From assembly GCF_024055725.1 (NCBI RefSeq), contig NZ_JAMXMX010000001.1:372001-436000 (forward strand): a stretch of 64,000 nt of DNA, given 5' to 3'. A model generated the notes under the pieces. That model was not told where the DNA came from. It ran no database searches and saw only the letters and a list, made by a program, of their open reading frames with translations. A program made the translations under genes and the position numbers. Shown here piece after piece: positions 1 through 64,000 of the stretch. The stretch's first letter is position 1, and every line of letters begins with the position of its first letter. The DNA comes from Actinoallomurus spadix (GTDB lineage Bacteria; Actinomycetota; Actinomycetes; Streptosporangiales; Streptosporangiaceae).

Positions 1-951
1 GACACCGGTCGCCCTGGTCCGTCCCGTGAGGATCCGGTCGACGGCCTCGACGACGAGGGGCGCGGTGACGGCGTAGATGTCGCGGCCTCGTGCCACGGCG
101 CGCCGTTCCCGGCCGCCGGAGCGTACGACGACGTCGACGAGGAAGGTCTGCGCGGATCGTCCCTGCTCGTCGACCGCGGCGGGTGCGGGCGTGTCGGGGT
201 CGGCGATGTCCTTGGCGGCCTCGACGGTCATGTAGGTGCGCACGTCGGGGATGGGCAGGTGGCTGGGGATGGTGACGACGTCGGCCATGGAGAACTCCCC
301 GATGACGGCGCGGGGGCCCATCGGGCCGGGGAAGGGCCATTCCAGGGTGGGCGGGTCGTCGTGGCGGTACTCCAGCCGCCCGCCTGCGTAACGGACGCGA
401 CGGCCGTCGCGCCGCCGCCGGGAGACGGTGCCGGAGGCGCGCGTCCCGGCGGTGGGGTGCCAGCCGCTCAGCCCGTAGGCGATGTGGGCCTCGTCGGCCG
501 TCGTCCAGTCGCCCATCGCGGCGGTGGCCAGCAGGTCACCGAGGCCGCCGTAGAAGGCCATCGCGGGGACGATCACGGCTCCGGCGGCGCGGGCGCGGTC
601 GGTGAAGTGCGCGAAGGTGTCGGCGTTGGCCTCGATCTCGGCCGCCACGTCGACGTAGGGGATTGCGGCGCGCAGGGCCGCCTCGATCACGGGTGCGGCC
701 GTGTCGGCGAACGGCCCGGCGCAGTTGATGACGGCCGCCGCGCCGGCCAGGGCGCGGTCGAGGGAGGCGGGGTCGCCGACCGACGCGGGGCGGTACTCCA
801 GTCCGTCCTCCGCTTCGGCCAGTGTCTTCAGCTGGAGGGCGTCGCGGCCGGACAGAACCGGGACGAACCCGCGTTCCCGTAGCCGCGTCACCACGAATCG
901 CCCGGTGTGCCCGTACGCGCCGAACACCGTCACCGTGGGCCCTGCTCCCAT
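1..951 (-). CDS. Saccharopine dehydrogenase-like NAD(P)-binding protein (3' end outside window)
   Basis: The frame is open from an ATG at 951 down to base 1, so the C-terminus lies outside the window; 317 residues are visible. The N-terminus has a Rossmann nucleotide-binding pattern (VFGAYGHTGRFV, residues 9-20), followed by a segment ending VINCAGPFAD (about residue 75), typical of saccharopine-dehydrogenase-like or trans-acting enoyl-reductase-type proteins. These bind NAD(P) but the substrate cannot be read from sequence. The gene is divergent from the GlxA-type regulator at 1061, with about 109 bp between starts, so that regulator is the obvious candidate controller. Family confidence is good; function is open. 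Confidence 0.8.
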   Translation of the reverse strand, partial: MGAGPTVTVFGAYGHTGRFVVTRLRERGFVPVLSGRDALQLKTLAEAEDGLEYRPASVGDPASLDRALAGAAAVINCAGPFADTAAPVIEAALRAAIPYVDVAAEIEANADTFAHFTDRARAAGAVIVPAMAFYGGLGDLLATAAMGDWTTADEAHIAYGLSGWHPTAGTRASGTVSRRRRDGRRVRYAGGRLEYRHDDPPTLEWPFPGPMGPRAVIGEFSMADVVTIPSHLPIPDVRTYMTVEAAKDIADPDTPAPAAVDEQGRSAQTFLVDVVVRSGGRERRAVARGRDIYAVTAPLVVEAVDRILTGRTRATGV

Positions 952-1060
952 GATCTCTCCCGTACGCGGATGGTCCTTTGTGGTCTGGTGTGGACATCCT
1001 GGCGGGGACGGGCGTCTCCCCACGAGTGTCCGGAACGCCATCACCCGTACAATTCCGGAC

Positions 1061-2014
1061 ATGCATAGGGTTGCGCTGGCCGTCACCGATGGGATGCTGC
1101 ACTTCGAGCTGTCCCTGGCGTACGAGGTGTTCGGGAACGGCCCTGCCGGCCTGGCCGGTTCCTGGTACGACTTCGTCGTCTGCGGGCCGGGCGCCGTGCG
1201 GGCGGGGCGGTTCCGGGTGGAGCCCGACGAGGGGCTGGACCGGCTCCCGCACGCCGACACCGTGATCGTCCCGGGCTGGGCGGACGTCGATGAGGACCCG
1301 CCCGCCGCCCTGGTGGAGGCGGTGCGCGCGGCGCATGAGGCCGGCGCGCGGGTGGCGTCCCTGTGCACGGGCGCGTTCGTGCTGGCCGCCGCCGGGCTGC
1401 TGGACGGGCGGCGCGCGACGACGCACTGGACGCACACCGATGTCCTGGCCGCCCGCCATCCGCGGGTGGAGGTGGATCCGGACGTTCTGTACGTGGACAA
1501 CGGCAGCGTGCTGACCTCGGCGGGGAAGGCCGCCGCGATGGACCTGTGCCTGCACCTGGTCCGCCGCGACCACGGTTCGTCGGTCGCGAACGCGGTGGCC
1601 CGGCGGCTGGTCGTGCCGCCGCACCGGGACGGCGGGCAGGCCCAGTTCGTCACCGCCCCGGTGCCGGCGCCGGACGGTCACCCCCTGGGCGAGTTGTTCC
1701 CCTGGGTGATCGAGCGGCTGGATCAGCCGCTGACCGTGGAGGACCTGGCGCGCCGGGCGCGGATGAGCGCGCGGAACCTGGGCCGTCAGTTCCGGGCGGT
1801 GACCGGTACGACGCCGCTGCAGTGGCTGCTCACGCAGCGGATCCGCTACGCCCAGGAACTGTTGGAGACCACCGATGACAGTGTCGAGGCGATCGCGGCG
1901 GCCACCGGCATGGGCACCGCCACGACGCTGCGCCGGCACTTCAACCGCACGGTCGGCGTGCCTCCGGACACCTACCGCCGCACCTTCCGCGCGCGGCCCG
2001 GCACCGGCCCGTGA
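1061..2014 (+). CDS. GlxA-family AraC-type regulator with DJ-1/PfpI domain
   Basis: The 317-residue protein has an N-terminal DJ-1/PfpI amidotransferase-like domain. The nucleophile-elbow region reads ASLCTGAFVLAAAGLLDG and is followed by RATTHW. A C-terminal AraC double helix-turn-helix follows (about residues 215-315), with the family signature TGTTPLQWLLTQRI and a second helix pair ending in a PDTYRRTF motif. It acts as a cytoplasmic DNA-binding regulator; the DJ-1 domain probably senses a ligand rather than acting as an enzyme. The ATG at 1061 is chosen because the DJ-1 domain begins right there (MHRVALAV); longer in-frame starts upstream would overlap the divergent gene. A second regulator of the same architecture lies at 58435. 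Confidence 0.9.
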   Translation: MHRVALAVTDGMLHFELSLAYEVFGNGPAGLAGSWYDFVVCGPGAVRAGRFRVEPDEGLDRLPHADTVIVPGWADVDEDPPAALVEAVRAAHEAGARVASLCTGAFVLAAAGLLDGRRATTHWTHTDVLAARHPRVEVDPDVLYVDNGSVLTSAGKAAAMDLCLHLVRRDHGSSVANAVARRLVVPPHRDGGQAQFVTAPVPAPDGHPLGELFPWVIERLDQPLTVEDLARRARMSARNLGRQFRAVTGTTPLQWLLTQRIRYAQELLETTDDSVEAIAAATGMGTATTLRRHFNRTVGVPPDTYRRTFRARPGTGP

Positions 2015-2037
2015 GGATCAGCAGGCCGGCTGAATGA

Positions 2038-2856
2038 TCAGGCGTTCTCCGTGGCCTGCGCGGTTCCGGTCCGCGTCGCCGGGTTCTCCGCTTCGCGCCG
2101 GGTGAGCACCAGCGGGGCGTCCTCGGTGATGGCGATCGTGTGCTCGGAGTGGGCGGTGCGTGAGCCGTCGGCCGACCGGATGGTCCAGCCGTCGGGGTCG
2201 TAGACGATCCGGTCGGTGGTGCGCGCCAGCCAGGGTTCGAGTGCGAGGGTCAGTCCCGGCTGGAGCTTCATGCCGCGGCCGGCCCGGCCCTTGTTGGGGA
2301 CGTGGAGCTCCTCGTGCATGGTGCGGCCGATGCCGTGGCCGCCGAACTCGGTGTTGACCGGGTATCCGTAGTCGGCGGCCACCGCCCCGATGGTCGCGGA
2401 GATGTCACCGAGGCGGTTGCCCGGGCGTGCCACCTGGATCGCGGCCTCCAGTGCATCCTCGGTGGCGCGGATGAGCCGCAGGTCCTCCTCGGCGGGGGTG
2501 CCGACGATGATCGTGCGCGCCGAGTCGGCCGCCCAGCCGTCGATGGTCACCGCGAGGTCGGCGCTGAGGACGTCCCCGTCGCGCAGAATGTAGTCGTGCG
2601 GCAGGCCGTGCAGGACGGCGTCGTTGACGGACAGGCAGATGACGTTGCGGAACGGGCCGCGCCCGAAGGACGGCGCGTAGTCCCAGTAGCACGACTCCGC
2701 CCCACGCCGTTTGATCATGCCGCGCACGTGGTGTTCCAGGTCCAGGAGGTTGACCCCCACGTCGGCGAGCCGGCCGACCTCGGTGAGGACCTCGGCGACG
2801 AAACGCCCGGTCACATGCATGCGTTCGATCTCCGCAGGCGTCTTCAGGTCGATCAC
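2038..2856 (-). CDS. map: Type I methionine aminopeptidase
   Basis: The 272-residue protein removes the initiator methionine from nascent proteins in the cytoplasm using two divalent metal ions. All landmarks of the pita-bread fold are visible: HGLP (residue about 79), the ADLAVTIDGWAADSART segment with the two metal aspartates, GGHGIGRTMHEELHVPN with the metal histidine, the EPW glutamate and a final EHTIAITE glutamate. It starts MIDLKTPAEIERM at a GTG at 2856. There is no N-terminal zinc-finger extension, so it is a short housekeeping-like form, but pairing with a private XRE regulator suggests a second, regulated copy; the primary map near the ribosomal-protein genes would be elsewhere. 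Confidence 0.95.
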   Translation of the reverse strand: MIDLKTPAEIERMHVTGRFVAEVLTEVGRLADVGVNLLDLEHHVRGMIKRRGAESCYWDYAPSFGRGPFRNVICLSVNDAVLHGLPHDYILRDGDVLSADLAVTIDGWAADSARTIIVGTPAEEDLRLIRATEDALEAAIQVARPGNRLGDISATIGAVAADYGYPVNTEFGGHGIGRTMHEELHVPNKGRAGRGMKLQPGLTLALEPWLARTTDRIVYDPDGWTIRSADGSRTAHSEHTIAITEDAPLVLTRREAENPATRTGTAQATENA

Positions 2857-2872
2857 GGTTACCTCGCGTCAC

Positions 2873-2928
2873 AGAGTTTCCGGTATAGTAATACCGGAAA
2901 CTCTAACACTTGCCGGTATAGTAATACC
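2873..2928. promoter_or_regulatory. Doubled palindromic operator between map and XRE gene
   Basis: Two exact copies of the 16-mer CCGGTATAGTAATACC lie at 2880-2895 and 2913-2928, 33 bp apart, about three helical turns. The first copy sits in a larger perfect inverted repeat with 14-bp arms and a 4-nt AGTA centre (2873-2904; core arm GAGTTTCCGGTAT). Each copy contains a good -10 hexamer: TACTAT reading toward map in copy 1, and TATAGT reading toward the XRE gene in copy 2. A bound dimer would therefore cover both divergent promoters. The likely binder is the XRE protein encoded at 2946 (inference). Confidence 0.8.
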
Positions 2929-2945
2929 AGCCCTATCCTGGGGGC

Positions 2946-3215
2946 ATGGTCCGCCAACCGCTCACCCCGGAGCAGATCGAAGCCGGCAGACGTCTCGGCG
3001 CCCTGCTGCGCCACGCGCGAGCGGGACGCGACCTGGCGGAGGTCGCGCACGCGGCCGGCATCTCACCGGAGACCCTGCGCAAGATCGAGACGGGACGGCT
3101 GCCGTCCCCCGGATTCGGCACGATCGTCTGCCTCGGCGAGGCGCTCAACGTGCCGGTCGAGGAGCTGGCGGCCACCTGGCGCGGCAGCGACCTGCCGCTG
3201 GAGGTCGTCTCGTAG
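2946..3215 (+). CDS. Small XRE-family helix-turn-helix regulator
   Basis: The 89-residue protein is almost entirely one helix-turn-helix domain: helices around residues 35-70 read LAEVAHAAGISPETLRKIETGRLPSP and continue into FGTIVCLGEALNVPVEEL. It has no ligand-binding domain, which fits a compact autoregulator. The ATG at 2946 follows the second operator copy by 17 bp, so the untranslated leader is short. It is divergent from map, and the two genes share the doubled operator at 2873-2928; the simplest reading is that this protein represses itself and map. Its trigger is unknown. Confidence 0.88.
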   Translation: MVRQPLTPEQIEAGRRLGALLRHARAGRDLAEVAHAAGISPETLRKIETGRLPSPGFGTIVCLGEALNVPVEELAATWRGSDLPLEVVS

Positions 3216-3331
3216 CGACGGCCGCCCGTCCCGGGCGTACCGTCCGGACCGCTCCGCTCGCCGGGGCCTCGACGCGGACCCGCCTCACCTCCGCCTGACA
3301 CGCGGGAGCGGCCCCCGGTCCGCGTCCACCC

Positions 3332-4276
3332 CTAGGAGTGATCGCGGTACGGGGCCAGGAAGGCGGTCAGCGCCGTCAGCATCGCCTCGGGGGCCTCTTC
3401 GGGGGGATAGTGACCGCAGCCGGGAATGACCAGGCTCGTCACGTCGTCGGCGGCGAGCCTCATGGTGTCGCCGACGAGCTCGCCGGAGTTCTCCGCTCCC
3501 GCGATCGTCAGGACGGGCAGGGTGAGCCGTCGTGTCCCGCGCCGCCGGTTCTGGGCGATGGTCGTGTCGAGCGCGCGGTAGCACGCGAAGCTGGCACGCA
3601 GCGCCTCCGGGTCCGACGCGAGGACGTCGACGTAGTGCCTGACGGCGTGGTCGGGCAGCCTCCGCGCGGCCTTGGCGGCGAACTGGTGGCCGAAGTAGAG
3701 ATCCTCCCGTCCCCTGACGAGTTGTTCGTTCACCTCGGCGAGGCGGTTGAAGGCGAAGTGCCAGAGCCGGTCGTTGGCCTCCGCGCCGCCGAACAGCGAC
3801 GGTGACGGGGACAATCCCGGGATCACGGCCTCGGCGACGGCCAGACGGTCGAGCCGGTCCGGGTGATCGGCGGCCACGGCGTAGGCGGTCCACATCCCGA
3901 TGTCGTGGCCGACCATGGCGAACCGCCGGTGCCCGAGCCCGGCCATCAGCGCCACCATGTCGGCGGCGAGGGTGCCGGTGTCGTATCCGTCCACGGGTTT
4001 GTCCGACAGCCCGACTCCGCGCGGGTCGACCGCGACGACCCGGAAGTCCCGGGCCAGCGCCGGCATCAGGAGGCGCCAGGCGTACCAGGTCTGCGGCCAG
4101 CCGGCCAGGAGCAGCAGGGCGGGCCCTTCGCCTCCGGTGACCGCGTGCAGGCGCAGCTCCCCGGTGTCGACGTACCGGCTGGTGAACACGTCCCTGAAGC
4201 CGGGCGGAAGGCCCGGCGCCCGGAAGGCGGAACCGGGGCCGTCGGGCGCGGGCAGATGGGTCGCGGACGAGCTCAT
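3332..4276 (-). CDS. Alpha/beta hydrolase, epoxide hydrolase/dehalogenase type
   Basis: The 314-residue protein has an Asp-nucleophile elbow, VGHDIGMW (Asp about 125), which separates epoxide hydrolases and dehalogenases from Ser esterases. The oxyanion region reads LLLAGWPQTWYAWR and the catalytic His lies in GCGHYPPEEAP near the C-terminus. The start at 4276 (MSSSATH) is preferred over an ATG 18 bp upstream because AAAGGGA lies at the right distance before it. It probably opens an epoxide or related electrophile by a covalent ester intermediate; the substrate is unknown. The gene is divergent from the TetR gene at 4427, with two operator-like repeats between them. Confidence 0.88.
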   Translation of the reverse strand: MSSSATHLPAPDGPGSAFRAPGLPPGFRDVFTSRYVDTGELRLHAVTGGEGPALLLLAGWPQTWYAWRLLMPALARDFRVVAVDPRGVGLSDKPVDGYDTGTLAADMVALMAGLGHRRFAMVGHDIGMWTAYAVAADHPDRLDRLAVAEAVIPGLSPSPSLFGGAEANDRLWHFAFNRLAEVNEQLVRGREDLYFGHQFAAKAARRLPDHAVRHYVDVLASDPEALRASFACYRALDTTIAQNRRRGTRRLTLPVLTIAGAENSGELVGDTMRLAADDVTSLVIPGCGHYPPEEAPEAMLTALTAFLAPYRDHS

Positions 4277-4340
4277 GGGGGTCCCTTTCACCATCGCCCT
4301 CCCCGGGCCGGGGAGGCGGAGCCGTTACGCTAGACCATCT

Positions 4341-4379
4341 TGTACTGATCGGTCAAAGATTCCTGTACCGACCAGTCCA
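4341..4379. promoter_or_regulatory. Two TetR-type operator repeats
   Basis: TGTACTGATCGGTCAA (4341-4356) and TGTACCGACCAGTCCA (4364-4379) match at 12 of 16 positions, 23 bp apart. Each contains an imperfect palindrome around ACTGATCGGT or ACCGACCAGT. They lie between the divergent hydrolase and TetR genes, where autoregulating TetR proteins bind. Assignment to the 4427 product is inference. Confidence 0.65.
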
Positions 4380-4426
4380 AGAAGGGGATAGGATCCACCA
4401 CGCCCACATGAGGCGGGAGGTGCGAG

Positions 4427-5056
4427 ATGTCCGGCCGCAAGCAGTTCGACGTCGGCACGGCGCTGGAGCAGGCGATGCGCGTGTTCTGGCAGCGCGGGTA
4501 CGCGGACGCCTCGCTGGACGCCCTGGGCATCGCCACCGGCCTGGGCCGCGGCTCGCTCTACAACACCTTCGGCGGCAAGGACGCGCTCTTCCGCCAGTGC
4601 CTCGACCGCTACGCCGAAACCTACGGCACCCGGTACGAGCAGGCGCTCACGGGACACCCCGGTGACCCGGTACGCGCGGTCGAGGCGTTCTTCGACGTCG
4701 TCCTGGCCCGCATCGCCGATCCGTCGGTCCCCTCGGGCTGCCTCATCGCCCAGTCCGCCGCGCAGGCGCCGATGCTCGACGAGGGCAGCGGCGCCTGCGT
4801 GCGCGCCCTGCTCGACGCCCAGCGCCGGCGAGTACGCGCGGCACTGGCGGACTCCCCGGCCGCCCCCGGCGTGCTCGACGACCTGGCCACGTTCGTCGTC
4901 GCCGTCAACCAGTCGCTGGCCGTGCTCAGCCGCGCCGGCACCCCGGACCCCGAACTGCGCGCCGTGGCACGGCTCGCCTGCACGACCGTGGCGGACACCC
5001 TCGCCCATGCGGCGGCCGGGCACGACCGGCCGGCCACGTCAGGCGACGCCGGATGA
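4427..5056 (+). CDS. TetR/AcrR-family transcriptional regulator
   Basis: The 209-residue protein has a TetR N-terminal helix-turn-helix in which the recognition helix reads GLGRGSLYNTFGGKDALF (residues about 40-57), then an all-helical ligand domain with CLIAQSAAQ (about residue 105), as in the YxaF/LmrA-like subgroup. It should repress the divergent hydrolase through the repeats at 4341-4379 and derepress on binding a small lipophilic compound (inference). Its stop overlaps the start of the ATP-grasp gene by 4 bp (ATGA at 5053), so the two are translationally coupled. Confidence 0.92.
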   Translation: MSGRKQFDVGTALEQAMRVFWQRGYADASLDALGIATGLGRGSLYNTFGGKDALFRQCLDRYAETYGTRYEQALTGHPGDPVRAVEAFFDVVLARIADPSVPSGCLIAQSAAQAPMLDEGSGACVRALLDAQRRRVRAALADSPAAPGVLDDLATFVVAVNQSLAVLSRAGTPDPELRAVARLACTTVADTLAHAAAGHDRPATSGDAG

Positions 5057-5847
5057 GCACCCGCCGGTCGTTCCTACTGCCGCCGCGCGCGACCACCACG
5101 GCCCGGCTCCTGGCGGAGGCCGCCGCGTGGCGGGGGATGGACGTGCGCACCCTGCCCGGTCCTCCGATCCCGGCCGCCCTCAAAGGGCGCGCCCACCTGT
5201 ACGGCGGCGAGCGCTTCGCCGACGCGGTGGCGTCCGCGCTGGACACGGCGCTGCTGGACCCGCCTCCGGATCTGCTCGCGGCCCTGCCGCCGTACTTCAC
5301 CGGCCGGCACGTCGAGCTGACCACTCTGGGGCGGGCCCGGCGGCACCGCGTCCCCCGGTTCGTCAAGCCGGCCGCCGGCAAGTCGTTCCCCGCCGCGGTG
5401 CGCCCGGACGGCACCGCTCTGCCCGCGGGACTTCCCGCCGACCTGCCCGTGCTGTCCGCCGAGCCGGTCGCCTTCGCCGAGGAGTACCGGCTCCACGTCC
5501 TGGACGGCCGGGTGCGCGCCGCGAGCCGCTACGCGGTCGCCGGAATGCTCGACAGCGCACCGCTGCCGCCGGGCCACCCCGCGCTCGGCTTCGGCGCCGA
5601 ACTGCTGGACCACCTGGCCGACGGGGTCCCCAGCGCCGTGGTCATCGACATCGGGACCCTCGTCGGCAGCGGCCGGTTCGCCGTCGTCGAGGCCAACGAG
5701 GCCTGGTTCAGCAACGCCTACGCCGCGGACGCCGGCCGCGTCCTGGACGTCGTCCTGCGGGCCGCCGGACCCGCCCGCGACCTACGCGCCGCCGACCGGC
5801 CCTTCGTACGATCCTCCGCCCGGCCCCGGACCGGCCGCGGCTCATGA
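5053..5847 (+). CDS. ATP-grasp domain-containing protein
   Basis: The 264-residue protein resembles the ATP-grasp (DUF4343-like) proteins of actinomycetes. RFVKPAAGKSFPA (residues about 98-110) fits the phosphate-binding lysine region, EEYRLHVLDGRVRAASRY (about 138-155) the central strand, and DIGTLVGSGRFAVVEANEAWFSN (about 198-220) the metal-binding Asp/Glu/Asn region. Such enzymes make an acyl-phosphate and join it to an amine or thiol, but no substrate can be named. It is coupled to the TetR gene by a 4-bp overlap and followed at once by a strong terminator hairpin, so it ends this operon. Confidence 0.8.
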   Translation: MSTRRSFLLPPRATTTARLLAEAAAWRGMDVRTLPGPPIPAALKGRAHLYGGERFADAVASALDTALLDPPPDLLAALPPYFTGRHVELTTLGRARRHRVPRFVKPAAGKSFPAAVRPDGTALPAGLPADLPVLSAEPVAFAEEYRLHVLDGRVRAASRYAVAGMLDSAPLPPGHPALGFGAELLDHLADGVPSAVVIDIGTLVGSGRFAVVEANEAWFSNAYAADAGRVLDVVLRAAGPARDLRAADRPFVRSSARPRTGRGS

Positions 5848-5853
5848 GCCGGC

Positions 5854-5890
5854 CCGGCCGGGCGGTACGCCGGCCGTACCGCCCGGCCGG
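5854..5890 (+). terminator. Strong hairpin after the ATP-grasp gene
   Basis: A perfect 16-bp stem (left arm 5854-5869, right arm 5875-5890) with a 5-nt loop lies 6 bp after the ATP-grasp stop codon. No U-tract follows, as is usual for actinomycete terminators. Confidence 0.75.
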
Positions 5891-5965
5891 ACGTGCGCGA
5901 ACCGCGATGAGTTTCGCGGCGTCCGGCGGTCGTACCGTCGAACCCGTTACGGAGGAGGACTCTTC

Positions 5966-6529
5966 ATGCGCAGCGTGACCTTTTCGATGAGCGTCTCACT
6001 CGACGGCTACATCGTCGGGCCGGACGGCGGCTTCGACTGGACGGCGCCCGACGAGGAGGTCTTCCGCTTCGCCATCGACGAGATACGCGGGGTCGGCGTC
6101 CACCTGATGGGACGACGGTTGTACGAGACGATGCTGTACTGGGAGACCGCCGACCAGGATCCATCGCTCGACGACTCGATGCTCGAGTGGACCGCGCTCT
6201 GGAAGCCGCTCCCGAAGGTGGTGTTCTCCTCCACGCTGCCGGCCGTGCAGGGCAATGCCCGCCTCGCCGCCGGCGGCCTGGCGGAGGAGATCGAGCGGCT
6301 GCGAGCCGAACCGGGGACGGGCGACATCGCGATCGGTGGCGCGACCCTCGCCGCCGAGGCGGCCGCGCTGGGCCTGATCGACGAGTACCGGGTCAGGGTC
6401 TACCCGGTGCTGGTCGGCGGGGGCATACCGTTCTTCCCACAGCACGAGCGCCGGGTGGATCTCGAACTCGTCGAGACCCGTACCTTCAGCTCAAAGGTCA
6501 TCTACCTCCGCTACCGCGTGGCCCGCTAG
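5966..6529 (+). CDS. Dihydrofolate reductase-family protein (RibD C-terminal type)
   Basis: The 187-residue protein has the fold shared by DHFR and the reductase half of RibD. It begins MRSVTFSMSVSLDGYIVGPDG, where the SLDGYI motif is diagnostic, and continues with LMGRRLYETM (about residue 50), VVFSSTL, DIAIGGATLAAEAAALGLIDEY (NADPH-binding Gly pair) and PVLVGGGIPFFP. It is probably an NADPH-dependent reductase of unassigned substrate; YyaP/YqjY-type proteins share this layout. GGAGGA lies 7 bp before the ATG. It stands alone, after the terminator at 5854. Confidence 0.9.
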   Translation: MRSVTFSMSVSLDGYIVGPDGGFDWTAPDEEVFRFAIDEIRGVGVHLMGRRLYETMLYWETADQDPSLDDSMLEWTALWKPLPKVVFSSTLPAVQGNARLAAGGLAEEIERLRAEPGTGDIAIGGATLAAEAAALGLIDEYRVRVYPVLVGGGIPFFPQHERRVDLELVETRTFSSKVIYLRYRVAR

Positions 6530-6751
6530 GGCGGGGGCAACCAGCACGCGCAGCCGCTGAATCATATGGCTCGCCGCGGTCCCGGAATCAATGGCCGATC
6601 GGTCGAACTTCACATACCGGGTGACCGTGCCGGACATGTTCCGGGATCGGACCCTCGCAGGGCGTAGCAGTGGCCGGACTGCGGATTCCGGATGGAGGCG
6701 CTCTGCGGGCCGCTGCCGTCAGGGCTCCTGGGTCGGCGGGCCGCGGACCGC

Positions 6752-7342
6752 TCAGGAGGGTCTGCGGGCATCCCGGACCACCCCTCGGGCGAAGGCGACG
6801 ATCTCCGGGATGCCCGGACGATAGCCGTCACCGGTGTCCACGGTCAGCGTGGGAACCTCCAGGGAGATCGGGACGAAGGAATCGATGGAGCGCCGCCCGC
6901 CGGCGATCGCCGCGAGGAGCTCGCGGTCTCCATGCGCGGACCGATGGGGATCGGCGTCGACGCGCCGGGCGATCCGGTCGTGGGCGGTGGCGGCCGCGGT
7001 GGTGCAGCGGATGACGCGAATGTCGGCGAGCCCGGCGAGGGGTTCCAGTCTCGGGCGCCAGACCCGGTCCTGGAAGGCCGCCTCGGCGACCACGGTCACC
7101 CCGCCCGTCAGCAAGGTCCTCAGCACGTCGAAGAACACGACGGAGGCCGGCAGGTTGAGCGGGTCGTCCCCGGACGGGTCGTATCCCGGAGCGGCCAGCA
7201 CCATGCCCTGCTTGATCTCGTCACGGACGACCGCGGGGCAACCCAGCTCCCGGGCGAGCCGATGCGCCAGAGTGGTCTTCCCGGTCCCGGGCGCTCCGCT
7301 CACCACGGTCAGAGTCGGTTCGGTCATACCGCATCGTCGCAT
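6752..7342 (-). CDS. P-loop AAA-type small-molecule kinase
   Basis: The 196-residue protein carries a Walker A motif, SGAPGTGKTTLAHRLA (residues about 15-30), and an RDEIKQGM segment typical of small zeta-toxin/chloramphenicol-phosphotransferase-like kinases. It probably phosphorylates a small molecule or nucleotide. The ATG at 7342 (MRRCGMTEP) is chosen because GGAGGG stands 5 bp before it; an internal ATG lies at 7327 and longer frames lack a ribosome site. No neighbour indicates a pathway. Confidence 0.8.
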   Translation of the reverse strand: MRRCGMTEPTLTVVSGAPGTGKTTLAHRLARELGCPAVVRDEIKQGMVLAAPGYDPSGDDPLNLPASVVFFDVLRTLLTGGVTVVAEAAFQDRVWRPRLEPLAGLADIRVIRCTTAAATAHDRIARRVDADPHRSAHGDRELLAAIAGGRRSIDSFVPISLEVPTLTVDTGDGYRPGIPEIVAFARGVVRDARRPS

Positions 7343-7565
7343 CCGCACCCTCCGGCGGGCGCTGGAACGCGGCGCGGCAGAGGACATCCCGGGCGATCCA
7401 CGACCGGCGCGTGGAGACTCGCCTGGCCGGACCTCGAACCGTGCGTCCGTGCCGTCGATACGGCCACTCCGACGCCGTCAGTGACACGCCAAACCCGGCG
7501 AACCGGTCATCGACCTGGCAACACCGGCGGCTAAGGCACCCGCCTGCGAGGTCACGACGCCGTGA

Positions 7566-7751
7566 TCACTGGCGGGTGCTACTGCCGCGTGGCCAGGCCG
7601 GCCACGCGGCAACCTCGACACACTCACCTTCGTCACCACCGCTGCGGCTGCTCTTCCGCCACACACCGGCGACCTCGACACAACTGCCCTCGTTGCCGCC
7701 GCTGTGAGGGCTCTTGCGCCATGTGGCGTTCGTCGGCTCAGGAGTGCTCAT
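7566..7751 (-). CDS. DUF397 protein with duplicated core and shortened C-terminus
   Basis: The 61-residue protein shows the DUF397 core twice in tandem: WRKSPHSGGNEGSCVEVA (residues 11-28) and WRKSSRSGGDEGECVEVA (residues 31-48), a 20-residue (60-bp) period. The usual second half of DUF397, with VRDSK and an FTPAEW-like end, is missing; the frame stops after GSSTRQ. DUF397 proteins partner XRE-DUF5753 regulators in Streptomyces development loci such as whiJ. The start overlaps the upstream regulator's stop by 4 bp (7748-7751), so they are co-translated. It may be a working variant or a rearranged remnant. Confidence 0.8.
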   Translation of the reverse strand: MSTPEPTNATWRKSPHSGGNEGSCVEVAGVWRKSSRSGGDEGECVEVAAWPAWPRGSSTRQ

Positions 7752-8602
7752 AATGCGGACGCTAGCCGTTCGATTAGCTCTAGAGAAGCGTCTTGCTCCA
7801 TTGAAACGTCCAGAAGCAGAGAGAAGATTTCCTCGTGTAGGGCGATCTCCGCCTCGTCCTCGATGAAGAGACTCTTGGTGAACTGATCAACGACTGACAC
7901 CGTGAGGCATCCGGGAGGCCGCAGAGACAGCAGATGGAACGGCCCAGCCATCCAGAGATGGGCGGAAGCGGAGTTCGGCAGCACATGCAGAGCCACCTGA
8001 CCGGCTCGCGCGGCCTCAGCAAGACGGCACAGCTGAGCCCGCATAAGGCCACGCCCTCCCACCGGGTGGTGAAGCACTGATTCGCTTATGACGGTTAAGT
8101 AACGAGGCGGATTTGGTCGCGCCAGAACCTCCTGCCGCGCTAGGCGGAAAGCCACTAGCGCCCTGGTATTGCGCGGTGGCCGGGTCGGCCCCACCGCCAT
8201 GAGTGCTCGCGAATATTCAGGGGTCTGCAGGAGGCCGGGCACCAGGGACGGCTGAAACGTACGAATGAGTTCCGCATCCTCCTCAAGGCTGGCGAGGTCC
8301 AGGGCGGCGGCGGAGATTCGGCCCTCTCGTACGCGCACCCAGTTTCTGCTGGGGTCGCGGGTGGCGAGGTGGAGGAGGGACTCGCGGAGGGGGCCGGCGG
8401 GGACTCCGTAGAAGTCCAGCAGGTCGGCGAGCTCCTGGGGGTCGATGGAGTGCAGGCCGTTCTCCAGGGTGCTGAGCCAGCTCTTGGAGCGGCCATAGCG
8501 GCGGCAGGCGGTGTCGATGGTCAGCCCGCTGTCCTCGCGGGCCTTGCGCAGCGCCGAGCCGATGCGGCGCAGGCGTACGGACGGGACGTTCCGGGAGGGC
8601 AT
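7748..8602 (-). CDS. XRE-family regulator with DUF5753 domain (WhiJ/AbaA-like)
   Basis: The 284-residue protein has an N-terminal helix-turn-helix (GSALRKAREDSGLTIDTACRRYGRSKSWLSTLENG is split across residues 12-45) and a C-terminal DUF5753 region containing PGLLQTPEYSRALM and LHHPVGG motifs. Its family members control differentiation or antibiotic timing together with a DUF397 partner, as at whiJ. The partner gene follows with a 4-bp overlap, and a small protein plus an ATPase gene are divergent upstream, completing the three classes of gene seen in such loci. The direct binding site is not known. Confidence 0.9.
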   Translation of the reverse strand: MPSRNVPSVRLRRIGSALRKAREDSGLTIDTACRRYGRSKSWLSTLENGLHSIDPQELADLLDFYGVPAGPLRESLLHLATRDPSRNWVRVREGRISAAALDLASLEEDAELIRTFQPSLVPGLLQTPEYSRALMAVGPTRPPRNTRALVAFRLARQEVLARPNPPRYLTVISESVLHHPVGGRGLMRAQLCRLAEAARAGQVALHVLPNSASAHLWMAGPFHLLSLRPPGCLTVSVVDQFTKSLFIEDEAEIALHEEIFSLLLDVSMEQDASLELIERLASAL

Positions 8603-8625
8603 GCGCCCACCATGTCACTCACGGT

Positions 8626-8662
8626 GTTCCTCTGTATGCGGAACGCGCTGGGGAGAATGTTC
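8626..8662. promoter_or_regulatory. Inverted repeats in the WhiJ-like divergent promoter region
   Basis: GTTCC (8626-8630) pairs with GGAAC (8640-8644), and GAAC (8641-8644) pairs again with GTTC (8659-8662). The short alternating half-sites lie between the XRE-DUF5753 gene and the divergent small-protein gene. They are suggestive only. Confidence 0.3.
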
Positions 8663-8755
8663 GCCCGGTGAAAGTTCGTCCCAGGTCAGTGGATGTTGCG
8701 GCATGCCGCGGCCGGTGGTGACCGTAAGTGTCCGACACGAGAAGGGAGCCTTCGG

Positions 8756-9013
8756 GTGCAGATGTCGAACACACGGTACGCGCTACTGGTCCGGCTGGCG
8801 TGGGAGCTGCGCGGCACCCCCGTGACGTCGCTGCTGGTCGTACCCGGGCGCGGTGAGGCGGTGCTGTGGGTGCTGGGCCGGGGCGGCCGCAAGGAGGCGG
8901 TGCTGGCGGTGCCGCGGCCGGACCGGTGGCGGCTGCTGTGGCGCGGCACCGAGCTGGACGCCGCGTCGGTGCCGGAGGCGGCCCGGCGGATCGCGGCGGC
9001 GGTCGCGGCGTGA
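8756..9013 (+). CDS. Small conserved-looking protein of unknown function
   Basis: The 85-residue product (VQMSNTRYALLVRLAWELRG...) has no recognised domain. AGGGAG stands 7 bp before the GTG at 8756; an ATG two codons on (8762) is the alternative. The protein is basic, alternates hydrophobic strands (VTSLLVVPGRGEAVLWVLG) and ends in an Ala-rich helix. Its stop overlaps the start of the ATPase gene by 4 bp (GTGA), so it is made with it. Position opposite a DUF5753/DUF397 pair suggests a part in the same regulatory set. Confidence 0.7.
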   Translation: MQMSNTRYALLVRLAWELRGTPVTSLLVVPGRGEAVLWVLGRGGRKEAVLAVPRPDRWRLLWRGTELDAASVPEAARRIAAAVAA

Positions 9014-9426
9014 CCGAGGTGGGGGAGGCGACCGAGGGGCCGGTCGTGCTGGGCCAGATCACGCTGCCGGGGCGGCGGCGGTCCGTCGCGTACGCCCGCG
9101 CGTTCCTGCGGGACCTGCTGCCCTGCGGCCATCCGGTCCTGGACGACCTGGTCACGGTGGGCAGCGAGACGGTCTGCAACGCCGTCGCGCACACCGCGTC
9201 GGGGGGCCAGGGAGGGCGGGTGATGGTGGTGCTGCTCGCCGACCGGGGCGCGTACCGGCTGGAGGTCACCGACGACGGCGCCGGCGGGGCGCGCCCGCGG
9301 CTCGAAGCGGAGGGCGGCGGGGAGAGCGGGCGCGGGATGCGGATCGTCGACGCGCTGGCGCGGCGGTGGGGCTACCGGGAGGACGGGGACCGTACGGTCG
9401 TCTGGGCCGAGTTCCCCGGCGGGTGA
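9010..9426 (+). CDS. HATPase-fold ATP-binding protein (anti-sigma-like)
   Basis: The 138-residue protein belongs to the RsbW/SpoIIAB-like HATPase group common in actinomycetes. The N box is visible as SETVCNAVAHT (residues about 53-63), the G1 box as VTDDGAGG (about 88-95) and the G2 region as SGRGMRIVDALARRWGY (about 105-121). Such proteins bind ATP and, as anti-sigma kinases, hold sigma factors or phosphorylate antagonists. The GTG at 9010 overlaps the preceding stop. A matching sigma factor is not adjacent, which is usual for whiJ-type loci. Confidence 0.85.
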   Translation: MTEVGEATEGPVVLGQITLPGRRRSVAYARAFLRDLLPCGHPVLDDLVTVGSETVCNAVAHTASGGQGGRVMVVLLADRGAYRLEVTDDGAGGARPRLEAEGGGESGRGMRIVDALARRWGYREDGDRTVVWAEFPGG

Positions 9427-9553
9427 GCCGGTTGTCGATGGGCGACATCGGGGCCTCGCGACGTTGGCGGCGGCGATCTGTGCGGGGGCGCGCCTCGTAC
9501 TCAGACTTAGGCGCACTCCCGTTTCGGGCGACGGCGGTTCGTGAGGAGACGAG

Positions 9554-10747
9554 ATGTCCGGCAGGAGAGTCAAAGCCCTGGTGGTCTGCGCGGCGACGGC
9601 CGCGGCACTGTCCGTTCCGGCGGGTTCGGCCGGTGCGGCCGGGCTGCGGGACGTGTTGTTGGTCGGCAACAGCCAGTCCGGCAGTGTCAGCTTCATCGAC
9701 GGGCGCACGTACCAGAATCTCGGGTCGTTCAACGTGATCGGGGATCTGCAGCAGCGGCTCGACGAGATGGACCCGATCCAGCGGGCCGGGTACGAGACGG
9801 TCAAGGGCATCGAGGGTGGTGACCGGTTCGTCGACGACGTGCAGCTGTCCCCGGACGGCAGGACGCTGTACGTGTCGCGCGGCAACCTCGACGACGCGGC
9901 GGCGTTCGACCTGGTGTCGGGGCGGCAGCTGTGGCACACCCGGCTGGACGGCTTCCACGCCGACCACGCGGCGCTGTCCCCGGACGGCAGGAGGTACGTC
10001 ATCTCCGCGACGACGGCGCAGGTCGCCGAGGTGCTGGACACCGCGACCGGGGCGGTGACCGGCAGGTTCGGCACGGGGACGTACCCGCATCAGAACGACT
10101 ACACCGCCGACGGGAAGTACATCTACAACTCCAGCATCGGGGTGACGTCGCTGCCGCAGGCGCTGGAGCTGCTCAAGGGGAGTTTCCGGCTGACGAAGGT
10201 CGACGCGGCCACGCTCAAGGTCGTCAAGACCTGGAACCTCCCGCACGGCATCCGGCCGAACCTCATCGCGCCGGACGGCAACACCTTCTACGCCCAGCAG
10301 TCCTACCTGAACGGCTTCATCAAGTACGACCTGGCGCGGTCGAAGACCGTCGCGACGGTCACGATGCCCTACAGCGCGCACGGTAAGGCGCTGAAGCCGG
10401 ACGACTACCCGCAGAACTCCGCGCACCACGGCCTGGCGCTGTCCGGTGACGGCGCGAAGCTGTGCGACGTGGGAACGATCGACGACTACACCGCGATCGT
10501 CGACACCGCGGACCTGTCGACGAAGGGGTTCGTGAACTACCCGACGGACAGCCTGCCGTACTGGGGGACCAGCAGCGTCGACGGCACACGCTGCTTCGTG
10601 TCGCTGAGCAAGGCGAACGCCGTGTCGGTGGTGGACTACGCGACGGCGACGGAGGTCGCGCGGGTGCCGGTCGGGACGTTCCCGCAGCGGGAGCGGATCG
10701 GGCAGGCGGCGCCGGAGGCGATCGCGGCCCTCACGCCGGCGGGCTGA
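9554..10747 (+). CDS. Secreted YncE-like beta-propeller protein
   Basis: The 397-residue protein starts with a basic n-region and hydrophobic core (VKALVVCAATAAALSVPAGSAGAAG), a Sec signal peptide with likely cleavage near residue 29. The rest carries repeated blade motifs: LSPDGRTLYVSRG, LSPDGRRYVISA, IAPDGNTFYAQQ, LSGDGAKLCDV and SSVDGTRCFVSLSKANAVSVVDYAT, typical of YVTN/YncE-type seven-bladed propellers. These act outside the cell in binding or scaffolding roles. GAGGAGACG precedes the ATG. A 17-bp hairpin follows the stop codon. Confidence 0.85.
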   Translation: MSGRRVKALVVCAATAAALSVPAGSAGAAGLRDVLLVGNSQSGSVSFIDGRTYQNLGSFNVIGDLQQRLDEMDPIQRAGYETVKGIEGGDRFVDDVQLSPDGRTLYVSRGNLDDAAAFDLVSGRQLWHTRLDGFHADHAALSPDGRRYVISATTAQVAEVLDTATGAVTGRFGTGTYPHQNDYTADGKYIYNSSIGVTSLPQALELLKGSFRLTKVDAATLKVVKTWNLPHGIRPNLIAPDGNTFYAQQSYLNGFIKYDLARSKTVATVTMPYSAHGKALKPDDYPQNSAHHGLALSGDGAKLCDVGTIDDYTAIVDTADLSTKGFVNYPTDSLPYWGTSSVDGTRCFVSLSKANAVSVVDYATATEVARVPVGTFPQRERIGQAAPEAIAALTPAG

Positions 10748-10757
10748 TCGGTCCACA

Positions 10758-10794
10758 CTGGGCGGCACGGGAGATCTTCTCTCGTGCCGCCCAG
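10758..10794 (+). terminator. 17-bp terminator hairpin
   Basis: CTGGGCGGCACG (10758-10769) pairs with CGTGCCGCCCAG (10783-10794), and the stem continues through one G-U pair and GAGA/TCTC to a 3-nt loop, making 17 pairs. It sits 10 bp after the propeller gene and 20 bp before the PucR start, so it should isolate the two. Confidence 0.8.
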
Positions 10795-10814
10795 CGCCGT
10801 ACCGGGAGACGACG

Positions 10815-11948
10815 ATGACCGAACGCGCCGTGCTCCGCCGCCTCATGGAGAAGATGCGCGCCGACCCGCGGACGCTGGAGGCGGTCGTGGCGGCGGCCCG
10901 CGCGCAGTCCCCGCCGATCGCGGCGCTGCCGGTGCAGGAGGTCCGGCGGCACATCGCGGCGCTGCTGGCGGTGGTGTCGGCGGCGTTCATCGACGAGTCG
11001 GGGCTGAACGAGGACGACGCGCGGGTCGCGGACCGGCTGGCCACCGACCGGGCGCTGCAGGGGGTGCCGCTGGCGGCGCTGCTGGACGGGTTCCAGGCGG
11101 CGCGCTCGCATGTGATGACGCGGCTGCTGAACGAGGCCCGGTCGGCGGGGGTGTCCCTCGACGGGCTGATCGATGAGCTCATGGAGCTCGACGCGTACGC
11201 GAACGGGCTGCAGAACCGGCTGATCCACGCGTTCCGGGAGACGGAGCTGAGCCTGGCGCACTCCGCGCACGCCGCGCGGGTGCAGGCGCTGCGGGACCTG
11301 CTGGGCGGCGGGCCGGTGTCGTGTGCCGTCGACGCGGGCCTGGACGTGCGGCGGCGTTACCACTGCCTGCTCACCGATGTCGGCGATCCGCGGGAGGCGC
11401 GGCGGGTCGAGGCCGCGCTGGGCCTGGCCGACGGGGTGTCAGGGCTGGTGGACGGGCGGTTGTGCGCGGTGACGACCCGGCCGCCGGGTGCCGCCGCGAC
11501 GCTCGTGGTGGCCGGGCCGGCGGTACGGCCGGGGGAGCTGGCCGAGGTGTACCGGCTGGGCCGCAGCGCGCTGGCCTCGGCGCGGCGGCGGGGGCTGGAG
11601 GGGGTGTGGGAGCTGACGGCGCTGGCGGTTCCGGTGGCGCTGGACGCCCACCCGGCGCTGGGTGACCTGCTGGCCCGTGAGCAGCTGGCCGGTCTGGATC
11701 CGGAGGACGGGTTCCACCGGCTGCTGGCGGAGACGGCCGTGGTGTACCTGGACCATGGGGGCCGCGCCGACCAGACCGCCGCCGCGTTGCATGTGCATCC
11801 GAACACGGTCAAGCACCGGCTGCGCCGCCTGGCGGCGCTGACGGGCTTCGCCGATCCGGTCCCGCCGGGGGAGGCCCTCACCGGCGCGCTGCGGTGGCGG
11901 TGGGCGCTGCAGGCGTGGCTCGGCCGGTTCCCGGAGCCGCGGGGCTGA
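10815..11948 (+). CDS. PucR/CdaR-family transcriptional regulator
   Basis: The 377-residue protein ends in the PucR C-terminal helix-turn-helix: VYLDHGGRADQTAAALHVHPNTVKHRLRRLAALTG is split across residues 312-350, with the HPNTVKHRL signature. The N-terminal 160 residues form a helical RsbRD-like sensor segment and the middle is a degenerate GGDEF-like domain. It probably regulates catabolic genes. GGGAGACGACG precedes the ATG at 10815. There is no obvious target next to it except the propeller gene upstream. Confidence 0.88.
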   Translation: MTERAVLRRLMEKMRADPRTLEAVVAAARAQSPPIAALPVQEVRRHIAALLAVVSAAFIDESGLNEDDARVADRLATDRALQGVPLAALLDGFQAARSHVMTRLLNEARSAGVSLDGLIDELMELDAYANGLQNRLIHAFRETELSLAHSAHAARVQALRDLLGGGPVSCAVDAGLDVRRRYHCLLTDVGDPREARRVEAALGLADGVSGLVDGRLCAVTTRPPGAAATLVVAGPAVRPGELAEVYRLGRSALASARRRGLEGVWELTALAVPVALDAHPALGDLLAREQLAGLDPEDGFHRLLAETAVVYLDHGGRADQTAAALHVHPNTVKHRLRRLAALTGFADPVPPGEALTGALRWRWALQAWLGRFPEPRG

Positions 11949-12054
11949 GGCCCGGCGGCCGGGATGTGCCGGATGAACTACCGGCCCCCATCTCCCCGGC
12001 CCACGGCGAGAACGTCGGCTTCTTCGGCGTCAGCACCGAGGAGTGGGCCCGCAT

Positions 12055-12660
12055 TCAACTGCCGAGGGCGCGCTTTTGCGGGTGGATCGTCTCGCCGCGG
12101 GCGAGCATGTCAACGAACTGGGTGATACGGCGGGCTCGGGTCTCGGCGCGTTTGGCGTTCGCGATCCGGAAGAGAACGGCGTAGCGGTTCTGGGAGGTGA
12201 GGATGTCGAACATCGCTTGTGCCTGGGGGTTCGCGGCCAATGCGGCGGCCAGGTCGGCTGGTACTTCGATGTCGGCTTGTCCCGCGTAGGCCGTGTCCCA
12301 GCGGCCGTCGGCCTTGGCGCGTTCGACCTCGGTCATTCCGGCCGGATGCATCCGGCCCTCGCTGATCAGACGGGTGACGATGGAAACGTTCCGCGCTGAC
12401 CAGGGACTTCTCCCTCCGCGAGGGGTGAAGCGCTGGCAGAAGGTGATCTCATCCCGCCGTCGTAGCCGGCTATCGATCCAGCCGTGGCACAGGGCTTCGT
12501 CGAGTGCCTGGTCATAGGTCAGGCTGGTGGGCCGGGTCGTGTTCTTCTTGGCGAGGACCAGCCACACCCCTGCCGAGCTGTCGTGGTGCCTGCTGAGCCA
12601 CTCCCGCCAGGCTTGGGCATCGGTGACGGTCAGTTCCGGTAGTTCGTCGCTCATCGTCAT
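12055..12660 (-). CDS. YdeI/OmpD-associated (bacteriocin-protection) family protein
   Basis: The 201-residue protein carries the YdeI signature: WREWLSRHHDSSAGVWLVLAKK near residue 18, DEALCHGWIDSRLRRRDE (about 53-70), and FTPRGGRSPWSARN (about 78-91). Members are small cytoplasmic proteins of uncertain function linked to stress and peptide resistance in Bacillus. The start could be the first codon at 12660 or the ATG two codons later at 12654. It has no operon partner. Confidence 0.88.
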   Translation of the reverse strand: MTMSDELPELTVTDAQAWREWLSRHHDSSAGVWLVLAKKNTTRPTSLTYDQALDEALCHGWIDSRLRRRDEITFCQRFTPRGGRSPWSARNVSIVTRLISEGRMHPAGMTEVERAKADGRWDTAYAGQADIEVPADLAAALAANPQAQAMFDILTSQNRYAVLFRIANAKRAETRARRITQFVDMLARGETIHPQKRALGS

Positions 12661-12829
12661 GTACCCCTGATGATCATTGGAGGATGGTCGTCGGCGGTCA
12701 CCCGAAGGGGGGAGCCCAGGGCGGGGACCTGCCGGAAGTGGCGCGGGATCGGTCAGCGGTGGAGCCGGCCGACCACGTCCTTCGTCACGTCGCCCCCGCG
12801 GCCTCTGGACGAATGACGCCCGCCCGCTT

Positions 12830-13279
12830 TCACCAGGTCTTGCCGGCCTGCTCCCGGATCGTGTGGTTGATCCGGTTGAAGAAGTTGGTGATTGCGATGT
12901 TCAGGATGATCGCGGACATCTGGGTCTCGTCGAAGTAGGTGGCGGCGGCGTCCCAGATCTCGTCGGTCACGCCCGGCGCGCCGTCCTGGATCCGGGTGGC
13001 GGCCTCGGCCAGCGCGAGCGCCGCCCGCTCCTCCTCGGTGAAGAACGGGGTCTCGCGCCAGGTGACCACGCTGTGCAGCCGCTCCTCGGTCTCTCCGAGC
13101 TTCTTCGCCGACTGGACGCCGGCGAACACACACGGGCTGCAGCCGTTGATCTGGCTGGCCCGCAGATGGACCAACTCGAGCACGAGCGGGTCGACGCCCC
13201 CGGCGTGAATCGCCTTGTGGAGATGCTGGATCCCTGTGATCAGGTCCGGACTCGCCAGGCTCTTCATGCGTGCTTCCAT
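12830..13279 (-). CDS. Carboxymuconolactone decarboxylase/AhpD-like protein
   Basis: The 149-residue protein has the CMD/AhpD fold with a CxxC pair, NGCSPCVFAGVQSAKKLGE (residues about 45-63). The His that normally follows the second Cys by four positions is replaced by Gly, so the peroxidase proton relay of AhpD is incomplete. The start at 13279 is chosen because GAGGAGC lies 8-10 bp before it. It is divergent from the WYL regulator at 13455, a pairing often seen in actinomycetes, and that regulator probably controls it. Confidence 0.9.
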   Translation of the reverse strand: MEARMKSLASPDLITGIQHLHKAIHAGGVDPLVLELVHLRASQINGCSPCVFAGVQSAKKLGETEERLHSVVTWRETPFFTEEERAALALAEAATRIQDGAPGVTDEIWDAAATYFDETQMSAIILNIAITNFFNRINHTIREQAGKTW

Positions 13280-13454
13280 GGGTCCTGCTCCTCGTCGGTC
13301 ACGTGCGCCCACCCAGGCCCGTCATCTAACGCGCCTTGGTGGAGGTCATCGTCGTGGTGATGGACTCTTCGGCCGAGGAGTTCTCGGCCGCGCCGGCGAC
13401 GTTACGGTATGACCCGGTCAGAAACGGTCCTGGTCATCGAGCAGACTGTCAGCC

Positions 13455-14420
13455 GTGGTCAACACCTCGGCGCGGCTGCTGCGTCTGCTGTCTTTGCTGT
13501 CGACGCGGCGGTCCTGGACGTGCGCTGAGCTTTCCGCCCAGCTGGATGTCACCGAACGGACGGTGCGCCGGGACATCGCCCGGCTTCGTGAACTCGGCTA
13601 CGGCATCGAATCGGAGATGGGCCCATGGGGCGGCTACCACCTCGGGTCCGGAACCAGCATTCCGCCGCTGATCCTCGACGAGGAGGAGGCCCTCGCGGTC
13701 GCTGTCGGGCTGCGCACCGCCGCCTTCAGCGGAGTCTCCGGCAGCGATCAGGCAGCCCTGTCGGCGCTGCTGAAACTTCGCCAGGTGCTGCCGGCCAGGA
13801 TCGCCGACCGGCTCGGCGAGCTGGACGCCGCGTTCACCCACACCGTACGACCCGACGACGGCCAGATCTCCCCCGCGCTGCTGCTCGACCTGGCCACCGC
13901 GTGCCGGCGAGGCGAACGCACCCGGTTGACCTACCGCGACGGGGCCGGAACGACGTCCACCCGCCGAGTGGACCCCTACCGGCTCATCTACACCGGCCGC
14001 CGCTGGTATCTCCTCGCCTACGACCTGACGCGGCAGGACTGGCGCACCTTCCGTACCGATCGCATCATCGATGCCACGGCCACCGGGCAGGCCACTGCCC
14101 TGCCCGACCCGCCAGATCCGGCACAGATGGTCGGCACGGGCATCGCGCTGAGGCCCTACCCGGTGCGGGTGACCGTCCGCCTGGCCGTACCGGCCGATGA
14201 GGCCCGTAGGCTGGTACCCCCCACGGTCGGCGTCCACCACCCGGACGGCGATGACGCCACGATCATCGACATCGGCGGGCCGGACGCCGACGGCCTGGCC
14301 CGCTACCTGCTCAGCCTCGGCCGGCCACTCCGGATCCTGCACCCAGAGGAGGTCCGCCAGGCGTTCCTCACCCGCACACGGCAACTCCTCGAGGACAACC
14401 GAACACCCGCCGATGGCTGA
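13455..14420 (+). CDS. WYL-domain transcriptional regulator (YafY/DeoR-like HTH)
   Basis: The 321-residue protein has an N-terminal winged helix (SARLLRLLSLLSTRRSW, then ELSAQLDVTERTVRRDIARLRELGY, residues about 24-49). A WYL domain follows, with the name-giving motif seen as RRWYLLAYDL (about 195-204), and a WCX extension ends at about residue 315. WYL domains sense nucleic acid or nucleotide ligands. Translation begins at GTG 13455. It is divergent from the AhpD-like gene with about 175 bp between starts. Confidence 0.92.
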   Translation: MVNTSARLLRLLSLLSTRRSWTCAELSAQLDVTERTVRRDIARLRELGYGIESEMGPWGGYHLGSGTSIPPLILDEEEALAVAVGLRTAAFSGVSGSDQAALSALLKLRQVLPARIADRLGELDAAFTHTVRPDDGQISPALLLDLATACRRGERTRLTYRDGAGTTSTRRVDPYRLIYTGRRWYLLAYDLTRQDWRTFRTDRIIDATATGQATALPDPPDPAQMVGTGIALRPYPVRVTVRLAVPADEARRLVPPTVGVHHPDGDDATIIDIGGPDADGLARYLLSLGRPLRILHPEEVRQAFLTRTRQLLEDNRTPADG

Positions 14421-14498
14421 CACGGCCACCATGAGGCATCACCGCGTCGTCCTCGGCCGGACCGAGACGACGGGGAAGACGGATGCCGAGATCCCGCG

Positions 14499-15371
14499 TC
14501 AGCGCGGGCCGGCGATGTCCGTTGGTTCTTCGGCCAGGGCGACCGGGGCCCCGAGGTGGGCGGTCTCGGCCATGGAGGCGAGGAGGCGTAGCTTCTCATC
14601 GCTCTCGCTGCCCTGGTCGGCGTAGTAGAGGACCAGGAGCAGGTCGTCCACGGGGAGCTTGTCCCGGTGCAGGTGCAGCTCGCCGACGACGGGGTGGTTC
14701 ACGGTGGTGGTGCCGCCGTCGAGGCCGCGGACGTCGTGGCGTGCCCACAGAGTACGGAACCGCTCGCTGGACAGGGCGAGCTCGCCGACCAGTTCCACGA
14801 ACCGCGGGTCGTCGATGTCGTCGCCGATGGACTTGCGGAAGGCGGCGATGAAGCCTTCCGCGGAGCGTGCCCAGTCCTGGTGGAACGCCTGCTCCTCCGG
14901 GTCGAGGAGCAACGATCGGAGCCGGTTGTAGCCGGGCTGGAGGCGCGGGGAGAGCGCGACCGCGAGCCGGTTGGAGGCGAGTACGTCGAACGCGCGTCCT
15001 TCCACGAACGCGGGGACCTGCACGCTCGCCAGGAGCTGGTGCAGCCGTGCGGGCACGCGTTCGGGCCTGCGGCGCCGCGGTGGTCTCGGGCGCGCGGCGG
15101 CCAGGCCGAGGAGGTACTCCTGCTCGAGTTCGTCGAGGCGCAGGACCCGCGCGAGGGATTCGAGGACCTGTGGTGAGGGGTTCTTGTCGCGGCCGCGTTC
15201 CAGCCGCAGGTAGTAGTCGGCGCTGATGCCCGCGAGCATGGCGACCTCTTCGCGGCGGAGCCCGGGGACACGGCGATTCGCGCCCGCCGGGAGCCCGGCC
15301 TGCTCCGGGGTGACCAGTGCCCGCCGGGCGCGGAGGTAGTCGCCGAGCGGGTTGGCGCGGTCGTCGCTCAT
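14499..15371 (-). CDS. MmyB-like XRE regulator (module 1)
   Basis: The 290-residue protein has an XRE helix-turn-helix (RRVPGLRREEVAMLAGISADYYLRLERG in residues about 32-60, with the family PGLRREE and SADYYLRLE signatures), followed by the MmyB-type PAS-like ligand-binding domain (residues about 110-270; VNHPVVGELHLHRDKL near the end). MmyB LBDs bind fatty-acid-like ligands. It is divergent from an SDR gene at 15525 and is the first of four such modules in this window. Confidence 0.93.
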   Translation of the reverse strand: MSDDRANPLGDYLRARRALVTPEQAGLPAGANRRVPGLRREEVAMLAGISADYYLRLERGRDKNPSPQVLESLARVLRLDELEQEYLLGLAAARPRPPRRRRPERVPARLHQLLASVQVPAFVEGRAFDVLASNRLAVALSPRLQPGYNRLRSLLLDPEEQAFHQDWARSAEGFIAAFRKSIGDDIDDPRFVELVGELALSSERFRTLWARHDVRGLDGGTTTVNHPVVGELHLHRDKLPVDDLLLVLYYADQGSESDEKLRLLASMAETAHLGAPVALAEEPTDIAGPR

Positions 15372-15408
15372 GTTCCGCAGCGTAGTTCAGGGTTCCCGTG
15401 GCTGAGGG

Positions 15409-15430
15409 GGCCCTGACAGGACCCGGGAAG
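15409..15430. promoter_or_regulatory. MmyB-module promoter motif, copy in module 1
   Basis: The 22-mer starting GGCCCTGACAGGACCC and ending GGGAAG is 17/22 identical to the 22-mer at 44677-44698 upstream of the fourth MmyB gene. Both stand 37-47 bp upstream of the regulator start. This is a candidate binding site. Confidence 0.5.
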
Positions 15431-15466
15431 GCGGGGGTACTGCCTCCGGCCGGAGATCGGGCGAAC

Positions 15467-15500
15467 ACTGAGGGCGTCACCCTGACTGAGGGCGTCACCC
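15467..15500. repeat. Exact 16-bp tandem direct repeat before the SDR gene
   Basis: ACTGAGGGCGTCACCC occurs at 15467-15482 and again at 15485-15500, with two bases between (18-bp period). It ends 25 bp before the SDR start. It may be a second regulator site or the MmyB site itself. Confidence 0.7.
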
Positions 15501-15524
15501 ACAGGAATTCACCAGGAGTCAGCA

Positions 15525-16286
15525 GTGGACATCACCGATCGCACCGTCTTCATCGCCGGCGCCACCTCGGGAATCGGCCGGGAACTCGCCCGCCGCTTCG
15601 CCGCGGCCGGCAGCGCCGTCATCGTCGGCGGCAGGCGGACCGACCTGCTCGACGAGCTCGCGGCCGAGGGGTTCGCCACCGTTCCCATCGACGTGACCGA
15701 CCAGGGCAGCGTCGACCGCGCCCGCGACACGATCCTGCGGGACCACCCGGGCCTCGACACGGTCGTGACGATGTCCGGGACCGGGGTCCCCGAGGACCTG
15801 CGTGATCCCGCGCACTTCAGCGCCGCGCAGGAGACGATCGACACCAATCTCCTCGGTACCATCCGCGTCATCGACGCGTTCACCCCGCACCTGATCGGGC
15901 GCGGCGCCGGCACGATCATCACGGTCTCCTCGGGCATCGGATTCCTGCCGTTCCCGCTCATGCCGACCTACGCCGCCTCCAAGGCCGCCGTGCACGCCTA
16001 CTCCGAGGCGCTGCGCGCGCAACTGGACGGCACCGGCGTCGAGGTGTCCGAACTCGTTCCCCCGGCCGTCGCCACCACGCCGGAGCAGGCGAAGCTCAAC
16101 CCGCGCGCGCTCGACCTGGGCGAGTTCGCCACCGAGGTGATGGACCTGCTCCGGGCCGATCCCACTCCGCGGGAGATCCTCGTCAAGGGTGTGCTGATGC
16201 ACCGGTGGGCCGAGCGCGACGGCACCTACGACGAGCTGGTCGCCCAGCGGTCGCAGGCGCTCGCGAGCCTCCCGGGCCGTCGGTAG
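15525..16286 (+). CDS. SDR-family oxidoreductase (module 1)
   Basis: The 253-residue classical short-chain dehydrogenase has the cofactor motif AGATSGIGRELA (residues 11-22) and the catalytic YxxxK, Tyr149-Lys153 in MPTYAASKAAV, with Ser135/136. The usual NNAG is degenerate (TMSGTG). It resembles DltE-type SDRs. It converts a carbonyl/alcohol pair with NAD(P)H; the substrate is unknown. It is divergent from an MmyB-like regulator. Confidence 0.92.
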   Translation: MDITDRTVFIAGATSGIGRELARRFAAAGSAVIVGGRRTDLLDELAAEGFATVPIDVTDQGSVDRARDTILRDHPGLDTVVTMSGTGVPEDLRDPAHFSAAQETIDTNLLGTIRVIDAFTPHLIGRGAGTIITVSSGIGFLPFPLMPTYAASKAAVHAYSEALRAQLDGTGVEVSELVPPAVATTPEQAKLNPRALDLGEFATEVMDLLRADPTPREILVKGVLMHRWAERDGTYDELVAQRSQALASLPGRR

Positions 16287-16310
16287 GCGGGCCGTCCGCT
16301 CCGGTCGTGC

Positions 16311-17195
16311 TCAGTGCCGGGCGAGCGGGTCCAGGTGGCGGGCCGTGGCGTCGTCGGCCGTCGTCGACTCGCTCAGGTGACGCCGGCGCTCGTCCTCGGC
16401 CAGCAGGTCACGGCCGGCCCGTGTGGCGTAGGCGTAGGCGTCCGGGCCGACGAGCAGCCGCAGCGGCGGCTCCTCCAGCGCGACGACCTCGAGCACCAGC
16501 CGCGCGACCTTGGCGGGGTCACTGGCCATGGTGACCCGCCCGTCACCGTGCATGGCGGCCATGCGGCCCACGGTCTCGGCGTACTCGGGACGGATCGGGT
16601 CGATCCGCATCGACGACCCGGCCCAGTCGGTGCGCATGCCGCCCGGTTCCAGGACGGTCACCTTGATGCCGAGGGGCGCGACCTCGCCGGCGAGCACCGA
16701 CGAGAAGCCGCCGACGGCCCACTTGGCGGTCTGGTAGGCGCCCAGGCCCGGGGTGGCCAGCCGGCCGCCGACGGAGGAGACCTGGATGATGTGCCCGGCG
16801 CGCTGCTCCCGCATCAGCGGGAGCGCCGCGCGGGTCAGCCGGACGACGCCGAACAGGTTGGTGTCGACCTGGGCGCGGAAGTCGTCGAAGTCGGCGTCCT
16901 CGATCGAGGCGACGTTGGCGTAGCCGGCGTTGTTGACCAGGACGTCCAGCCGGCCGTACCGGTCGGCGGCGGTGGCCACCGCGGCCTCGGCGGCCCGGTC
17001 ATCGGTGACGTCGAGGGGGACGACGGTGAGCCGCTCGCCGTGCTCGGCGGCGAGGTCGTCCAGCGCGGACGTCTGCCGGGCTCCGGCGACGACGCGGTGC
17101 CCGGCGGTGAGGGCGGCGCGTACGATCTCGCGGCCGAGGCCACGTGAGGCCCCGCTGACGAGGAAGACGAGGGACGGAACAGAGGACGAGGACAT
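16311..17195 (-). CDS. SDR-family oxidoreductase
   Basis: The 294-residue SDR has cofactor motif VSGASRGLGREI (residues about 13-24), NNAG at 88-91, Ser140/141 and the Tyr154-Lys158 pair in GAYQTAKWAV. The C-terminal extension beyond 260 suggests a longer-tailed subgroup. The ATG at 17195 is chosen over a TTG at 17210 because GGGAGA lies 5 bp before it. It is divergent from the TetR gene at 17287; paired operators lie between them, so TetR control is likely. Confidence 0.92.
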   Translation of the reverse strand: MSSSSVPSLVFLVSGASRGLGREIVRAALTAGHRVVAGARQTSALDDLAAEHGERLTVVPLDVTDDRAAEAAVATAADRYGRLDVLVNNAGYANVASIEDADFDDFRAQVDTNLFGVVRLTRAALPLMREQRAGHIIQVSSVGGRLATPGLGAYQTAKWAVGGFSSVLAGEVAPLGIKVTVLEPGGMRTDWAGSSMRIDPIRPEYAETVGRMAAMHGDGRVTMASDPAKVARLVLEVVALEEPPLRLLVGPDAYAYATRAGRDLLAEDERRRHLSESTTADDATARHLDPLARH

Positions 17196-17220
17196 CAGGT
17201 CTCCCGACAAAGCGAACTAA

Positions 17221-17285
17221 CTAACCGTTTGATTAGTTACAGCCAAGCCCGCTCCGGCGCGCTTGTCAACTAAACGTTCAGTTAG
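17221..17285. promoter_or_regulatory. Two CTAA-N8-TTAG operators
   Basis: CTAACCGTTTGATTAG (17221-17236) and CTAAACGTTCAGTTAG (17270-17285) share inverted CTAA/TTAG arms around an eight-base centre. One lies 25 bp from the SDR start, the other ends 1 bp before the TetR ATG. The arrangement fits a TetR protein repressing itself and the SDR gene. Confidence 0.75.
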
Positions 17286-17286
17286 G

Positions 17287-17862
17287 ATGGCGCTCGTGGG
17301 AAGCAGAGACGCGGAGGCCACCCGGAGACGATTGCTGAAGGCGGCCCGGGAGGAGTTCGCGGCCTACGGCATCGCGGGCGGGCGGGTCGAGCGGATCGCG
17401 GCCGCCGCCCAGAGCAACAAGGCGCAGATCTACCACTACTTCGGCAGCAAGGACGGGCTGTTCGACGCCGTCTTCGACGCCATGTGCCGGGAGACCGTCG
17501 ACGCGGTGCCGATCGACGCGGAGAACCTCCCGGAGTACGCGGGCCGGCTGTTCGACTCCTACGAGCGGCGCCCGTGGGTGCAGCGGATCGCCACCTGGTA
17601 CCGGCTCGAGCGCGCCGGCACCGGTGACCTGCTGTCCGTCGTGCTGGCGAGCAACGAGGCCAAGGTCCAGGCCGTCGCCGACGCGCAGGCCAGGGGAGTG
17701 CTGCCGGCGCACTTCCCGGCGGACGTGCTGCTCGGGCTGGTCATCCACCTGTCGGGTTTCTGGAGCTCCAACGTGCCCGAGTTCGACGCGGTCGTCGCCG
17801 GCCACTCGACCGCGGCCCGGCGGCAGGTCGTCGTCGACGCGGTCGCCGCCCTCCTGTCCTGA
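17287..17862 (+). CDS. TetR-family transcriptional regulator
   Basis: The 191-residue protein has a TetR helix-turn-helix (ATRRRLLKAAREEFAAYG, then QSNKAQIYHYFGSKDGLFDAV). A C-terminal domain of the TetR_C_33 kind follows, with WYRLERAG near residue 105. The ATG at 17287 directly follows the second operator copy, so the message may be leaderless; GTG 17296, preceded by AGGA at 8 bp, is a real alternative. It should control the divergent SDR gene through the paired CTAA-N8-TTAG sites. Confidence 0.9.
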   Translation: MALVGSRDAEATRRRLLKAAREEFAAYGIAGGRVERIAAAAQSNKAQIYHYFGSKDGLFDAVFDAMCRETVDAVPIDAENLPEYAGRLFDSYERRPWVQRIATWYRLERAGTGDLLSVVLASNEAKVQAVADAQARGVLPAHFPADVLLGLVIHLSGFWSSNVPEFDAVVAGHSTAARRQVVVDAVAALLS

Positions 17863-17889
17863 CCCCGGCCGCCGCGCCGCGTACGCCCG

Positions 17890-18657
17890 TCAGTGGGCGG
17901 AGAAGCCGCCGTCGACGAAGAGGGCCTGGCCGGTGACGTAGGCGGACGCGGCGCTCGCGAGGAACACCGCCGCGCCGGCGAAGTCGCCCGGCAGGCCGTT
18001 ACGGCCGATGAGGGTGCGCTCGGCCATCGCCTCCTGCCGGTCGGCGGGGACATGGGTGACCAGCGGCGTGACGACGAAACCGGGCACCAGCGCGTTGACG
18101 CACACGCCGTGGGGAGACCACGCCTCGGCCTGGGAGCGGGTCAGCGCGACCAGCCCGCCCTTGGACGCACCGTAGGCGCCGCTGTTGGCGAAGGCGCGGA
18201 AGGACTGCTGGGAGGCGATGTTGATGATCCGGCCATGTCCCCGGCGTGCCATCCCCGGCCCGAACCTGCGGCCCAGCAGGTACGGCGCGTCGAGGTTCAC
18301 GGCGATCGTCGCGTCCCAGGCCGCCTCGTCGAGCTCGTCCATCGGAGGCCGCAGGTTGATCCCCGCGCAGTTGACGAGGATGTCGGGCTCGCCGAACGGC
18401 GCGACCGCCTCGTCCGCCGCCCGGCGCACCTCGGCGCGCTCGGCCAGGTCGGCCGTGACGTACGCGGCGGGGCGGCCGTGGGCCTCCAGCTCGGCGGCGG
18501 TGTCGCGGAGTCCGGGCTCGCGGCGGGCGATGAGAACGACCCGCGCGCCGGCGCGGCTCAGGGCGGTGGCGATGGCGTGGCCGATGCCCGAGCTGCCGCC
18601 GGTGACCAACGCGACACGGCCGTCGAGGGAGAACAGGTCCTCCAGGTAGGTCGTCAC
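17890..18657 (-). CDS. SDR-family oxidoreductase
   Basis: The 255-residue classical SDR begins VTTYLEDLFSLDGRVALVTGG; the GTG at 18657 fits the usual MTTYLEDLFSLD family start, although the frame is open to a GTG at 18699. It has GGSSGIGHAI (residues 20-29), NCAG instead of NNAG (96-99), Ser149 and Tyr162-Lys166. The ending TGQALFVDGGFSAH is the standard SDR tail. It is similar to gluconate 5-dehydrogenase/2-deoxygluconate dehydrogenase-type enzymes, but the substrate is not decided. It converges on the TetR gene. Confidence 0.88.
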   Translation of the reverse strand: MTTYLEDLFSLDGRVALVTGGSSGIGHAIATALSRAGARVVLIARREPGLRDTAAELEAHGRPAAYVTADLAERAEVRRAADEAVAPFGEPDILVNCAGINLRPPMDELDEAAWDATIAVNLDAPYLLGRRFGPGMARRGHGRIINIASQQSFRAFANSGAYGASKGGLVALTRSQAEAWSPHGVCVNALVPGFVVTPLVTHVPADRQEAMAERTLIGRNGLPGDFAGAAVFLASAASAYVTGQALFVDGGFSAH

Positions 18658-18707
18658 GGGGCGCAACGCTACCGGGCCCTGGCCGGACCCGGTGATCACC
18701 AGGTGAG

Positions 18708-20027
18708 ATGCTGGTGGCCTGCGGAGACGGTTCCGGTGCGGGCCGTGCCGTTCGTCTTCGGGAGGCCGCGCTGCATACCGTCGTCGCCGAGACCCTCGCG
18801 GTCGTCCTGCTGCTGGCGGTGCTGGTGTTCGCCGTCGCCCGGCCGCGCGGGCTACCGGAGGCCGTGGCGGCGGTGCCCGCCGCCGGGGCGGCGATCGCCG
18901 TGGGCGCGGTGTCCCCGGCGCAGGCGTGGGCGCAGACGCGCACGCTGCTGCCGGTGATCGGGTTCCTGGCGGCCGTGCTGGCGCTGGCGCAGCTGTGCGA
19001 CGACGAGGGGTTGTTCACGGCGGCCGGGGACCTGGTGGCGCGCGCCTGCCACGGGCGGCCGGTGCGGCTGCTGGCCGGGGTGTTCGCCGTCGCGTCACTG
19101 GTCACGGCGGTGCTGAGCCTGGACGCCACGGTCGTGCTGCTGACGCCGGTGGTGTTCGCGACCGCCGCGCGGGTCGGGGTACGGCCCCGCCCGTACGTGT
19201 ACGCCTGCACCCACCTGGCCAATTCCGCGTCGCTGCTGCTGCCGGTGTCGAACCTGACGAACCTGCTGGCGTTCGCGGCCAGCGGGCTGTCGTTCGCGCG
19301 GTTCGCCGGGTTGATGGCGGTGCCGTGGCTGGTGGTCATCGCGGTGGAGTACGCGGTGCTGCGCTGGTTCTTCCGCGCCGATCTGGCCGTCGCCGCGGGC
19401 CGGGAGCGGCCGGTCGGGCGGCCGCGCGTGCCGGTGTTCACGGTCGTGGTGCTGGGCCTGACGCTGGCGGGGTTCGTGGTGACCTCCTTCGCGGAGGTGA
19501 ACCCGGCGTGGGCGGCGCTGGGCGGCGCGCTGGTGCTGGCGGCCCGGGCACTGCGGCGGCGGCGGACCACCGTCCGCGAGGTGGTGACGTCGGCCGGTCC
19601 GCTGTTCTGCCTGTTCGTGCTGGCGCTGGGCGTGGTCGTCAAGGCGGTGGTGGTGAACGGCCTGGACCATGTGGCCGGCCGGGTCCTGCCGCACGGGTCG
19701 GGCCTGCTCGCGCTGCTGGCGGTGGCCGCCCTGGCGGCGCTGCTGGCCAACCTGATCAACAATCTGCCCGCCGTGCTGGCCCTGCTGCCGCTGGTGGCCG
19801 CCGAGGGGCCGGGGCCGGTGCTCGCGGTGCTGATCGGCGTGAACCTCGGGCCGAACCTCACGTACGTCGGTTCCCTCGCGACGTTGCTGTGGCGGCGGAT
19901 TCTGCGCGAGCACAACGCCGAGCCGGGGCTGGGGGAGTTCACCCGGCTGGGCCTGGTGACCGTCCCGGCCACGCTGGTGGCCGCGACCGTGGCACTGTGG
20001 GGAGTGCTGGCGACGATCGGAGGGTGA
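18708..20027 (+). CDS. ArsB/NhaD-like (SLC13-type) membrane transporter
   Basis: The 439-residue protein has about 11 hydrophobic segments. ARPRGLPEAVAA early on and DATVVLLTPVV, NSASLLLPVSNLTNLL and NNLPAVLALLPL later are the hallmarks of the ArsB/citrate-transporter superfamily, with half-repeat motifs. It probably moves an anion across the membrane; arsenite cannot be claimed, as no ArsR gene or other ars gene is near. The start at 18708 may be too long, since the first membrane segment begins near residue 30. A Usp-like gene follows 6 bp after the stop, so the two are co-transcribed. Confidence 0.85.
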   Translation: MLVACGDGSGAGRAVRLREAALHTVVAETLAVVLLLAVLVFAVARPRGLPEAVAAVPAAGAAIAVGAVSPAQAWAQTRTLLPVIGFLAAVLALAQLCDDEGLFTAAGDLVARACHGRPVRLLAGVFAVASLVTAVLSLDATVVLLTPVVFATAARVGVRPRPYVYACTHLANSASLLLPVSNLTNLLAFAASGLSFARFAGLMAVPWLVVIAVEYAVLRWFFRADLAVAAGRERPVGRPRVPVFTVVVLGLTLAGFVVTSFAEVNPAWAALGGALVLAARALRRRRTTVREVVTSAGPLFCLFVLALGVVVKAVVVNGLDHVAGRVLPHGSGLLALLAVAALAALLANLINNLPAVLALLPLVAAEGPGPVLAVLIGVNLGPNLTYVGSLATLLWRRILREHNAEPGLGEFTRLGLVTVPATLVAATVALWGVLATIGG

Positions 20028-20033
20028 TCGGGC

Positions 20034-20534
20034 GTGAAGGTGATCGTCTGGGTCGCGGAGGGCACCTGGGAGGCCGCCGTCGACGCCGCCCGGGACCTGG
20101 CGCCCGCCGGGGCCGGCCTGACGCTACTGCACGTGACGGACGAGAAGGTCGCCGCGACCGCCCACCACGCCTACACCGGCCTGCTCGGACGGGGCCGCCG
20201 CGATCGCGACCCCGGCGTCCGGCTCGAGGCGCTCTCGCAGGCCGCCGCGGCCGACCTGCTGGAGGCCGCCGCCGCGCGGCTCGGCCGGGACGCGGCCCGG
20301 CAGCCCCGGCGGGGCCGCCTCGAACACGAGGTCGTACGGGCCGCGGAGGACGCCGACCTGCTCATCTGCGCCCGCGACGGCGCCCGCGACCGGCTCGGAC
20401 CGCGCAGCCTCGCCCCGCCGACGCGGTTCGTCGTCGACCACGCGCCCTGCCGGGTGCTGCTGGTGTGGCCCGAGCCGCCACCGGGCCTGGACTCCCTGCC
20501 GCCTCATCCTCCAGCGCCTCCGGCGCCGCGCTGA
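20034..20534 (+). CDS. Universal stress protein-like cytoplasmic protein
   Basis: The 166-residue product begins MKVIVWVAEGTWEAAVDAARDLAP and has LTLLHVTDEKVA, LLICARDGARDRLGPRSLAPPTRFVVDHAPCRVLLVWP, a Usp-like fold with the C-terminal beta strand. The P-loop GxxGxxGGxx typical of ATP-binding Usps is degenerate. A Pro-rich tail follows. Translation starts at GTG 20034, 6 bp after the transporter gene; it may tune that transporter, as fused or adjacent Usp domains do elsewhere (inference). Confidence 0.75.
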   Translation: MKVIVWVAEGTWEAAVDAARDLAPAGAGLTLLHVTDEKVAATAHHAYTGLLGRGRRDRDPGVRLEALSQAAAADLLEAAAARLGRDAARQPRRGRLEHEVVRAAEDADLLICARDGARDRLGPRSLAPPTRFVVDHAPCRVLLVWPEPPPGLDSLPPHPPAPPAPR

Positions 20535-20538
20535 GGGA

Positions 20539-21267
20539 TCAGCGGTCCGCGGCGGCCTCCGCGCGGTCCGCCGGCTCGGCGGCCGGAGCGGACCCGGCGG
20601 CGCGGCGGCCGCGCAGGCCGCGGACGACCAGCACACCGGCGACCAGGGCGATCGAGGCCCACGTGCCGTAGTGGGAGATCGCCTTGGCGACGTCGACGGC
20701 GTCCTGGCCGAGGAAGTAGCCCAGGCCGATGAGCATGCCGATCCACAGCAGCGCGGCGACCGTGTCGAGCAGCACGAACGTCACCAGGCGCATCCCCGTC
20801 CAGCCCGCCATGACGAACAGCAGCGCGGTCGGGACGGGTAGGTAGTAGGCGATGACGACGCCGATCCAGCCGAGCCGGTGACCGAGGCGCTCGGCCCGCG
20901 CGATCATCCGGTCGCCCCGGCCGCCCTGCCCGGCCACGAGCGTGAGCATGCCGCGCCCCCACCTGCGGCCCGCCCACCAGAAGAACGGGTCGAACATGAT
21001 CATGCCGGGGACGGCGGCGGCCACCGCGAGGACCAGGGGCGCCTCGCCGACGCGGGCGAACGCCCCCGCGGTGACGATCGAGGTCATGCTGCCGGTGAGC
21101 AGCTCCAGCAGCACCGGGTTCCGGCCGATGAGCACCGGGCGCAGCGGGATGAGGGCCAGGGCGTACAGGCCGCTCAACGCGATCCCGGCCCAGCAGATGA
21201 GGTCGGCGCGCCCGGGCCGCCCGGTCCAGGGCAGGGCGGGGCGCGGGCGTGCCCCCGTGGTCGGCAT
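20539..21267 (-). CDS. DedA/SNARE-associated family membrane protein
   Basis: The 242-residue protein shows the DedA layout: an early hydrophobic segment, PGMIMFDPFFWWAGRRWG (residues about 88-105), GWIGVVIAYYLPVPTALLFVMAGWTGM with the family Pro-containing membrane re-entrant, and a final transmembrane helix (about 195-215). DedA proteins are undecaprenyl-phosphate or lipid flippases or proton-linked membrane homeostasis factors. It converges on the Usp-like gene and is divergent from the Ada-AlkA gene. Confidence 0.85.
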   Translation of the reverse strand: MPTTGARPRPALPWTGRPGRADLICWAGIALSGLYALALIPLRPVLIGRNPVLLELLTGSMTSIVTAGAFARVGEAPLVLAVAAAVPGMIMFDPFFWWAGRRWGRGMLTLVAGQGGRGDRMIARAERLGHRLGWIGVVIAYYLPVPTALLFVMAGWTGMRLVTFVLLDTVAALLWIGMLIGLGYFLGQDAVDVAKAISHYGTWASIALVAGVLVVRGLRGRRAAGSAPAAEPADRAEAAADR

Positions 21268-21440
21268 CCTCAGATGGTAGTCGGCGCCCGGGGAGATCCC
21301 CGCGTGCGCGCAACCCCCTCATCAGATCGTTGATGGTGAGGTCCCCGTGCTGCGGCCGCCGGCGTCCGGACCCGGGCGGCCGCACGATGATGTCGCAATT
21401 CTGCGAGCGCGACGCGCTGCGCACCGGGGATGCTTGTCGC

Positions 21441-22910
21441 ATGCATGAGGACGTGGAGCGCTGCGTACGGGCCGTGCAGTCCAAGGACGCCCGATTCGAC
21501 GGATGGTTCTTCACCGCGGTGCTGACCACCGGCATCTACTGCCGGCCCAGTTGCCCGGTGGTGCCGCCCAAGCCGCAGAACATGCGGTTCTTCCCCAGCG
21601 CCGCGGCCGCCCAGCAGGCCGGATTCCGGGCGTGCAAGCGGTGCCGCCCGGACGCCAGCCCCGGCTCCCCGCAGTGGAACGAACGCGCGGACCTGGTCGC
21701 CCGCGCGATGCGGCTCATCGCTGACGGCGTGATCGACCGGGAGGGCGTGCCGGGCCTGGCCGCCCGGCTCGGCTACAGCACCCGCCAGGTCGAACGCCAG
21801 CTGCGCGCCGAACTCGGTGCTGGCCCGCTCGCGCTCGCCCGCGCGCAGCGCGCCCAGACCGCCCGCCTGCTGATCGAGACGAGTTCGCTGCCGATGAGCG
21901 ATGTGGCGTTCGCCTCCGGCTTCGCCAGCGTCCGCGCGTTCAACGACACGGTGCGGCAGGTGTTCGCGATGTCCCCCACCGAACTGCGCGACCGTGTCTC
22001 CCGCGGGCATCCCGCCGCCGCGTCCGGGGCCCTGTCGGTCCGGCTGCCGTTCCGCGCGCCGCTGTGCCCGGACAACCTGTTCGGTCACCTGGCGGCGACC
22101 GGGGTGCCCGGCGTCGAGGAGTGGCGCGACGGCGCGTACCGCCGCACCCTGCGCCTGCCCCACGGGCACGGCGTCGTCGCGCTGCGGCCCACCCCGGACC
22201 ACATCGCCTGCCGGCTGCACCTGGCCGACCTGCGGGATCTGTCCATCGCGATCAGCCGGTGCCGGTGGCTGCTGGACCTGGACGCCGACCCGGTCGCCGT
22301 CGACGACCTGCTGCGCGCCGACCCGGTGCTGGCCCCGCACGTGGACAAGGAACCCGGCCGCCGGGTGCCGCGCACCGTCGACCCGGCCGAGTTCGCCGTA
22401 CGCGCCGTCCTCGGCCAGCAGGTGTCGACCGCGGCGGCCCGTACGCACGCGGCCCGGCTGGTCACCGCCCACGGCGAACCCGTCGACGACCCCGAGGGCG
22501 GCCTGACCCACCTGTTCCCCGGCGCGGACGCGCTCGCGAGCCTGGACCCCGAGACGCTGGCGTTTCCCCGCGCCCGCCGTACGACGCTGACCACGCTGAT
22601 CGGCGCGCTGGCCGGCGGGGAGATCGACCTGGGCATCGGCAGCGACTGGGGACGGGCCCGCGCGCTGCTGGCGGAGCTGCCCGGGCTGGGACCCTGGACC
22701 GTCGAGACCATCGCGATGCGTGCCCTCGGTGACCCGGACGCCTTCACCCCGACCGACCTGGGAGTGCGCGGGGCGGCGCGCGCGCTCGGCCTGCCGGCGA
22801 CCCCCGCGGCCCTGACCCGGCACGCCGCCGCCTGGCGCCCCTGGCGGGCGTACGCGGTGCAGTACCTGTGGGCGACCGGTGAGCACGCCGTCAACCGGAT
22901 GCCCGCCTGA
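21441..22910 (+). CDS. alkA: Ada-AlkA fusion: methylphosphotriester sensor plus 3-methyladenine glycosylase
   Basis: The 489-residue protein joins three parts. An Ada N-terminal zinc domain has Cys34, Cys38, Cys65 and Cys68 (GIYCRPSCP and ACKRCRPD). An AraC helix-turn-helix follows (about residues 85-185). Then comes an AlkA-type HhH-GPD glycosylase with LPGLGPWTVET (about 412-422) and the catalytic Asp in FTPTDLG (about 438). The first part takes methyl groups from phosphotriesters and turns on transcription; the last excises alkylated purines. This fused layout is known from actinobacteria. The ATG at 21441 fits the family N-terminus. ogt follows after 27 bp. Confidence 0.95.
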   Translation: MHEDVERCVRAVQSKDARFDGWFFTAVLTTGIYCRPSCPVVPPKPQNMRFFPSAAAAQQAGFRACKRCRPDASPGSPQWNERADLVARAMRLIADGVIDREGVPGLAARLGYSTRQVERQLRAELGAGPLALARAQRAQTARLLIETSSLPMSDVAFASGFASVRAFNDTVRQVFAMSPTELRDRVSRGHPAAASGALSVRLPFRAPLCPDNLFGHLAATGVPGVEEWRDGAYRRTLRLPHGHGVVALRPTPDHIACRLHLADLRDLSIAISRCRWLLDLDADPVAVDDLLRADPVLAPHVDKEPGRRVPRTVDPAEFAVRAVLGQQVSTAAARTHAARLVTAHGEPVDDPEGGLTHLFPGADALASLDPETLAFPRARRTTLTTLIGALAGGEIDLGIGSDWGRARALLAELPGLGPWTVETIAMRALGDPDAFTPTDLGVRGAARALGLPATPAALTRHAAAWRPWRAYAVQYLWATGEHAVNRMPA

Positions 22911-22937
22911 GCTGAGACCTGACCTGAGAGGAGCTCG

Positions 22938-23489
22938 ATGTCCCCCCGCGTCCACACGGTGATGGACAGTCCGGTCGGCCCGCTGACCCTCGTCGCGGCC
23001 GGCGGCGCGCTGACCGGCCTGTACATGGACCGGCAGCGGTACCGGCCGGAGCAGCACACCTTCGGCGAGCGCGACCCCGCGCCGTTCGGGGCGGCGATCG
23101 GCCAGCTGGAGGAGTACTTCGCCGGCCGGCGCACCGTCTTCGACCTGCCGCTCGCGCCGGCCGGCACGGCGTTCCAGCGGCGGGTGTGGGCGGCGCTGCG
23201 GGAGATCCCCTTCGGGGGAACCGTCTCGTACGGGGAACTGGCCGAGCGGATCGGCCGGCCCACCGCCGCCCGCGCCGTCGGGCTGGCCAACGGCAAGAAC
23301 CCCATCGGCATCATCCTGCCGTGCCACCGCGTCGTCGGCTCCACCGGCGACCTCACCGGCTACGGCGGCGGCCTGCACCGCAAACGGCACCTGCTGGCCT
23401 TCGAACGGCGCGCCGGCGCCGCGCCGATGGCGCCGCTGCCCGTCCCGGACGCAGCCCTTGACCAACGACCGAACGGCCAAGGGCGCTAG
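22938..23489 (+). CDS. ogt: Methylated-DNA--[protein]-cysteine S-methyltransferase
   Basis: The 183-residue protein has the active-site motif PCHRV with acceptor Cys129, preceded by the GLANGKNP segment and helix-turn-helix DNA-binding loop (VSYGELAERIGRPTAARAVG). It removes O6-methyl from guanine irreversibly, one turnover per molecule. GAGGAG stands 5 bp before the ATG. Together with the Ada-AlkA gene it makes an adaptive-response operon, as in mycobacteria; the Ada half of the neighbour probably induces both. Confidence 0.95.
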   Translation: MSPRVHTVMDSPVGPLTLVAAGGALTGLYMDRQRYRPEQHTFGERDPAPFGAAIGQLEEYFAGRRTVFDLPLAPAGTAFQRRVWAALREIPFGGTVSYGELAERIGRPTAARAVGLANGKNPIGIILPCHRVVGSTGDLTGYGGGLHRKRHLLAFERRAGAAPMAPLPVPDAALDQRPNGQGR

Positions 23490-23589
23490 CGAGCCGGTGC
23501 GGGCGTAAGTTACCGCCGCCCACCGTTCGGATGGGGGTGGCGGGCATCCGGCGGCCACCTCGGCCGTCGTCGGGCGGGTGGCTTGCCAC

Positions 23590-24480
23590 TCACGGCCCGA
23601 GCGTCGTGCGGACGAACGTGGCCGCGCGGGTCATCGCCGCGTCGGCCTCGTCCCACGAGGCGGCGAATGACTGGAAGACGTGCGTCGCCTGCGCGGTGAC
23701 GTCCAGCGTCACCGACACGTCGGCGGCCACGAGCCTTGCCGCAAGCCGGGTGGAGTCGTCCAGCAGCACCTCGTCAGAACCGACCTGGATCAACGTGGTC
23801 GGCAGGCCGTGCAGGTCCGCGAACAGCGGGCTGTGCTGTTTCGCCGCGGATGCGTCGCCGACGTAGTCACGCACGCGGCGTTCGAGGGCGGTGCGGTTCA
23901 GGATGAAGTCAGCCTCGGCCCTGGCCGTCATCGAATCGCCGCTGAGCGTGAGGTCGACCCACGGCGAGAACAGCAACGCTGCGGCGGGCATCGGCTCGCC
24001 GGCGGAGGAAAGCGCCGCCAGCAGGCCGAGCGCCACTCCGCCGCCGGCCGACTCGCCGGCGACCACTACCCGTTGCGGGTCGGCGCCGGAGGCGATCAGG
24101 GCGCGATAAGCGCGTACCGCGTCCTCGGTGGCGGCAGGGGCGGGATGCTCGGGTGCCAAGCGGTAGTCGACGGTGATCACCCGCGTCTGTGACCTGCGGG
24201 CGAGGTCTGCCACGATCCCCAGCGAGCTGCGCGCCGACCCGAAGACGTACGCCCCGCCGTGGAAGTACAGGACGGTGCCGGCGCAGGGCTCGTCCGCGAG
24301 TTCGACCAACAGGCCGGGGATCGTGTCGTAGTGGGTTTCGGTGACGATGACGTCCTCAGGGACGGGATGGTGGGACAACAGCTGCTCGAACAGGATGCGC
24401 TGTTCGTGGACCGCGCCGCCGAGGTCGAGGGGGGACGAGGCGCGAAGCCGCCGGATGGCCTCTCGCTGCTCGCGGCTCAT
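23590..24480 (-). CDS. Alpha/beta hydrolase, hormone-sensitive-lipase (HSL) type
   Basis: The 296-residue protein has the HSL oxyanion motif HGGAYVFGSA (residues 74-83), the nucleophile elbow AGESAGGG (Ser144), DYRLAPEHPAP (about 105-115) and a C-terminal catalytic His in QATHVFQSFA. These are cytoplasmic short-chain esterases. AAGGAG lies 7 bp before the ATG at 24480. It follows the epoxide-hydrolase-like gene by 59 bp on the same strand, probably one transcript, under the HxlR gene upstream. Confidence 0.92.
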   Translation of the reverse strand: MSREQREAIRRLRASSPLDLGGAVHEQRILFEQLLSHHPVPEDVIVTETHYDTIPGLLVELADEPCAGTVLYFHGGAYVFGSARSSLGIVADLARRSQTRVITVDYRLAPEHPAPAATEDAVRAYRALIASGADPQRVVVAGESAGGGVALGLLAALSSAGEPMPAAALLFSPWVDLTLSGDSMTARAEADFILNRTALERRVRDYVGDASAAKQHSPLFADLHGLPTTLIQVGSDEVLLDDSTRLAARLVAADVSVTLDVTAQATHVFQSFAASWDEADAAMTRAATFVRTTLGP

Positions 24481-24539
24481 ATCTGCTCCTTGCTGTGAGT
24501 TCGGTCGGCCGTGTTTCGGACGGGTCTTGAGGGTGTGAG

Positions 24540-25409
24540 TCAGACGTTCCGGGCGTGCTCGATGAGAAGGTCGGCGAAGGCGTCCGGCTGGTCGATCGGG
24601 GTGATGTGGCCGCAGTCCTCGAGCAGGTGCTGGGTGAGGCGGCCGGTGATCGGCTCGAGCTGCCCCGCGGTGGCCGCGCCGATCGCGCCACCGCCGATGG
24701 CGAGGGTCGGCATCGGCAGTCGCTGGTCCTGCGCCCAGTTCCCGATCCATTCCGCGGTGGCCGGCGCCGCGCGGTAGTGCTCGAAGGCATTGCGGAGACT
24801 CGTTCTGCCGCGATAGGCCTCGACGATCACCCGTGTGAGGTCTTCCGGCACACCTCGGCGGCTGCCGGCGGAGAGGAAGAAGCGGACGTAGCGCTCCGCC
24901 GAGTCCTCCAGGACGTCCTCGGCCAGACCACCGGGCGCCTGGTGGAAGCCGAACCACCACGGCGGCCCCTGCCGTAGGAAGGACTCGGCGCCGGGCAGAA
25001 GTCCGACCAACCCTTCGGACAGGGTCAGGCTGGTCACGCGCTCGGGCGACAATGCCGCCATAGCGAATGCCGGAGTGACACCTAGATCGGTGCCGACGAC
25101 GTGTGCCTCGCGGTCACCGAGGGCGTCCAGCATTCGGAGCAGGTCCGTGGCGATCGCGGATGCCTGGTAGCCACGGACGGCGGGTGTGCTGTCGCCCAGC
25201 CCGTGCAGGTCCGGCGCGATGGCCCGAAAACCCGCCGCGGCCAGCCGGGGCGCGACCTCGCGCCAGATCGCGCGGGTGTGCGGGAAGCCGTGCAGCAGCA
25301 TCACGGCCGGCCCATCCCCGAGAGTCTCTACGGCGAGTTCGACCCCGTCGATCGGTATCCGGTGCACGGTCGCGCCGGGAAGGTGAGGAGAAAGCGTCAT
25401 CTGGCGCAC
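24540..25409 (-). CDS. Alpha/beta hydrolase, epoxide-hydrolase-like
   Basis: The 289-residue protein has LLHGFPHTRAIWR (oxyanion HGFP), APDLHGLGDS, and a nucleophile elbow GTDLGVTPA with Asp108 in place of Ser, and a catalytic His in EDCGHITPIDQP. The residue before the nucleophile is Thr rather than the usual His. The GTG start at 25409 has GGAGGA at 5-7 bp; the ATG three codons on is too far from it. It is divergent from the HxlR regulator gene and probably controlled by it. Confidence 0.9.
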   Translation of the reverse strand: MRQMTLSPHLPGATVHRIPIDGVELAVETLGDGPAVMLLHGFPHTRAIWREVAPRLAAAGFRAIAPDLHGLGDSTPAVRGYQASAIATDLLRMLDALGDREAHVVGTDLGVTPAFAMAALSPERVTSLTLSEGLVGLLPGAESFLRQGPPWWFGFHQAPGGLAEDVLEDSAERYVRFFLSAGSRRGVPEDLTRVIVEAYRGRTSLRNAFEHYRAAPATAEWIGNWAQDQRLPMPTLAIGGGAIGAATAGQLEPITGRLTQHLLEDCGHITPIDQPDAFADLLIEHARNV

Positions 25410-25423
25410 AGGTGTCCTCCATG

Positions 25424-25446
25424 GTTACGCTTAGGAACGTGGTAAC
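25424..25446. promoter_or_regulatory. GTTAC-N13-GTAAC inverted repeat
   Basis: GTTAC (25424-25428) and GTAAC (25442-25446) form an inverted repeat in the 52-bp space between the divergent hydrolase and HxlR starts. HxlR proteins bind this kind of symmetric site; the assignment is inference. Confidence 0.55.
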
Positions 25447-25461
25447 GATAGGAGACCTCAG

Positions 25462-25899
25462 ATGAGCGGGGAAGAAGGCACTTTGCCGACACCAGGTGAC
25501 CCCGTGGTAACCACCTCACGGCAGGGGAACCTGTTCGATCCTCGGTGCCCGACAAGGCTCCTGCTCGATCGGGTGGCGTCGCGATGGACGACCATGGCGG
25601 TGCTGTCGCTTGCCGCCGCCGAGGGCGAGCTGCGGTTCACCGAGTTGAAGCGCGAGATGACCGGTGTGTCGCAGAAGATGCTGGCGCAGACCCTCAGGGC
25701 GCTGGAACGAGACGGACTCGTCGATCGTCGTGTCGAGGCGAGCAAGCCTCCACGGGTGTACTACCGTCTGACCGACCTGGGCACGACGCTCGTCGCGCCG
25801 CTACGGAGTCTGCGAGCGTGGGCTGAGCAGTACATGCCCCTGATCCAGCACAACTGCGCCACGTTCGACGCCGCCGACCGCCCGAACGGCCACGGCTAG
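25462..25899 (+). CDS. HxlR-family transcriptional regulator
   Basis: The 145-residue winged-helix protein has the HxlR core: CPTRLLLDRVASRWTTMAVLSLA (residues about 29-51), LRFTELKREMTGVSQKMLAQTLRALERDGLV and a wing VEASKPPRVYYRLTDLG. The usual leading Cys is present at position 29. HxlR proteins sense aldehydes or oxidants in some cases. It is divergent from the epoxide-hydrolase-like gene; the shared space contains a GTTAC/GTAAC inverted repeat. Confidence 0.93.
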   Translation: MSGEEGTLPTPGDPVVTTSRQGNLFDPRCPTRLLLDRVASRWTTMAVLSLAAAEGELRFTELKREMTGVSQKMLAQTLRALERDGLVDRRVEASKPPRVYYRLTDLGTTLVAPLRSLRAWAEQYMPLIQHNCATFDAADRPNGHG

Positions 25900-25939
25900 C
25901 GACCGGCTCCACACCGAACCGGTCACGATGGGTATCGTC

Positions 25940-26833
25940 TCAGGCCGGCCGTCCCGCTCCGGTCTCGGCGGCGAAGCGCGCGGCGAACGCGGCGCGGTTG
26001 GCCGAGTCCGGGTTCCGGTCCCACACCGCGAACACCACGTGCTCGAAGGCGCCCGCGAACTCCCCGTCAGCCGCCAGGTGGGCGTGGAACGCCCCGGCGA
26101 CCTGACGCGGGTCGTTGCGGAACACCCCGCACCCCCACGCGCCCAGGACGAGCCGGCGCGCACCGTGGTGGGCGGCCACCGCCAGCACCCGCCGCGCCCG
26201 GCGGCGCAGCACCTCCGGGATCCGGTCCGCCACGGCCGGGTCGCGGCGCAGCACCTCACCGGTGTTGGGCGCCGGGCAGGTCAGGAACGACACCGGGTAC
26301 GGCTCGCGCAGCAGTTCTCCGTCGTCGCCCCGGTGGACCGGGACGTCGGGGGACCAGATGACGCGGTCGCTGTAGAGCAGGTCGCGGGAGGCGCGGTGCG
26401 CCTCGTAGTGGCCGGGGACGCGCAACAGGCACGGGTACAGCAGCGCGTGCCGGCACAGGTCCTCCTCCTGCGCGCGGGCGCCGCCGAGGTATCCGCCGCC
26501 CGGGTTGCGGGCCGAGGCGAAGTTCAGCACGGCGATCCGGCCGGCGCCCGAACCGGTGCCGTCGCCGTTGTCGCTGCCCGTGCCGTCGCCGGTGTCGTGA
26601 AGCCGCCGGGCCGCCTGCAGGCTGCCCTCCGCGGTGACCTCGAAGCGCGTCCGGTGCCCGGCCCCGGCCGCGGGCGGCGGGATCGGCCCGTCCGGGGGAT
26701 GGCCGACCGTGCCCGCCATCGCGGCCTCCAGCGCCGGGCCGATGACGACGACCGTGCCGTCCGCGGTGGTGTACGCGCCGTCGGCGACGATCCGGGCGTT
26801 GTCGTCGGCGTACCGGCGCAGGCGCGCGCTCAC
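25940..26833 (-). CDS. TIGR02452-family poly(ADP-ribose) glycohydrolase-like protein
   Basis: The 297-residue protein has the bacterial PARG signature: NPGGGYLGGARAQEEDLCR (residues about 105-123), with the GGG-x6-QEE pattern that holds the catalytic glutamates. It also has the macrodomain-like LGAWGCGVFRNDP (about 230-242). It should release ADP-ribose from poly-ADP-ribosylated targets. A GDGTGS repeat (8-residue period) is inserted before the signature loop. Its GTG start at 26833 overlaps the stop of the GNAT gene by 4 bp. It is the last gene of a four-gene operon. Confidence 0.9.
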   Translation of the reverse strand: MSARLRRYADDNARIVADGAYTTADGTVVVIGPALEAAMAGTVGHPPDGPIPPPAAGAGHRTRFEVTAEGSLQAARRLHDTGDGTGSDNGDGTGSGAGRIAVLNFASARNPGGGYLGGARAQEEDLCRHALLYPCLLRVPGHYEAHRASRDLLYSDRVIWSPDVPVHRGDDGELLREPYPVSFLTCPAPNTGEVLRRDPAVADRIPEVLRRRARRVLAVAAHHGARRLVLGAWGCGVFRNDPRQVAGAFHAHLAADGEFAGAFEHVVFAVWDRNPDSANRAAFAARFAAETGAGRPA

Positions 26834-27390
26834 GCGCGGGCCCGCCACTCGTCCTCGAGCATCGCGTAGATCACCTCGTCGGTCCACTCGCCCTTGACCC
26901 ACTCGTTCTGCACCAGGTGCGCCTCTCGGCGCATGCCGAGGCGTTCCAGCACGCGGGCCGAGGCGGTGTTGCGGCCGTCGAGGCGCCCGACGACGCGGTG
27001 CAGGCCGAGCCCCTCGAAGCCCAGGCGGAGCATCACCGCGGCGGCCTCGGTGGCGTACCCGCGGCCACCGTGGTCGGGGTGGAACACGTAGCCGATCTCG
27101 CCCTGCCGGTGCTCGCGGCTCGTCCACATCAGCAGCACGTCCCCGACCAGGGTCCCGGACTCCGGGAGCACCGCGGCCAGCTGCAATCCGTTGTTCTCAT
27201 CGGCGAGCACCGACGAACGGATCTTCTGCCGCAGCGCCTCGCGGACCTCGTCGCGGTCGCGGGCGTCCCAGTACAGGTAGCGGGCGACCTCCGGCCGGGA
27301 CTGGATGTCGTGCAGGGCGTCCAGATCCCCCGGGGTGTAGGGGCGCAGGTGGAGCCGTTCGGTGACGATCGGGTAATCCGGCTTGAGCAC
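26830..27390 (-). CDS. GNAT-family N-acetyltransferase (RimJ/RimL-like)
   Basis: The 186-residue protein begins with TERLHLRPYTPGDLDALHDI and has GEIGYVFHPDHGGRGYATEAA, where the Q/RxxGxG/A acetyl-CoA motif is HGGRGYA (about residues 108-114). LGLHRVVGRLDGRNTASARVLERLGMRREA follows in the second half. This RimJ/RimL type acetylates protein N-termini or small amines. It is co-translated with the PARG-like gene through a 4-bp overlap and lies 58 bp after the deaminase gene. Confidence 0.93.
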   Translation of the reverse strand: MLKPDYPIVTERLHLRPYTPGDLDALHDIQSRPEVARYLYWDARDRDEVREALRQKIRSSVLADENNGLQLAAVLPESGTLVGDVLLMWTSREHRQGEIGYVFHPDHGGRGYATEAAAVMLRLGFEGLGLHRVVGRLDGRNTASARVLERLGMRREAHLVQNEWVKGEWTDEVIYAMLEDEWRARA

Positions 27391-27448
27391 CAGATGATCG
27401 TATTGCCCGCCGCGCGGCCGCCGCCCGCGATCACGCGCTTCGGCGGCC

Positions 27449-27874
27449 TCAGCCGTAGAAGCCCGTGACCGGGACGCGGGCCTCGTCGAACAGCGCGGGA
27501 CCCTCCTGGGGCACGACCGGCCAGCCGGCGCCCGGCGTCAGCGCGTCCGCCTGCTCGGTGGACAGCGCGAAGACCACCCGGCCCAGCCCGGAGCGCTGGA
27601 TGCCGCCATAGCACATCGTGCAGGGCTGGCAACTGGTGTACATGGTGGTGGCCGCCGCGGTGGCGGGGTCCAGCTCGCGGGCCGCCCACCGGGCCAGCTT
27701 CAGCTCCGGGTGGGCGGCGATGTCACGGTCGCTGAGCACGGTGTTGTGCTCCTCGGCGAGCACGGTGCCGTCCGGGCCGACCAGCAGGGAGCCGTACGGG
27801 GCGTCCCCGCCGGTGGTCGCGGCGGCGGCGAGCTCGATGGCCCGGCGCAGGAACCGCTCGTCCTCAGGTGTCAC
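27449..27874 (-). CDS. Nucleoside/cytosine deaminase-family protein
   Basis: The 141-residue protein has the zinc-dependent deaminase motifs: HPELKLARWA (the HxE variant, residues about 59-68) and TSCQPCTMCYGG with PCxxC (about 84-95). This is the guanine/tRNA-adenosine deaminase fold. GTG 27874 (VTPEDERFLRRA) is chosen because ACGGAG stands 5 bp before it; a TTG at 27892 is less likely. It lies 14 bp after the LLM oxidoreductase gene. Confidence 0.88.
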   Translation of the reverse strand: MTPEDERFLRRAIELAAAATTGGDAPYGSLLVGPDGTVLAEEHNTVLSDRDIAAHPELKLARWAARELDPATAAATTMYTSCQPCTMCYGGIQRSGLGRVVFALSTEQADALTPGAGWPVVPQEGPALFDEARVPVTGFYG

Positions 27875-27888
27875 GGTCGCTCCGTTCG

Positions 27889-28743
27889 TCAAGGTCGTGG
27901 GGTCGGGTTCCAGTGGTCGGCCACGGTCGCGAGCGCGCTCCAGGCCGTCTGCGGACGCAGGGTCTCGGCGGGATCGCCGAGGAACGGGTCGAGGACGACG
28001 GTGTCGGCGCCCAGCAGGCTCAGCTGCTCGAGGTCGCCGACGACCTGTTCGATCGAGCCCTCGCCGAGCCGGCGCTCCGGGCCGGGGAGGGGGGAGTCGG
28101 TCAGCCGCAGGAGGATGCGGGGCGCCAGCGCGGGCACCGGGCGCCCGAGCTCACCGGCGAGGGCCCGCATCCGTCCCACCGCGTCGCGGAGACCGGACGG
28201 CGTCAGGTCGCGCAGCGGATGCCACGCGTCCCCCAGGCGCACGGCCCTGCGGATGCCCGCCGCGCTGTTGCCGCCCACCCAGATCGGGATCGGCCCGCTC
28301 CGGTAGTCCGTCTCCTCCGCCCACGCGGCGCGGACGGCCCGCAGGTGCTCGTCGGTCAGCGCGCCGCGCCGTTCGAACGGCACTCCGAGCGCGTCGAACT
28401 CCTGGCGCGCCCAGCCGACGCCCACGCCGAGGACCAGCCGGCCGCCGCTGAGGTCGTTCAGGTTGGCCGCCATCCGGGCGAGCAGGAGGGGATGCCGGTA
28501 GGGCACGATGACCACCGAGGTGCCGAGCCGGATCCGGTCGGTGACGCCCGCCAGCCAGGACAGCGCGGTGAACGGCTCGTAGAACGGCGCCGGATACTGC
28601 GCGGCGACGTCCGGCGTCACCACGAGGTGGTCCGACAGCATCAGCAGGTCGTACCCGAGGGCCTCGGCCGTCCGAGCCCATCGGCGCAGCACCTCCGGGT
28701 TCGTGCCCGGTCCGTAGTTGGGAACATTCACCCCGACGCGCAT
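27889..28743 (-). CDS. LLM-class F420-dependent oxidoreductase
   Basis: The 284-residue luciferase-like protein begins MRVGVNVPNYGPGTNPEVLRRWA and has GYDLLMLSDHLVVTPD, RIRLGTSVVIVPYRHPLLLARMAANLNDLSGGRLVLGVGVGW and ALGVPFERRG, which are strong signatures of the F420-dependent LLM class in actinomycetes. It transfers a hydride from F420H2 or FMNH2 to an unknown substrate. The ATG at 28743 is the natural family start. It leads the LLM-deaminase-GNAT-PARG operon. Confidence 0.92.
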   Translation of the reverse strand: MRVGVNVPNYGPGTNPEVLRRWARTAEALGYDLLMLSDHLVVTPDVAAQYPAPFYEPFTALSWLAGVTDRIRLGTSVVIVPYRHPLLLARMAANLNDLSGGRLVLGVGVGWARQEFDALGVPFERRGALTDEHLRAVRAAWAEETDYRSGPIPIWVGGNSAAGIRRAVRLGDAWHPLRDLTPSGLRDAVGRMRALAGELGRPVPALAPRILLRLTDSPLPGPERRLGEGSIEQVVGDLEQLSLLGADTVVLDPFLGDPAETLRPQTAWSALATVADHWNPTPRP

Positions 28744-28837
28744 GAGGAAGACGCTATCGAGGGCGCCCGCCCGCCTGGAAGAGATCATTCACGGCGTACG
28801 GAGCCGGTCGCCGGGGATCCGCCGGTATATTCCGCGA

Positions 28838-29302
28838 ATGGCCGAGAATCTCGACGCGACCGACTGGGCGATCCTGGCCGAGCTGCAGCGCGACGGCCGG
28901 GTAGCCCTCACCGAGCTCGGCCGCCGCGTCAGCCTCAGCGCCTCGGCGGCGACGGACCGGCTCAGGCGGCTGGAGTCCCTGGGCGTCATCACCGGCTACC
29001 GCGCCGACATCGACCTGACGAAGGTCGGGTACCCCGTTCTGGCGGTCGTGCGGCTGAAGTACCCCGGCAGCCGGCACGAGCCGCTGCACCGGCTGCTGGA
29101 ACGGCGCCAGGAGGTCCTGGAGTGCCTGCGGACCACGGGTGAGGACTGCTACACCCTCAAGGTCGCCGCCGGATCCATGGCCCACCTCGAACGCCTCGTC
29201 GACGAGCTGGCGCGGTTCGGCAGCACCACGACCAACGTCGTCTACAGCCAGACCCTGCCCTACCGTGGCCCCGGCACGCCGCCGGACGAAGGACGGCCGT
29301 GA
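28838..29302 (+). CDS. Lrp/AsnC-family transcriptional regulator
   Basis: The 154-residue protein has the Lrp helix-turn-helix (LDATDWAILAELQRDGR, then LTELGRRVSLSASAATDRLRRLESLGVITGY) and a RAM/ligand domain with VLECLRTTGEDCYTLKVAAGS. It should sense an amino acid or small acid and act as a dimer or octamer. The ATG at 28838 gives the usual family length. Its end overlaps the esterase gene by 4 bp (29299-29302); it is divergent from the LLM operon and may control both. Confidence 0.94.
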   Translation: MAENLDATDWAILAELQRDGRVALTELGRRVSLSASAATDRLRRLESLGVITGYRADIDLTKVGYPVLAVVRLKYPGSRHEPLHRLLERRQEVLECLRTTGEDCYTLKVAAGSMAHLERLVDELARFGSTTTNVVYSQTLPYRGPGTPPDEGRP

Positions 29303-30249
29303 GGATGAGCGGCGCACCAGAGCAGGAGGGACGGCGGGACACGGTGGTCAGCGTGCGCAGCCGGCTCGTCGCCGGCTATGTCCGCGTCAGGCGGATGAAC
29401 CGCCCGTACGTCACGGCCGCAGGAGCACGGGACCACCTCCGGGAGCGGACGCTGCGCCCGCAGCCGTACGGGCCGCCCCGCCGGCTCCGCGCCGACGTGA
29501 CGGTCTCGGTGCGGCGGCCGTACGGCTGGCCGGTCTACACCGTCGCCCCACGCGGGCGCCGGCCCCGAGGCTGCGTCGTGTACGCGCACGGCGGAGGGTG
29601 GGTCAACGAGATCGTCTCCCAGCACTGGCGGCTGGCCGCGCGGATCGCGGCCGACGCCGGAACGGCCGTGCTCCTGCCGATCTATCCGCTCATCCCGTAC
29701 GGCACGGCCGGGGAGGTCGTCGGGTGTGTCGCCGACCTGGTCCTGGCCGCCCGGGACGAGCACGGCAGCGCGCGCCTGGCCGGTGACTCCGCGGGCGGGC
29801 AGATCGCGCTGTCGGCCGCCGTGGTCCTGCGCGACCGCCATCAGGTGACGCTGCCGCGGACCGTGCTGATCTCACCCGCGCTCGACCTCACCTTCGCCAA
29901 CCCCGGCATCGACGCCGTGCAGCCCAGCGACCCGTGGCTCGGGCGCGACGGCGCCCGGGTCTTCGTCGAGCACTGGCGCGGCGACCTGCCCATCACCGAC
30001 CCGCGCGTCAGCCCGCTGAACGCGGACCTGCGCGGGCTGGGGCCGGTGACGGTGTTCTGCGGCACCCGGGACATCCTGCATCCGGACGCGCGCCTCCTGG
30101 TGGGCAAGGCGACCGAGGCGGGCGTCGACATCGAGTTCCACGAGGCCCCGGGCCTCGTGCACGTCTATCCACTCACCCCGACTCCCGAGGGCAGGGCCGC
30201 CCGGGCCGTCATCGTCGACCGGCTGCGCGCCGCGCCGGCCCCCGCCTGA
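29299..30249 (+). CDS. Alpha/beta hydrolase (HSL-type esterase)
   Basis: The 316-residue protein has HGGGWVNE (oxyanion hole, residues 97-104), a GDSAGG elbow with Ser164, and a C-terminal catalytic His in APGLVHVYPL. It is an acyl-ester hydrolase of the GDXG group, cytoplasmic, without a signal peptide. GTG 29299 overlaps the stop of the Lrp gene; an ATG at 29305 is a close alternative. Coupling to the Lrp regulator suggests shared control. Confidence 0.9.
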   Translation: MRMSGAPEQEGRRDTVVSVRSRLVAGYVRVRRMNRPYVTAAGARDHLRERTLRPQPYGPPRRLRADVTVSVRRPYGWPVYTVAPRGRRPRGCVVYAHGGGWVNEIVSQHWRLAARIAADAGTAVLLPIYPLIPYGTAGEVVGCVADLVLAARDEHGSARLAGDSAGGQIALSAAVVLRDRHQVTLPRTVLISPALDLTFANPGIDAVQPSDPWLGRDGARVFVEHWRGDLPITDPRVSPLNADLRGLGPVTVFCGTRDILHPDARLLVGKATEAGVDIEFHEAPGLVHVYPLTPTPEGRAARAVIVDRLRAAPAPA

Positions 30250-30350
30250 GCGCGGCGTCCCGACGCAGGCCCGGCGGCGACTCCGGGCTCGGCCTGTTCG
30301 CCGGCCGGCCATCGGGTTCGGTGCGCCCTCTCCGCTGTCCGGAGCGTTCA

Positions 30351-30977
30351 TCAGGAGATGAGCAGGTTCAGGGCCAGGACGGCCATCACCAGGCTGGACA
30401 CGGCAGCGGTGGCGAGCCGTCCCCGGGCGCCGGTCAGGGCCCGGCCGAGGAGCGCGCCGCCGCAGGCCAGCAGCAGCTGCCACGTCGCGGACGCGGCGAA
30501 GGCGGCCAGGACGAACACCGCCCGCTGCGCCTGGCCGGCGGTCACCGCGCTGTGGCCGCCCAGCACCAGCGCCGCGAAGTACACGACGGTGATGGGGTTG
30601 AGCAGTGTGATCCCGAGCAATCCCAGGTAGGCGCGCCCGGGACCGGTCGGCGGTTCCGCGCGCCGGGTGGGCGTCAGGCGCTCGCGGTACCGGGCCACCG
30701 CCCCGGCCAGTCCCCGGACGGCCAGGACGAGCAGCACGACGGCCGAGCACCAGCGCAGCGGCACCAGTACGGGCCGGATCGCGGCCGCGACGGCGGACCC
30801 TCCGACCGTCGCGACCAGCGCGTACAGGCCGTCGGCGGTGGCCACGCCGAGCGCGGCGCACGCGCCTGTGGTCAGGGATGTCCGGCTCGTCAGCGCGATG
30901 AGGTAGGCCGCGACCGCTCCGACGGGGACCGCGATGCCGTAGCCGGCGAGCAGCCCCGCGACCAGGGCGGCGATCAC
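30351..30977 (-). CDS. LysE-family exporter
   Basis: The 208-residue membrane protein has six hydrophobic helices and the LysE-family signature PVGAVAAYLIALTSRTSLTTGACAALGVATADGLYA in its first third, plus GITLLNPITVVYFAALVLGG (the N-P break in a central helix). LysE/RhtB proteins export amino acids. The GTG start at 30977 overlaps a small upstream ORF by 4 bp and has no ribosome site of its own, so coupling is likely. The Lrp gene nearby could regulate it. Confidence 0.9.
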   Translation of the reverse strand: MIAALVAGLLAGYGIAVPVGAVAAYLIALTSRTSLTTGACAALGVATADGLYALVATVGGSAVAAAIRPVLVPLRWCSAVVLLVLAVRGLAGAVARYRERLTPTRRAEPPTGPGRAYLGLLGITLLNPITVVYFAALVLGGHSAVTAGQAQRAVFVLAAFAASATWQLLLACGGALLGRALTGARGRLATAAVSSLVMAVLALNLLIS

Positions 30978-31078
30978 GATCGTGCGGTGATCGGCCTCCG
31001 CGGACGCCCCGGCTGCTGCTGGACCCGCGCCGGAAGGACGGCGATGGTCGGCGGCAGTACGGTGCGGGTCGTGGTCAT
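30974..31078 (-). CDS. Small ORF overlapping the LysE start
   Basis: A 34-codon frame, starting at ATG 31078 with AGGA 7 bp before it, ends in a TGA that overlaps the LysE GTG (GTGA at 30974-30977). The product is rich in Thr, Pro, Arg and Gln (MTTTRTVLPP...), with QQQ and several Arg codons. It could be a leader peptide that couples translation to the exporter, or a chance ORF. No homologue is recognised. Confidence 0.4.
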   Translation of the reverse strand: MTTTRTVLPPTIAVLPARVQQQPGRPRRPITARS

Positions 31079-31223
31079 GCCCGGATCCTGCCCGTCGCCC
31101 GGCGCGCGCGGCAACCGGTTTTCCGGCGGCCGGGCCTGGCCGTACGCGCGGTTCCCCCTGCGGTGAGCACCCGTCATGCCGGCCGCCGGGACGCCCGGGA
31201 GGCGTGACCCGGCGGGACCCCGG

Positions 31224-32081
31224 TCAGCGCGATTCGCTCGCGCCGACGCCCTCGGTTCCGAGCATGTCCAGCAGAGCCAGGGCGTCCGCGTCACGGGATC
31301 CCTGGGACGCGGTGTACAGCACGAGATGCTGGTCGCGGTCGGTGAGTCCGAGGGAGTCGCAGTCGAGGGTGATCTCCCCGACGGCCGGGTGACGGAAGGT
31401 CTTCGTGAGCGTCGGCGCCGCCCGCACGTCGTGCCGTTCCCAGAGCCGGGCGAACTCGGGGCTGCCGTCGCGCAGTTCCTCGACGAGACCGGTCACCGCG
31501 GGATCCGACGGGTACCGGGCGAGGGTGGACCGGAGTCCCATCACGACGTGGTGCCGGAACTCGGCGGCGTCGGAGATCCCGTACGGCGGCGCGTCCGGCC
31601 GTGCCGGCCCGAAGAACGCCTTACGCGCGAGATTGCGGTCTTCGGGGGCGAGCGCGGCGAAGTCCTCCATCAGGGCCGCCGCGAGATCGTTCCAGGCGAG
31701 CACCTCGAACGCCGCGGACATCACGAACGCGGCCGTCTGCGGGAGCCGTTCGATGAGTGCGAGGATGCTCGGGCGCACGTCGCGCCGATGCAGTCCGGTC
31801 TGGATCGGCGCGGTGCCCGCGAGGACGTGGAGGTGGTCGGACTCGGCGGCCGTGAGTCGCAGCGCGCCCGCGATCCCGGCGAGGACCTCGCCCGAGGGAC
31901 GCGGTGCCCTGCCCTGCTCGAGCCGGACGTAGTACTCGGTGGAGATGTGGGCGAGGACCGCGACCTCTTCGCGGCGGAGACCCGGCGTCCTGCGTCGTGA
32001 GCCTGAGGGGAGGCCGACGTCCTCCGGCCGGAGCCGCTCGCGACGGCTGCGGAGGAACGCGCCGAGCTCATGCTTGTCCAT
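31224..32081 (-). CDS. MmyB-like XRE regulator (module 2)
   Basis: The 285-residue protein has the XRE part (TPGLRREEVAVLAHISTEYYVRLEQG, residues about 32-57) and the MmyB ligand domain. Its final TFRHPAVGEITLDCDSLGL corresponds to the conserved NHPxVGELxL element of the family. It starts MDKHELGAFLRSRRE at ATG 32081; GTG 32096 is possible. It is divergent from an SDR gene at 32168 with only 86 bp between. Confidence 0.93.
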   Translation of the reverse strand: MDKHELGAFLRSRRERLRPEDVGLPSGSRRRTPGLRREEVAVLAHISTEYYVRLEQGRAPRPSGEVLAGIAGALRLTAAESDHLHVLAGTAPIQTGLHRRDVRPSILALIERLPQTAAFVMSAAFEVLAWNDLAAALMEDFAALAPEDRNLARKAFFGPARPDAPPYGISDAAEFRHHVVMGLRSTLARYPSDPAVTGLVEELRDGSPEFARLWERHDVRAAPTLTKTFRHPAVGEITLDCDSLGLTDRDQHLVLYTASQGSRDADALALLDMLGTEGVGASESR

Positions 32082-32167
32082 GTCCCGATTGTGCACGCCG
32101 CGCGGCCGTTCATCGTAGTACCGCCTGTGCCTGTCTCCGGGTCCCCGGGGCGGCGCATGCTGCCGGC

Positions 32168-32953
32168 ATGACGAACGACATCGACACCACCACGCCCGTC
32201 GGCCTGCTCACCGGCAAGGTCGTGTTCATCACCGGCGCCAGTCGCGGCATCGGCGCCGCCGCCGCCCGGCTCTTCGCCCGGGAGGGCGCCGCGGTCGTGC
32301 TCGCCGCCCGCGACACCGCCGCTCTCGACCGCATCGTCACCGAGATCCGCGCCGGCGGAGGCGCCGCCGACGCCGTCACCATGGATCTCGCGGACCACGC
32401 GAGCATCCGCGCCGCCGTCGGCCGCGTCGGGGAGTTGCACGGGCGGCTGGACGGCGCCTTCAACAACGGCGGGGTCGCCCAGCGGCCCGGCCCGCTCGAC
32501 GCCACGAGCGACGAGGACATCGACCAGCAGTTCGCCGTGAACTTCCGCGCGCACTGGATCGCCATGACCGCCGAGGCCGCGCTCATGCGGCGCAGCGGCG
32601 GTGGGGCGATCGTCAACACCTCCAGCATCGGCAGCCGCCGCGCGGTACCCCCGCTGCCCGCCTACGGCGCCATGAAGCGCGCGCTCAACAGCATCACCGA
32701 GACCGCCGCGGTGACCTGGGCCCCGCAGGGGATCCGGGTGAACGGCATCACCCCCGGCGGCACCGCCACGGAGATGATGGAGGAGTGGGAGGCGGTGACT
32801 CCCGGCATCATCGAGGCCAACAAGGCGGCGACACCGCTCGGCCGGATGGCCGAGCCCCGCGAGGTCGCCGAGGTGGCCGCGTGGCTGCTCAGCGACCGGG
32901 CCTCGATGGTGACCGGCGCGATCGTTCCGGTCGACGGCGGCGCCGGCGCATGA
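32168..32953 (+). CDS. SDR-family oxidoreductase (module 2)
   Basis: The 261-residue SDR has FITGASRGIGAAA (residues 20-32), NNGG in place of NNAG (99-102), Ser153 and the Tyr166-Lys170 pair in AYGAMKRAL, and ends TGAIVPVDGGAGA. It is divergent from the second MmyB-like regulator and should be its main target. The reaction is an NAD(P)-linked carbonyl/alcohol conversion; the substrate is unknown. Confidence 0.93.
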   Translation: MTNDIDTTTPVGLLTGKVVFITGASRGIGAAAARLFAREGAAVVLAARDTAALDRIVTEIRAGGGAADAVTMDLADHASIRAAVGRVGELHGRLDGAFNNGGVAQRPGPLDATSDEDIDQQFAVNFRAHWIAMTAEAALMRRSGGGAIVNTSSIGSRRAVPPLPAYGAMKRALNSITETAAVTWAPQGIRVNGITPGGTATEMMEEWEAVTPGIIEANKAATPLGRMAEPREVAEVAAWLLSDRASMVTGAIVPVDGGAGA

Positions 32954-32964
32954 GAGGGAAGCTC

Positions 32965-32998
32965 TTCTAACGGCATTGCTACGATGTAAACGTTAGAA
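32965..32998. promoter_or_regulatory. TTCTAACG-N18-CGTTAGAA inverted repeat
   Basis: Perfect 8-bp arms (32965-32972 and 32991-32998) lie just before the NTF2-like gene. The sequence is AT-richer than its surroundings, and the right arm (TAAACGTTAG) resembles the TetR-type site at 17270. A regulator site is likely; the regulator is not identified here. Confidence 0.55.
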
Positions 32999-33020
32999 CT
33001 GATCGATCGAGGAGTCCGCC

Positions 33021-33479
33021 GTGGCCGTACGACCGCCCGTCCCGCCGTTCACCCCGGAGACCGCGCTGCAAAAGGTCCAGGCCGCGGAGGACGCCTGGAA
33101 CACCCGCGATCCCGAACGTGTGGCGCTCGCCTACACCGAGGACTCGGCCTGGCGGAACCGCGACCGGTTCGTCACCGGCCGGGCTGAGATCATCGCGTTC
33201 CTGCGCGACAAGTGGGACCGGGAACTCGACTACGCCCTCCGCAAGGAGCTCTGGGCGTTCCACGGCGACCGGATCGCGGTGCGCTTCCAGTACGAGTGCC
33301 GGGACCCGTCCGGCCAGTGGTGGCGCAGCCACGGCAACGAGCTGTGGGAGTTCACCCCCGAAGGCCTGATGAGCCGCCGCGAGGCCAGCATCAACGACGT
33401 CCGCATCACCGAGGCCGACCGGCGCATCTTCGGTCCACGGCCCGCCGGCGAGCGAGGTGTCCTCCTGCCGATCCGGTAA
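33021..33479 (+). CDS. NTF2-like protein of the DUF1348 family
   Basis: The 152-residue protein is a single NTF2/SnoaL-like cone domain: [33 protein letters not shown] opens it and [30 protein letters not shown] is in the second half, both close to the DUF1348 family. The cavity probably binds a small hydrophobic molecule. GAGGAG precedes the GTG start. An 8-bp inverted repeat stands 22 bp upstream, and a terminator hairpin follows 15 bp after the stop. Confidence 0.92.
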
Positions 33480-33494
33480 GACTGGACCGTACGT

Positions 33495-33525
33495 CCGGCC
33501 GCCGGGCGATCCGCCCGGCGGCCGG
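33495..33525 (+). terminator. 14-bp terminator hairpin after the NTF2-like gene
   Basis: CCGGCCGCCGGGCG (33495-33508) pairs perfectly with its complement at 33512-33525 around a 3-nt ATC loop. It separates the NTF2-like gene from the dehydratase gene. Confidence 0.75.
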
Positions 33526-33592
33526 CCATCCGGACCGCGGTCTCCACCGGTGGCGCCGAGCCCGGCGCCACCGCCTCGCAGAAAGACTGAGC

Positions 33593-34561
33593 ATGACCAC
33601 CACATCGCCGGTGACCTTGGAAGACGTCCGTTCCGCCGCCGCGCGGATCGCGGGCGTCGCGCACCGCACTCCGGTGCTGCGCTCGCGCACACTCGACGCG
33701 CTCGTCGGCGCGGAGGTCTTCCTCAAGTGCGAGAACCTGCAGCGCATCGGCGCGTTCAAGTTCCGCGGGGCTTACAACGCCGCCTCCCGGCTGACACCGG
33801 AGCAGCTGGCCAAGGGCATCGCCGCGTACTCCTCGGGCAACCACGCCCAGGCCGTCGCCCTCGCCGCCCGCGAGCTCGGCACGACCGCCGTGATCCTCAT
33901 GCCCGAGGACACCCCGCAGTCCAAGATGGACGCCACCGCCGGGTACGGCGCGGAGATCGTCACCTACGACCGCTACACCGGCGACCGGGTCGCCATCGGA
34001 GAGGCGATGGCGGCCGACCGCGGCCTGGCGCTCATCCCGCCGTACGAGCACCCGCACGTCATCGCGGGGCAGGGCACCGCCGCACTCGAGCTCATCGAGG
34101 AGGTCGGCGACCTCGGCGCCCTGGTGGTCCCGGTCGGCGGCGGAGGGCTCATCGCCGGCAGCGCCACCGCCGCCAAGGGCCTCACCCCGGCGAGCCGCGT
34201 GATCGGCGTGGAACCCGAGGCGGGCGACGACACCAAGCGCTCCCTCGAGGCGGGCCGGCGCGTGTCCATCCCGGTACCCCGCACCATCGCCGACGGGCAG
34301 GCCGCGGACATTCCCGGGGAGCTGACGTTCTCCATCAACCGGCGTCTGGTCGACGAGATCGCCCTGGTCACCGACGATCAGATCCGCGCGGCCATGCGGC
34401 TGGCCTTCGAGCGCCTGAAAATCGTCATCGAGCCGAGCGGCGCCACCCCGCTCGCCGCCCTCCTGAGCGGCCGTATCACCCCGCTGCCGCCGCGCGTCGG
34501 CGTGATCGTCTCCGGGGGCAACATCGGCGCGCGGCGGTTCGCCGAACTCTGCGGCGACTGA
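33593..34561 (+). CDS. PLP-dependent threonine/serine dehydratase family protein
   Basis: The 322-residue fold-type II enzyme has the PLP lysine in AFKFRGA (Lys56), the SSGNHAQA phosphate/amino-acid loop (about residues 81-88) and the Gly loop PVGGGGLIAGSA. There is no C-terminal ACT domain, so it is of the catabolic threonine dehydratase or serine racemase kind, not the biosynthetic IlvA kind. It removes water and ammonia from a hydroxy amino acid. The ATG at 33593 fits the family; the ribosome site is weak. It ends 66 bp from a convergent MmyB gene. Confidence 0.92.
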   Translation: MTTTSPVTLEDVRSAAARIAGVAHRTPVLRSRTLDALVGAEVFLKCENLQRIGAFKFRGAYNAASRLTPEQLAKGIAAYSSGNHAQAVALAARELGTTAVILMPEDTPQSKMDATAGYGAEIVTYDRYTGDRVAIGEAMAADRGLALIPPYEHPHVIAGQGTAALELIEEVGDLGALVVPVGGGGLIAGSATAAKGLTPASRVIGVEPEAGDDTKRSLEAGRRVSIPVPRTIADGQAADIPGELTFSINRRLVDEIALVTDDQIRAAMRLAFERLKIVIEPSGATPLAALLSGRITPLPPRVGVIVSGGNIGARRFAELCGD

Positions 34562-34627
34562 CCGGTCATGACCGCTCGCCGGGCCCCCGCGGCACCCGCC
34601 CGCCCTGACCGGCCCGGGCAGGGACGG

Positions 34628-35467
34628 TCACCCGACGAGCGACTGGGTGCCGAGAACGGTCAGCAAGGCCAGGCGCTCGGCGTCCTCGGTTCCGGGCTCG
34701 GCCGTGTAGATCATGATGTTCAGGTCGCTGCCCGCCACGGTCACCACGTCACAGTCCAGCGTCACGGCGCCCACCTGCGGATGGTCGATGGTCTTGCGGG
34801 CGGCCTCGTGACGGCCGACGGCGCCGGAGTCCCACAGCTCGGCGAACAGCTCACTGCGCGCCCGAAGCTCCGCCACCAGCCGCCGCAGCGGCTGGTCGGC
34901 CGGGTACCGGCCGACGGCCGCGCGCAGGCCGGCGACCAGGGCGGTCCGCAGCGCGTGCTGGGTCTCCGGGGTCTGCCGGACCCGGCTCTCGTAGCCGAGG
35001 AAGTTCCGCCACACGGCGTTGCGCTCGTTGCCCCGCCAGCCGGACGGGTCGCCCATCAGCGCGGCGTACGGCGGGTTGGCGACGAGCAGCGTCCAGGCCG
35101 CGTCGTAGACCGCGACGGGTGTCCCGGCCAGCCGGTCCAGCATCCGCTGGACGCTCGGGGTGATGTACGCGGGCACCGTGTCGGGCCCCGGCGGCACGAG
35201 CCCGGCCAGGCAGAACAGGTGGGCCCGTTCGCCGTTCGACAGCCGCAGTGCCCTGGCCAGCGCCTCGACGACCTGCGGGGACGGGTTGGCCGCGCGGCCC
35301 TGCTCCAGGCGGGTGATGTAGTCGACGGAGATTCCGGCCAGCAGCGCCAGCTCCTCACGGCGGAGACCCGGCGCCCGCCGCTGACCGCCGGCGGGCAACC
35401 CGACGACCTCGGGTGACAGGCGGTCGCGCCAGCGATGCATCGCCCTTCCGAACTCTGTCGTCGCCAT
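34628..35467 (-). CDS. MmyB-like XRE regulator (module 3)
   Basis: The 279-residue protein begins MATTEFGRAMHRWRDRLSPEVVG and has APGLRREELALLAGISVDYITRLEQG (residues about 30-55). The MmyB ligand domain follows, ending ARKTIDHPQVGAVTLDCDVV. The ATG at 35467 is the start that fits the family. It is divergent from an SDR gene at 35570. CCTGG/CCAGG and TCCCAGGAAGAT occur in the promoter region. Confidence 0.93.
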   Translation of the reverse strand: MATTEFGRAMHRWRDRLSPEVVGLPAGGQRRAPGLRREELALLAGISVDYITRLEQGRAANPSPQVVEALARALRLSNGERAHLFCLAGLVPPGPDTVPAYITPSVQRMLDRLAGTPVAVYDAAWTLLVANPPYAALMGDPSGWRGNERNAVWRNFLGYESRVRQTPETQHALRTALVAGLRAAVGRYPADQPLRRLVAELRARSELFAELWDSGAVGRHEAARKTIDHPQVGAVTLDCDVVTVAGSDLNIMIYTAEPGTEDAERLALLTVLGTQSLVG

Positions 35468-35500
35468 GCCCACCAGTGTGCACCGCCGGCCGGGGAAGTG

Positions 35501-35526
35501 CCTGGTACCGGTGGTCCCAGGAAGAT
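35501..35526. promoter_or_regulatory. Motif in the module 3 promoter
   Basis: CCTGG (35501-35505) and CCAGG (35517-35521) form a short inverted repeat, and the end of this element, CCCAGGAAGAT, parallels CCCCTGAAGAT in module 4. It lies 34 bp from the MmyB start. It may be the regulator's site. Confidence 0.4.
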
Positions 35527-35569
35527 GGGACGGCTGGCTGACGCCGTGGCGCGGCCGCAGCCTGGAGCC

Positions 35570-36277
35570 ATGACGACAACACTGATCACCGGGGCGAACA
35601 AGGGCCTCGGCTTCGAGACCGCCCGCCGCCTCATCGCCGCGGGCCACACCGTCTACATCGGCAGCCGGGACGCCGAACGCGGCCGCCGGGCCGCCGAGCG
35701 GCTGGGCGCGCGGCTGGTCCTCCTCGACGTCACCGACGACGCGTCCGTCGCCGCGGCCGCCAAGACGATCGAGGCCGACGGGGGACTGGACGTGCTGGTC
35801 AACAACGCCGGCGTCGAAGGGCGCACGCCGGACGGGGGAGTGGTCGGCGCCGCCGACACGACCGCGGACCTGATGCGGGAGATCTTTGAGACGAACGTCT
35901 TCGGCCTGGTACGCGTCACCCATGCCTTCCTTCCGCTGCTGCGGCGGTCCGCGGCCCCCGTCGTGGTCAACGTCAGCAGCGGCCTGGCCTCGCTGACCGG
36001 CGTCACCACCGAGGGCACTCCCGTGTACCTCTACCCGGGGGTCGCCTATCCGGCGTCGAAGACCGCTGTCAACATGGTCACCGTGCAGTACGCCAAGGCG
36101 TTCCCGGACATGCGGATCAACGCGGTCGAGCCCGGCTACACCGCCACCGACCTGAACGCCCACACGGGCATCCAGACCGTCGAGGAGGGCGCCGAGATCA
36201 TCGTGCGCATGGCCCAGGTCGGCCCCGACGGCCCGACCGGCGGCTACTTCACCGTCGAAGGCACGCTGCCCTGGTAG
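35570..36277 (+). CDS. SDR-family oxidoreductase (module 3)
   Basis: The 235-residue SDR begins MTTTLITGANKGLGFETA and has NNAG (78-81), VVNVSSGLASL with Ser136/137 and Tyr160-Lys164 in AYPASKTAV. The GANKGLGFE motif is that of carbonyl-reductase-like SDRs related to plant and animal CBR. It is divergent from the third MmyB regulator. Confidence 0.92.
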   Translation: MTTTLITGANKGLGFETARRLIAAGHTVYIGSRDAERGRRAAERLGARLVLLDVTDDASVAAAAKTIEADGGLDVLVNNAGVEGRTPDGGVVGAADTTADLMREIFETNVFGLVRVTHAFLPLLRRSAAPVVVNVSSGLASLTGVTTEGTPVYLYPGVAYPASKTAVNMVTVQYAKAFPDMRINAVEPGYTATDLNAHTGIQTVEEGAEIIVRMAQVGPDGPTGGYFTVEGTLPW

Positions 36278-36285
36278 CAGAGCCG

Positions 36286-36441
36286 GTGGTGCGGCGCGGA
36301 CCTGCGCGAGGTGACCGTATCGGCCGGACGCGGCACCCTCCGGTCGCCGTCGAGCAGGTCCTGCCGCTGGGGGAGGCCGCCGAGGCCTATGAGCTGAGCG
36401 AGACGGGCTGTGCGAGGGGAAGATCGTCCTTCCGGTGGTGT
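36286..36441 (+). pseudogene. Remnant of a zinc-type quinone oxidoreductase (C-terminal end)
   Basis: A frame reading VAVEQVLPLGEAAEAYELSETG matches the C-terminal end of MDR-type quinone oxidoreductases (typical tail: EAAEAHxxLESGRARGKIVL). After CARG the frame shifts; the +1 frame restores GKIVLPVV and then a TGA. One G is missing from a run (AGGGGAAG where AGGGGGAAG would be needed). The rest of the gene is absent, and the SDR gene lies directly upstream, so this is a decayed fragment. Confidence 0.6.
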
Positions 36442-36573
36442 GACGCCGAACCCCTGTCGCGCACCGGCCGCCGGCTGGGGCGGTAGATTCGGTCCGACCG
36501 TTCGGCTCGATCGGGCGTGGAACCGGCGGCGTGAACCTCGTCACGGGCGCCGGGGTGGTGCGGGAGGAGTCGC

Positions 36574-36867
36574 GTGGAGAAGACGCAGGAGCAGCCGGTC
36601 GTCATCGACGGCGGCGACCGCGCCTGCGTCCGCCTTCTGCTCGAGCTGCGGGCCCGGATCGCCGAACTGCCCGGCGGCACCCTCATTCACCTCATCGCCG
36701 CCGACCCGGCCGCACCCATCGATCTGCCCGCCTGGTGCCACCTGACCGGCCACGCCTACCTCGGCCCGGTCCCCACCGCGCCGGAGGGAGCACCCGCGTA
36801 CGCACTGCGGACCGCTCCCGCCCCCCGCGCCACCGACCCCGCCTCTCCCTGGCGGCCCCGGCGCTGA
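36574..36867 (+). CDS. TusA-like sulfurtransferase-family small protein
   Basis: The 97-residue protein resembles TusA-like proteins: the front half reads VVIDGGDRACVRLLLELRARIAELPGGTLIHLIAADPAAPIDLPAWCHLTGHAYLG, with Cys18 near the N-terminal helix and a later WCHLTGHAYLG motif, both family features. TusA carries sulfur as a persulfide; here the first active CP motif is replaced by ACV, so function is uncertain. GGGAGGAG stands 5 bp before GTG 36574. Confidence 0.8.
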   Translation: MEKTQEQPVVIDGGDRACVRLLLELRARIAELPGGTLIHLIAADPAAPIDLPAWCHLTGHAYLGPVPTAPEGAPAYALRTAPAPRATDPASPWRPRR

Positions 36868-36935
36868 CGCGGCAGGCGGATCCGCGCATTCCGCCAGGCC
36901 GGTCGCGCCACGGCCGCCGGGGAAGGATGACCTCC

Positions 36936-37607
36936 ATGACGCCCGTCAGCGCTTCCCACCGGCATCCGTTGTTCGCCCGCCTCTACGCCCGCGCCTGCCC
37001 GCTGCTGGACCGGCGCCTGGCCGCGTACCGTCGGGCCCTGCTGGACGGGCTGTCCGGACGGGTCATCGAGATCGGGGTGGGCACCGGAGCCAACTTCACC
37101 CACTACCCGCACCAGGTCGAGGCCGTACTGGCGGTCGAACCCGAGCCGTACCTCCGGCGCCTGGCCCAGGCGGCCGCCGCCCGTACGCCCGTGCCGATCG
37201 ACGTCACCGGTGGATCGGCCGACCGGCTCCCGGCCGCCGACGCCTCCTGTGACGCGGCCGTGACCTGCCTGGTGCTGTGCACCGTGCCCGACCCGGCCGC
37301 CGCCCTCGCCGAGATCGCCCGGGTGCTGAGACCCGGCGGGCGATTGCGGTTCCTCGAGCACGTCCACGCCGAAACCCCGGCCCGGCGGCGCGTCCAGCGC
37401 GTCCTCGACGTCACCCTGTGGCCGCGCCTGAGCGGTGGCTGCCACACCGGCCGCGACACCGCCGCCGCCATCGAACGCGCCGGTTTCACGATCGAGCGCC
37501 TGGACCGGCTCGGCTCCGGGGAGACCGGCATCCCGTTCCCCGCGGCCCCGCAGATCCTCGGCACCGCCACGGTGACGTCCCGGTCTGGACGGGCCGGCGA
37601 CGAGTGA
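36936..37607 (+). CDS. Class I SAM-dependent methyltransferase
   Basis: The 223-residue protein has motif I VIEIGVGTGANF (residues about 44-55), the acidic loop VLAVEPEPYLRRL (about 67-79), and a CLVLCTVPDPAAALAEIARVLRPGGRLRFLEHV segment matching motifs II-III of the UbiE/COQ5-like group. It transfers a methyl from SAM to an unknown acceptor. The ATG at 36936 has GGAAGG 9 bp before it, whereas an ATG at 36927 overlaps that site. It lies 68 bp after the TusA-like gene. Confidence 0.9.
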   Translation: MTPVSASHRHPLFARLYARACPLLDRRLAAYRRALLDGLSGRVIEIGVGTGANFTHYPHQVEAVLAVEPEPYLRRLAQAAAARTPVPIDVTGGSADRLPAADASCDAAVTCLVLCTVPDPAAALAEIARVLRPGGRLRFLEHVHAETPARRRVQRVLDVTLWPRLSGGCHTGRDTAAAIERAGFTIERLDRLGSGETGIPFPAAPQILGTATVTSRSGRAGDE

Positions 37608-37730
37608 CCTCGCCGAGGCAGGCACGGCTCCCGGGGAGTACCGGAACGGGACTCAGCGGTGGCGGGGCGGGGGCCTCGCGCGTCGGGTTTCCACCGGCTC
37701 ATGCTCCGGCCCCGCACACCGATGACAGAA

Positions 37731-37793
37731 ACTGACATCAACATGATGACGGGGACTGACATCGGCGCTATAGTGATGTCACAGACTGACATC
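37731..37793. promoter_or_regulatory. Array of TGACATC half-sites around a promoter
   Basis: TGACATC lies at 37733-37739, 37757-37763 and 37787-37793, and its complement GATGTCA at 37775-37781. Together they make a perfect inverted repeat with a 5-nt spacer at 37775-37793, another with an 11-nt spacer at 37757-37781, and an imperfect one at 37733-37751. A -10-like TATAGT sits at 37769-37774 inside the array. This is an operator-promoter for the esterase gene that follows. Confidence 0.75.
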
Positions 37794-37878
37794 AGGCTCC
37801 GCTCCCGGGGCGGGGTGGCAGGTCCGAACGGCACCCCTGCACGACCGGCGGCTGCACGGCCGCGAGGAGACCAACGAC

Positions 37879-38859
37879 ATGAACACCAAGAGCGCACACG
37901 AGCGAATCGACCCCGAACTCGCCGAGGCCCTGAAGGCGGTGCCGATGACGGAGGCAGGGGTGTTCGACCTCGGCGATCTGGAGGGCACGCGCGCCGGCGT
38001 CCGCGCCTTCGCCGAGGCGATCGCCGCCCAGACGCCGGATGAGCCGTCCGTGTCGGTCGAAGAGGCCGAGGTGGTCCGCCCGGACGGATCCACCCTCGCC
38101 ATCCGGCTGCTGCGGCCGACCGCGGAGACCGGGCCCCTGCCGGTACTGCTCTGGTTCCACGGCGGCGGGCAGGTCCTCGGGTACGCGGCCCAGGACGATC
38201 CCACCCTCAAGCGCCTGTGCCTGAGGATCGGCTGTGCCGCCGCCTCAGTCGACTACCGGCTCGCGCCGGAGGCTCCCGCCCCGGCCGCCGCCGAGGACGG
38301 ACTGCTCGCCTACCGCTGGCTTCGTAGCCAGGCGGCCTCGCTCGGCTTCGACGAGGGCCGCATCGCCTTGGCCGGGCAAAGCGGCGGCGGCATCGCCGCA
38401 GCCACCGCGCTCATGATCCGCGACCAGGACGAGCCGGCGCCACTCTTTCAGGCGCTGAGCTACCCGATGCTCGATGACCGCAACAGCACCGCTTCGAGCC
38501 ACGAGATCACCGACATCGGCATCTGGGACCGCGCGACCAACATCCTCGCCTGGAACTCGATCCTCGCAGACCGCGCGGGCACCGACGACGTGCCGCCGTA
38601 CAGCGCACCCGCACGCGCGACGGACCTTACCGGCCTGCCGCCCACCTTCATCGCGGCCGCCGAACTCGACGTCTTCCGCGACGAGGACCTGAGCTACGCG
38701 ACGCGGCTCCAGGCCGCCGGCGTGCCCGTCGAACTGCACCTGTACCCCGGCGCCTACCATGCATGGGACCTCTTCGCCCCCGAAGCCGCATTGAGCGCCG
38801 CGTACGTCCACGCCTGGTACGGATACCTGCGCCGCCAGTTCAGCACCCGCCGGTCCTGA
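37879..38859 (+). CDS. Alpha/beta hydrolase (HSL-type esterase)
   Basis: The 326-residue protein has the oxyanion motif FHGGGQVLG (residues 93-101), DYRLAPEAPAP, the AGQSGGG elbow (Ser168) and an acidic/His pair near the end (ELDVFRDE; GAYHAWDLFAPE). It is a cytoplasmic GDXG-family ester hydrolase. GAGGAG lies 8-10 bp before ATG 37879. An array of TGACATC half-sites lies 86-148 bp upstream, and a convergent MarR gene follows. Confidence 0.93.
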   Translation: MNTKSAHERIDPELAEALKAVPMTEAGVFDLGDLEGTRAGVRAFAEAIAAQTPDEPSVSVEEAEVVRPDGSTLAIRLLRPTAETGPLPVLLWFHGGGQVLGYAAQDDPTLKRLCLRIGCAAASVDYRLAPEAPAPAAAEDGLLAYRWLRSQAASLGFDEGRIALAGQSGGGIAAATALMIRDQDEPAPLFQALSYPMLDDRNSTASSHEITDIGIWDRATNILAWNSILADRAGTDDVPPYSAPARATDLTGLPPTFIAAAELDVFRDEDLSYATRLQAAGVPVELHLYPGAYHAWDLFAPEAALSAAYVHAWYGYLRRQFSTRRS

Positions 38860-38957
38860 GCGCCCGGTTCGCGACCTCGCGGGCAGGGCGCCCCCGGACC
38901 TGCTGACAGCAGCCATCCCGCCGGGGACTCGCACCGGCGTTCCCCGCGGGTCGCTCG

Positions 38958-39434
38958 TCACCCCGTCGGCAGGCCGATCCGGTCGCGTTCGAGCCTGAGG
39001 CGGAGATCCGTGAGGGCCTGCGCGGCGACCGGGAGCGCTTCACCATCGAGGGCGCCTCCGACCAGTTCGGCGACCCGCTCGGTGAAGGTCTCCTCCGCCG
39101 CGTCGACGAGCCGCGCGCCGTCATCGGTCAGGGCCAGCAGCGATGACCGGCGATCCGACGGGTTCGGCTGCCGCACGACCCATCCCTGCTTCTCCAGCCG
39201 GTCGGCGCCCTTGCTGGTCGCCCCGATCCCGATGGCGAACTCGGTGGCGAGATCCGCCACCCGAGACCCGGGGTGGTCGCGGAGGTAGCGCAGGAACTCG
39301 AACTGTGAGGTGACGATCCCGTGCCGCTCGCGAAGCCGGTCGTTCACGGCGTTGTAGAGGCGCGTCTCGCACCGGACGAGATCGGAGAAGAAACCCGGGA
39401 GGTCGACCGGGTCACGGCCCGATTTATATTCCAC
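38958..39434 (-). CDS. MarR-family transcriptional regulator
   Basis: The 158-residue protein has the MarR winged helix (HGIVTSQFEFLRYLRDHPGSRVADLATEFAIGIGATSKGADRLEKQGWV, residues about 42-90) and a wing with RQPNPSDRRSSLLALTDDG, the classical DxRS loop. GTG 39434 (VEYKSGRDPV) fits the length; GTG 39458 is an alternative. TACACT, a fair -10, lies just upstream, so the transcript may be nearly leaderless. It converges on the esterase gene and may be its regulator. Confidence 0.9.
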   Translation of the reverse strand: MEYKSGRDPVDLPGFFSDLVRCETRLYNAVNDRLRERHGIVTSQFEFLRYLRDHPGSRVADLATEFAIGIGATSKGADRLEKQGWVVRQPNPSDRRSSLLALTDDGARLVDAAEETFTERVAELVGGALDGEALPVAAQALTDLRLRLERDRIGLPTG

Positions 39435-39588
39435 CGCATTTAGTGTACGGGCACGCACCTGCGGTCAGGGTGATGCGCGTCCGGTGTGGACGTCACCGCC
39501 ACCGGTCGTTCCGCCGGGAGGAGGCCGCCGGGTTCACCCAGGGGCGGTCCCGCCGCTGATGCGGAACCCCCAGAGCCGTCGCGCAAGG

Positions 39589-40326
39589 TCAGCGGGGGGT
39601 GAGGAGGCAGAACTCGTTGCCTTCGGGATCGACGAGGACCCGCCAGTGAAGGTCGGACTGGTCGATGCCGGGGTCGGTGGCGCCCAGCGCGCGCAGGCGG
39701 GCCTCCTCCGCAGCCATGTCGTCGCCGGGGTAGGGACTGATGTCGAGGTGGACGCGGTTCCACACGGTCTTGGGGTCGGGGGTGCGGACGAACTCCAGGT
39801 AGGGGCCGACCGCCTCGGCGGAGCGCAGGGTCGCGTGGTCGTCGGTGACCTCATGCAGGGTCCAGTCCATCGCCTCGTCCCAGAAGCGGGCCATGGCGCG
39901 CGGGTCCGCGCAGTCGACGACCACCGCGGCGATCGGGCCGGTGTCCTGGTAGCGCGGCCGGGGTTCCAGGACGCAGAACTCGTTGCCCTCCGGGTCGGCC
40001 ATGACCGTCCAGGGGACGTCGCCCTGGCCCACGTCGGCGAGGGTCGCGCCGAGCTCCCGGAGACGCGCGACCAGCTCCGCCTGGTGGGCGGCCGAGGTGG
40101 TGGCCAGGTCGAGGTGCACCCGGTTCTTGACCGTCTTGGGCTCCGGGCGGGCGACGAGGTCGATGCAGACGGCGGCGGGATCGGGGTAGGCGAAGCCGAC
40201 GGGTGTGAGGTTGGTGACGCCGGGCGCCTCGCTGTCGATGGCCCAGCCGAGCGCCTCTGCCCAGAACCGGCCGAGCGCGGAGTCGTCATGGGCCTTCATA
40301 TTGATCTGCACCAGTCTCGTGGCCAT
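39589..40326 (-). CDS. Double-domain VOC (glyoxalase-like) protein
   Basis: The 245-residue protein has two glyoxalase/bleomycin-resistance-type modules: residues 1-125 (ARLVQINMKAHD... ending DPEGNEFCVL) and 126-245 (AAVVVDCADPRAM... ending DPEGNEFCLL). Each has its own NRVHLD metal or ligand strand (about 69-74 and 191-196). VOC proteins bind a divalent metal or sequester hydrophobic drugs. The tandem arrangement suggests internal duplication. It is upstream, on the same strand, of the rifampin monooxygenase stop region by 123 bp. Confidence 0.92.
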   Translation of the reverse strand: MATRLVQINMKAHDDSALGRFWAEALGWAIDSEAPGVTNLTPVGFAYPDPAAVCIDLVARPEPKTVKNRVHLDLATTSAAHQAELVARLRELGATLADVGQGDVPWTVMADPEGNEFCVLEPRPRYQDTGPIAAVVVDCADPRAMARFWDEAMDWTLHEVTDDHATLRSAEAVGPYLEFVRTPDPKTVWNRVHLDISPYPGDDMAAEEARLRALGATDPGIDQSDLHWRVLVDPEGNEFCLLTPR

Positions 40327-40448
40327 GCCGGAGATCGTAAGGGCTGATGCCTACTGGCACCTCATGCAACGAGCCGCCGAGCGGGGTGAGGACCTGAGGC
40401 CGGATCGTCCCTGCGGCGTGGCCCGGAGGCCAGAGCGCCGAGCGCGAA

Positions 40449-42338
<1,890 letters not shown>

Positions 42339-42342
<4 letters not shown>

Positions 42343-43532
42343 TCCGTCGTTCCGGAACCGGTATCCGCAGGATTCGATTCTTCGGTACGGGCGGCGCGCA
42401 GTTCGGCGGTGATGGCGCGCTCTCGCTGGGCGTCCGCCTCGGCGCGGGCCGCGGCGCGGTCGCGCTCGAGGTCACGGACGCGCGCCTGCTCGGCACTCAA
42501 TCGCAGCCGCGCCTCCTCGAGCTCGCCGCGCAGGCGCTCGGCGGACGACCGGGCCTCGGCGGCTTCGGCACGGAGCCGTTCCGTCTCCGCGAGGGCGCCG
42601 TCCCGTACGGCGAGGGCGGCGGCACGCTCGGCGTCGGCGGAGGCCGCCCTGGCCTCGGCGCGCTCTCGGCCGGCCTCCGCGACCTCGGCCCGGGCGAGGG
42701 CGGCGGCCCGATCACGGTCGGCGTGTACCGCGGCGGTCCGTGCCTCGGCGAGCTCGGCGCGGGCCTCCTCCAGCCGGGCGAGGGCCTGCTCGGTCTCGCG
42801 TTCGGCGTGCCGGGCGGCGAGTTCCGCCTCCGCCTGGGCGCTCCGCGCGGTCTCGGCGTCCTGCCGGGCGCGTTCGGCCTGCGCGCGGGCCCGGTCGACG
42901 TCCTCGGCGGCCACCCGGCGGGTGTCCTCGATCTCCTGTGCGGCCCGCCGCGCCGCCTCTTCGGCGGTCTCCTCGGCCTGACGCACCAGGTCGGACGCCT
43001 CCGCCCGTACCCGCTCCGCCTCTGTACGGGCCTGCCGGGCCGAGGTCTGCGCGTCGTCGCGAGCGCGCTCGGCCTCCTGCGCTCGTTGTTCGGCGGCGTG
43101 GGCGCGCGCGTCGGCGTCCGCGGCCGCCTGCCGGGCCTGCTCGGCCATCCGGGTCGCCTCTTCCCTGGCGGCCATGGCGGCGGCGACCCGGGTCTGCGCC
43201 TGCGCGCGCTCGGCGCTGAGGCGAGCCTCGACACCGCGCGGGGACAGCTCGGACTCCAGCGCGGAGGCCAGTGGGGCGATGGCCGCGGCCAGGCCCTGTT
43301 CCATGCGGTCGTAGAGATCCTCGGCGCGGGCCAGCGCGCCGTCCAGGCCGGGGACCGCGCGGCGCAGCTCGCGGTCGCGTTTGGCGCGGGCCTGGCAGTC
43401 ACCGTCGGGGCAGTACGCGCGCGGCCGGCCGCGCCCGCTCCGCTGGGGGACCGGCTTCCCGCAGTAACGACACGGCCGCTCGGCCGGCTGTGCCTCGTCC
43501 GTACCGGGGTCTTCCGCACTCGAGATCGTCAC
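42339..43532 (-). CDS. Zinc-ribbon alanine-rich coiled-coil protein (KfrA-like)
   Basis: The 397-residue protein has a zinc-ribbon-like N-terminus: Cys21-x2-Cys24, then Cys41-x4-Cys46, inside an Arg-rich segment. From about residue 55 to 385 it is one long coiled coil of Ala/Glu/Arg heptads without prolines, then a short acidic tail. KfrA-type proteins share this build (DNA-binding head, long coiled-coil tail) and bind their own promoters. GTG 43532 is the start. The function here is unknown. A perfect 12-bp inverted repeat spans 43550-43594. Confidence 0.75.
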
Positions 43533-43549
43533 GGCGACAGTCTACATTT

Positions 43550-43594
43550 TCTGGTTTTCTGTTTCCAGTAAATAAGAAGTCCCAGAAAACCAGA
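43550..43594. promoter_or_regulatory. 12-bp inverted repeat operator in an AT-rich promoter
   Basis: TCTGGTTTTCTG (43550-43561) pairs perfectly with CAGAAAACCAGA (43583-43594) around a 21-nt AT-rich spacer. Read toward the coiled-coil gene, the following TAGACT is a fair -10 element. This stretch is strikingly AT-rich in a very GC-rich region. It probably serves as the gene's own operator. Confidence 0.75.
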
Positions 43595-43733
43595 TGAGCA
43601 ACCCACGGGAATGATGATTCCCGCAAGTTACGTGTAGTGATCGGTGGCCACGCTGCGACGCGTGCCACCTACGCGGATGCCCGACGCGAGTGGTCGGGGC
43701 ACCACGCTCGAGTTGGGGCGCCGGCCGGAGCGG

Positions 43734-44630
43734 TCAGGGCGATGGGTGCGGGATCTCCTGGCTGGGCGCGGTTACGGGCGCGGTCAGGTCGAGCAGCATC
43801 ATGGCGTCGTGGTCGGGAGTGCCGGGTTGGGCGGTATAGACGCCGATGCGCTGGCCAGGGGTGCCTTCCAGGTACATGGGCTGGGACGTGAGCGTGACCG
43901 TTCCGACGCGGGGGTGGTGGAAGGTCTTCTGCGCGGGTTTGCGGCCGGTGACCTCGTAGCGTTCCCACAGCCGGGCGAAGTCGGGGCTCTTGAGGAGGAG
44001 CTCACCGACGAGGTTGGTCAGGTCGGGGGCGTCGGGGGCGATGCCGGCGACGGCGCGCAGCCGGGCGACGCAGCCGGTGATCTGGCGGCCCCAGTCCGGA
44101 AACAGGTCACGCGCGGCCGGGTGAAGGAAGAGGTAGCGGGCCAGGTTGCGGTGTTTGACCGGCCAGTCCTCCAAGCCCGCGTACAGGGCGAGGCCGCCGG
44201 GGTTCCAGGCCAGCATGTCCATGCTGCGGCTGATGACGTAGGCGGGGTTCGGCCGCAGTGATTCCAGCAGCAGTTTCAGGTGGGGGCGCACGGTGCGGCT
44301 CGGGGCCGGGGGCGGTTCGGGGGCGTAGCGGGCGGCCCGGGCGGCCAGCTCGCGCAGGTGCTGGTGCTCCTGGTCGTCCATGTGCAGAGCGCGGGCGAGG
44401 GAGTCGAGGACGGCGGGGCTGGGGCGGGTCTCCTTGCCGCGTTCCAGACGCACGTAGTAGTCGATGCTGATCCCGGCCAGGGTGGCCAGCTCTTCGCGGC
44501 GCAGGCCGGGAGTACGGCGGATGCCGGGGCCGACGGTGAGGCCCACGTGTTCGGGGCTGGTCTGGGTGCGGCGGGCGCGCAGGTAGCGACCCAGCTCAGC
44601 GCCCTCGCTGTTCGCGCTCTGGGATGCCAT
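43734..44630 (-). CDS. MmyB-like XRE regulator (module 4)
   Basis: The 298-residue protein starts MASQSANSEGAELGRYLRARR and has TPGLRREELATLAGISIDYYVRLERG (residues about 40-65). The MmyB ligand domain follows, ending QKTFHHPRVGTVTLTSQPMYLE. It is the fourth such regulator, divergent here not from an SDR but from a zinc alcohol dehydrogenase gene 394 bp away. The 22-bp motif at 44677 is shared with module 1. Confidence 0.93.
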   Translation of the reverse strand: MASQSANSEGAELGRYLRARRTQTSPEHVGLTVGPGIRRTPGLRREELATLAGISIDYYVRLERGKETRPSPAVLDSLARALHMDDQEHQHLRELAARAARYAPEPPPAPSRTVRPHLKLLLESLRPNPAYVISRSMDMLAWNPGGLALYAGLEDWPVKHRNLARYLFLHPAARDLFPDWGRQITGCVARLRAVAGIAPDAPDLTNLVGELLLKSPDFARLWERYEVTGRKPAQKTFHHPRVGTVTLTSQPMYLEGTPGQRIGVYTAQPGTPDHDAMMLLDLTAPVTAPSQEIPHPSP

Positions 44631-45024
44631 GACTCCAGTCTCACCCGCTGGGTATCCGCTGCGCAGACGGGAGGGGGGCCCTGTCATTACCCCTGAAGAT
44701 CCCGGCCTGCCACCGCGGAGCAATCCGGGCAAAGGTGAATGAGGAAGACAGGAAGACGCCGTCCCATCGCCGGCGCCCGGGCTCCAACCGGCACGACCTG
44801 CCGGACCGGGCGGAGGTGAGGGGGCAGGCAACGCCACCAACCGGAGAAGGCGAGATGCGGTACATCAAGCTGCGTGACCTGGCCACAAGCTCAGCAGCTC
44901 GCCGCCTCCCGCAGGGGACACGCACACCGAGGCTCAGGCACGGATGCTCGAACGCTGATCCCACCCCGGCACGCCGCGCTTCTCGTGGCGCCACCCCACC
45001 CCCTCGTTTGGAGTAACACCTCTT
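44631..45024. other. 394-bp gene-free region between module 4 regulator and dehydrogenase
   Basis: It contains the module motif at 44677-44698 and, at 44855, an ATG with GAGAAGG ribosome site and a start (MRYIKLRDL) like aldo/keto reductases but no further homology. The rest shows no domain. Part of the region is probably a leftover of a deleted reductase gene. Confidence 0.45.
44677..44698. promoter_or_regulatory. MmyB-module promoter motif, copy in module 4
   Basis: This 22-mer (GGCCCTGTCATTACCCCTGA plus AG) is 17/22 identical to that at 15409-15430 in module 1, and is placed 47 bp upstream of its regulator. Together they suggest a shared recognition site. Confidence 0.5.
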
Positions 45025-46053
45025 ATGCGCGCAGCAGTGATGTACGGAGCCGGCGACGTTCGCGTCGAGGACCGGCCCGACCCGAAGATCGTCCAGCCGG
45101 CCGACGCGGTGGTGCGCACGCTCGCCGCGTGTGTGTGCGGCAGCGACCTGTGGCCGTATCAGTCGATGCCCGCCACCGACACCGGTCGTCCCATGGGGCA
45201 CGAGTTCCTCGGCGTCGTCGAGGCGACCGGCGCGGACGTGACCGGCCTGAGAACCGGTGATCTGGTCGTCGCCCCGTTCACCTACAGCGACAACACCTGC
45301 GACTACTGCGCCAAGGGCCTGCACTTCTCGTGCCGCAACGGCGGCCGGTACGGTTTCGACGGCGTCGACGGCGGGCAGGGCGAAGCGGTCCGCGTCCCCT
45401 ACGCGGACGGCACTCTGGTGAAGCTGCCGGTCGCCGCCGATTCCGCGCTGGTGCCGTCACTGCTGGCGCTGTCGGACGTGATGAGCACCGGCCACCACGG
45501 CGCCGTCACCGCGGGTGTCGGCCGCGGTGACACGGTGCTGGTCGTCGGGGACGGCGCGGTCGGCCTGTGCGCGGTGATCGCCGCCAAGCGGCTCGGTGCC
45601 GAGCGGATCGTGCTCGCCGGCCGCCACGAAGCCCGCACCGATCTGGGTCGCGAGTTCGGTGCCACCGATGTCGTCGCCGAGCGCGGTGAGGAGGGCATCG
45701 CCCGCATTCGCGAGCTGACCGGTGGCGTGGACAAGGTGATCGAGGCCGTCGGCACCCGCCAGGCCCTGGACACCGCGCTCGGCGCGGTCCTGGACGGCGG
45801 CACCATCAGCCGCCTGGGCGTCCCCCAGTACGAGCAGGGGCCGGTCGGCCCGGCCGAGTTCATGCGCAACATCACCCTGACCGGCGGCGCCAGCCCTGCC
45901 CGCGCCTACATCGAGCAGTTGCTGCCCGACATCCTGGACGGCACCATCGCCCCTGGCCGCGTCTTCGACCGTACCTTCACCCTCGAACAGGCCCCGGACG
46001 CCTACCGGGCCATGGCCGACCGCCAGGTGCTCAAGGCCCTCATCCGCCCCTGA
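45025..46053 (+). CDS. Zinc-dependent alcohol dehydrogenase (MDR family)
   Basis: The 342-residue protein has the catalytic-zinc ligands Cys37 (VCGSDLWPY) and His59-Glu60 (GHEFLGVVE). The structural-zinc lobe is only partial: NTCDYCAKGLHFSCRNGG keeps three cysteines. The NAD motif VLVVGDGAVGLCAVIAA (about residues 168-184) is clear. Reactions are NAD(P)-linked alcohol/aldehyde conversions. GGAGT stands 10 bp before ATG 45025. It is divergent from the fourth MmyB regulator. Confidence 0.93.
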   Translation: MRAAVMYGAGDVRVEDRPDPKIVQPADAVVRTLAACVCGSDLWPYQSMPATDTGRPMGHEFLGVVEATGADVTGLRTGDLVVAPFTYSDNTCDYCAKGLHFSCRNGGRYGFDGVDGGQGEAVRVPYADGTLVKLPVAADSALVPSLLALSDVMSTGHHGAVTAGVGRGDTVLVVGDGAVGLCAVIAAKRLGAERIVLAGRHEARTDLGREFGATDVVAERGEEGIARIRELTGGVDKVIEAVGTRQALDTALGAVLDGGTISRLGVPQYEQGPVGPAEFMRNITLTGGASPARAYIEQLLPDILDGTIAPGRVFDRTFTLEQAPDAYRAMADRQVLKALIRP

Positions 46054-46295
46054 CCTCGCCTCCCACCCGCGCAGCGAAGGACATCCCCGCCATGCGGTAC
46101 GTGACCTTGAACAACGACCGGTTCCTGGCGGTGATCGCGCCGGCGTCACCGAACCGCAGTCGAGCGGAGAACCCGTTGTCGGCCTCGACCTTGTCGGCCG
46201 CGCCGTCACTCGGCGCCGCCGTACCGGCCCGGTCTCCTGATGGACGGACGGTCAACGGCGGCGACCCGGCGCGTGGGGCGGCCCTGGGCGCGGTT

Positions 46296-46994
46296 TCAGG
46301 CGGGTGGCCGCGGGTCTCTGGCAACGTCCAGGCCGGTCAGCAGGAGATCGAGGCCGATGATGAACTGGTCCCGGTCGTCGTGGTCGCGCAGGTCCCCGGT
46401 CACTCGTGTCAGGAAGGGATGCTCGGCGGGATCGAGTCTCTCCCAGTGTTCGGCCGTCTGGTCGAGGAAGGCATCACGGCTGGGGACCGCGCCGCCGGCG
46501 GGACCCGGGACGATGATCTGGGCGCTGACACCGGTGACGTAGTAGAAGATCGCGGTGGCGACCGCGAACCGCCGATCGGCGGGCAGCCCGGTTCGCGTGA
46601 CGAGGGTGCCGATCCTGTCCAGCAGACGCAGCGCGTTGGCCAGCGTGGGAGGCGCGGTGACGTGGGAGGCCGCCCACTGGTGCCGGTCCAGGGCATCGAA
46701 CACGGCGATGGCGAGCGCCCGCAACTCGGCCCCGGCACCGGCCGCGGGTCCCGGTGCCGCCGTGAGCGCGTCACCGAGCACCCGATCGGCGGCCAGGGCG
46801 ACGAGTTCGTCCTTGTTCGCCACATGCCAGTACAGGGCTCCGGACCCGGTCTTCAGCCGTTCGGCCAGCAGCCGGAAGGTGAATCCCCGTTCGCCGAACT
46901 CGTCCAGCAACGCGACGGCGGCGCCGACAACGATCTCCTGGGAGAGGGCCTCGGCACGCCCTCCGGCAGGCGCCCTTCCTCGTGTCCGCGGCAT
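46296..46994 (-). CDS. TetR/AcrR-family regulator (TetR-like C-terminus)
   Basis: The 232-residue protein has an N-terminal helix-turn-helix (ALSQEIVVGAAVALLDEFGERGFTFRLLAERLKTGSGALYWHVANKDELVALAADRVL; the SGALYWHVANKDEL recognition helix is diagnostic), then a TetR_C-type ligand domain. ATG 46994 is chosen; a TTG at 47009 is possible. It converges on the alcohol dehydrogenase gene, and its target is not clear. Confidence 0.9.
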   Translation of the reverse strand: MPRTRGRAPAGGRAEALSQEIVVGAAVALLDEFGERGFTFRLLAERLKTGSGALYWHVANKDELVALAADRVLGDALTAAPGPAAGAGAELRALAIAVFDALDRHQWAASHVTAPPTLANALRLLDRIGTLVTRTGLPADRRFAVATAIFYYVTGVSAQIIVPGPAGGAVPSRDAFLDQTAEHWERLDPAEHPFLTRVTGDLRDHDDRDQFIIGLDLLLTGLDVARDPRPPA

Positions 46995-47165
46995 GCCCCC
47001 ATTCTGCAATGCCCGTGCGGAGTGGGGGCGAAGCGGCTCACGGCGCCGAGACCGGCCGGACCATCCGATGACGAGGCCGCCGGCCCCCGAACCTCATGAG
47101 GGCCGGCAGGATCCGTTCCAGGTTCGGTGCCGGTGCCGGTGCCGGTGCCGTGGTGGCGGACGTGG

Positions 47166-48803
47166 TCAGACTATGCGGGCACAGAGGGTGCGGCCCCGGA
47201 CCTCCCAGTGGACCCTTCTGCCTCCCTGCGGGCAGGCACCGCTGGTGAACGCGGTGATACGGAGGACGAAGTCGTACTCCCCCGGAGCGGAGCCGGCCCC
47301 GCACGGCCACGACGTCATCAGATCCGTGTTGCTGATGGCGACCGAGTTCTTCTCCTCACCCTTTGTGGCCAGGAAACAGTCACCCGTGTGGAACTGCCGC
47401 TGCACGCAGAGGGTGATCTCGTTCGGTTCCTTGCCGTAGCTCCACCACAGTTCCCCGTCCAGATCGGCGCCGTGCCTGTTGCACCCCAGGTCGCCATCGA
47501 TCACCTTCCACACCTTCAGGTAGGCATCGGAGCGGCCGCAGCCGACCGCGCGCGGCTTGCTCCTGCTCCACTCGCCGGACGGACGCTCGTAGGCGTCCAG
47601 GCAGTCGCCCGCCGAGATCTTCTCGAACGCCTTGCGGGTGGGATCGGAGCTGGGAGTGGGGGTGGGGGTGGCACTGTCGGTGGTGCTCGCGATCTCGGAC
47701 GGCTGAGGCGCGGGCGCCGGGGAGGTCGGGGTCTGCGAGGGAGTGGCGCCGGCCTTGGAGATGGCCGGTGCGTTTCGGTCGTCCTCGATGGCCCAGGCGG
47801 CGAAGGCGACCAGCAGGACGACCGCGACCGCGGCCGCGGCCACCGGGAGCCTCCTTCGTCCGAGCGGCGGAAACCGCCGGCCGTTCCCTGGCGCGTCCTG
47901 CGGCGGGGGCGCCAGCACCTCGGTCTCCGCCACCCGCGTGGCGATCATCGTGCTGACGGGCTCCGGCAGCGGAGCGTCCCCGCCCTCGGCGAGCGCGGAG
48001 CAACGTTCGAGGAACACGTCGAGGCCGGGCCGGTCTGCCGGATCCTTCTCCAGGCCGGACGCGATCAGCGGGAGCAGCGGCTCCGGTACGCCGGTCAGGT
48101 CGGGTTCCTCGTTGACGACGCGGTAGCCGAGGGCCTCGATCGGGCCCTCGCCGAAGGGCCGCCGGCCGGTGGCGGCGAAGGCCAGCACGGCGGCCAGGCA
48201 GAACACGTCACTGGCCGGCCCGACCTCGCGGCCCCGAAGCTGCTCGGGCGACATGAATCCGGGCGTACCGACCACGCTGGTGCGGGTGGTCTGCGAGGTG
48301 GCGTCGAGCGCGCGTGCGATGCCGAAGTCGATGATGCGGGGCCCGTCCTGGGCGAGCAGCACGTTGCCGGGCTTGAGGTCCCGGTGGACGACGCCCCGCT
48401 CGTGGATCGCCATCAGCCCTTCGGCCAGACCCGCGCCGAGCCCCGCGACCGCCGCCGCGGAGAACGCGCCGTGCTCGCCGACGGCCTCGTGCAGCGACGG
48501 CCCCGCGATGTACTCGGTCACGAGCCAGGGCGGATCGGCGTCGGCGCGGGCGTCCACCACCTGCACGGTGTGGATGCCCCCGACCCGCCGCACCGCGGCG
48601 ACCTCCGCCTCGAACCGCCGCCGGAACTGCGCGTCCTCCGCCAGGTGCGGGTGGATCACCTTGACCGCGACCGGCCGGCCGCCCTTCGAGCGGCCCAGGT
48701 AGACGCGGCCCATCCCGCCCGCTCCCAGCCGCGCCAGCAGCCGGTACCCGCCGACCTTCTTCGGGTCGCCGGCCTCGAGCGGCTTCAGTTTCTCGCTGGA
48801 CAC
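47166..48803 (-). CDS. Membrane serine/threonine protein kinase
   Basis: The 545-residue protein has a kinase domain: Gly loop LGAGGMGRVY (26-35), Lys48, HRDLKPGN with Asp142, DFGIAR (159-164) and GTPGFMSPEQ. One transmembrane helix at about 320-339 follows, then a Pro/Ser/Thr linker and an extracellular Cys-containing domain (residues about 395-545) with no PASTA repeats. It probably senses an outside signal. GTG 48803 (VSSEKLKPL) is preferred because GGGAGGG lies 7 bp before it. Confidence 0.9.
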   Translation of the reverse strand: MSSEKLKPLEAGDPKKVGGYRLLARLGAGGMGRVYLGRSKGGRPVAVKVIHPHLAEDAQFRRRFEAEVAAVRRVGGIHTVQVVDARADADPPWLVTEYIAGPSLHEAVGEHGAFSAAAVAGLGAGLAEGLMAIHERGVVHRDLKPGNVLLAQDGPRIIDFGIARALDATSQTTRTSVVGTPGFMSPEQLRGREVGPASDVFCLAAVLAFAATGRRPFGEGPIEALGYRVVNEEPDLTGVPEPLLPLIASGLEKDPADRPGLDVFLERCSALAEGGDAPLPEPVSTMIATRVAETEVLAPPPQDAPGNGRRFPPLGRRRLPVAAAAVAVVLLVAFAAWAIEDDRNAPAISKAGATPSQTPTSPAPAPQPSEIASTTDSATPTPTPSSDPTRKAFEKISAGDCLDAYERPSGEWSRSKPRAVGCGRSDAYLKVWKVIDGDLGCNRHGADLDGELWWSYGKEPNEITLCVQRQFHTGDCFLATKGEEKNSVAISNTDLMTSWPCGAGSAPGEYDFVLRITAFTSGACPQGGRRVHWEVRGRTLCARIV

Positions 48804-48949
48804 CCGCACGCCCTCCCACACGCACTGATGATCTAGAAAGCACCCTTCCACACAGAGCGACGGGCGGGAACGCCCCGCCAAGGCCGGCTCATAGGTGCCA
48901 TCGCGCGCCGGGCCTCTTCTGCTCTGTGACCGGCGCCACACGCAGTTCC

Positions 48950-48976
48950 TGTCAGCAATCGAAGCGCCGCTCCGCT
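48950..48976 (+). promoter_or_regulatory. Possible ECF41-type promoter upstream of the NDH-2-like gene
   Basis: TGTCAGC (48950-48956), then 16 bp, then CGCT (48973-48976), compares with the ECF41 consensus TGTCACA-N16-CGTC: five of seven and two of four bases match. It is 39 bp before the oxidoreductase ATG. This is weak but well placed. Confidence 0.35.
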
Positions 48977-49014
48977 CAAGTCACCGAGAGCAAGCGGACC
49001 GACAGGAGCAACCC

Positions 49015-50235
49015 ATGAAGCACCGCATCGTCGTTCTCGGCGCGGGCTACGCCGGGACCTACGTGGCCGGCACCCTGGCCCGGCGGCTGTCCCCGGCGGA
49101 CATCGAGATCACCGTGGTCAACGCCGTGCCGGACTTCGTCCAGCGGCTGCGGTTGCACCAGTTGGCGGCCGGACGGGAGATCGAGGCGCCGAAGCTCGCC
49201 GACGTCTTCGCGGGCACGGGGATACGGCTGCGCGTGGCGCGTGTCACCGCCGTCGCTCCCGAGCGCCAGGTCGTCGCCGTGGCCGACGCGGATGGCGGCG
49301 GCGAGCTGGGCTACGACACGCTCGTGTACGCGCTGGGCAGTCACGTCGCCGGCCGCGGCGTCCCCGGTGTGGCCGAGCACGCCTTCGACGTCACCGGTCG
49401 GCCCTCGGCGCTACGCCTGCGCGAGCGCCTGGACGGCCTGGTCAGGCGGCATGAAGGCGGGAACGTACTCGTCGTCGGCGACGGGTTGACCGGCATCGAG
49501 ACCGCCACCGAGATCGCCGAATCCCGGCCCGGTCTGTCGGTGGCGCTGGTCGCGCGCGGTGAACTGGGCGCCCGGCTCTCCGCCGGGGCCCGCAGTCACC
49601 TGCGCCAGGCCTGCGACCGGCTGGGCATCACCGTCCTGGAGCACACCGGCGTCGAAGCCGTCGAAGCGAAGCGAGTCCTGTGCTCGGACGGCACCGCCCT
49701 GCCATCCGACGCGACCGTGTGGACGGCCGGGTTCGCGGTCGGCCCCATCGCCGCCGCCGGCGGGCTGGAGGTCACCGAAGACGGTCAGATCGTCGTCGAT
49801 CGCACGATGCGGTCGGTCTCACACCCGAACGTCTATGCCGCCGGTGACAGTGTCCACGCCATCGGCGACAACGGCCTGCCGCTGCCGATGTCGTGTGCCT
49901 CGGCCGGCTACACCGGCCGGCAGGCCACGGAGGCGATCGTGGGACGCCTCACCGGCCGCAAGATCGCGAACCTCAAGCTGGCCTACCCGGGCAACCACAT
50001 CAGCCTCGGTCGGCGGGACGGGATCCTGCAGATGGTCGACGACGAAGCGCAGGCGAAATCGAGGTACGTGGGCGGCCGAAAGGCCGCGCGGGTCAAGGCG
50101 GGCATCCTCAGAATGTCGCTGTGGGCCGTCTCGCACCCGACCCTGGGCGTGCCCAAGCGCAGGCGCGGCCTGACCACGGCGCCGGGCGCGTACGCCGAGA
50201 TGGCGGTGGCGTACGCCGACGAGGCCGTCGCGTAG
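49015..50235 (+). CDS. NDH-2-like FAD-dependent pyridine-nucleotide oxidoreductase
   Basis: The 406-residue protein has the FAD motif VVLGAGYAGTYVAGTLARR (residues about 6-24), a second dinucleotide fold NVLVVGDGLTGIETATEIAE (about 150-169) and the FAD-contact segment VYAAGDSVHAIG (about 279-290). It resembles type II NADH dehydrogenases without the C-terminal membrane anchor, so a cytoplasmic quinone or small-substrate reductase is likely. AGGAG stands 8 bp before ATG 49015. It is 12 bp before a SigJ-type sigma gene. Confidence 0.9.
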   Translation: MKHRIVVLGAGYAGTYVAGTLARRLSPADIEITVVNAVPDFVQRLRLHQLAAGREIEAPKLADVFAGTGIRLRVARVTAVAPERQVVAVADADGGGELGYDTLVYALGSHVAGRGVPGVAEHAFDVTGRPSALRLRERLDGLVRRHEGGNVLVVGDGLTGIETATEIAESRPGLSVALVARGELGARLSAGARSHLRQACDRLGITVLEHTGVEAVEAKRVLCSDGTALPSDATVWTAGFAVGPIAAAGGLEVTEDGQIVVDRTMRSVSHPNVYAAGDSVHAIGDNGLPLPMSCASAGYTGRQATEAIVGRLTGRKIANLKLAYPGNHISLGRRDGILQMVDDEAQAKSRYVGGRKAARVKAGILRMSLWAVSHPTLGVPKRRRGLTTAPGAYAEMAVAYADEAVA

Positions 50236-50247
50236 CCGGCTTCTACG

Positions 50248-51213
50248 GTGGTCCACGTGGACAGCACCACTACTGATCGCTTCGGCATCAGCCGGTTCGA
50301 GGCCAGCCGGAGCCGGCTGGCCTCGCTGGCGTACCGGCTGCTGGGCTCCGCCGCCGACGCCGAAGACGCCGTGCAGGACGCGTTCCTGCACTGGCAGGCC
50401 GCCGACCGGCAGCGGATCGAGGTGCCGGAGGCATGGCTGACCAAGGTCGTCACCAACCTGTGCCTCGACCGGCTTCGCTCGGCACAGGCCCGCCGCGAAC
50501 GCACCGTCGGCGCCTGGCTGCCCGAACCGCTCCTCGACGGCGATCCGATGCTCGGCCCCGCCGACACTGTCGAGCAGCGTGAAACGGTGTCCCTGGCGGT
50601 ACTGACGCTCATGGAGCGCCTGTCACCCCTCGAGCGGGCCGTCTACCTCCTGCGCGAAGCGTTCTCCTACAGCCACGCCGAGATCGCCGGTTTCCTCGGC
50701 ATGACCGAGTCCGCGAGCCAGCAGCACCTCCACCGGGCCCGGCGCCGCATCACCTCCGCGCGGCGCCGGGGCGGCGGTGAAACCGACCCGGCGTCCGCCC
50801 GCAGGCTCGTCGAGGAGTTCCTCGCCGCCGCCTCCTCGGGCCGTACCGAGCGGCTGGTGGCGCTGCTCACCGACGACGCGACCGCGATCTCCGACGGCGC
50901 CGGCCTGACCAGGACGCTGCTGCGGTACGACACTCCGCAGCGCATCGCCGCCGTCGCGCGGGCCGGTCTCAAACCCACCCCCGCGAAACGGCGGCTTGCC
51001 GGCGGCACGTCCGCCGTCCACTACGCGCTCGTCAACGGCGGCCCCGCTATCCTCTTCGTGCTCGGGGACCGGGTCGTCGGCGCCGTGACGTTCGACATCG
51101 CCGACGGCAGGATCGCGACCGTGCGCGGCATCGCCGCGCCCGCCCGGCTCACCCGCCTGACCGGGGCCTGGCGGCAGTACGAGCCGGGACCACCGCTCAT
51201 CACCCAGTGGTGA
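50248..51213 (+). CDS. SigJ/ECF41-type RNA polymerase sigma factor
   Basis: The 321-residue protein has sigma region 2 (LASLAYRLLGSAADAEDAVQDAFLHW, residues about 25-50) and region 4 (LTLMERLSPLERAVYLLREAFSYSHAEIAGFLGMTESASQQHLHRARRRI, about 120-169). A C-terminal SnoaL/NTF2-like domain (about 188-290) replaces the anti-sigma factor, as in SigJ/ECF41. These sigmas regulate adjacent oxidoreductase-like genes. The last domain regulates activity. It is in an operon with the upstream oxidoreductase. Start GTG 50248 or 50257. Confidence 0.93.
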   Translation: MVHVDSTTTDRFGISRFEASRSRLASLAYRLLGSAADAEDAVQDAFLHWQAADRQRIEVPEAWLTKVVTNLCLDRLRSAQARRERTVGAWLPEPLLDGDPMLGPADTVEQRETVSLAVLTLMERLSPLERAVYLLREAFSYSHAEIAGFLGMTESASQQHLHRARRRITSARRRGGGETDPASARRLVEEFLAAASSGRTERLVALLTDDATAISDGAGLTRTLLRYDTPQRIAAVARAGLKPTPAKRRLAGGTSAVHYALVNGGPAILFVLGDRVVGAVTFDIADGRIATVRGIAAPARLTRLTGAWRQYEPGPPLITQW

Positions 51214-51276
51214 CCCGACGCCGCCGCGGCCAGGCGCAGCACCCGCGCTGAGCGAGTGAGCCGGCCGGGCGGTTCG

Positions 51277-52053
51277 CTAACCGCGATCCGCGCTCGGCCC
51301 GGTGGCGCCACCCGAGGTCGCTTCGGTTCTGGTGTAGAGGACCTCGCGCCCCTGGTCCGCGGCGCGGATGAGCGCTTCACTGACGAAGTCGAGGAATCGG
51401 GCGGCGTTCTCGAGGCGGGTGGCGGCCGGGGTGCCGGGGCCGAGGATGCCGACGCCCTGCCGTGCCGCCTCGATGATCTGGTCGTTGGACCGGGCGCTGC
51501 GGATCATCGACTGGTACCACAGGTCGTCGTCGACGACGTAGCGCTCGCGGCGGCGTTCGTCGCGTTCCCGGCGGATGAGGTCCAGACTCTCGAGGAACGC
51601 GATCGCTTTGGAGATGGACGCCGGGCTGACCTGAAGGCGCTGGGCGAGTTCAGCGGCGGTGAGGCTGCCGCTGTCGACGGTGTAGAGACAGGCCAGTACC
51701 CGGGCCATCATCTTGGGCAGGCCTGAGGCCATGTAGACGGTGGTGAGGGTCTCCTGGAAGTCGCGCACGGCGTCGGCGTCGCGCCCGTGGGGCTCGGGAG
51801 ACGCCTCCGCTCCTCGGGGCGTGGCCTGCCTGCGCCGGCGGGTGCGCTGCTGAGCGGTGCGCTGGGCCAGGTCGGCGCGGTAGCCGGTGGGGCCGCCGTT
51901 CCGCATCACCTCACGCGTGATCGTGGAGGTCGGACGGTCGAGCCGGCGGGCGATCTCGGCGTAGGCCAGGCCGTCGGCCAGCCCTGCGGCGATCTGCTGG
52001 CGATCCTGCTGGGTGAGCCTGCCTCCCGGCACCGGACCCCCTCCATGCCCCAT
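51277..52053 (-). CDS. GbsR/MarR-like regulator with IS30-like N-terminal HTH
   Basis: The 258-residue protein has an N-terminal helix-turn-helix of the kind found in IS30 transposases (LTQQDRQQIAAGLADGLAYAEIARRLDRPTSTITREV), an Arg-rich linker and a MarR/GbsR winged helix (about residues 118-175; LTAAELAQRLQVSPASISKAIAFLESLDLIRRERDERRRERY). This two-HTH build is known in actinobacteria. ATG 52053 is the start. The gene follows the UvrA-like gene on the same strand and its promoter carries a symmetrical site at 52101-52116. Confidence 0.9.
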   Translation of the reverse strand: MGHGGGPVPGGRLTQQDRQQIAAGLADGLAYAEIARRLDRPTSTITREVMRNGGPTGYRADLAQRTAQQRTRRRRQATPRGAEASPEPHGRDADAVRDFQETLTTVYMASGLPKMMARVLACLYTVDSGSLTAAELAQRLQVSPASISKAIAFLESLDLIRRERDERRRERYVVDDDLWYQSMIRSARSNDQIIEAARQGVGILGPGTPAATRLENAARFLDFVSEALIRAADQGREVLYTRTEATSGGATGPSADRG

Positions 52054-52091
52054 GGGTGCTCCACGGCGCTGCTCGATGGCCTCTGGCCCCC

Positions 52092-52121
52092 ACCATAGCG
52101 TTCACCTTTGAGGTAACGCAA
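52092..52121 (-). promoter_or_regulatory. Promoter with operator in the spacer for the GbsR-like gene
   Basis: On the minus strand TTGCGT (-35, 52121-52116) and TATGGT (-10, 52097-52092) are 18 bp apart. In that spacer lies the palindrome TTACCT-CAA-AGGTGAA (52116-52101; one mismatch). A bound dimer would block the polymerase. The regulator gene begins 39 bp downstream of the -10. Confidence 0.65.
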
Positions 52122-52169
52122 CGAGCGACCGCGAGGCCGGCCCGGCGAGCGAACCGGCTCGGAGCCCGG

Positions 52170-52205
52170 CCCTGCCGCCCCGGCGGCCGGGCCGGGACGG
52201 CAGGG
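52170..52205 (-). terminator. Terminator hairpin after the UvrA-like gene
   Basis: CCCTGCCG (52170-52177) pairs with CGGCAGGG (52198-52205), with a nested CCCGGC/GCCGGG stem (52179-52184 and 52191-52196). It lies 7 bp after the stop codon at 52212. Confidence 0.65.
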
Positions 52206-52211
52206 CTCCGG

Positions 52212-54596
<2,385 letters not shown>

Positions 54597-54680
54597 CGTG
54601 TCTCCATCTGTTGGGCGGGCCGCCGGGGTCACCGGCGGCGCCGCCTGGGGCGATCCGACCGGCTCCGGGCGGCCAGAATC

Positions 54681-54875
54681 TCAGACCGGCCGGCGGCCGC
54701 CGCGCATCAGCTCGCGGTCCGGCGGCTCGTTCACCGCACGCCACGCCTGGATCCGGCGCGGGAGGACGCGGAACCAGCGGTACGGCGTGGCCTCCTCACG
54801 GGGATCGGAACCCGTACGGGCCGGTCGGGAACGTGGTGATCGGAGACGAGACCGCGGCCGCCCGGTGCCGGACAC
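54681..54875 (-). pseudogene. C-terminal remnant of a pyridoxamine-5'-phosphate oxidase-like protein
   Basis: The frame ends YRWFRVLPRRIQAWRAVNEPPDRELMRGGRRPV*, matching the end of PNPOx-family FMN proteins (YRYFRxTPxRxQAWREANELxGRTLMRDGRWL). The N-terminal two-thirds with the FMN-binding barrel are not found upstream; the first part of this frame is low-complexity Arg/Ser. It is a decayed fragment between the UvrA-like and VOC genes. Confidence 0.55.
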
Positions 54876-54921
54876 CGCCTCCTTCGCGGCGCCGGCACCG
54901 GTGATGGCCGCGGCGGCCGGC

Positions 54922-55332
54922 TCAGCGGATCTCGTTGATGCGGACCATGTTGCCGGCGGGGTCGCGGAAGGCGCAGTCGCGGATGCCGTACGGCTGATCG
55001 GTCGGCTCCTGGACGACCTCGGCGTCGCCGGTCTGAAGCCGCTCGAACGCGCTGTCGAGGTCCTTGGTGGCCAGGACGATGATGCCGTAGGTGCCCTTGG
55101 CCATCATCTCGCTGATCGTACGGCGCTCGTCCTCGGTGATACCGGGATCGACGGCCGGCGGGTGCAGGACGATGGACGTGCCGGGCTGGCCCTTGGGGCC
55201 GACCGTGATCCAGCGCATCGTGCCCTGGCCGACGTCGTTGCGGACCTCGAAGCCCAGCGTGTCGCGGTAGAACGCCAAAGAGGCATCCGGGTCGTCGTGC
55301 GGCAGGAACGTGTTGTGAATGGTGAGGTCCAT
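54922..55332 (-). CDS. VOC (glyoxalase-like) protein
   Basis: The 136-residue protein begins MDLTIHNTFLPHDDPDASLAFYRDTLGFEVRNDVGQG and ends with YGIRDCAFRDPAGNMVRINE; both are typical of one-domain glyoxalase-like VOC proteins. His6 and Glu135 occupy metal-ligand positions. ATG 55332 is the start. It is divergent from the recombinase gene. Confidence 0.92.
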   Translation of the reverse strand: MDLTIHNTFLPHDDPDASLAFYRDTLGFEVRNDVGQGTMRWITVGPKGQPGTSIVLHPPAVDPGITEDERRTISEMMAKGTYGIIVLATKDLDSAFERLQTGDAEVVQEPTDQPYGIRDCAFRDPAGNMVRINEIR

Positions 55333-55489
55333 GGCCGTAAGGCTAGGCGCGGCCGCCATGCCCGCGCTTCTCGATTCCTGATCGGTCCGGTCACCCGCCG
55401 CACCCCTGAGCGGGACTTCGTACGCGGTGCCCGACGCCGGTGGGCGCGGATCGAAAAAGATGATCGCCGGGTGACAAGATGGTCCACCG

Positions 55490-56563
55490 ATGGCTGACGA
55501 CGAACTCCAGGGCACAGCAGCGGGCCTCGACCGGATCCGTGGAGCCGGCACGCCGGCCGGGTCGGCGTCGCCCGGCGGTGGCGCGCTGCACGAGTGGGGG
55601 GCGCCCGGCCTGCCGTCGGCGTACGACCCGGAACGCGATCCGTACCGCGTTTACCTGGACCGGCTCGACAGCGAGCAGTCGCGGCGGACGATGCGCGGCT
55701 GCCTGGACCGTATCGCCCGGATCGTCGCCATGGACGAGAGCGTGACCGGGGCCGGGCGCCCGTGGTGGCTGCTCCGCTACGAGCACACGACGCGGATCCG
55801 CGCCGAACTGCGCGCCAGGACGATGGAGGACGGGCGGCCGGCCTACTCGCCGTCCTCGATCAACAAGCATCTCGTGGCGTTGCGGCAGGTGCTGCGCGAG
55901 TGCTGGCGGCTGGGGCTGATGACCGCCGAGGACTACCAGCGGGCCGTCGACCTGAAGTCGGTGGAGGGCAGCCGGCTGCCGCGCGGCCACCACATCCCGG
56001 ATCGTTCCCTGGCCGCCGCGCTGGCCGTGTGCGACGCCGATCCTTCGCCCGCCGGGCGGCGGGACGCGGCGCTGCTCGCCGTGCTCTACACCACCGGTGC
56101 CCGGCGCGGGGAGATCGCCGGGCTGGCGGTCGGCGACTATGACCCGGCGGAGCGGTCGCTGCGGGTCCGCGGCAAGCGCGACAAGGAACGGCTGGTGTAC
56201 GTGACGGTCGAGGCGGCCATGCGCCTGGACGCGTGGGTCGCCGTCCGCGGCCGTGGGCCCGGGGCGCTGTTCCCGCCGATCAGCAGGATGGGCCGGTGCC
56301 GAGTACGCGATGGGGTCCTGACCCACCCCACGGGGCAGGCGATCGCCGGGATCCTCGACCGCCGGCTGGCGCAGGCGGGCGTTCCGCCGCACACGCCCCA
56401 CGACTTCCGCCGGACCTTCATCGGGGAGCTGCTCGACGCCGGAGTCGACCTCGCCACGGCGCAGCAGCTCGTCGGTCACGCCTCACCGGCCACGACCGCG
56501 CGCTATGACCGCCGTCCCGAACGGCAACGCCGCGACGCCGTGGACCGGCTGCGCCTGCCCTGA
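55490..56563 (+). CDS. Orphan tyrosine-type site-specific recombinase (integrase)
   Basis: The 357-residue protein has an N-terminal SAM-like DNA-binding domain (residues about 55-150) and a catalytic C-terminal domain with Arg in TTGARRGEIAGL (about 200-211), HDFRRTF (about 303-309), GHAS (about 326-329) and the nucleophile Tyr in TTARYDRR (about 335). The residue order R...HxxR...H...Y is complete, so it should be active. No phage, plasmid or tRNA gene neighbours it, and no att repeats are recognised. Confidence 0.9.
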   Translation: MADDELQGTAAGLDRIRGAGTPAGSASPGGGALHEWGAPGLPSAYDPERDPYRVYLDRLDSEQSRRTMRGCLDRIARIVAMDESVTGAGRPWWLLRYEHTTRIRAELRARTMEDGRPAYSPSSINKHLVALRQVLRECWRLGLMTAEDYQRAVDLKSVEGSRLPRGHHIPDRSLAAALAVCDADPSPAGRRDAALLAVLYTTGARRGEIAGLAVGDYDPAERSLRVRGKRDKERLVYVTVEAAMRLDAWVAVRGRGPGALFPPISRMGRCRVRDGVLTHPTGQAIAGILDRRLAQAGVPPHTPHDFRRTFIGELLDAGVDLATAQQLVGHASPATTARYDRRPERQRRDAVDRLRLP

Positions 56564-56627
56564 TCTGTACGGGGCCGCAGCACGCCACGGACCCCGCAGC
56601 GGGTCCGGTGTTCACTCGGCGAGGTCC

Positions 56628-56993
56628 TCACGACCGGCCTCGCGTCGCGCTCGGGGCGGCGTGCCGTCCGGAGCCGGCGGGGTCCGCCGGCGCGTGCGGG
56701 TTCGGCGCCTGGGCGTCGGCGCGGTCCAGGGCGCGGAGCGCGAGCAGGCCGCCGATGCCGGGGACGGCGGCGCACACCGCGATCCCGGTGGTCCGGCGCG
56801 GGTCGCGCCAGGTGGCGAAGACCCCGAAGAGCCAGACGATGCCGTGGATCGGGCCGAAGAGCGCGGCGACCTCCTGCACGTGCGCGGTCGCCAGGTTGAC
56901 GAGCAGGACGGCGAGGCTGACCAGTTCGACGGTCGCGGAGACGCGCAGGGGCCTGCGGGCGGGCCGTGGCGTCGGGGGCGTGGGCGCGGTGAT
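56628..56993 (-). CDS. DUF3817-like small membrane protein, probable ATC start
   Basis: The reading frame gives 121 codons ending at TGA 56628. It contains LRVSATVELVSLAVLLVNLATAH and LFGPIHGIVWLFGVFATWRDPRRTTG, which match DUF3817 proteins: two to three membrane helices with a central PxHG motif. The frame has no ATG, GTG or TTG before the conserved part. The likely start is ATC 56993, with GGAG nine bases upstream, unless CTG nearer the core is used. It lies 4 bp after the DUF2269 gene. Confidence 0.7.
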   Translation of the reverse strand: MTAPTPPTPRPARRPLRVSATVELVSLAVLLVNLATAHVQEVAALFGPIHGIVWLFGVFATWRDPRRTTGIAVCAAVPGIGGLLALRALDRADAQAPNPHAPADPAGSGRHAAPSATRGRS

Positions 56994-56997
56994 GGGG

Positions 56998-57540
56998 TCA
57001 CACTCCTGTGGTGGAGCCGGGGCGGACGATCATCAGGACGGTGACCGTGGCCCACAGCAGGTTGAACGTGCCGGTCAGCATGGCCAGCCGCCTGATCCGC
57101 GCGGGCTCGATGCCCGCCGCTGTCGCGGCGCCGGTACCGCCGCCGGTCAGGCCGGCGAGGACGGCCTCCTGAGCGGGGAGGACCAGCAGCGCGAGCACGA
57201 GGGCGGCGGCACCGGTGAGGACGATGGAGACGATCAGCCAGGGAGTGCCGAGGACGTGCAGGCCGGCGGCGGTCGCGAACCCGAAGACGGGGACGGCGAG
57301 GCCGACGGCGGCGTAGACGCGGCAGATGCGGTGCAGCAGCCGCATGGCGGCCGTTTCAGCACCGGCCCCAACGGCCCCACCGGCCCCACCGGCCCCGGCA
57401 GGCCCGCCGGATGCGCCAGGCCCGCCGGATGCGCCGGCGGCCCTGCGGGCCGCGGCCGGGAACATGCTGCCCGCGACGGTGACCGGGCCCACGGCGATGA
57501 CCGCCGCGAGTACGTGGAGGATGAGGAGGATCTTCGTCAT
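56998..57540 (-). CDS. DUF2269-like membrane protein with a Gly/Ala/Pro repeat
   Basis: The 180-residue protein begins MTKILLILHVLAAVIAVGPVTVAGSMFPAAARRA and has three more hydrophobic helices, the layout of DUF2269 proteins. Between helices 1 and 2 is an insertion of GGPGASGGPAGAGGAGGAVGAGAE, encoded by an 18-bp tandem duplication (57399-57434) and nearby GGCCCC units. It is the middle gene of the DJ-1/DUF2269/DUF3817 operon. Confidence 0.85.
   Translation of the reverse strand: MTKILLILHVLAAVIAVGPVTVAGSMFPAAARRAAGASGGPGASGGPAGAGGAGGAVGAGAETAAMRLLHRICRVYAAVGLAVPVFGFATAAGLHVLGTPWLIVSIVLTGAAALVLALLVLPAQEAVLAGLTGGGTGAATAAGIEPARIRRLAMLTGTFNLLWATVTVLMIVRPGSTTGV
57399..57434. repeat. 18-bp tandem duplication inside DUF2269 gene
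   Basis: CAGGCCCGCCGGATGCGC occurs at 57399-57416 and exactly again at 57417-57434, in frame (6 codons, reading on the minus strand as Gly/Ala/Ser/Pro). Shorter GGCCCCACC units precede it (57373-57398). Confidence 0.8.
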
Positions 57541-57576
57541 CGCCAGGGTGCGCTTTCGATTGCAGGAGGGGATGGG

Positions 57577-58248
57577 TCAGGCGCTCGCCGGGGCTGGCCC
57601 GAGGTCGCGCCACACCACGCCGCGGCGCTCGTACTCGAACAGCTCCTCGACGGCGAGCGCGATCTTCGGACCCACCTCCCGTTCCAGCAGGTACAGGCCC
57701 ACGTCCAGACCGGAGGTGACGCCACCGGAGGTGACCAGGTCGCCGTCGTCGACGACGCGGGCCCGGATGACGTTGACGCCGCTCGCGCCGAGCATGCCGA
57801 GCCCCTGGTGATGGGTGGCGGCGTTGCGGCCCTCGATGAGCCCGGCCATCGAGAGGATCAGCGAGCCGCCGCACACCGCGGCCACCGTGGTGCGGGGTGC
57901 CGCCAGGGCCTTGCCCAGCAGTGCCGGGAGCCCGGTGGTCAGGGTGCGGCCGAGGATCGCGGGGACCGTGGCCTCCCGTTCCTCGTCGGTGAGGTCGTTC
58001 CGGTCCGGGGGAGGGGTGCTGCCGGCGGCGCCGGGGACGACGATCAGGTCGGCGCGGTCGGGGTTCAGGGAGGCGGCGGCCGTCAGGGAGACGCCGGGGA
58101 CTCCGCTGCGGATCTCCCCTGGCCCGTCGGGGGCGACCAGCTCGGCGCTCACCTGATCGGTGACCATGCCGGCGGCGCTGAACACCTCGAACGGGCCGAC
58201 GACATCGAGCGGGTCGAAGCCGTCGAAAAGGACGAATTGGGCAAGCAT
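57577..58248 (-). CDS. DJ-1/PfpI-family protein
   Basis: The 223-residue protein has DVVGPFEVF (residues about 15-23) and nucleophile elbow AAVCGGSLILSMAGLIEGR (Cys about 123), then ATHH and a DVGLYLLEREVG tail, typical of the DJ-1/PfpI group that includes isonitrile hydratase-like proteins. It stands alone as a single domain. ATG 58248 starts the gene. It is divergent from the GlxA-type regulator at 58435. Confidence 0.92.
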   Translation of the reverse strand: MLAQFVLFDGFDPLDVVGPFEVFSAAGMVTDQVSAELVAPDGPGEIRSGVPGVSLTAAASLNPDRADLIVVPGAAGSTPPPDRNDLTDEEREATVPAILGRTLTTGLPALLGKALAAPRTTVAAVCGGSLILSMAGLIEGRNAATHHQGLGMLGASGVNVIRARVVDDGDLVTSGGVTSGLDVGLYLLEREVGPKIALAVEELFEYERRGVVWRDLGPAPASA

Positions 58249-58320
58249 CGGGGTCTCGTCTCTGTCGTTCCGCCACTGCCGCGCTCACGCTAGGAGAGCC
58301 GGCGCGCGCGGACCACAGGC

Positions 58321-58337
58321 TGGAACGACAGATTCCA
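58321..58337. promoter_or_regulatory. TGGAA-N7-TTCCA inverted repeat
   Basis: TGGAA (58321-58325) and TTCCA (58333-58337) form an inverted repeat in the 186-bp space between the DJ-1 gene and the AraC-type regulator. GTTCCA recurs at 58368-58373. It is a candidate binding site for the regulator. Confidence 0.5.
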
Positions 58338-58434
58338 ACGAGTTCTCGCCAACTCGCTGAACTGCGGGTTCCATCGTCGCCGCCGCTGGATCGCACGGCT
58401 GTGGATTGGCCGGAATCCGGCGTACGCTGCGCCC

Positions 58435-59382
58435 GTGCACACAGTGGCGATCTTGGTGCTGGACGAGACGGTGGTCTTCGACCTGGCCATTCCGGTCGAG
58501 GTCTTCGGCCGGGTCCGCCTGCCGGACGGGCGCCGTCCGTACCGGGTCCGCGCCTGCGGACCGCGGCCGCACGTGCCGACCGAGATCTTCACGATCCACC
58601 CCCCGTGGGGGCTGGAGGCGCTCGCGGACGCCGACACGATCATCGTGCCGGGCCGCAGCGAGACCGCCGGGCCCCCGCCGGCCGACGTCCTGGAGTCCCT
58701 GCGGGACGCGGCCGCCCGCGGCACGCGCATCGCCTCGATCTGCGGCGGCGCCTTCATCCTGGCCGCCACGGGCCTGCTGGACGGGCTGGCCGCGACCACG
58801 CACTGGACCGCCGCGCAGCAATTCGCCGAGCTGTTCCCCAAGGTCGAGGTGCGGCCCGACGTGCTGTACGTGGACAACGGACAGTTGCTCACCTCGGCCG
58901 GCGCGTCCGCGGGCCTGGACCTGTGCCTGCACATGGTCCGCCGCGACCTGGGCTCCGCCGTCGCGGCGGACGCCGCGCGCCTGGCCGTCACCCCCCTGGA
59001 GCGGGAGGGCGGCCAGGCGCAGTACATCGTCCATGAGCACCATCCGGTGCCACGCGGCTCGCTGCTCGAGCCGGCGCTGACCTGGATCGAAGAGCACCTG
59101 GGGGAGGAACTCACCCTGGAGACCATGGCCGCGCGCTGCGGCATGAGCACCCGCACCTTCAGCCGCCGCTTCCGCGAGCACACCGGCACCACCCCGTTGC
59201 AGTGGCTGCTGCGCGCCCGGGTCAGGCGGGCGCAGTACCTCCTCGAGCACACCGACCACTCCGTGGAGAGGATCGCCGTCCAGGCCGGCTTCGGATCCGC
59301 GACCGCCTTCCGCGACCGCTTCAAGCGCGTCGCCGGCACGACCCCGCACGCCTACCGGGCCGCGTTCCGCGGCTCCCGTTGA
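58435..59382 (+). CDS. GlxA-family AraC-type regulator with DJ-1/PfpI domain
   Basis: The 315-residue protein repeats the build of the 1061 gene. The DJ-1 part has ASICGGAFILAATGLLDG and TTHW. The AraC part has LTLETMAARCGMSTRTFSRRFREHTGTTPLQWLLRARV and TPHAYRAAF, residues about 215-312. GTG 58435 starts the gene. It is divergent from a DJ-1/PfpI gene, whose substrate may be the same ligand (inference). Confidence 0.92.
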   Translation: MHTVAILVLDETVVFDLAIPVEVFGRVRLPDGRRPYRVRACGPRPHVPTEIFTIHPPWGLEALADADTIIVPGRSETAGPPPADVLESLRDAAARGTRIASICGGAFILAATGLLDGLAATTHWTAAQQFAELFPKVEVRPDVLYVDNGQLLTSAGASAGLDLCLHMVRRDLGSAVAADAARLAVTPLEREGGQAQYIVHEHHPVPRGSLLEPALTWIEEHLGEELTLETMAARCGMSTRTFSRRFREHTGTTPLQWLLRARVRRAQYLLEHTDHSVERIAVQAGFGSATAFRDRFKRVAGTTPHAYRAAFRGSR

Positions 59383-59505
59383 ACGACCACCGCGGCACAC
59401 GCCTCCCGCGCGCGGATCACCCCGACCGGCTCCGCGCCCGGCCGTTTGAACGACCACGGCGGCGTACGTCGCTGATCGCTCTGACCGGCTCCCGCGCCCG
59501 GCCGT
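59380..59505. repeat. Imperfect 60-67 bp tandem duplication
   Basis: A block running from TGAACGACCAC to GCGCCCGGCCGT at 59380-59445 recurs at 59447-59505, with small indels. The first copy contains the stop codon of the AraC-type gene. The second copy flows into a terminator stem. Confidence 0.7.
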
Positions 59506-59521
59506 CGCGCGGCCGGGCGCG
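59493..59521. terminator. Bidirectional terminator between convergent genes
   Basis: CGCGCCCGGCCG (59493-59504) pairs with CGGCCGGGCGCG (59510-59521), a perfect 12-bp stem with a 5-nt loop, between the ends of the AraC-type gene and the convergent CGNR gene. Confidence 0.75.
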
Positions 59522-59529
59522 CGGCCGTC

Positions 59530-60150
59530 TCAGGAGGCCGGGCGGCGGCGGCGCCGGTAGTGACGCGCGGCGCGGACCCGGTTGCCGCAGGCCGTGGAGC
59601 ACCACTCGCGGCGAGGGTGGTCCTTGAGGAAGTACAGGACGCATCCGGGGGCCAGGCAGGCGCGCAGCCGCAACCGGTCGGGGCGGCCGAACAGGGCGAC
59701 GGTCTCTTCGGCGACGGCCGACACCGCGGCGGCCGGCGCCCGCCCACCGGCCCGGACGGAACGGGCGGGTGTCCCACCGGGCGCCCACGTCAGCGCGGAC
59801 CAGCGGGGCGCCGCGCCGGCGGCCTCGTTGACGACGGCGACGGCGGCAGCCAGGTCCCGTACCGGGGCCGCCGCCGCCGGCCGCGGATCGCCGGTGGCCT
59901 CGGCCGCGAGCCGCCGCAGGGCGTCGCGCAGCGCGCGCAGCCGCCGCGCCAGGTCCTCGGCGTCGTCCGCGGTCAGGCCGTCGAGGTCGGCGGCGGTCAG
60001 CGGCTCGATCCGGGGGAGGACGGCCCGTAGCCACGCCTCGGCGCCGGACGGCCCGTCGAGCGCGTCGTGCACGCCGTCGCGGTCGCCCCAGACCGTGTTC
60101 ATCAGCTCGATGGGCAGCGGTTCGCCCAGCAGCGGCGCGCTCGTTCCCAT
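59530..60150 (-). CDS. CGNR zinc-finger/ABATE-domain protein
   Basis: The 206-residue protein has an N-terminal ABATE-like helical domain (residues about 10-150; LPIELMNTVW opening) and a C-terminal CGNR zinc finger: CLAPGCVLYFLKDHPRREWCSTACGNRVRAARHYRR, with Cys165, Cys170, Cys185 and Cys189 and the name motif CGNR. It probably binds DNA. It stands alone and is not in an operon. Confidence 0.94.
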   Translation of the reverse strand: MGTSAPLLGEPLPIELMNTVWGDRDGVHDALDGPSGAEAWLRAVLPRIEPLTAADLDGLTADDAEDLARRLRALRDALRRLAAEATGDPRPAAAAPVRDLAAAVAVVNEAAGAAPRWSALTWAPGGTPARSVRAGGRAPAAAVSAVAEETVALFGRPDRLRLRACLAPGCVLYFLKDHPRREWCSTACGNRVRAARHYRRRRRPAS

Positions 60151-60208
60151 GGCCGCACCCTACCGCGCTTCTAACGGGACCGGCCGCGGCCAGGCGTTAC
60201 ACGGCCGC

Positions 60209-61618
60209 TCAGGAGTCGAAGCCGACGCCCAGATGGTCGAGGGTGCGCAGCCACAGGTTGCGGCGACCCTGGTGCCGGTCGGCGCGGGCGAGCGACCAGC
60301 GGGTGAGCTGGATGACGCCGTACCGCAGCGGCTCCGGCGGGAACGGCATCGGCTTGGACCGCACCATCTCCAGCCGGGTGCGCTCGGTGTCCGCGCCGGA
60401 CAGCAGGTCGAGCATGACGTCGGCACCGAACCGCGTCGCGCCGACGCCGAGACCCGTGTAGCCGGCCGCGTACGCCAGCCGGCCGCCGTACGCCGTGCCG
60501 TAGAAGGCGCAGAAACGGCTGCACGTGTCGATCATGCCGCCCCAGGCGTGGCTGAAGCGCACGCCCTCCAGCTGGGGGAACGTGGCGAAGAAGTGCCGGG
60601 CGAGCGTCGCGAACGTCTGCGGGCGGCGCTCCAGCTCGGACGCCACCCCGCCGCGGAAGTGGTAGACGGCGTCGTAGCCGCCCCACAGGATCCGGCCGTC
60701 CGCGGTGAGCCGGTAATAGTGGAACTGGTTCCCGGCGTCGCCGACGCCCTGGCGATTCCGCCAGCCGATCGACGCGAGCCGGCCCGCCGGCAGCGGCTCG
60801 GTGACCAGCGCGTAGTCGTACACCGGGACAGTGAAGTGCCGCAGGCGGCGCAGCGGTCCGGCGAAGGCGCCCGTGCCCACCGCGACCTTCGCGGCGTCGA
60901 CGGAGCCGTACGGCGTGCGCAGCCGGAGCCGGCCGTGGGACTCGTCCTCCACCGCCTCGGCCGGGGTGCGTTCGTACAGCCGGACGCCGGCCGTCAGGCA
61001 CGCCTGCCGCAGTCCCCAGGCGAGCTTGGCCGGGTGCACCATCGCGACGCCGTCCCGGTCCCACAGCCCGCCTTTGTAGGTGGGTGAGGCGACCTCGGCC
61101 TGGACGGCCTCGGCGTCGAGGAGCTCGAGGGGACGGCCGAGGGCGGCGGACTCCCCGGCCAGCGTCCGCAGGCCGGGGAGCTGCCAGTCCTCCGTGGCGA
61201 CGTTCAGCTCACCGGTGCGCTCGAAGCCGCAGTCGATGCCGTAACGCCGCACCGTGTCCTCGATCCCGTCGAGGTTCTCCCGGCCGAGGCGCTCGAGGAC
61301 CGGCATCTCCGCGCGCCAGCGGGCGAGGCCGTTGCCGAGCCCGTGGGTGAGGCTCGCCGCGCAGAACCCGCCGTTGCGGCCGGACGCGGCGCCGCCCGCC
61401 ACGTCCGCCTCGACGACGACCACGTCCAGGGAAGGGTCGCGTTCCTTGGCCCGTAGCGCCGTCCACAGGCCGGTGTAGCCCGCGCCGACGACGGCCAGGT
61501 CGCAGGAGGTCCGCCCGACCAGCGCCGGCGCGGGTTCGGGTGCCGCCGGGTCGGCCGGCCAGTACGGCGTGGGCTCGGCCTCGGCCAGGGCCGCCAGGAC
61601 GTTCATCTCACCGTTCAC
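60209..61618 (-). CDS. FAD-dependent amine oxidoreductase (PuuB-like)
   Basis: The 469-residue protein has a Rossmann motif LAVVGAGYTGLWTAL, GGAASGRNGGFCA (the DAO-family loop), and GRLAYAAGYTGLGVGATRF near the C-terminus. It resembles gamma-glutamylputrescine oxidoreductase PuuB and related glycine/sarcosine oxidases. The GTG at 61618 overlaps the stop of the permease gene; an ATG at 61606 is close. It oxidises a primary or secondary amine, probably brought in by the adjacent importer (inference). Confidence 0.9.
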   Translation of the reverse strand: MNGEMNVLAALAEAEPTPYWPADPAAPEPAPALVGRTSCDLAVVGAGYTGLWTALRAKERDPSLDVVVVEADVAGGAASGRNGGFCAASLTHGLGNGLARWRAEMPVLERLGRENLDGIEDTVRRYGIDCGFERTGELNVATEDWQLPGLRTLAGESAALGRPLELLDAEAVQAEVASPTYKGGLWDRDGVAMVHPAKLAWGLRQACLTAGVRLYERTPAEAVEDESHGRLRLRTPYGSVDAAKVAVGTGAFAGPLRRLRHFTVPVYDYALVTEPLPAGRLASIGWRNRQGVGDAGNQFHYYRLTADGRILWGGYDAVYHFRGGVASELERRPQTFATLARHFFATFPQLEGVRFSHAWGGMIDTCSRFCAFYGTAYGGRLAYAAGYTGLGVGATRFGADVMLDLLSGADTERTRLEMVRSKPMPFPPEPLRYGVIQLTRWSLARADRHQGRRNLWLRTLDHLGVGFDS

Positions 61619-62439
61619 CGCCTCCTGCGGGCGAGCACCGCGTTGCCCACCGCGAGGAGGACGCCCGCCAGGAAGATGAGCGTGCCCATGACGTTGACCT
61701 GCGGGGGGAGGCCGTTCTTCTGCGCGCCCCAGATCCACAGCGGGAACGTCAGGGTGGAGCCGCTGTTGAAGCTCGTGATGATGAAGTCGTCGATGGACAG
61801 CGCGAACGCCAGCAGGCCGCCGGCCAGCACCGCCGGGAAGATCATCGGCAGGGTGACGAGCCGGAACGTCGTCCAGCCGCTCGCGCCCAGGTCCTGCGCC
61901 GCCTCTTCCACGAACGGGTCCAGGGTCAGCACCCGCGCCCGTACGGTGACCGCCACGAACGACAGCGAGAACATGATGTGCGAGACCAGGATCGTCAGGT
62001 AGCCGCGGCCCACGCCCAACTGCACGAAGAACGACAGCAGGGACGCGCCCATCACGGTCTCCGGCGCGGAGATCGCCGCGAACTGCACGAGGTTCAGCGC
62101 GCCCTGGCCGCGGAACCGGAACCGCCCCAGGGCCAGGCCGATCAGCGTGCCGAGGACCGTGGCGCCCAGCGCGGCCAGCACCGCGATCGTGAGGGAGTTC
62201 ACCAGCGCCGTGGTCAGGTCCGGCACCGCGAACAGCCTGCCGTACCACTTGAGCGTGAAGCCCTGCCAGGTCAGGTTCAGGCGCCCCTTGGCGTTGTTGA
62301 ACCCGAACGTGATCATCACGGCGATCGGCAGGCACAGCCAGACGATGATCAGCCAGGTGTAGGCGTACAGGATCCGGTCGCCCCAGCCGCGCCGGCCGCG
62401 CCGTACGCGCGCGGCGGGCCGGGCCTGCGTCATGGTCAT
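61615..62439 (-). CDS. ABC transporter permease, PotC-like
   Basis: The 274-residue protein has six membrane helices and the EAA-type loop EEAAQDLGASGWTTFRLVTLPMIFP (about residues 178-202), plus LSIDDFIITSFNSG, both typical of PotC. It pairs with the PotB-like permease next to it (ATGA overlap 62436-62439) in a spermidine/putrescine-type importer. The FAD enzyme is downstream with a 4-bp overlap. Confidence 0.93.
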   Translation of the reverse strand: MTMTQARPAARVRRGRRGWGDRILYAYTWLIIVWLCLPIAVMITFGFNNAKGRLNLTWQGFTLKWYGRLFAVPDLTTALVNSLTIAVLAALGATVLGTLIGLALGRFRFRGQGALNLVQFAAISAPETVMGASLLSFFVQLGVGRGYLTILVSHIMFSLSFVAVTVRARVLTLDPFVEEAAQDLGASGWTTFRLVTLPMIFPAVLAGGLLAFALSIDDFIITSFNSGSTLTFPLWIWGAQKNGLPPQVNVMGTLIFLAGVLLAVGNAVLARRRR

Positions 62440-63290
62440 CGGGCCGCCACCTCCAGGACGTCCTCGGTGCCCAGCGCCCGCGCGTACGCGAAGATCCCGA
62501 TCAGCAGGATCGCCATCAGCGCGAACGACAGCGCCGCGGCCTGGGGATAGTCGTTGTTGACCAGGTAGAGGTTCTGGATGACGTTGCCGATCATCGTGTT
62601 GTTGGTGCCGCCGAGCACCGTCGCGTTGACGTAGTCGGCGCTGACCGGCACGAACGTCATCAGCACGCCCGCGAAGACCCCCGGCACCGACAGCGGCAGC
62701 ACCACGCGCAGGAACGCCTGCGCCCGGCCCGCGTACAGGTCCTGCGCCGCCTCGAGCAGCCGCGGGTCCACCCGTTCCAGCGCCACGTAGATCGGCAGCA
62801 CCATGAACGGCAGGTAGTTGTAGGTCAGGCCGGCCACGACGGCGAAGCCGGTGGCGAGCACGTGGAAGTCCTGCGGCAGCAGCCCGGCGTCCTTCAGCGG
62901 CCCGAGGACGATGCCGTCATCGGCCAGCAGGAACTTCCAGGAGAACGTCCGCAGCACGAACGACACGAAGAACGGCAGCAGCATCAAGAACAGGTACGTC
63001 GACTTGCGGCCGCCGCCGCGGAAGGCGATCCAGTACGCGGCCGGGTAGGCGAGCAGCACGCACGCCGCCGTCGCGAGCAGGCCGTACACGAGGGAGCGGA
63101 TCAGCTGGTCGTCGTAGGCCGACAGGCTGTCGGTGTAGTTCTGCCAGTGCCAGATGAGCTGGAAGCCGTTGACGACGTCGCCCTGCATCAGGGAGAACGA
63201 CAGCATCACGACCATCGGCAGCACGAAGAGGATCGCGAGCCAGAGCCCGCCGGGCAGGATCAGCAGGTACGGGGCGAGACGTCGGCGCAT
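62436..63290 (-). CDS. ABC transporter permease, PotB-like
   Basis: The 284-residue protein has six membrane helices and LLEAAQDLYAGRAQAFLRVVLPLSVPGVFAG (about residues 177-207, the EAA loop) and VPVSADYVNATVLGGTNNTMIGNVI (about 218-242), typical of PotB. It heterodimerises with the PotC-like protein. Three bases separate its ATG from the stop of the substrate-binding gene. Confidence 0.93.
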   Translation of the reverse strand: MRRRLAPYLLILPGGLWLAILFVLPMVVMLSFSLMQGDVVNGFQLIWHWQNYTDSLSAYDDQLIRSLVYGLLATAACVLLAYPAAYWIAFRGGGRKSTYLFLMLLPFFVSFVLRTFSWKFLLADDGIVLGPLKDAGLLPQDFHVLATGFAVVAGLTYNYLPFMVLPIYVALERVDPRLLEAAQDLYAGRAQAFLRVVLPLSVPGVFAGVLMTFVPVSADYVNATVLGGTNNTMIGNVIQNLYLVNNDYPQAAALSFALMAILLIGIFAYARALGTEDVLEVAAR

Positions 63291-63293
63291 CGG

Positions 63294-64000
63294 TCACCCG
63301 GCCGTGATCTTCTGGAAGACGCCGTTGTACTGCTGCTCCTCCGCCGTGGTCATCTTCCGGTAGTGCCGGAGCCGGGCGTAGTCGGCGTCGGAGGGGAAGA
63401 TCAGCGGGCTGTCCGCGAGGGTCTGCAGGGTCTTCTTCCGCGAGCCGGTGGCCTTGGCGGCCTCGGCCGCGAGGACGTCCTTGGCGCCGGGGACCGGCGT
63501 GACGTAGCTGACGATCTCGGCGAGCTGGGCGGCGACGTCCGGCCGGTAGAAGTAGTCCAGCAGCGTGAGGGCGTCGACCGGGTTCTCGGCGGTCTTGGGG
63601 ATCGTCAGGTTGTCGGTCCAGATCGTGCCGCCCTCTTCGGGGATGACGAACTTCAGGTTCGACCCCTCCGAGAGGTTCTGCTGGAAGATGTCGCCGGAGT
63701 AGGCCATCGACAGCCAGATGTCTCCGCGGCTGAGCGCGTCGATGTAGTCCTGGTCGAAGTACTTGCGGACGATCCCCTGGTCCTTCTGCTCCTGGAGCTT
63801 GGCACCGGCCTTCTTCCAGTCGTCGGCCGTGGACTGCTCGGGGTTGACGCCGACGGCCATCATCCCGAAGTTGCCGATCTCCTGGACGTCGGAGAACATC
63901 CCGACCTTGCCCTTGAACTTCGGGTCCCACAGGTCCGCGAGGCTCGTGATCTCCCGTCCGGTCTTCGCCGGGTCGTAGGCGATGCCGGTGATCCCGGTCT
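63294..64000 (-). CDS. PotD-like extracellular substrate-binding protein (5' end outside window)
   Basis: The frame is open to the right edge; 235 codons are visible, ending before the signal peptide. Elements such as LADLWDPKFKGKVGMFSDVQE, DQGIVRKYFDQDYIDALSRGDIWLSMAYSGDIFQQ and IPEEGGTIWTDNLTIPKTAENPVDALTLLDYFYRPDVAAQLAE match the PotD/PotF family. It binds a polyamine or a similar amine outside the membrane. The ATPase gene expected with it is not in the window. Confidence 0.92.
   Translation of the reverse strand, partial: TGITGIAYDPAKTGREITSLADLWDPKFKGKVGMFSDVQEIGNFGMMAVGVNPEQSTADDWKKAGAKLQEQKDQGIVRKYFDQDYIDALSRGDIWLSMAYSGDIFQQNLSEGSNLKFVIPEEGGTIWTDNLTIPKTAENPVDALTLLDYFYRPDVAAQLAEIVSYVTPVPGAKDVLAAEAAKATGSRKKTLQTLADSPLIFPSDADYARLRHYRKMTTAEEQQYNGVFQKITAG

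Follow-up and report, generated by a model that had tools for sequence, protein, structure and literature searches.

A candidate site-specific recombination module with a long helical helper protein, found mostly near the replication terminus of Streptosporangiales chromosomes

Gene T and its upstream elements

The window (the whole 64,000-nucleotide stretch of DNA analyzed here) comes from an 8.0 Mb genome in 71 contigs, whose closest named relatives are Actinoallomurus soli, an Actinoallomurus MAG and Actinomadura sp. DC4. A minus-strand gene, designated T, occupies positions 42339–43532; its open reading frame, taken from the ORF listing and its translation, runs from a GTG start at 43532 to 42339 and encodes 397 residues. 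An N-terminal CRYC...YCPDGDC motif is followed by a tail rich in Ala, Glu and Arg. The head (43395–43472, minus strand) is arranged as C21-x2-C24 ... C41-x4-C46, with Gly33-Arg34-Gly35-Arg36-Pro37, which we take to be an AT-hook core, between the Cys pairs. Both pairs and the GRGRP loop are invariant in two alignments (A1, 13 rows; A2, 21 rows). An AlphaFold2 model of residues 1–150 (pLDDT 84.5, pTM 0.44) displays short strand pieces followed by helices at residues 45–59, 63–96, and 98–149, while for residues 151–397 the term coiled coil reflects composition. The four-Cys head and long Ala-rich tail reported in the preliminary description of this DNA are therefore real features of the frame, and the modeled part of the tail is helical. 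It is probable that T is a long, rod-shaped, DNA-binding protein.

No Pfam family matched T at E ≤ 1, with either the whole protein or its first 100 residues as query, and no NCBIfam family came close to its cut-off for T. The likeness to plasmid KfrA proteins drawn in the preliminary description is fair as an analogy, namely a KfrA-like architecture with a different head, but KfrA_N itself is absent from T. With orthologues defined by E < 1e-30, T is present in five of eight genus genomes and 142 of 297 family genomes. Matches at E ≤ 0.001 are found in 191 of the 297, a count that takes in a paralogous group without the RGRP loop. Across the phylum, eight of 396 genomes, the source genome included, have a match at E ≤ 1e-5. 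One member of the paralogous group (L002; G000:C55:271388-272461, minus strand) lies in a 957-residue frame and combines a similar Cys4 head, lacking the RGRP loop, with an LSxxGVExR segment resembling that of T and a Pro-rich C-terminus; matches of this type occur in all eight genus genomes.

Upstream of T, the arms TCTGGTTTTCTG (43550–43561) and CAGAAAACCAGA (43583–43594) of an inverted repeat are 100% complementary, with 21 nucleotides between them. The AT content of the window is highest in the stretch starting at 43536–43541 (67, 63, and 59% over 45, 60, and 90 nucleotides), and the earlier observation of a perfect 12-bp inverted repeat inside the most AT-rich stretch of the window was reproduced in both respects. 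Perfect 12-bp arms no more than 40 nucleotides apart are not unusual here, the GC-rich window having 11 places with 21 overlapping pairs in all; among the perfect 12-bp arm pairs, this repeat and one at 2873 are the only two with at least six A/T per arm. The exact 12-bp repeat is not conserved in relatives (L003, L005, and L006 differ); what is kept across them is a wider architecture of two elements, A and B. The operator previously proposed at 43550–43594 lies within this conserved cis region, but is only part of it, the larger palindrome of element A having been overlooked.

Element B (43545–43594, minus strand) is an AT-rich palindrome, or repeated CAGAAAA half-sites, that takes in the 12-bp inverted repeat and is a putative binding site for T. 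Over 86 loci it is 71% AT across 45 nucleotides, and 69.9% complementary about the chosen centre compared with 30–53% when the centre is shifted, the former value being inflated because the centre was picked to maximize pairing. Element B overlaps the putative T promoter, for which a candidate −10 box, TAGACT (43539–43544, minus strand), was recognized by eye 6 nucleotides upstream of the GTG start; TAnnnT occurs at a similar place in many relatives' T loci. Given this short distance, the T promoter is probably leaderless, and element A would lie outside the T transcript. The earlier picture of T, chromosomally encoded, helical in its tail, and with a palindrome covering its putative promoter, is borne out by the sequence of the locus and its relatives.

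Element A (43598–43631, minus strand) is the palindrome GTAACTTGCGGGAA-TCATCA-TTCCCGTGGGTTGC (14-6-14) and a putative recombinase core site. Across relatives it is a 34–35 nucleotide palindrome with 14-bp arms and a 6–7 bp centre, found in 66 of the 80 upstream regions scored. A further 18 duplicate loci and 12 loci not caught by the head pattern fall outside these 80; of the 12, six have A, five have an exchanged site (described below), and L092 is unclassed. Pairing of arm cells, scored on 48 of these 66, reaches 86.9%, compared with at most 51.6% when the partner is slid, and 34 cells carry double changes against 19.6 in shuffles. For two of five measures, covariation is not above that of shuffles (double-change pairs, 5 vs. 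4.7; further pair types, 19 vs. 17.9). The sole match to the covariance model at E ≤ 10 in the source genome is its own site (E 7.2e-6; this row is part of the model), and each of the five T-positive genus genomes, four of which are in the model, has one strong site (E ≤ 3.2e-5).

Several A-like sequences are found in other contexts. A weaker solo site (E 0.018) occurs in G006, a genome with neither S (the recombinase gene described below) nor T; this A-like palindrome (L138, positions 1501–1534; G006:C49) has a transposase-like ORF adjoining it (by eye). At L034 (G289), in a T-only genome, the place of A is taken by a perfect palindrome with 15-bp arms, CTGACTTCCGCTAAG-TGAG-CTTAGCGGAAGTCAG. 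Degenerate CCTCAG...GAGACAGGACA-like repeats were seen by eye just outside A upstream of L003, L031–L033, L095, and L138.

Tyrosine recombinase S and the exchange of the putative core site

Gene S (55490–56563, plus strand) encodes a 357-residue tyrosine recombinase with a Phage_integrase domain (PF00589, E 8.6e-22). The R, K, HxxR, H, and Y motifs, the catalytic residue set of tyrosine recombinases as given in PMC5357621, are recognizable by eye. S scores below the NCBIfam equivalog cut-offs of both XerC (106 vs. 335 bits) and XerD (85 vs. 330 bits). It lies 12 kb from T on the same contig. Within the genus, S (E ≤ 1e-30) is present in five of five T-positive and none of three T-negative genomes. 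Among 297 family genomes, 122 have both genes, 20 T only, 5 S only, and 150 neither (Fisher p 1.5e-54; the statistics take no account of shared ancestry, and S orthologues and paralogues are told apart by E-value alone). Some S matches contain an in-frame stop (e.g., G230, G126, and G239).

T and the best S match are on one contig in 48 cases; 38 of these pairs are divergent, and the distance between T and S ranges from 470 bp to 1.18 Mb (G159 left out of both counts). The most compact of these pairs, with distances of 1.7 kb or less in nine of 48, have A and B between S and T in those read (e.g., L149 and L150). In G001, A is flanked by a divergent tyrosine recombinase, a relative of the S encoded in the window, and is separated from T by a hydrolase ORF. 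In both G005 and G001 a separate −10 box at the S start directly adjoins A (by eye), so the A–B region probably doubles as a two-way promoter region. By comparison with these two compact layouts, TAGTGAT in the window (43635–43641, plus strand; by eye), next to A, may be what is left of such a −10 box of the recombinase.

The type of site follows the presence of S. In hand-mapped loci, S (−log10E ≥ 85) accompanies 51 of 52 A-type sites, none of eight Xer-type sites, and two of seven loci with no site. The 20 T-positive genomes (of 142) without S include all five T-positive members of g28 (Acrocarpospora by mapping) and six of seven of g34 (Herbidospora). Individual loci depart from this pattern: L056 has a degenerate A and no S, neither A nor B is present at L067 and L093 although their genomes have S, and the S match of L086 (E about 1e-86) is borderline, being comparable to paralogues within its genus. 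Four Acrocarpospora and four Herbidospora loci have CATAACGAGGATTATGT instead of A. This core has a centre of 6 bp and a half similar to the dif half TTATGT, the Xer-likeness being confined to ATAA/TTATGT. These loci form one group in the T tree (support 96/90), and the exchange was therefore probably one event. An S orthologue is absent from the genomes mapped to them, seven of eight having no match at E ≤ 1e-45 and the remaining one (G040) matching through a 40% identical integrase. The exchanged site is 66–67 bp from B in all eight; for 51 of the 59 S1-type rows the A–B spacing is 65–68 bp, against about 47–57 bp on the Actinomadura/Actinoallomurus side. The strongest sign that A would belong to the recombinase and B to T is this exchange, in which A was swapped at a constant distance from B where S is missing.

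The exchange also bears on the alternative that T is a stand-alone KfrA-like autorepressor, or an organizer of the nucleoid or terminus, with A and B as its operators and S as a neighbor with a separate role. AT-rich DNA suits an RGRP head, as B would here; A and B overlap the putative S and T promoters in the compact layout, and T occurs without S in the genomes counted above. As an operator of T, however, A should survive the loss of S, yet it was swapped for an Xer-like core while the T head and B stayed. Nucleoid proteins have many sites, whereas one strong A site was found per T-positive genus genome in the five searched. We regard this alternative as unlikely, though it deserves to be taken seriously. 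Partition or general nucleoid organization, previously suggested as a possible involvement, is not supported as the main role: a site of recombination type (A), a tyrosine recombinase that co-occurs with T, and a location at the terminus favor site-specific recombination instead.

Flanking DNA, inheritance, and chromosome position

Flanks were compared in 24 locus pairs of at least 85% identity, drawn from the 55 loci in which A was scored. Most pairs lose homology within approximately 25 bp of the outer A edge on the left, and at or before the T stop codon (no more than approximately 16 bp beyond it) on the right; L058–L083, with kilobases of synteny, is the clear exception. Between the window and G004, blastn finds S and its neighbors in common, and T and A in common, but not the intervening DNA. 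The stretch without a match (E ≤ 1e-15) in the G004 island, 43633–52139, forms a variable zone between A and the S-carrying block. Transposase- and integrase-like ORFs are frequent in the flanks of T loci. In 12 of 76 loci (L074, 1670–2617, and 11 others), a tyrosine recombinase of a second type is found to the left of the site, several of them in pieces; the ends of these integrases are 136–2251 bp from the site in the eight loci measured. A FAD monooxygenase gene 3′ of T in the window (40449–42089) has an 88% DNA match in G007 on the opposite side of A, and accessory genes thus shift place around the module. Elsewhere in the window, the ORF at 59530–60150 ends in a zinc-finger-like WCSTACGNRVRAARHYRR, presumably of CGNR type.

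In the T tree, taken alone without a species tree, the genus labels (assigned by us; several groups are single-row) require 17 changes for 18 groups, which is the minimum. Nonomuraea has support of 89/55, and Planobispora and Actinoallomurus are not single clades. Together with the turnover of the flanks, this genus-keeping tree is better fitted by a conserved unit within a fast-changing region than by a mobile gene.

The position of T was related to dnaA, which was located in all 26 genomes queried (25 above the family cut-off; that of G263 is below it and split). These genomes were hand-picked as T-positive with few contigs, with G100, G173, and G217 among those outside the sample. Position was measured in 22, since T and dnaA are on different contigs in G001, G063, G160, and G230; some of the chromosome lengths used are rounded genome sizes. 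T lies at 0.9 or more of the half-chromosome from dnaA in 18 of 22 genomes and at 0.87 or more in 20 (0.88–0.999), the exceptions being G124 (0.40) and G239 (0.19). Among single-contig genomes it is at 0.9 or more in nine of ten, and in 17 of 20 comparisons the antipode is closer to T than to S. Accessory genes of large actinomycete chromosomes gather away from the origin, and the position of T could therefore be passive. With a search pattern taken from the Frankia alni dif sequence quoted in PMC3025954, a canonical dif core (0–1 mismatch), separate from A, was found in nine of 20 genomes; it is exact to the pattern in G000 and lies 38–456 kb from T in the six genomes with both on one contig. 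Where a canonical dif core is present, a second dimer-resolution system is not obviously needed.

Inheritance and position also weigh on two readings that draw on mobile elements. A Tn3-type transposon could have left its resolution module (TnpS/rst/TnpT-like) behind as a fossil with no present function. Such a module would have the observed layout, which equals TnpS-rst-TnpT as described in PMC7157771, and Tn3-type transposase-like ORFs lie near a number of loci (named by eye, without family search). Against this stand genus-wise inheritance and strict site spacing despite flank replacement, the terminus position in 20 of 22 genomes, and the listed ORFs of the window, in which no transposase was noticed (list reading, without family search); such an origin without function seems improbable. 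More doubtful still is A as an integration hot spot for mobile elements, with S as their integrase or the host's: the DNA beyond A differs between near relatives, the second integrase type occurs left of the site, and S and T can be very far apart, but the source genome has no second A-like site at E ≤ 10, the 3′ side of T turns over equally sharply with no shared motif seen by eye, and the integrases measured end well off the site.

A proposed resolution module and its relation to known systems

On balance, we lean towards S, A, B, and T forming a chromosomal site-specific recombination module, with T as its architectural helper, that would act in resolution near the terminus. S, as an Xer-type tyrosine recombinase, would act at core site A. 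T would bind the AT-rich B beside A through its Cys4/RGRP head, repress its own promoter located in B, and bridge two A–B copies through its long helical tail. Through such bridging, recombination would run in the resolving direction only, the role ascribed to TnpT (Tn4651) and to PepA/ArgR (cer). Since A, B, and T are in most cases kept at the replication terminus, the likeliest task would be to resolve chromosome dimers, or other duplications meeting there, beside the canonical XerCD/dif. We infer each binding, catalytic, and cellular step (T on B, S cutting A, the product of dimer resolution). The module reading builds on observed co-occurrence, divergent layout, conserved sites and spacing, and a single strong site in each genome searched. 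Genus-wise inheritance, the terminus position in most chromosomes measured, and the exchange of the site in the S-less clade were likewise observed.

The resolution of chromosome dimers is generally attributed to XerCD/dif/FtsK or to single-Xer variants. It is tempting, and at present quite tentative, to suppose that Streptosporangiales have a second terminus-anchored resolution system composed of S, A, and T at B, and that one clade lost S, had its core re-tooled for the host XerCD, and kept the helper and accessory site, giving a chromosomal cer-like site. If true, large actinomycete chromosomes would have a novel means of handling their terminus: a module that brings its own recombinase, site, and architectural helper and stays near the terminus as the DNA around it is replaced. 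Because the core site was exchanged where the recombinase was lost, the modularity of core and helper is open to direct testing, with natural variants supplied by the 142 T-positive genomes.

The proposed module resembles TnpS-rst-TnpT of Tn4651 (pWW0 genes), in which, according to PMC7157771, a tyrosine recombinase and a helper are divergent with two inverted-repeat pairs between them (the legend of Fig. 1 there swaps the names TnpS and TnpT; the text has them the right way round). S-A-B-T likewise has a divergent recombinase and helper with two palindromes between, a TnpT-like layout found at close range in the compact pairs of relatives such as L149 and L150. The proteins themselves differ. 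TnpT has a KfrA_N head (PF11740, E 2.6e-26) and coiled-coil matches in a Pfam search, whereas T has a Cys4/RGRP head; BLASTP detects no homology between T and TnpT (best E 16), and S is 29% identical to TnpS over only 164 residues. TnpS-rst-TnpT is part of Tn3 transposons, while S-A-B-T is chromosomal, mostly terminal, and not a recognized transposon, Tn3-like TnpA ORFs adjoining only some T loci (named by eye).

XerS/difSL and XerH/difH are modules of a single recombinase with its gene beside its own site (PMC5357621), and S-A resembles them in the compact layouts, where the recombinase gene adjoins its candidate site. S is far under the XerS cut-off (48 vs. 267 bits), the centre of A is 6–7 bp compared with 11 for difSL, and S-A-B-T has an extra putative helper, T. 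Nor does S-A stand in place of XerCD/dif, as XerS/difSL does, a canonical dif core being present in G000. T itself is like KfrA of plasmid RA3, for which an N-terminal DNA-binding head, a long helical tail, and an operator over its own promoter are described in PMC7783346; T has a long helical tail, a putative N-terminal DNA-binding head, and a candidate operator over its own putative promoter. Unlike KfrA of RA3, T is chromosomal, lacks KfrA_N, and is linked to a recombinase and core site. At cer and psi, according to PMC5357621, a core site is combined with accessory sequences bound by helpers, XerCD acting with PepA/ArgR or ArcA. While these are plasmid sites with helpers unrelated to T, S-A-B-T shares with them the combination of a core site and an accessory sequence for a putative helper.
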